15,233 bases of DNA from Phycisphaerae bacterium (lineage in GTDB: Bacteria; Planctomycetota; Phycisphaerae; Phycisphaerales; SM1A02), in the NCBI GenBank assembly GCA_002690755.1, contig NZFT01000085.1, forward strand, positions 14,964 to 30,196, in the 5' to 3' direction. The translations under genes and the position numbers were made by a program. The notes under the pieces were generated by a model. That model had not been told where the DNA came from. It saw nothing but the letters and a program-made list of their open reading frames with translations, and did not search any database. Positions 1-15,233 of the stretch are shown here, in pieces (position 1 is the first letter of the stretch; each line of letters opens with the position of its first letter).

Positions 1-449
1 ACGGCGACCCGCATCGACTTCGACCGCAGCGGCGTCATCCGGAGTTCGAGCATGCCGGTTTCCACGGCGTTGCTCCAGTCGAGCGTGGTCGCCGTCGCCC
101 CGGCGTCCGACATCGTCGACGCACCGTCCGTGAATTCCACGACCATCGGTTCGAAGCCCGATCGGACCACGAGCCATGATGCGTCCCGCCGGCTTGCGGA
201 AAGCGATGCGCGACCATGGTGGTCGGTGGTCACCAGCGAGTCATCCGCGAGCCCCTGCAACCATCCGCCATCGACGTGCGGAGCGATCCGTACGCCATCG
301 ACCGGAAGTCCGGTGTCGACGTTGGTGGCCAGAATCGCGAGATTCCGGGTCACCTGATGGGATGCGCAGCCCACGAAGGTGGCGACGAACGCGGCGGCGA
401 CGAGGCCGCCGGCGAGATGATGACCGATGCGTGAAACGACCTGCGACAT
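1..449 (-). CDS. Predicted lipoprotein with a transthyretin/carboxypeptidase-regulatory-like beta domain (3' end outside window)
   Basis: The frame opens with ATG at 447-449 (read on the minus strand) and stays open for 149 codons to the left edge, so the C-terminus is missing. An exceptionally good Shine-Dalgarno (GGGAGGG, 457-463) sits 7 bases before the ATG, which fixes the start. The N-terminus is a lipoprotein signal: Arg7 and two His, then a hydrophobic stretch (LAGGLVAAAFVATF), then the lipobox FVGC with Cys28 as the predicted lipidated residue. From about residue 37 the chain reads like a small beta-sandwich of the carboxypeptidase-regulatory/transthyretin type, with the pattern 'D-T-G-x-P-V-x-G-V', 'T-D-x-x-G-R-A-x-L' and 'x-V-x-x-G-F-E-P'. 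That fold is inferred from the pattern only. Such domains usually have structural or binding roles on the cell surface. No enzyme motif is visible. It lies 119 bases downstream of the ACT-domain gene on the same strand and may share its transcript. The specific function is unknown. Confidence 0.8.
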   Translation of the reverse strand, partial: MSQVVSRIGHHLAGGLVAAAFVATFVGCASHQVTRNLAILATNVDTGLPVDGVRIAPHVDGGWLQGLADDSLVTTDHHGRASLSASRRDASWLVVRSGFEPMVVEFTDGASTMSDAGATATTLDWSNAVETGMLELRMTPLRSKSMRVA

Positions 450-456
450 GGAAAGA

Positions 457-463
457 CCCTCCC
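457..463 (-). promoter_or_regulatory. Strong ribosome binding site of the leftmost lipoprotein gene
   Basis: Read on the minus strand the bases are GGGAGGG, ending 7 bases before the ATG at 449. This is close to the anti-Shine-Dalgarno complement at ideal spacing and decides the start codon of a gene not otherwise delimited in the window. Confidence 0.7.
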
Positions 464-523
464 GGAGAACGACCTCGCACCGATGTGCGATCAAACGAGA
501 TGTCGTCCTCGTGCCGCGGTCGC

Positions 524-544
524 GTTGGTCGGATTCCGATCAAC
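524..544. repeat. Short inverted repeat between the ACT-domain gene and the lipoprotein gene
   Basis: GTTGGTCGG at 524-532 and CCGATCAAC at 536-544 flank a 3-base loop. In plus-strand RNA all nine pairs form, one of them G-U. In the minus-strand transcript of the flanking genes one A-C mismatch remains. There is no U-tract, so it is not a convincing terminator. It could be a weak attenuating hairpin in the 450-568 spacer or chance. I see nothing else in that spacer apart from the ribosome binding site. Confidence 0.3.
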
Positions 545-568
545 CCCGACGAACGAGGAGCCGGGGCC

Positions 569-1051
569 TCACAGGTCGCCGTCGCGCCGTTCTCGGACCC
601 GGGATTCAGTCTGGCCGCCCGACTGGTGATCGACGAGCTCGATGCCCGCCGAACGCCAGGCCGCCTCCGCGACCGGGCCACGCCCTTCGTCCACGAGGAT
701 CCAGTCGGTGTCGAACGTCGAGATCGCGAGGACCGGTACGCCCGCTTCACGAAGTGGTCGGATCAGTTCGAGCAGGACGCCGACCAGCTCGAAGTCGAGC
801 TTGCCCGGGACCGACCACGCGAGATACGGACCACTTCGCCCCGGATCGGGACTGGCCGCGACGGCAGGATCCTCCCACGCCCGGACGAGGGTGGTCTCTT
901 CGGGGGTTCGGATCACCGCGTCAAGGGGCCCCGGCGGCGCATCACCCGCCGGCGGCACGGGTGCCTGGGGCGATAGTCGCAGGACCGCGATCCGACCCGT
1001 TCGCCGTTGGAGCTTTCGACCCGCGTCCTGCTTCGAAGAATGGTCGACCAT
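569..1051 (-). CDS. ACT-domain protein, COG3603 type (tandem ACT-like, putative amino-acid sensor)
   Basis: The product is 160 residues, slightly longer than the roughly 130-residue family norm. The recognisable core begins at residue 19 ('GRIAVLRL') and continues with 'GPLDAVIRTPEETTLV' (41-56), 'GKLDFELVGVLLELIRPL' (83-100) and 'AGVPVLAISTFDTDWILV' (103-120), then a final helix and strand to about 140. This order, especially the GVL...L..AGVPVLAISTFDTD stretch, is characteristic of stand-alone ACT-domain proteins (COG3603/ACT_7), related to amino-acid-binding regulatory domains such as those of aspartokinase. Binding of an amino acid in the cytoplasm is the expected role. Ligand and target are unknown, and no catalytic residues are seen. 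ATG at 1051 is the only Met start and lacks a good ribosome binding site, so residues 1-18 may not be native. A charged tail follows residue 140. It is divergent from the tRNA gene and upstream of the lipoprotein at 449 on the same strand. Confidence 0.85.
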   Translation of the reverse strand: MVDHSSKQDAGRKLQRRTGRIAVLRLSPQAPVPPAGDAPPGPLDAVIRTPEETTLVRAWEDPAVAASPDPGRSGPYLAWSVPGKLDFELVGVLLELIRPLREAGVPVLAISTFDTDWILVDEGRGPVAEAAWRSAGIELVDHQSGGQTESRVRERRDGDL

Positions 1052-1140
1052 GGCTGCGGATCCAGGGAGCGTCCCGGTGGCATCCCGCGAGGTTCGAGGC
1101 CCCTGCGGGCGGCTCGGGCGGCGGTCCCGACCGGTGGAGG

Positions 1141-1168
1141 TTGACCGAAACGGGACCGGGTGTAGAAT
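1141..1168 (+). promoter_or_regulatory. Sigma70-type promoter of the tRNA-Gln gene
   Basis: TTGACC at 1141-1146 and TAGAAT at 1163-1168 are separated by 16 bases, close to the housekeeping consensus in both hexamers. Initiation would be expected near 1175, about 20 bases before the tRNA 5' end, leaving a short leader for RNase P to remove. The rest of the 1052-1193 region shows no equally good promoter for the divergent ACT-domain gene. Confidence 0.7.
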
Positions 1169-1193
1169 CTCACGTTCGACAGACGTCGACCAG

Positions 1194-1264
1194 TGGGGAT
1201 TAGTGTAACGGTAGCACGACTGATTCTGATTCAGTTAGTCCAAGTTCAAATCTTGGATCCCCAG
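1194..1264 (+). tRNA. tRNA-Gln, anticodon CUG
   Basis: The sequence folds into a full cloverleaf. The acceptor stem pairs TGGGGAT (1194-1200) with ATCCCCA (1257-1263), with discriminator G1264. The D-arm is GTG/CAC around a 9-base loop. The anticodon stem pairs ACTGA (1219-1223) with TCAGT (1231-1235) around loop TTCTGAT, placing anticodon CTG at 1226-1228. The variable loop has four bases, and the T-stem pairs CCAAG with CTTGG around TTCAAAT. The weak U1-A72 pair followed by GGGG, and the U-U-C-U-G-A-U anticodon loop, are typical glutamine identity elements. The CCA end is not encoded (the DNA reads GTTC after position 1263), so it must be added by nucleotidyltransferase. It reads CAG codons. 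At about 45% G+C (32 of 71 bases) it is clearly poorer in G+C than its surroundings. Confidence 0.95.
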
Positions 1265-1270
1265 TTCAAG

Positions 1271-1309
1271 AAGCGGGAGACCCGACGTTTCGTCGGGTCT
1301 CCCGCTTTT
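1271..1309. terminator. Bidirectional intrinsic terminator between tRNA-Gln and the lipoprotein gene
   Basis: A perfect 17-bp stem (1271-1287 with 1291-1307, loop TTT) has a 15-bp GC-rich core. On the plus strand it starts 7 bases after the tRNA and is followed by a short T run (1306-1309). On the minus strand it lies about 45 bases past the stop codon at 1354, and the transcript then reads CTTCTTG, a weaker U-rich tail. It is therefore well placed to stop both the tRNA transcript and the secretin-lipoprotein transcript coming from the right. Confidence 0.9.
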
Positions 1310-1353
1310 CATTTCACATCGTCCGACGCGACTCGCGCTCACGACGCCGTCGC

Positions 1354-1938
1354 TCAGAAGAGCCGGAACGGAACCCGCTGGACGGAGGAGACCACCGGCT
1401 CGCCACCGTCTTCCGGGAGGAACCGGACCACGAGATCCGCACTGTCCACCGCCAGTTCGCTCAAACCGATCGCGCCGAGGTCGAGCGAGATCTGGTAGCC
1501 GGGGCCGATCAGGTTGTCGACCTGCGCCGCCGCCATGTCCTGCGGGCCGAGCGTCCAGGTCGCGAGCGGCGCCGCAGAGGCCCCCTGAATCGGGTCGAAC
1601 CCGCCGAGTTCGAACAGGTCGAACACCAGCGTGCCGGTCGCGAATCTCGGGATGGGGTAGGGCCGCGAGAACAGGTAGACCCCGGCCCCGAGCAGGTTGG
1701 GAAATCCGTTGCCGGTGGTGTCGATCGGCTGCTGCGACTTCAACACCGAGATCGCGTTGATCGGGTCGCCCGAGGACGCGGGCGGCACCTTCCGCGGATC
1801 CGGCGGCAACGGCCGTCCCGTCGTGGACTCGACCGAGTCCGTGACGCATCCCGCGAGCGTCGACGCCGCCGCGACCGCGACCACCGCGGCCACCCGGAAT
1901 CCGCGGCCGCGTCCGATGATTCGATTCCCTTGCGTCAC
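1354..1938 (-). CDS. Predicted lipoprotein immediately downstream of the giant secretin; function unknown
   Basis: The product is 194 residues if the GTG at 1936-1938 is the start. This start lies 7 bases after the secretin stop codon. It gives a textbook lipoprotein signal: Arg at 6, 10, 12 and 15, a hydrophobic run 'VAAVVAVAAAST', and lipobox LAGC with Cys31. A Met further upstream (2064) would add a very basic stretch overlapping the secretin gene in another frame and is not credible. After Cys31 comes a Pro/Ser-rich linker (about 38-58), then a part with 'TTGNGFPNLLGAGVYLF', and a probably beta-rich C-terminal half with 'TGTLVFDLFELGGFDP', 'WTLGPQDM' and 'LVVRFLPEDGGEP', ending in Phe. 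I do not recognise the family. The tight spacing suggests cotranscription, perhaps translational coupling, with the secretin. A lipoprotein next to a secretin recalls pilotins (GspS/PilW-like), but that is inference from position only. Predicted location is the outer membrane. Confidence 0.8.
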   Translation of the reverse strand: MTQGNRIIGRGRGFRVAAVVAVAAASTLAGCVTDSVESTTGRPLPPDPRKVPPASSGDPINAISVLKSQQPIDTTGNGFPNLLGAGVYLFSRPYPIPRFATGTLVFDLFELGGFDPIQGASAAPLATWTLGPQDMAAAQVDNLIGPGYQISLDLGAIGLSELAVDSADLVVRFLPEDGGEPVVSSVQRVPFRLF

Positions 1939-1945
1939 GTTGATC

Positions 1946-4900
1946 TCAGGCCTCTTCTTCCGTCGACTCGGAGGGCGATTCGTCCTCCGTGGATCCCTTG
2001 GCGTCATCGGCGTCCTTGGACGTCTCGATCGGTTCAAACGACTCACCGAGTTCGCTGTCGCCACCTTCGAGACGACCGCCTCGAATCTCGCGCCGGATCT
2101 TTTCGGGGAGCGGAAGCTCGTCGACCAGGGTGTCCGTGATGTCGCGAAGCGATCCCTTGCCCATGTCCGTGTTGCTGACCACCCGCGGCGTGAGCACGAT
2201 CAGGAGTTCGGTCCGGCGTCGCACCTCGGACTCCGAACGGAACAACCCGCCGATCAGGGGGATGTCGCCGAGCAACGGAATCTTCATGTCGCGGCGTTCG
2301 CTGTTCTCCTCGATCAGGCCGCCGATGACCACCGTCTCCCCGTCCTTGACCGTGACGGTGGTGTCCGCGGTCCGCTTGATGATGATCGGGCTGCGGAAGT
2401 TCTCGCTGATGTCCGTGGTCTTCTCGCTCAGGCGCGAGATCGTGGGCCGGATGTCCATTCGCACGAAGCCGTCCGGATTGATGGAGGGCTTCACCTCGAG
2501 AATGATGCCCACGTCCTGGGCCTGCACGGTCGTACTCTGGGTGCCGGTGTCGAAGGTCGCGATGGAATCCGGAAGCCGGATCTCCTGGCCGACCTGGATC
2601 CGACCCTCCTCGTTGTTCGCGACCGTGATCGAAGGGTTCGAGAGCAGCTGCAACCGTCCTTGGGCGTACATCGCGCTGAGGACGAGATTGAGATCGTTGA
2701 AACCCACCGAGAACGAACCCGACACCGGCTGGCTGAAGGCCCCGAAGACGTCGGTGCTGCTGTAACGCACCGAACCCGCGGTCCGGAGCGGCACGACCCC
2801 GACCTTCTCGTTGAGGGTGACCCCGAAGTCCGAGTCGTCGTCGAGGGTGATCTCCGCGAGCATGACCTGGATCAGGACCTGCGGCGGATCGACGTCGAGT
2901 TCCTTGATGATCGACTCGACCTGCTCCATGTACCGCGGCGAGGCGTTGACCAGGACCGCGTTGCTCTTCACGTCGCCGACGATCGTCACCTCGCGTTCGA
3001 GGAGCCGGGCGGCCGAGGGAAGCTGATCGGAATTCAACGTCTCGACGAGCTTTCGCTGGTCCTCGCTCACGAACTCGCTGACCACCCGGGCCACCTCGCC
3101 GGCTTCCGCGTTCCGAAGCGGATAGACCAGGGTCTGCCGCTCGTTCGCCTCTTCGGCGTCGAGCTCCCTGACCACCTCCCCGACCAGTTCGAGGTACTTC
3201 GGCGTGCCGGAGACGATCAACGCGTTGGTCCGACTGTCGACGGTGATCGACAACGCCTGGCGCTCGTCCGGAACCATGGTGAGATCGGTGCCGAACATCT
3301 CGGTCTCCGTGCCGCCACCCGGCAGGCTCGAGACTTCGACGGCTTCGCCGATGTCCTCCCGCGGCTTGAGGACGTAGAGACTCCCCTGCTGCCGGAGCTG
3401 GAAGAGTTCGGTCAGGATCTCCGCCATCGCGTCCGCGTCGGCGTTCTCCAGCTTGAAGACCTCGATCCGCTTCGAACCCGTGGAACTGGTGTCGAGGTCG
3501 CGGATCATCCGCTCGATGAGCAACATCGAATCCCGCGGGGCGGAGACGATCACGGTGTTGGTCCGCACGTCGGGCGTGAGCGCGATCGAGTCGCGGATGG
3601 CGCTCGAGACCTCGACCTCCATGCCGTCGGGATCGTCACCCGGCTCGACGCCTTCCATCTCCTTGAGGTACCGCATCACGGTGCCGCGCTGTCCGGCTCG
3701 TCCACGTCGGCCGCCCCCGCCGTCGAGCACGCTTTCGATCAGGGCGACGGTCTCGAGGACGTTGGCCGACGCCAGCGGCACGTACTTCACTTCGACGATC
3801 GCGCCGGGCTGCTCGGAATCGAGTCGCGACACCAGATCCCGGATCGCCGCGATGTCCGCGGGCGTGCCGGTCGCGAGGATCGCGTTGATCCGATCGTCGG
3901 CGTTCACCCGCACGACCTCCTCGCCCCGGCGACGGTTCTCCGTCTCGACGTAGAGGTCCTCGACGAGATCGACCAGGTCCGACGCCCGGTTGCGGGCGAC
4001 CGGGATGATCTCGAGCGAGTGCCCGCCGATTCGATCCGACTGGGCCTGCATGAGGACGTCGACCAGATCGCGGATCACGGTCTGGTTCTCACGGCTGGCC
4101 GCCACGATCAACGAGTTGCTTCCATCCAGCGGTTCGATCGAGACGCGGTCGCTCGGCCCCTCGGCTTCGCCGAGACTCTGCATTCGATCCCGCATCAGGG
4201 ACTCGAGCCTCGGCGCCATCTCGCGAGCCGATCCTGAATCGAGCGTGAGCACCTCGATCTCGACCGCGGAATTCAGCGGCGTCTCGGAAAGCCGCTTGAC
4301 GAGATCCTCGATCGACCGGCGGTCTTCCGGGCTCGCCGCGACGAGCAGCGAGTTGGTGCGGGGGTCGGTGATCACCAGCGGCCGTTGCCGTCGGGCGACG
4401 TCGGCGGGGAGATCCGCGTACCGACGTTCCATCACCTGCTCGACGGCCCTGGCGACCCGTTCCAGTCCGCCCCGGGTCACCGGCACCACGCGGATGTCCG
4501 CGGCGTCGCCGATCGAATCCAGATCGAGATCCGAAGCGAGGCGCTCCACCACGTCGAAGGTGTCGTTGCCGGCGGCGACGACCAGCGAGTTGGAGCGGTC
4601 GTCGGACATGATCACGGCCTGCTCCAGTTCGGCCGTCTCGGGTTGCACCCGGCGAAGCCGTTCGAGACGGGCGTCCATCAGCGACTGGATCATCGGGGCC
4701 AGCCGGGAGGCGCTCGCGTTGGCGAGCTCGATGATCCGGATCTCGCGGAAGTCCACCGGCACCTCGACGTCGAGTCGGGCCAGAAGATCCTCGAAGAGTT
4801 CGAAGCTTCGACCACTGGTCGATACCACGATCGAATTGGTCCGGACGTCGGGGACCGCCTTGATCCGATCCTCGTCACGGATCAGGCCCGATCGGTACTG

Positions 4901-7900
4901 CTGCTCGAAGAGCTGCCGGATCACGGTGGTGATCCGTTCCGAGGAGCCGTGTTCGACCGCGTAGATGCGGACCGCCGCGCCGGGGGCCGCGGCTTCGATG
5001 TCGAGCATCGCCACCAGTTCCTCGACCAGCGAGAGATTGGGCGGGCTCGCCACCACCACGAGGGCGTTCAACTGGGCGTCGGCCTTGACCATGAGGCGGG
5101 ACAGCGGCACGAAGACGTCGCTCTCCACCGCCCGGTCTCCACCCGCCCGCATCGCCCGCATCCGGGCGACCTGCGTCTGCATCGGCGTTCCGCCCGGAAT
5201 GTCGGTCTGGCCTTCGACCACCGCCGCCTGCACGAAGTCCGCGAGGTCGCCGGCGTCGGCGTACTTCAGGGGAATCACCCTGGCCTCCACCCATCCCGTT
5301 CCCACCTCGGAGTCGAGCTTGCCGACCATCACCTCGACGAAGGCGACCGCGGATTCCTTGCCCACCGCGATGACGGTGTTGGTCCGCTCGTCGACGGTCA
5401 GGGCGGCACGCCCGGTGAGCGACGCGCCGATCGCCCCTTCGGGAATCGCCGGGATGTCGGAACCCGGCAGCACCGCGAGGTCGCGGCCCTGCTCGAAGAG
5501 ATCGTCCACGACGCCCACGAACCGGTCGGCGGCCATGTTCTCGAGCGGGAAGATCTGGACGGTGAGGGCTTCGGTGGTGGGAAGTCGATCGAAGAGTCGG
5601 GCGACCTCCACCAGGGCCCGCGTGTTCGCCGGCGTGGAACTGATGAGAATCGAGTTGCCGGCGACGTCCGCGGTGACCCGGATCGGACTGGCCAGATCGA
5701 GCGCAATCGGGGTGCTTCGTCCACCGACCACGTTCAATCGGCGAATCTGCTCCTTCACCGCGGCGGCGATCGCGGTGCTGTCGGGCCCGCCGCCGGCGGG
5801 ATCGATCACCTGATCGATGAGGGCGACGACCGCGGCGGCCTCGGCCTGCTGCAACTGCACGATGCGGACTTCATTGGTCGCGAAATCGGCCTCGGGCTGG
5901 GCGTCGATCGCCTTGAGGATCCCGACCACGGTCTCCCGATCGGCGGGATTCGCCACCACCAGCAGGGCGTTGCGTCCTTCCACCGCGGAGATCTTGATCG
6001 GCTCCACGACGAGTCGCGAGGTGGAGTCCGCGGGCTGGGCCTTGTCGAGGCCGATCCGCTTCACCGCCCGTTCCGCGACGCTTGCCGGAACGTTCTCGAG
6101 GTCGATGAGGAAGATCCCCTGGCCGGCCGCGGGCGCGAGTCGGTCCATCTCGCGAATCGTCGTCGCGACCTCTTCGAAGAACGGACCGGTGGACGCGATG
6201 ACCAGTGCGTTGCCGACCGCATCCACGTCGATCGAGAACGGAACCTTCGCCTGGGACGCCTTGGTCGCGTAGGCGGCGCGAACCGATGCCGCGACCCGGG
6301 CCGCGGGCGCGGACTCGAGCCGGACCACCCGGACCGACACGCCCTTCACGTCGGACTCCTGCTGAAGCGCGGTCGCGAGCGTCCGGATCTGGGCGAACTC
6401 CTCCTCGTCGGCCCGGACGATGACCGCGTTGGACGGACGGTCGCCCACGATGCGGAGGGTGCCGCCTCGGTTCTGACCTTCCGGGAGATAGATGGTCCGC
6501 AACGCCTCGGCGAGCGACTCGGGGTCGCCCGCTCCGACCGGAATCAGTCTCGGAGCCGGAAGCCGCACGAACTCCGCGATGTCGAGCTGGGCGATGATCC
6601 GTTCGATCTTCTGAAGGTTCTGACGATTGGCGGACACCACCAGCGAGTTGGTCTGGACTTCCGCACTGGCGCTCACCCACTCCTCGCTCTGCATCAACAC
6701 CGGCGGTGACTGCTCGCCCCGCTCCCGGTTCGAACGATCGTCGTCGGCCTGCCGGGGCTCCTCCCGATTCGGCCGTCGCCCACCGCGACGGGCCGCCTCC
6801 ACCTGGGGACGGAACGCGTCGTTGATCGCCCGGGCGACGCTTCGGGCGTCGGCATAGACGAGCGGAAGCACCGCGAGCTGGAGGGAGGCGTCGTATTCCT
6901 CGCTGTCCAGCTGCTCCACGAGCGCGAGTATTCCCGCCCACTCTTCTTCCGCGGCGGTGACCACCAGGCTGTTCGTCGCTTCGTCGGCGATGATCCGCAC
7001 GTTCTGCTTGTCGGGGGTGTCCGCCTCGAGCGCGAAGGGACCGTAGAAGTTGCCGAGGGCGTCCTTCAGTTTCATCGCGTCCGCGAACTGCAGGGCGACG
7101 AAGTCGGTTCGACGGGTCCGGGTTCCCGGCGCGTCGAGCTCGGAGAGAATCGTGTCGATCACCTCGAATTGATCGGGCGTCGCGCCGACGATGAGCTGGT
7201 TCTCGAATCGGTTGTAGTCGACCGCGACGTCCTGCCAGTCGAGCCCACGGGCCAACAGCAGCCGGTTCAAGGTGAAGGACACGTCGACCGCAGGGGCGTG
7301 TTCGAGGGAAATGATCCGGTATTCGATCGGACTTCGGGCCGGCGCCTCCTCGAGCTTCGCGAGAATCGACTCGATGACCGGCAGGCTCTCCCGGGTCGCG
7401 GTGACGACGATCGAATTCGATCGCCGGTCCGCCACGATGATGGCCTGGACTTCGATCGGCGTTGCGTCCGGATCCTCGTCCATGGCGATCGAGATGCCGG
7501 TGGTCCGTCCGTCCTCGTCGAGACGAAGCGTCTCTCCGAGGATCCGCGTCGCCTCGCCGGCGTCCGCGACCTCGAGGTTGTAGGTGCGGATGACGCTCTC
7601 CGCGGTGTCGTCGGGCGCGTCGAGGCGGTTGATCAACGCGGCGATCTGCGGGTAGAGCGAGGCGGGCGCGTTGACGAGGATCGAGTTGGTCCGGGCGTCG
7701 GGCGTGATGACCACGCCGTCACCACCCCGGCGGTCGAACTGGGCACCGATCAGGGCCGCCATGTCGGCGGCGTCGCCGCGTTCGATCACCACGATCTCGA
7801 GCGACCTCGATCCGGTGAGATCGGGTGCGTCGATCCGGGCGACCAGATCCTTGACCATTCGAACGTCGTCCTCGGTGCCCGCGACGATCATCGCGCCGGA

Positions 7901-10900
7901 GGTCTCGATGGGCGTGACGACCACCGTCGCGGCCGACCCGGCGCCCCGACTTCGATCCCGCAGGAAGCGGCTGACGGCCCGGGCGACGTCGGCGGCGTCG
8001 GCGAACTCGGTGCGAACGACCTCCACCACCGAATCGCCGCCGGCGAGGAGACCCGAGAAGTCGTCGAGAATCGCATCGACGCTCGCCTGCTGCCCTTCGC
8101 TGCCCACCACGAACAACGTTCCGGAACCCGGATCGGCGAAGATCTTCGGACCGGTCGATTCCTCGTCGTCCCGCCACCATCGGAACTCGGTCTCGCCGCC
8201 GCCCAGCGCGTCGGAGAGCACCTCTTCGAGCAGCGAGACGTCCGCACCGGGAACCCGGTAGTAGCGGACGATGCGTCGCTCGTCGTCGGGGGTCGGGACG
8301 TCGAGCGACTCGATGAGTTCCTCGACCAGTTCGAATCGGTCCCCCTGCCCGCTGACGATCAGGGCGTTCAAGCGATCGTCGACCTCGACCGCGATGCTGC
8401 CGAGGCCGCTTCGAGTCTGATCACCACGACTGCGGGAGCGGAAACTGAAGCCACTGAACCCGGAGTCGCTCCGGGTGAGCGACGACACCAGGGACTCCAC
8501 CGTGTTCTTGATCTCGTTGGCCCGGGCGTTTCGAAGCGGGTAGATCCGATACTCGTATCCGGCCTTTCCGTCCTTCTCGTCGAACGTCTTCGCGAGCTGC
8601 GAAACCTCTTCGAAGGTCGGATCGTCGCAGGCCACCAGCAACGTCGCTCCGCCGGTGCGGCCGGTGATGGCCACCGCGGCGGACTGGGTGCGGCGCCCGC
8701 GTCCCGTCGAGAAGAGCCGGGCACGATCGTCGTAGAACCCCTGCACCGCGGCGGCGACCTCGCCGGCATCGGCCCGCGTCAGTTCGATGGTGCGGACCGG
8801 GAAACGACTGGTCGCCTCCCGGTCGATTCGTTCGAGCACGTCCCGCATCTCCGCGAGCGTCGGGGCGTCGGCCCGGACCAGCAGGACGCCGGAGGCGTCG
8901 TCGGCCAGCACGAGGGTGGTCGCGCGAAGTCGTTCGTCGCCACCGATGACCGCCTGATCCAGGATTCTCGCCGCGGCGGTCGGGCTCGTGGCCGCGAGTT
9001 CGATCACGGTGAGCGGATTCCGCTCCCGGCCGTCCTCGACGTCCAGTTGCGCGAGCAGGGACTCCACCTCCGCCAGCTCCTCGGTGCTCGCGGTCACCAC
9101 CAGTTGGTTGCTGCGTGCGTCGACCGCGAAGTCGGGTTCCGCCGCGGTGGCGGCCCCGCTGCGACGGATGTTGCGGAATCGCGTCTGGAAGATCTGCCGG
9201 AGGGTCCGCTGCAGTTCGCCGGCGCTGGCGTACCGCAGCTGGAAGAGTCGCAACGTCGCACGCTCCGCCTTCGGCGACTGCGTCGCGAGCTCGACGTAGC
9301 GGTCGACGAACGGGACCGCTTCCCGCGGCGCGAGGACCACCAGCGCGTTCGCCTCGACGTCCGCGACGGCGCGGATCAGCGTCGGATCGAAGCGGGCCTG
9401 GACCGGACGGCCGTCACCGTCGAGCGTGACCGAGAGTTCCCGATAGCGGTTCCGGCCGGGCGACTGCAGCAGCGAGACCAGTCCGCTCGCGGCCCGACTT
9501 GCGCTCATTTCGTCCAACCGGTAGATGCGGACGACCACTTCGGGAGCGTCCGCGGGCCGGGCGACGGACCCGATCAGATCCGCCAGGAGTTCGAAGTCAG
9601 TCTCGCGACACGCGATGATCAGCGAATTGCTGGTGACGTCGGCCACGACCGTGGTTCGGCGACCCAGGTCGCCGGGACGGCCCCCCGCCGGAACGAGCTG
9701 CCGGATGGTCTGGCCGACCACCGACGCGACGTTTCGAACGTCCACGCCGGGGGGAAGCGGCACGGTCCGGATGATGCTTCCTTCCTCGGGAAGCGTGTCC
9801 TCGACCTCGTCGGCGAGTTCGACCACCTGATCGAGTTCCCGAGGCGCACCGAGAATGACCAGCGAATTGGTTTCGGGGTCGATCGCGATCACGATCTCCG
9901 CCTCGTCCTCCGCCACCGCCTCGATCGCGGGGGTCTCCGTCGTGGACGCCACCGCGTCCTGCCCGACGGGAGTCGCCGCGAGGACGATGCCGGCGACCGC
10001 GATGCGTGCGAAGCCCATCAAGCCCGGGTTGCGTCCGATCCCGCCTCGCAGCCCGTCGGCTTCCGAAGCCGGCGTGAAAGAGACCTTCGAACCGGGGGCA
10101 TCGACGGCCTTCGACTTCTTCAGCAGTTCCTCGATCGGGACGATCCGGACTCGATCGTCGTCCTCGCGGTCCAGCATTCGTTCGAGCATGCGGGCGATGT
10201 CCTCCGCCGAGCCTCGGCTGGGATCGATGGGCACGGTGCGGAGTTCACGGGCGACGTTGAGCGTCGCGTCGTCGATGCCCTCGACGATCTCCCGGATCTC
10301 CGAGAACTGGTCGGGGGTCGCCCGGACCAGCAGGGTGTTGCTGGAAGCGTTCACGCGGATCGCGGGCGGCGATTCACCGTCGTCGGCGACCGCGAAGAGT
10401 TCATCGAGGGTGGTGGCGAGTTCGCGAGCGTCGGCGTTGCGGACTTCCAGAACCCGGATCGATCGGCCACTTCCACCCGGGGCGGCGACGTCGAGCTGGG
10501 CGACGAGCTGTTCGGCGGCGTTCAGGGCGGCGAGCGGGCCGGTGACGATCACCGCGTTCAATCGATCGTCGGGCAGCACCCGGATCGGCGGCTCCTCGCT
10601 GACCTGTCCGCGGGCCCGGGCCATCATCAGTTCGGCCCGCATCCAGCTGGGGAGATCCCGCGGCTGCAACACCGAATCCTCGGCGAGCAACGACTCCACC
10701 AACGGAGCGACCCGCGAAGCCGAGGCATGCTTGAGGAAGACCGTCCGGACCTGCACTCCACCGCCGGAGCTCGCCATCGCCGAGAGCTGCTGGGCGACGA
10801 TCTCCTGCAGCCGGGGAGCCGCGGTCACCACGATCGAGTCGGACCGGCCCGCGGAGGCGACCACCGGTCGGGCTTCACCGGGCCGGGCGTCGGACGCGGC

Positions 10901-13900
10901 GTCGAGGGATCGCTGCAGCGCCTCGGCCATGTCCGCGGCACCACCCGTGGGGACCGGATAGACCCGGACCTCAACCGAACCGCCCGCATCGGCCTGATCG
11001 AGTTCGCGGGCGAGCGTCGAGGCGATCGACTGCAGTTCCGCCGGTGCGGAGACGAGGATGCGGTTGGACGAGACGTCCGCGGTCACGCTGGGTTCCGAGA
11101 TCACGAGACCGGCTCGGGCCGCATCGCGAAGCGCCGCCGGCCATCGCGTTCGATCGCGAAGCACGGGGGCGATGACCGCGGCGACGGCGTCGGCGGACGC
11201 GTTCCGCATCGTGATGACCTTGAAGTCGACCGGCGGAAGCACCGGAATCTGGGCGTCCCACTCCGAAAGCAGCGCGACGGCCCGCTCGGTCTCCTCCTGG
11301 GTCCCGACCACGAGCACCGAATTGGTCTCCGGTTCGGCGAGCAGTTCCAACGTGGAACGAACGCCGCCGGGACGGGTTCGATCCAGCACGGTCTGCGCGG
11401 TCCCGGCGATCCTCGCCGCGTCGGCCCGCGCTGGTGTGAAGGTGGTGTAGACGAGGTCGGCGTCCACGTCGGGACGATCGAGCTTCTCGATCAGGTTCTC
11501 GGCGAGATTCACCGCCGGCTGCGGGCCGCTGACGATGAGACTGTTGGTCCGGGCGTCGGCTTCGACCCGGACGGTCGGCGTGAGATCGATGGCGCCACGG
11601 CTGCGGCGAATTCGTTCGATCAGCACGCGGGGGTCGTTGCCCTGCTGATCGTCGAGCAGCTTCTGCACGATGGGGGCGATCCGAATCGCGTCGGCGTGGG
11701 CGAGTTCGAAGGTCCGCGCATCCATCGCGTCGGTCGCGGGGCGGGCGTCGAGCGGTTCGATGAGGACTTCGACCTCCTCGATCTCCTCCGGAACGCCAAC
11801 CAGCAGGAGTGCGTTCGAGCCGGCGGCGGGAATCACCTTGACCTCCATCGCATCACCGGTCGCGGGACTGGTCATGTCGGGAAGGGCCTGCTGCAGCGCC
11901 GTCGCGACGACCGCGGCATCGGCGAACATCAGTGGTCGGACCCGCACCGTCGGATCACCGACGACCTGAGCCGAGGAGTCCAACGTCTTGATGAGCTGTT
12001 CGGCGACCGGCATCACCACCTCCGGCGCGGAGATGATGACGGTGTTGGTCTTTCGATCCGCGGTGACCGTGAGCAATCGATCGATCTCGCGGTCGAGCTG
12101 GCCGGACGTCTCGGTCATCCGTGCGACGAGGATCTCGCGAAGCATCGGAACCACCGAGTCGGCCCGGGCCTGACTGAGCCGGAAGGTGCGAAGGATCGTG
12201 GTCGGCATGACGGGGCCGGACTCCAGCGAGTCGACCACCTGGCCGACTCGATCGAAGATCGCCGTGGGCCCCGAGACGAGCAGCGTGTCGCTCGCGACAT
12301 CGATGCTGATCGAGATCGATCCCGCGAGGCCGCGATCGCCGCCACCGAGGTGTCCACCGTCGGCGAGCTCCCGCAGCGTGCGGGCGGCCGCCTCGAGCTC
12401 CACGGTCGGAAGCTTCCAGGTCCGGATCTCCGTCGCGTCGACGATCTGGGTCTGGTCGAGCTGCTGCACGAGCTGCTCGAACCCGGCCATGCGCTGGATC
12501 GGCGCGTCGACGATCAACGCGTTCATCTGGGGATTCGCCCGCACCACGACCTCCCGGGCCTGCTGCAGATCCGGACGCGGGCGTCCCCGGCTGTCCCGGG
12601 GCATCGGCGGCTCGGGATACATCTGGTCGATGGTCGTCGCGAGATCCTCGGCGAGGGCGACCCGGAGCGGGAAGATCCGGATCTCCCGACCTTCCGCGTC
12701 GAGGCGATCCGCGTCGTTGAGATCCGTGACGATGGCGCGGATCTCCTCGAGCAGATCCGGATGCGCGGCGACGATCAGGGCGTTGGTCGCGACGTCGGCA
12801 CTGATTCGCACCGGCTTTTCGGCCTTCTCCTCGTTCGAGCGTCGCTCGTAGGTCTGGCCGAGCGCGTTGGCGAGGTTGACCGCATCGGCGGTCCGGACCT
12901 GGAGGATCCGGATCGGCGGCAACGCCTCGTCCGCGGTATCGATGGTGTCGACGATCTGCCGGATGATCTCGTGCTCGCGGGGCTCCGCGGCGACCAGAAT
13001 CGCATTGACCTGCGGCAGGGCCTCGATCACCGGGGCGGGGCCGCCGAGCGTCGCCATCGCCAGCTCGTTGCCGAGCAGTTCGATGATCATCGTGGCGACC
13101 TCGGTCGCCTCGCCGTGGCGAAGGGAGATGAGCCGGATGTCCGGGGGACTCGCCTGCGCGGACTCGAGCTGGGCCACGATCTGCGTGAAGCGATTGAGCG
13201 ACGCGTCCTCGCCGACCGCGAGAATCGTGCCGTTGACCGCATCGACCTCGACTTCGACGCCGGTGAAGTCGGGATCCCCCTCGGTCTGTTCCGCGAAGAG
13301 GCGGGTCGCCCGCCCGGAGATCTCCGTGACGTCGCCGCTGGTGATCTCGATCACGCGAAGGGCCCGGGTGACCGGCACCGCTTCGAGGTCGGCGAGGATC
13401 TCGTCGACCTTGGTGAAGGTGAAATCGTCACCCGCGACGATGAGCGTGCGACTGCGGGGTTCGAACTGGACGTTGACCTCGACCGCCTTCTCGCCGTTCG
13501 ATCCGGGGCGACTGAGCACCCCCTGGCGGGCGAGGTTCTGCAGCGTGTTCGCGATCTCGGAGCCCTCGCCCCGTTCCACGTTCCAGGTCTTCAGCGTGGC
13601 CTGCGGCGGAAGCTCGATTCGATCGAGCTGCTGCACCAGCACCTCGAAGCTCGAACGACGCCCGCTCGGCGCTTCGATGATCAGGGTGTTCGTGCCCGCG
13701 TCCGCGCTGACGAAGACCTCGCGGGGCTGCCGCAGGTGCGGCAGCGGTCGCCCGCGACTGTCCAGCGGCATCGGTGGTTCGGGGTAGAGCGTCCCCAGCG
13801 CTTTCGCGAGATCGACCGCCCTCGCCAGCCGGAGCGGGAAGATCATGGTCTCGCGTTCCGCCTCGGTCTCGGTGTTGCGGTTCAGCGATTCGACGAATTC

Positions 13901-15233
13901 CTTCATCTCCAAGAAGACCGCCTCGTGGGCGGTCACCACCAGGGTGTTGGTCGCCGCGTCGGCCTCGATCCGCACCGGCTGCTCGCGACGGATGTCGTTG
14001 GGGCGGGCGTCGTATCGCGTGGTGAGGAGTCGGGCGATCTGCGCCGCATCGCTGCCCGAAAGCTGGAGCATCCGCAGTGGCGGCATGTCCGCCGGCTCGA
14101 AGACGTCGAGGGCCCGCACGAACTCCTCGATCGTCCGGACCTGGGCGGCATCGCCCCGCACCCACAGGCTGTTGGTCGGATTCACCACTTCAATGGTCGG
14201 CGGCGCGATCACCCGGCCGTCGCCGATCGCCACGGTTCGATCGATCATCTGCTGCAGCGGGGCCACGATTTCGGCGGCCCGGGCCTGCCGGATCGGGATC
14301 ATGCGGGCGACGGGCTCGGGGGGAAGCAACTGCCGTGCTTCGGCCAGCGCGCGTTCGAAGGACTGGACCGACGTGGTCGACCCGAGAACCTCGAAGACGC
14401 CGGACGCGGCGTCCACCATGACTTCGGGCCGGGGAAGTTCACCCTCGGGCAGCAGGGCCGCCTTGCGATCGAACGCCACCAACGCCTTTTCGAGCAGGGC
14501 GTCACCCGAACTGGTTCCGATCCGGATCACCCGGTAGGTCACGTCACCCGGCTGCGGGCGATCGAGCGTCCGCAGGAGGCCGTCGATCGCGACGAACTGA
14601 TCCGCGGTCGCGGTGACCACCAGCAGGTCGAGTTCGTCGACCGCTTCGAAGGTGGGCGGCACGTAGACCGAACCGTCCTTCGGCTTGAGAATCGCGCGGG
14701 AGAGCGTGGTCATCGAACCGACCAGCCGACTCGGCGGCGCAAACTGCGCGGTGAACTGTCGGACCACCGTCTCGGGCCTGATCGACGCCTTCGCGGAATC
14801 GATGGCCTTCTCGAAGCGATCGAGCGACTCCCGCGGTCCTTCGATCACCAGCCGCCGCGTCGCCGGATCGAAATCGGTGACGACCTCGAGCGTGGGATCG
14901 ATCTCGGCACCGGCCTCGAAGATCCGGGTCGCCCGGGCGAACGCGGTCCCGGGATCGGTCGCATCGAGCACCAGGTAGCGGACTTCGCGATCACCACGAG
15001 CCGGGCGGTCGATGAGCACGATCGTCTTCCGGACCGAATCGAGATCGCCGACGGGACCCGCCGCGACGAGGCTGCGGCCGTCCGGACCGGGGACCAGCTT
15101 CAGCACCGCCGCCTGCCGGGGCGTGAAGACCGCTCGACAAGCCGCGATCGCCGCATCGGGCGTCGCGTGCGTGAGCGGAAGCAGCACCACGGAATCACCC
15201 TCGCCCGGCGTGCCGGCACCCTCCTGCTCCAGA
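1946..15233 (-). CDS. Giant secretin (GspD/PulD/PilQ superfamily) with about 49 tandem N1-like domains (5' end outside window)
   Basis: One uninterrupted frame of more than 4,400 codons ends at TGA 1946-1948 and is still open at the right edge, so the N-terminus, including the expected signal peptide and any N0 domain, is missing. A GTG at 15190 (used here as residue 1 for numbering) is preceded by 14 more open in-frame codons and no ribosome binding site. Residues 1-4099 are tandem secretin N-type modules. Residues about 4100-4340 are the secretin beta-barrel domain. A tail of about 70 residues is helical ('LPLPEKIRREIRGG'), then strongly acidic and Ser-rich, ending EEEA. Secretins form multimeric gated outer-membrane channels for type II/III secretion, type IV pili or phage export. 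Their N modules form stacked periplasmic rings that dock inner-membrane partners. Typical members have 550-800 residues, so this one is at least five times larger. By eye I find only three cysteines. Which machine it serves is not visible here. The secretin assignment is certain, the repeat count approximate. Confidence 0.95.
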   Translation of the reverse strand, partial: LEQEGAGTPGEGDSVVLLPLTHATPDAAIAACRAVFTPRQAAVLKLVPGPDGRSLVAAGPVGDLDSVRKTIVLIDRPARGDREVRYLVLDATDPGTAFARATRIFEAGAEIDPTLEVVTDFDPATRRLVIEGPRESLDRFEKAIDSAKASIRPETVVRQFTAQFAPPSRLVGSMTTLSRAILKPKDGSVYVPPTFEAVDELDLLVVTATADQFVAIDGLLRTLDRPQPGDVTYRVIRIGTSSGDALLEKALVAFDRKAALLPEGELPRPEVMVDAASGVFEVLGSTTSVQSFERALAEARQLLPPEPVARMIPIRQARAAEIVAPLQQMIDRTVAIGDGRVIAPPTIEVVNPTNSLWVRGDAAQVRTIEEFVRALDVFEPADMPPLRMLQLSGSDAAQIARLLTTRYDARPNDIRREQPVRIEADAATNTLVVTAHEAVFLEMKEFVESLNRNTETEAERETMIFPLRLARAVDLAKALGTLYPEPPMPLDSRGRPLPHLRQPREVFVSADAGTNTLIIEAPSGRRSSFEVLVQQLDRIELPPQATLKTWNVERGEGSEIANTLQNLARQGVLSRPGSNGEKAVEVNVQFEPRSRTLIVAGDDFTFTKVDEILADLEAVPVTRALRVIEITSGDVTEISGRATRLFAEQTEGDPDFTGVEVEVDAVNGTILAVGEDASLNRFTQIVAQLESAQASPPDIRLISLRHGEATEVATMIIELLGNELAMATLGGPAPVIEALPQVNAILVAAEPREHEIIRQIVDTIDTADEALPPIRILQVRTADAVNLANALGQTYERRSNEEKAEKPVRISADVATNALIVAAHPDLLEEIRAIVTDLNDADRLDAEGREIRIFPLRVALAEDLATTIDQMYPEPPMPRDSRGRPRPDLQQAREVVVRANPQMNALIVDAPIQRMAGFEQLVQQLDQTQIVDATEIRTWKLPTVELEAAARTLRELADGGHLGGGDRGLAGSISISIDVASDTLLVSGPTAIFDRVGQVVDSLESGPVMPTTILRTFRLSQARADSVVPMLREILVARMTETSGQLDREIDRLLTVTADRKTNTVIISAPEVVMPVAEQLIKTLDSSAQVVGDPTVRVRPLMFADAAVVATALQQALPDMTSPATGDAMEVKVIPAAGSNALLLVGVPEEIEEVEVLIEPLDARPATDAMDARTFELAHADAIRIAPIVQKLLDDQQGNDPRVLIERIRRSRGAIDLTPTVRVEADARTNSLIVSGPQPAVNLAENLIEKLDRPDVDADLVYTTFTPARADAARIAGTAQTVLDRTRPGGVRSTLELLAEPETNSVLVVGTQEETERAVALLSEWDAQIPVLPPVDFKVITMRNASADAVAAVIAPVLRDRTRWPAALRDAARAGLVISEPSVTADVSSNRILVSAPAELQSIASTLARELDQADAGGSVEVRVYPVPTGGAADMAEALQRSLDAASDARPGEARPVVASAGRSDSIVVTAAPRLQEIVAQQLSAMASSGGGVQVRTVFLKHASASRVAPLVESLLAEDSVLQPRDLPSWMRAELMMARARGQVSEEPPIRVLPDDRLNAVIVTGPLAALNAAEQLVAQLDVAAPGGSGRSIRVLEVRNADARELATTLDELFAVADDGESPPAIRVNASSNTLLVRATPDQFSEIREIVEGIDDATLNVARELRTVPIDPSRGSAEDIARMLERMLDREDDDRVRIVPIEELLKKSKAVDAPGSKVSFTPASEADGLRGGIGRNPGLMGFARIAVAGIVLAATPVGQDAVASTTETPAIEAVAEDEAEIVIAIDPETNSLVILGAPRELDQVVELADEVEDTLPEEGSIIRTVPLPPGVDVRNVASVVGQTIRQLVPAGGRPGDLGRRTTVVADVTSNSLIIACRETDFELLADLIGSVARPADAPEVVVRIYRLDEMSASRAASGLVSLLQSPGRNRYRELSVTLDGDGRPVQARFDPTLIRAVADVEANALVVLAPREAVPFVDRYVELATQSPKAERATLRLFQLRYASAGELQRTLRQIFQTRFRNIRRSGAATAAEPDFAVDARSNQLVVTASTEELAEVESLLAQLDVEDGRERNPLTVIELAATSPTAAARILDQAVIGGDERLRATTLVLADDASGVLLVRADAPTLAEMRDVLERIDREATSRFPVRTIELTRADAGEVAAAVQGFYDDRARLFSTGRGRRTQSAAVAITGRTGGATLLVACDDPTFEEVSQLAKTFDEKDGKAGYEYRIYPLRNARANEIKNTVESLVSSLTRSDSGFSGFSFRSRSRGDQTRSGLGSIAVEVDDRLNALIVSGQGDRFELVEELIESLDVPTPDDERRIVRYYRVPGADVSLLEEVLSDALGGGETEFRWWRDDEESTGPKIFADPGSGTLFVVGSEGQQASVDAILDDFSGLLAGGDSVVEVVRTEFADAADVARAVSRFLRDRSRGAGSAATVVVTPIETSGAMIVAGTEDDVRMVKDLVARIDAPDLTGSRSLEIVVIERGDAADMAALIGAQFDRRGGDGVVITPDARTNSILVNAPASLYPQIAALINRLDAPDDTAESVIRTYNLEVADAGEATRILGETLRLDEDGRTTGISIAMDEDPDATPIEVQAIIVADRRSNSIVVTATRESLPVIESILAKLEEAPARSPIEYRIISLEHAPAVDVSFTLNRLLLARGLDWQDVAVDYNRFENQLIVGATPDQFEVIDTILSELDAPGTRTRRTDFVALQFADAMKLKDALGNFYGPFALEADTPDKQNVRIIADEATNSLVVTAAEEEWAGILALVEQLDSEEYDASLQLAVLPLVYADARSVARAINDAFRPQVEAARRGGRRPNREEPRQADDDRSNRERGEQSPPVLMQSEEWVSASAEVQTNSLVVSANRQNLQKIERIIAQLDIAEFVRLPAPRLIPVGAGDPESLAEALRTIYLPEGQNRGGTLRIVGDRPSNAVIVRADEEEFAQIRTLATALQQESDVKGVSVRVVRLESAPAARVAASVRAAYATKASQAKVPFSIDVDAVGNALVIASTGPFFEEVATTIREMDRLAPAAGQGIFLIDLENVPASVAERAVKRIGLDKAQPADSTSRLVVEPIKISAVEGRNALLVVANPADRETVVGILKAIDAQPEADFATNEVRIVQLQQAEAAAVVALIDQVIDPAGGGPDSTAIAAAVKEQIRRLNVVGGRSTPIALDLASPIRVTADVAGNSILISSTPANTRALVEVARLFDRLPTTEALTVQIFPLENMAADRFVGVVDDLFEQGRDLAVLPGSDIPAIPEGAIGASLTGRAALTVDERTNTVIAVGKESAVAFVEVMVGKLDSEVGTGWVEARVIPLKYADAGDLADFVQAAVVEGQTDIPGGTPMQTQVARMRAMRAGGDRAVESDVFVPLSRLMVKADAQLNALVVVASPPNLSLVEELVAMLDIEAAAPGAAVRIYAVEHGSSERITTVIRQLFEQQYRSGLIRDEDRIKAVPDVRTNSIVVSTSGRSFELFEDLLARLDVEVPVDFREIRIIELANASASRLAPMIQSLMDARLERLRRVQPETAELEQAVIMSDDRSNSLVVAAGNDTFDVVERLASDLDLDSIGDAADIRVVPVTRGGLERVARAVEQVMERRYADLPADVARRQRPLVITDPRTNSLLVAASPEDRRSIEDLVKRLSETPLNSAVEIEVLTLDSGSAREMAPRLESLMRDRMQSLGEAEGPSDRVSIEPLDGSNSLIVAASRENQTVIRDLVDVLMQAQSDRIGGHSLEIIPVARNRASDLVDLVEDLYVETENRRRGEEVVRVNADDRINAILATGTPADIAAIRDLVSRLDSEQPGAIVEVKYVPLASANVLETVALIESVLDGGGGRRGRAGQRGTVMRYLKEMEGVEPGDDPDGMEVEVSSAIRDSIALTPDVRTNTVIVSAPRDSMLLIERMIRDLDTSSTGSKRIEVFKLENADADAMAEILTELFQLRQQGSLYVLKPREDIGEAVEVSSLPGGGTETEMFGTDLTMVPDERQALSITVDSRTNALIVSGTPKYLELVGEVVRELDAEEANERQTLVYPLRNAEAGEVARVVSEFVSEDQRKLVETLNSDQLPSAARLLEREVTIVGDVKSNAVLVNASPRYMEQVESIIKELDVDPPQVLIQVMLAEITLDDDSDFGVTLNEKVGVVPLRTAGSVRYSSTDVFGAFSQPVSGSFSVGFNDLNLVLSAMYAQGRLQLLSNPSITVANNEEGRIQVGQEIRLPDSIATFDTGTQSTTVQAQDVGIILEVKPSINPDGFVRMDIRPTISRLSEKTTDISENFRSPIIIKRTADTTVTVKDGETVVIGGLIEENSERRDMKIPLLGDIPLIGGLFRSESEVRRRTELLIVLTPRVVSNTDMGKGSLRDITDTLVDELPLPEKIRREIRGGRLEGGDSELGESFEPIETSKDADDAKGSTEDESPSESTEEEA
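2170..2893 (-). other. Secretin (outer-membrane channel) domain of the giant protein
   Basis: The domain opens with 'VDPPQVLIQVMLAEI' (residue 4100 onward), the usual junction between the last N module and the secretin core. It continues through 'NLVLSAMYAQGRLQLLSNPSI' type strand pairs and 'GIILEVKPSINPDGFVRM'. It ends in the family signature at residues 4284-4317 (nt 2240-2341): G-E-T-V-V-I-G-G-L, eleven residues, then I-P-L-L-G-D-I-P-L-I-G-G-L-F. This fits the PROSITE secretin pattern at every position as I remember it. The closing 'ELLIVLTPRVV' is also standard. At about 240 residues the barrel is of normal size, so the enlargement of the protein is all periplasmic. Nothing in the channel domain looks degenerate. 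Confidence 0.95.
9901..10165 (-). other. Non-repeat insert with a signal-peptide-like hydrophobic segment inside module 22
   Basis: Module 22 is split: its first strand and helix ('LRTVPIDPSRG...ARMLERMLD') and its second half ('EIVIAIDPETNSLVILGAP') are separated by about 88 residues (about 1676-1764), where most modules have 10-30. The insert holds a charged part ('EELLKKSK'), a Gly-rich linker, then Met1725 followed by 'GFARIAVAGIVLAATPVGQ' (nt 9961-10018), a hydrophobic stretch ending in AVA-S that resembles a signal peptide and cleavage site. An acidic linker follows. No convincing ribosome binding site precedes Met1725. Confidence 0.65.
12221..12938 (-). repeat. Copy B of a duplicated three-module block inside the secretin array
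   Basis: Modules 11-13 of the array, counting from the right edge, match modules 6-8 (13382-14106) one to one and in the same order. The middle module carries the same unusual loop 'PEPPMPxDSRGRP' and ends 'FExLVQQLD'. The first has 'KPVRIxADxATNALIVxAH'. The third opens 'TEIRTWK'. The block is about 718 bases, close to the 725 of the other copy. The spacing between copies is five modules. Confidence 0.8.
13382..14106 (-). repeat. Copy A of the duplicated three-module block inside the secretin array
   Basis: Modules 6-8 of the array. The middle one contains 'PEPPMPLDSRGRPLPHL' (nt about 13735-13790), shared in shortened form with module 12 and with no other module. The first contains 'QPVRIEADAATNTLVVTAH', and the third opens 'LKTWN'. 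The neighbouring modules 9 and 14 also resemble each other, so the duplicated unit may originally have been five modules. The DNA of the copies has diverged considerably. Confidence 0.8.

What the first reader, a model, noticed from the sequence alone, without database searches (positions are those of the whole stretch)
1946..15233. A secretin with about 49 tandem N-domains and more than 4,400 residues
Seen: a normal-sized secretin channel domain with an exact signature at its C-terminus, preceded by about 4,100 residues of N1-like modules in one open frame. Known: GspD, PilQ, PulD, XcpQ and phage pIV carry only a few N modules, which stack as rings of a few nanometres and span the periplasm. 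Inferred: stacked rings of 49 modules would make a tube well over 100 nm long, far more than an ordinary periplasm. Either the modules do not stack as rings, or the cell has an unusually deep periplasm, as reported for planctomycetes with large inner-membrane invaginations. It could then act as a trans-periplasmic conduit or ruler, or an external or periplasmic scaffold for uptake, pili or surface pits. I know of no described secretin of this design.
Basis: partly seen in the sequence, partly recalled or inferred. Interest (0 to 1): 0.95.

Follow-up and report, generated by a model that had tools for sequence, protein, structure and literature searches.

The report
Giant secretin with fifty-two ring modules
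A planctomycete bacterium encodes a type II secretion outer-membrane channel about seven times longer than usual, built from some fifty-two copies of the small domain that normally stacks into a few rings, so it may form a tube over 100 nanometres long between the two cell membranes.

Summary
Confirmed, and larger than reported. The frame runs past the window edge: 4,788 aa with a signal-like start, GspD-type N0, 52 N modules (49 complete in the window) and a secretin domain. It is the last gene of a T2SS-type operon (gspF, gspG, then H/I/J/K/L/M-like), a neighbourhood that recurs in distant Phycisphaerae. It is no assembly artefact: 325 homologous proteins of similar length were found, and in close relatives modules keep their position (48-67% identity, against 26% between modules of one protein). 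Two further results. In two lineages the array is split over two or three adjacent genes; N0 was found only on the first piece, the secretin only on the last; at many junctions the cut seems to run through a module. In unsplit relatives one module carries a hydrophobic, partly signal-peptide-like insert where a sister genus is cut. Best reading: GspD with a greatly extended, segmentable periplasmic ring stack from inner-membrane platform to outer-membrane pore. Stacking, length and processing are inferred. Against: the same genome has an ordinary-length T2SS-like secretin.

The parts
1946..15233 (-). Giant GspD coding frame (the gene continues 1,079 bases beyond the window end, to the ATG at contig position 31275; whole protein 4,788 aa)
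   Evidence: Pfam and NCBIfam hits
2177..2671 (-). Secretin pore domain PF00263 (residues 4548-4712)
   Evidence: (E 7.1e-52 at contig 17140-17634)
2888..15184 (-). N-module (RBM/Secretin_N) array, modules 4-52 of 52 (residues 377-4475)
   Evidence: fold of two stretches
2888..3127 (-). Module 52, next to the pore (position of GspD N3; residues 4396-4475)
9800..10222 (-). Module 25 (residues 2031-2171) with a long loop insert; the genus-g35 relatives are split into two genes in this module
9944..10015 (-). Signal-peptide-like stretch inside module 25 (residues 2100-2123)
1946..2152 (-). C-terminal tail after the secretin domain (residues 4721-4788 and stop), charged and low in complexity
   Evidence: read from the sequence

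Best explanation
It is the GspD secretin of a type II secretion system in a Phycisphaerae planctomycete. Its periplasmic part has grown from the usual N0-N1-N2-N3 to N0 plus 52 RBM modules. N0 at the N-terminus docks on the inner-membrane platform, the C-terminal secretin domain forms the outer-membrane pore, and the oligomerised modules stack as successive rings into a long tube (roughly 130-210 nm if every ring adds 2.5-4 nm, my assumption) that carries substrate and/or pseudopilus across a deep or variable periplasm. The tube is segmentable: relatives encode it as one, two or three polypeptides, often cut inside a module, so half-modules may reassociate to join the segments. SHOWN: gene, domains, order N0-array-secretin, operon, conservation, split forms, module fold by prediction for two stretches. 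INFERRED: oligomerisation, stacking of all modules, length, docking, cargo, half-module joining.
For: GspD identity: TIGR02517 1,147 bits; the profile of the C-terminal part hits solved GspD at E 7.7e-90; the profile of the N-termini is collinear with GspD N0-N1-N2 (residues 8-223 of 5wq7, E 1.5e-33). Pfam's N0 model PF21305 is weak in P0001 (E 0.002) and above its cut-off in 2 of the 9 relatives' N-termini scanned with it; 3 of the 9 had no match. T2SS operon: GspF and GspG over Pfam cut-offs, GspG also over its NCBIfam cut-off; GspH/I/J/K-, PilM/GspL- and GspM-like genes below theirs. A GspL-like gene lies upstream in 12 of 13 relatives' loci. Middle-array profiles match solved GspD across successive N domains. 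Independence and constraint: 325 proteins of 0.55-1.75x length; in the class sample 104 of 248 genomes match the C-terminal part at E<=1e-60, 54 of these 104 in a frame of 3,000 aa or more; 35-57 modules in 121 giants, commonest count 51; modules keep position across relatives. Split forms: my N0 HMM hits 14 of 15 first pieces (one of them broken by undetermined bases) and 0 of 19 secretin pieces, so pore and inner-membrane end could be linked only through the modules.
Against: The same genome has a second T2SS-like cluster with an ordinary secretin (958 aa, 4 modules, weak N0 match) and a third secretin of 841 aa, so the envelope does not everywhere demand 50 rings. AF2 gave confident single modules but no reliable arrangement between modules (pTM 0.39 and 0.30; superpositions on several GspD domains at once mostly 12-22 A rmsd, one two-module match to XcpQ at 4.8 A); no oligomer could be predicted. 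Module number is not one fixed length: 20 to 63 over the families. The HR (GspC-like) domain that I read by eye in the GspM-like gene was not supported: no convincing PDB match, no Pfam match. 144 of 248 genomes of the class have no match at the threshold used, six of the window's own family among them. No measured periplasm depth for Phycisphaerae was found.
Confidence: 0.6

Rival explanations
1. Only the last few modules, perhaps also N0-N1, form rings as in ordinary GspD. The middle ~45 modules form a flexible beads-on-a-string tether or brush that anchors the pore to the inner membrane or wall over variable distances, or a binding surface for cargo.
For: AF2 gives no fixed arrangement between modules (pTM 0.30 for 12 middle modules); module sequences differ strongly (mean 26% identity); module number varies between families; the ordinary T2SS-like secretin of the same genome manages with 4 modules.
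Against: Linkers are short (median 9 residues) and profiles match GspD across module boundaries; position-by-position conservation is more than a tether needs; split pieces would need some end-to-end joint.
Confidence: 0.25
2. The giant is a polyprotein: signal peptidase cuts at the internal signal-like stretch in module 25, giving an N0 tube segment and a pore segment that rejoin through the shared module.
For: A loop insert of 52 or more residues with a hydrophobic 13-mer (mean Kyte-Doolittle >= 1.0) is found in module 25 in all 114 giants that could be aligned there, of 121 (one, P0052, is evidently misaligned); hydrophobic inserts concentrate there (105 of 158 against 38 of 527 elsewhere); the sister genus g35 has a gene boundary with a signal-like start in the same module.
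Against: Only 49 of the 114 have both a strongly hydrophobic core (> 1.5) and an A-x-A motif after it; G016, G027, G030, G034 and G249 have the hydrophobic stretch without A-x-A; none of 8 distant giants passed the stricter scan. It may be a fusion relic, a membrane-binding helix or a hinge. 25 of the 38 hydrophobic inserts elsewhere sit at one other site, one module from the end. Compatible with the best explanation rather than exclusive. Odds lowered from 0.3 after the count.
Confidence: 0.25
3. It is the channel of a long pilus (type IV-like fibre passing through the tube) rather than of protein secretion.
For: The operon encodes a major pseudopilin and minor ones plus a PilM-like protein; the tube could sheath a long fibre. 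PMC5394234 (passages) describes fibres from pits in other planctomycetes.
Against: The major subunit is GspG above its family cut-off (99.5 against 88.85 bits) and the secretin is GspD rather than PilQ by score (1,147 against 424 bits); a separate cluster with pilin-like genes lies on contig C2.
Confidence: 0.15
4. Assembly or annotation artefact joining separate genes, or a runaway repeat array of no function.
For: The window comes from a fragmented genome with scattered undetermined bases.
Against: Homologues of like length in independent genomes, including single-contig ones (G016, G034, G042, G074, G251) and a 3.9-Mb contig (P0028); ordered module orthology.
Confidence: 0.01

Closest known systems
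[quoted passage not shown]
   Same: N0 at the N-terminus, RBM modules, secretin domain; T2SS operon; profile matches to solved structures
   Different: 52 modules instead of three (N1-N3); 4,788 aa instead of roughly 650 (chain lengths); split over 2-3 genes in some relatives. PulD with bound PulC HR reaches about 20 nm into the periplasm (PMC6882859, passages)
Thermus thermophilus PilQ
   Same: Extra N rings in a bacterium with a wide periplasm; [quoted passage not shown] channel ~35 nm long, periplasm ~70 nm (PMC4463427, passages)
   Different: Six rings, called there an unusual number; type IV pilus and DNA uptake; one polypeptide of 757 aa
Secretin-less N0-plus-array proteins of Planctomycetia (e.g. 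Polystyrenella longa 2,669 aa, Rubripirellula lacrimiformis 2,250 aa)
   Same: Tandem Secretin_N modules, N0-like start, beside T2SS genes in several genomes
   Different: No secretin domain; in some genomes the separate secretin gene also has an N0-like domain (G311, G454), so they need not be parts of one tube

Membership tests
T2SS secretin GspD | C-terminal secretin pore domain PF00263 | tested here: met
   E 7.5e-50, residues 4548-4712
T2SS secretin GspD | Score above the curated GspD cut-off | tested here: met
   TIGR02517 1,146.8 bits, cut-off 351.35, 23 stretches, so inflated by repeats; best stretch spans residues 4245-4716
T2SS secretin GspD | N0 domain at the N-terminus | tested here: met
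   Profile of 17 N-termini collinear with solved GspD N0-N1-N2, E 1.5e-33; Pfam's PF21305 alone only E 0.002, below cut-off, in P0001
T2SS secretin GspD | Encoded with other T2SS core genes | tested here: met
   GspF and GspG above Pfam cut-offs, H/I/J/K-, L- and M-like genes below curated cut-offs, all upstream; no gspE seen in the cluster, ten T2SSE-family matches on other contigs
T2SS secretin GspD | GspC-type HR partner for N0 | tested here: inconclusive
   HR-like C-terminus of the GspM-like gene seen by eye only; two searches gave no support
T2SS secretin GspD | Oligomeric ring channel in the outer membrane | not testable with these tools
   No oligomer prediction or experiment available
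Type IV pilus secretin PilQ | Best match PilQ; pilus operon | tested here: not met
   TIGR02515 423.8 bits against GspD 1,146.8; T2SS-type genes upstream
Planctomycete crateriform structures | Surface pits present in the lineage | not testable with these tools
   Passages of PMC8882080 report that described Phycisphaeraceae lack them; nothing was found on the window's own organism

The most novel reading that the evidence does not exclude
A modular trans-envelope tube: planctomycetes build type II secretion conduits of 30-60 stacked rings from one to three array polypeptides that lock end to end by completing a shared, split RBM module. In the window's lineage a single giant precursor is cut at a conserved internal signal-like sequence into such segments. 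Tube length is set by how many modules the genes encode, matched to a deep periplasm. (Odds lowered from 0.25 to 0.2 after bore out the split module and the cleavage motif in only part of the cases.)
Probability: 0.2. Interest if true: 0.95.

Novelty: new variant of a known kind. Interest (0 to 1): 0.86.

Why it matters
The largest ring number I met in print is the six N rings of Thermus PilQ; here there are about 53 (N0 + 52). If they stack, this would be an exceptionally long periplasmic protein channel, and it would bear directly on how planctomycetes move large proteins across an unusual envelope. The naturally split forms give a ready-made test of whether N domains are interchangeable stacking units. 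Relatives of the array proteins occur in named species (Polystyrenella longa, Rubripirellula lacrimiformis; that these are cultivated is recalled), so tomography and gene deletion should be possible.

Tried and rejected
Assembly artefact: rejected. Type IV pilus identity: rejected on scores and operon. Strict single-length ruler: not supported, since counts vary between families, although they cluster near 51 among close relatives. Surface pits: not supported for this class. HR domain in the upstream GspM-like gene: the profile search against solved structures gave nothing convincing, so it stays a reading by eye. The position match of modules was lost in two of the eight giants compared (P0052, P0030; mean 34%, scattered). 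The internal hydrophobic insert as a general feature of all giants: not shown outside the alignable relatives. A first tree had two wrongly cut rows (G016, G262) and was replaced. L163 was counted as split there, but its second frame has no signal-like start, so it may be a frameshift in that record; one search repeats tree and test without it. My first reading by eye that nearly every cut runs through a module was too strong; one search gives the counts used. For Planctomycetia I first thought N0 and secretin always sit on separate proteins; G311 and G454 have N0-like matches on both, so no such claim is made. The rise per module could not be measured, because no model coordinates are given out. 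The 25 hydrophobic inserts one module from the end are unexplained. Families absent from the fold lists are not excluded.

The absence of a published description rests on searches only; most subscription papers and all bioRxiv preprints are missing from that library. Papers: passages seen of PMC5394234, PMC11131199, PMC4463427, PMC5745081, PMC6882859, PMC10550240, PMC8882080, PMC6532946 and PMC12057145; all others in search listings only. RBM, HR and pseudopilus biology beyond the cited passages is recalled.

Full report
WHAT IS THERE. The window is contig C82:14964-30196 of a 3.47-Mb, 133-contig genome (88.8% complete, 5.9% contamination). The minus-strand frame 1946-15233 is real and does not end at the window edge. 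The whole gene runs from ATG at contig 31275 to the stop at 16909: 4,788 aa with one undetermined residue. The N-terminus reads as a signal peptide followed by a GspD-type N0; then come 52 N modules (residues 151-4475), the secretin domain (4548-4712) and a charged tail. Three early modules (4, 5, 7) are weak matches. The closest database protein is 95% identical over the last 559 residues and named Phycisphaeraceae bacterium.

NEIGHBOURHOOD. Directly upstream on the same strand lie, in order of transcription: a 303-aa protein without convincing match, GspF, GspG, GspH-like, GspI-like, GspJ-like, GspK-like, a PilM/GspL-like protein and a GspM-like protein, then the giant. GspG passes its NCBIfam cut-off; GspF and GspG pass Pfam's; H, I, J, K, L and M are below the curated cut-offs. 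A GspL-like gene lies upstream in 12 of 13 relatives' loci (all but G107), with GspF or GspG found too in several. Ten T2SSE-family ATPase matches lie on other contigs. The same genome has a second T2SS-like cluster with an ordinary 958-aa secretin (4 modules, weak N0 match) and a third secretin of 841 aa.

HOW COMMON. The protein search, restricted to 0.55-1.75 times the length, found 325 proteins at E<=1e-3; only the 1,453 candidates sharing most words were scored and the best 120 listed. Of 248 genomes drawn from the class, 104 match the C-terminal 559 residues at E<=1e-60. The open frames are 3,000 aa or more in 54 of the 104, 2,000-2,999 in 9, 1,100-1,999 in 31 and shorter in 10; some short ones are contig ends or split genes. 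The other 144 have no such match, six genomes of the window's own family among them. In 121 giants (P0001 and the 120 listed) the count is 35-57 modules, commonest 51; four of the 121 lack N0. One relative outside that set has 63 modules in 6,165 aa.

THE ARRAY IS OLD AND ORDERED. The 52 modules of P0001 are 26.5% identical to one another on average. In P0012 the best partner of each of the 52 modules is the one at the same position (mean identity 67%); in P0028 50 of 52 are (51%); in P0066 and P0061 the order holds with a few exceptions and a shift by one after module 25 (49 and 48%). P0043 and P0041, which are shorter, lack blocks of modules. In P0052 and P0030, the most distant of the eight compared, the register is lost (34%). 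Modules 9-10 resemble 14-15 (42 and 59%), a trace of duplication.

SPLIT FORMS. In family f19 the array is carried by two adjacent genes: of 13 loci examined, 11 hold both pieces complete, one is cut by a contig end (G199) and in one the first piece is broken by undetermined bases (G213). First pieces have 20-28 modules, second pieces 12-16 plus the secretin; together 34-43. One locus of family f21 (G068) has three pieces, 9 + 14 + 15 modules. In genus g35 of the window's own family (G190, G263) there are two pieces, 43 and 40 modules together. All complete pieces have a hydrophobic, signal-like start by a simple heuristic. My N0 HMM hits 12 of 13 first pieces of f19/f21 (G080 missed, broken G213 included; domain E between 1e-8 and 1e-3, so mostly weak) and both g35 first pieces strongly, and none of 19 secretin pieces. 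Pfam's own N0 model found nothing in the two f19 N-termini tried. A tree of the secretin ends (59 rows, without L163) needs two changes between split and one-gene forms, and holding all split rows together is rejected (p-AU 7e-67); array-bearing and ordinary secretins separate by one fully supported branch.

DOES THE CUT RUN THROUGH A MODULE? Half-module HMMs were run on the 15 junctions of the 14 complete split loci. The upstream protein ends with a beta1-alpha1 half at E<=0.05 in 7 of 15; the downstream protein, after its signal-like start, begins with a beta2-beta3-alpha2 half at E<0.05 in 11 of 15; both hold in 5 of 15 and at least one in 13 of 15. Best values in shuffled controls were E 1.5 and 0.26. 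In G244 the upstream protein ends after a nearly whole module. For g35 the downstream halves are very clear (E 1e-10 and 2e-8), the upstream halves visible by eye only. In one-gene giants the same module as the g35 cut (module 25) carries an insert of 52 or more residues in all 114 of 121 giants that could be aligned there (P0052 evidently misaligned). Its best 13-mer is hydrophobic (>= 1.0) in 114, strongly so (> 1.5) in 87, followed by A-x-A in 65, both in 49. The stretch is also seen in f2 and f4 giants, there without A-x-A. Over all inserts of 20 or more residues, 105 of 158 at this place contain a hydrophobic 13-mer against 38 of 527 elsewhere, 25 of the 38 at one other site (rows are related, so the Fisher p of 6e-51 is not a true probability). 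Distant giants could not be aligned there, and a stricter scan found nothing comparable in 8 of 8.

OTHER CLASSES. Planctomycetia have secretin-less N0-plus-array proteins: 74 of 78 hits carry Secretin_N without a secretin domain in the precomputed annotation (some are partial sequences), among them Polystyrenella longa and Rubripirellula lacrimiformis. They stand beside T2SS genes in, for example, G481, G454 and G311. In G311 and G454 the secretin protein has an N0-like match too, so a shared tube is not shown there.

MECHANISM. All secretins studied so far have an N0 that contacts inner-membrane partners, and an N-module of superposed rings whose number depends on the machine (PMC10550240, passages). 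PulD with its partner reaches about 20 nm into the periplasm (PMC6882859). Thermus PilQ with six rings is ~35 nm long in a ~70-nm periplasm (PMC4463427, PMC5745081). Extending this, N0 at one end and pore at the other, with short linkers and RBM fold, imply a tube; at an assumed 2.5-4 nm per ring it would be about 130-210 nm. Planctomycetes of another class have strongly invaginated inner membranes (PMC5394234); for Phycisphaerae I found no measured depth. The split forms support end-to-end continuity, since N0 and pore are then on different polypeptides. The main doubt is whether all modules stack or the middle is a flexible tether; the ordinary T2SS-like secretin in the same genome shows that distance alone does not force the length everywhere.

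VERDICT. It is a new, extreme and segmentable variant of GspD. Gene, order, operon, conservation and splitting are shown; ring stacking, length, processing and cargo are inferred.

Noticed in passing
window 1194-1264 (+): tRNA-Gln (anticodon ctg) in the gap downstream of the giant gene, opposite strand.
   Followed up: no
window 7169-15232 (+): A 2,688-aa open frame antisense to the giant gene, probably a ghost frame of GC-rich coding DNA.
   Followed up: no
window 569-1051 (-): 160-aa protein with an ACT_7 domain, downstream of the giant gene on the same strand.
   Followed up: no
G000 contig C68:15368-18244 (-), in L259: Second T2SS-like cluster with an ordinary 958-aa secretin in the same genome.
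   Followed up: partly
L126:7771-15843 (-), G396: Secretin-less N0-plus-array protein, 2,690 aa; the database holds a 2,669-aa copy from Polystyrenella longa named type II secretion system protein D precursor.
   Followed up: partly
L148, L149, L152, L154, L155, L157, L158, L161, L162, L193: Records labelled Cyanobacteria, Leptolyngbya, Akkermansia, Verrucomicrobia or Pedosphaera carry long secretin arrays; perhaps mislabelled planctomycete bins, not checked.
   Followed up: no
L120:441-18938 (-), G079: 6,165-aa secretin with 63 modules in one frame, the longest array met.
   Followed up: no
P0001 residues 4175-4387 (modules 50 and 51): Long inserts in modules 50 and 51; inserts one and two modules from the end recur in the family (142 and 122 of 685 inserts), 25 of the former hydrophobic; meaning unknown.
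   Followed up: no
L163:4481-11683 (+): Array broken into two frames without a signal-like start on the second; a true split or a frameshift in the record.
   Followed up: no
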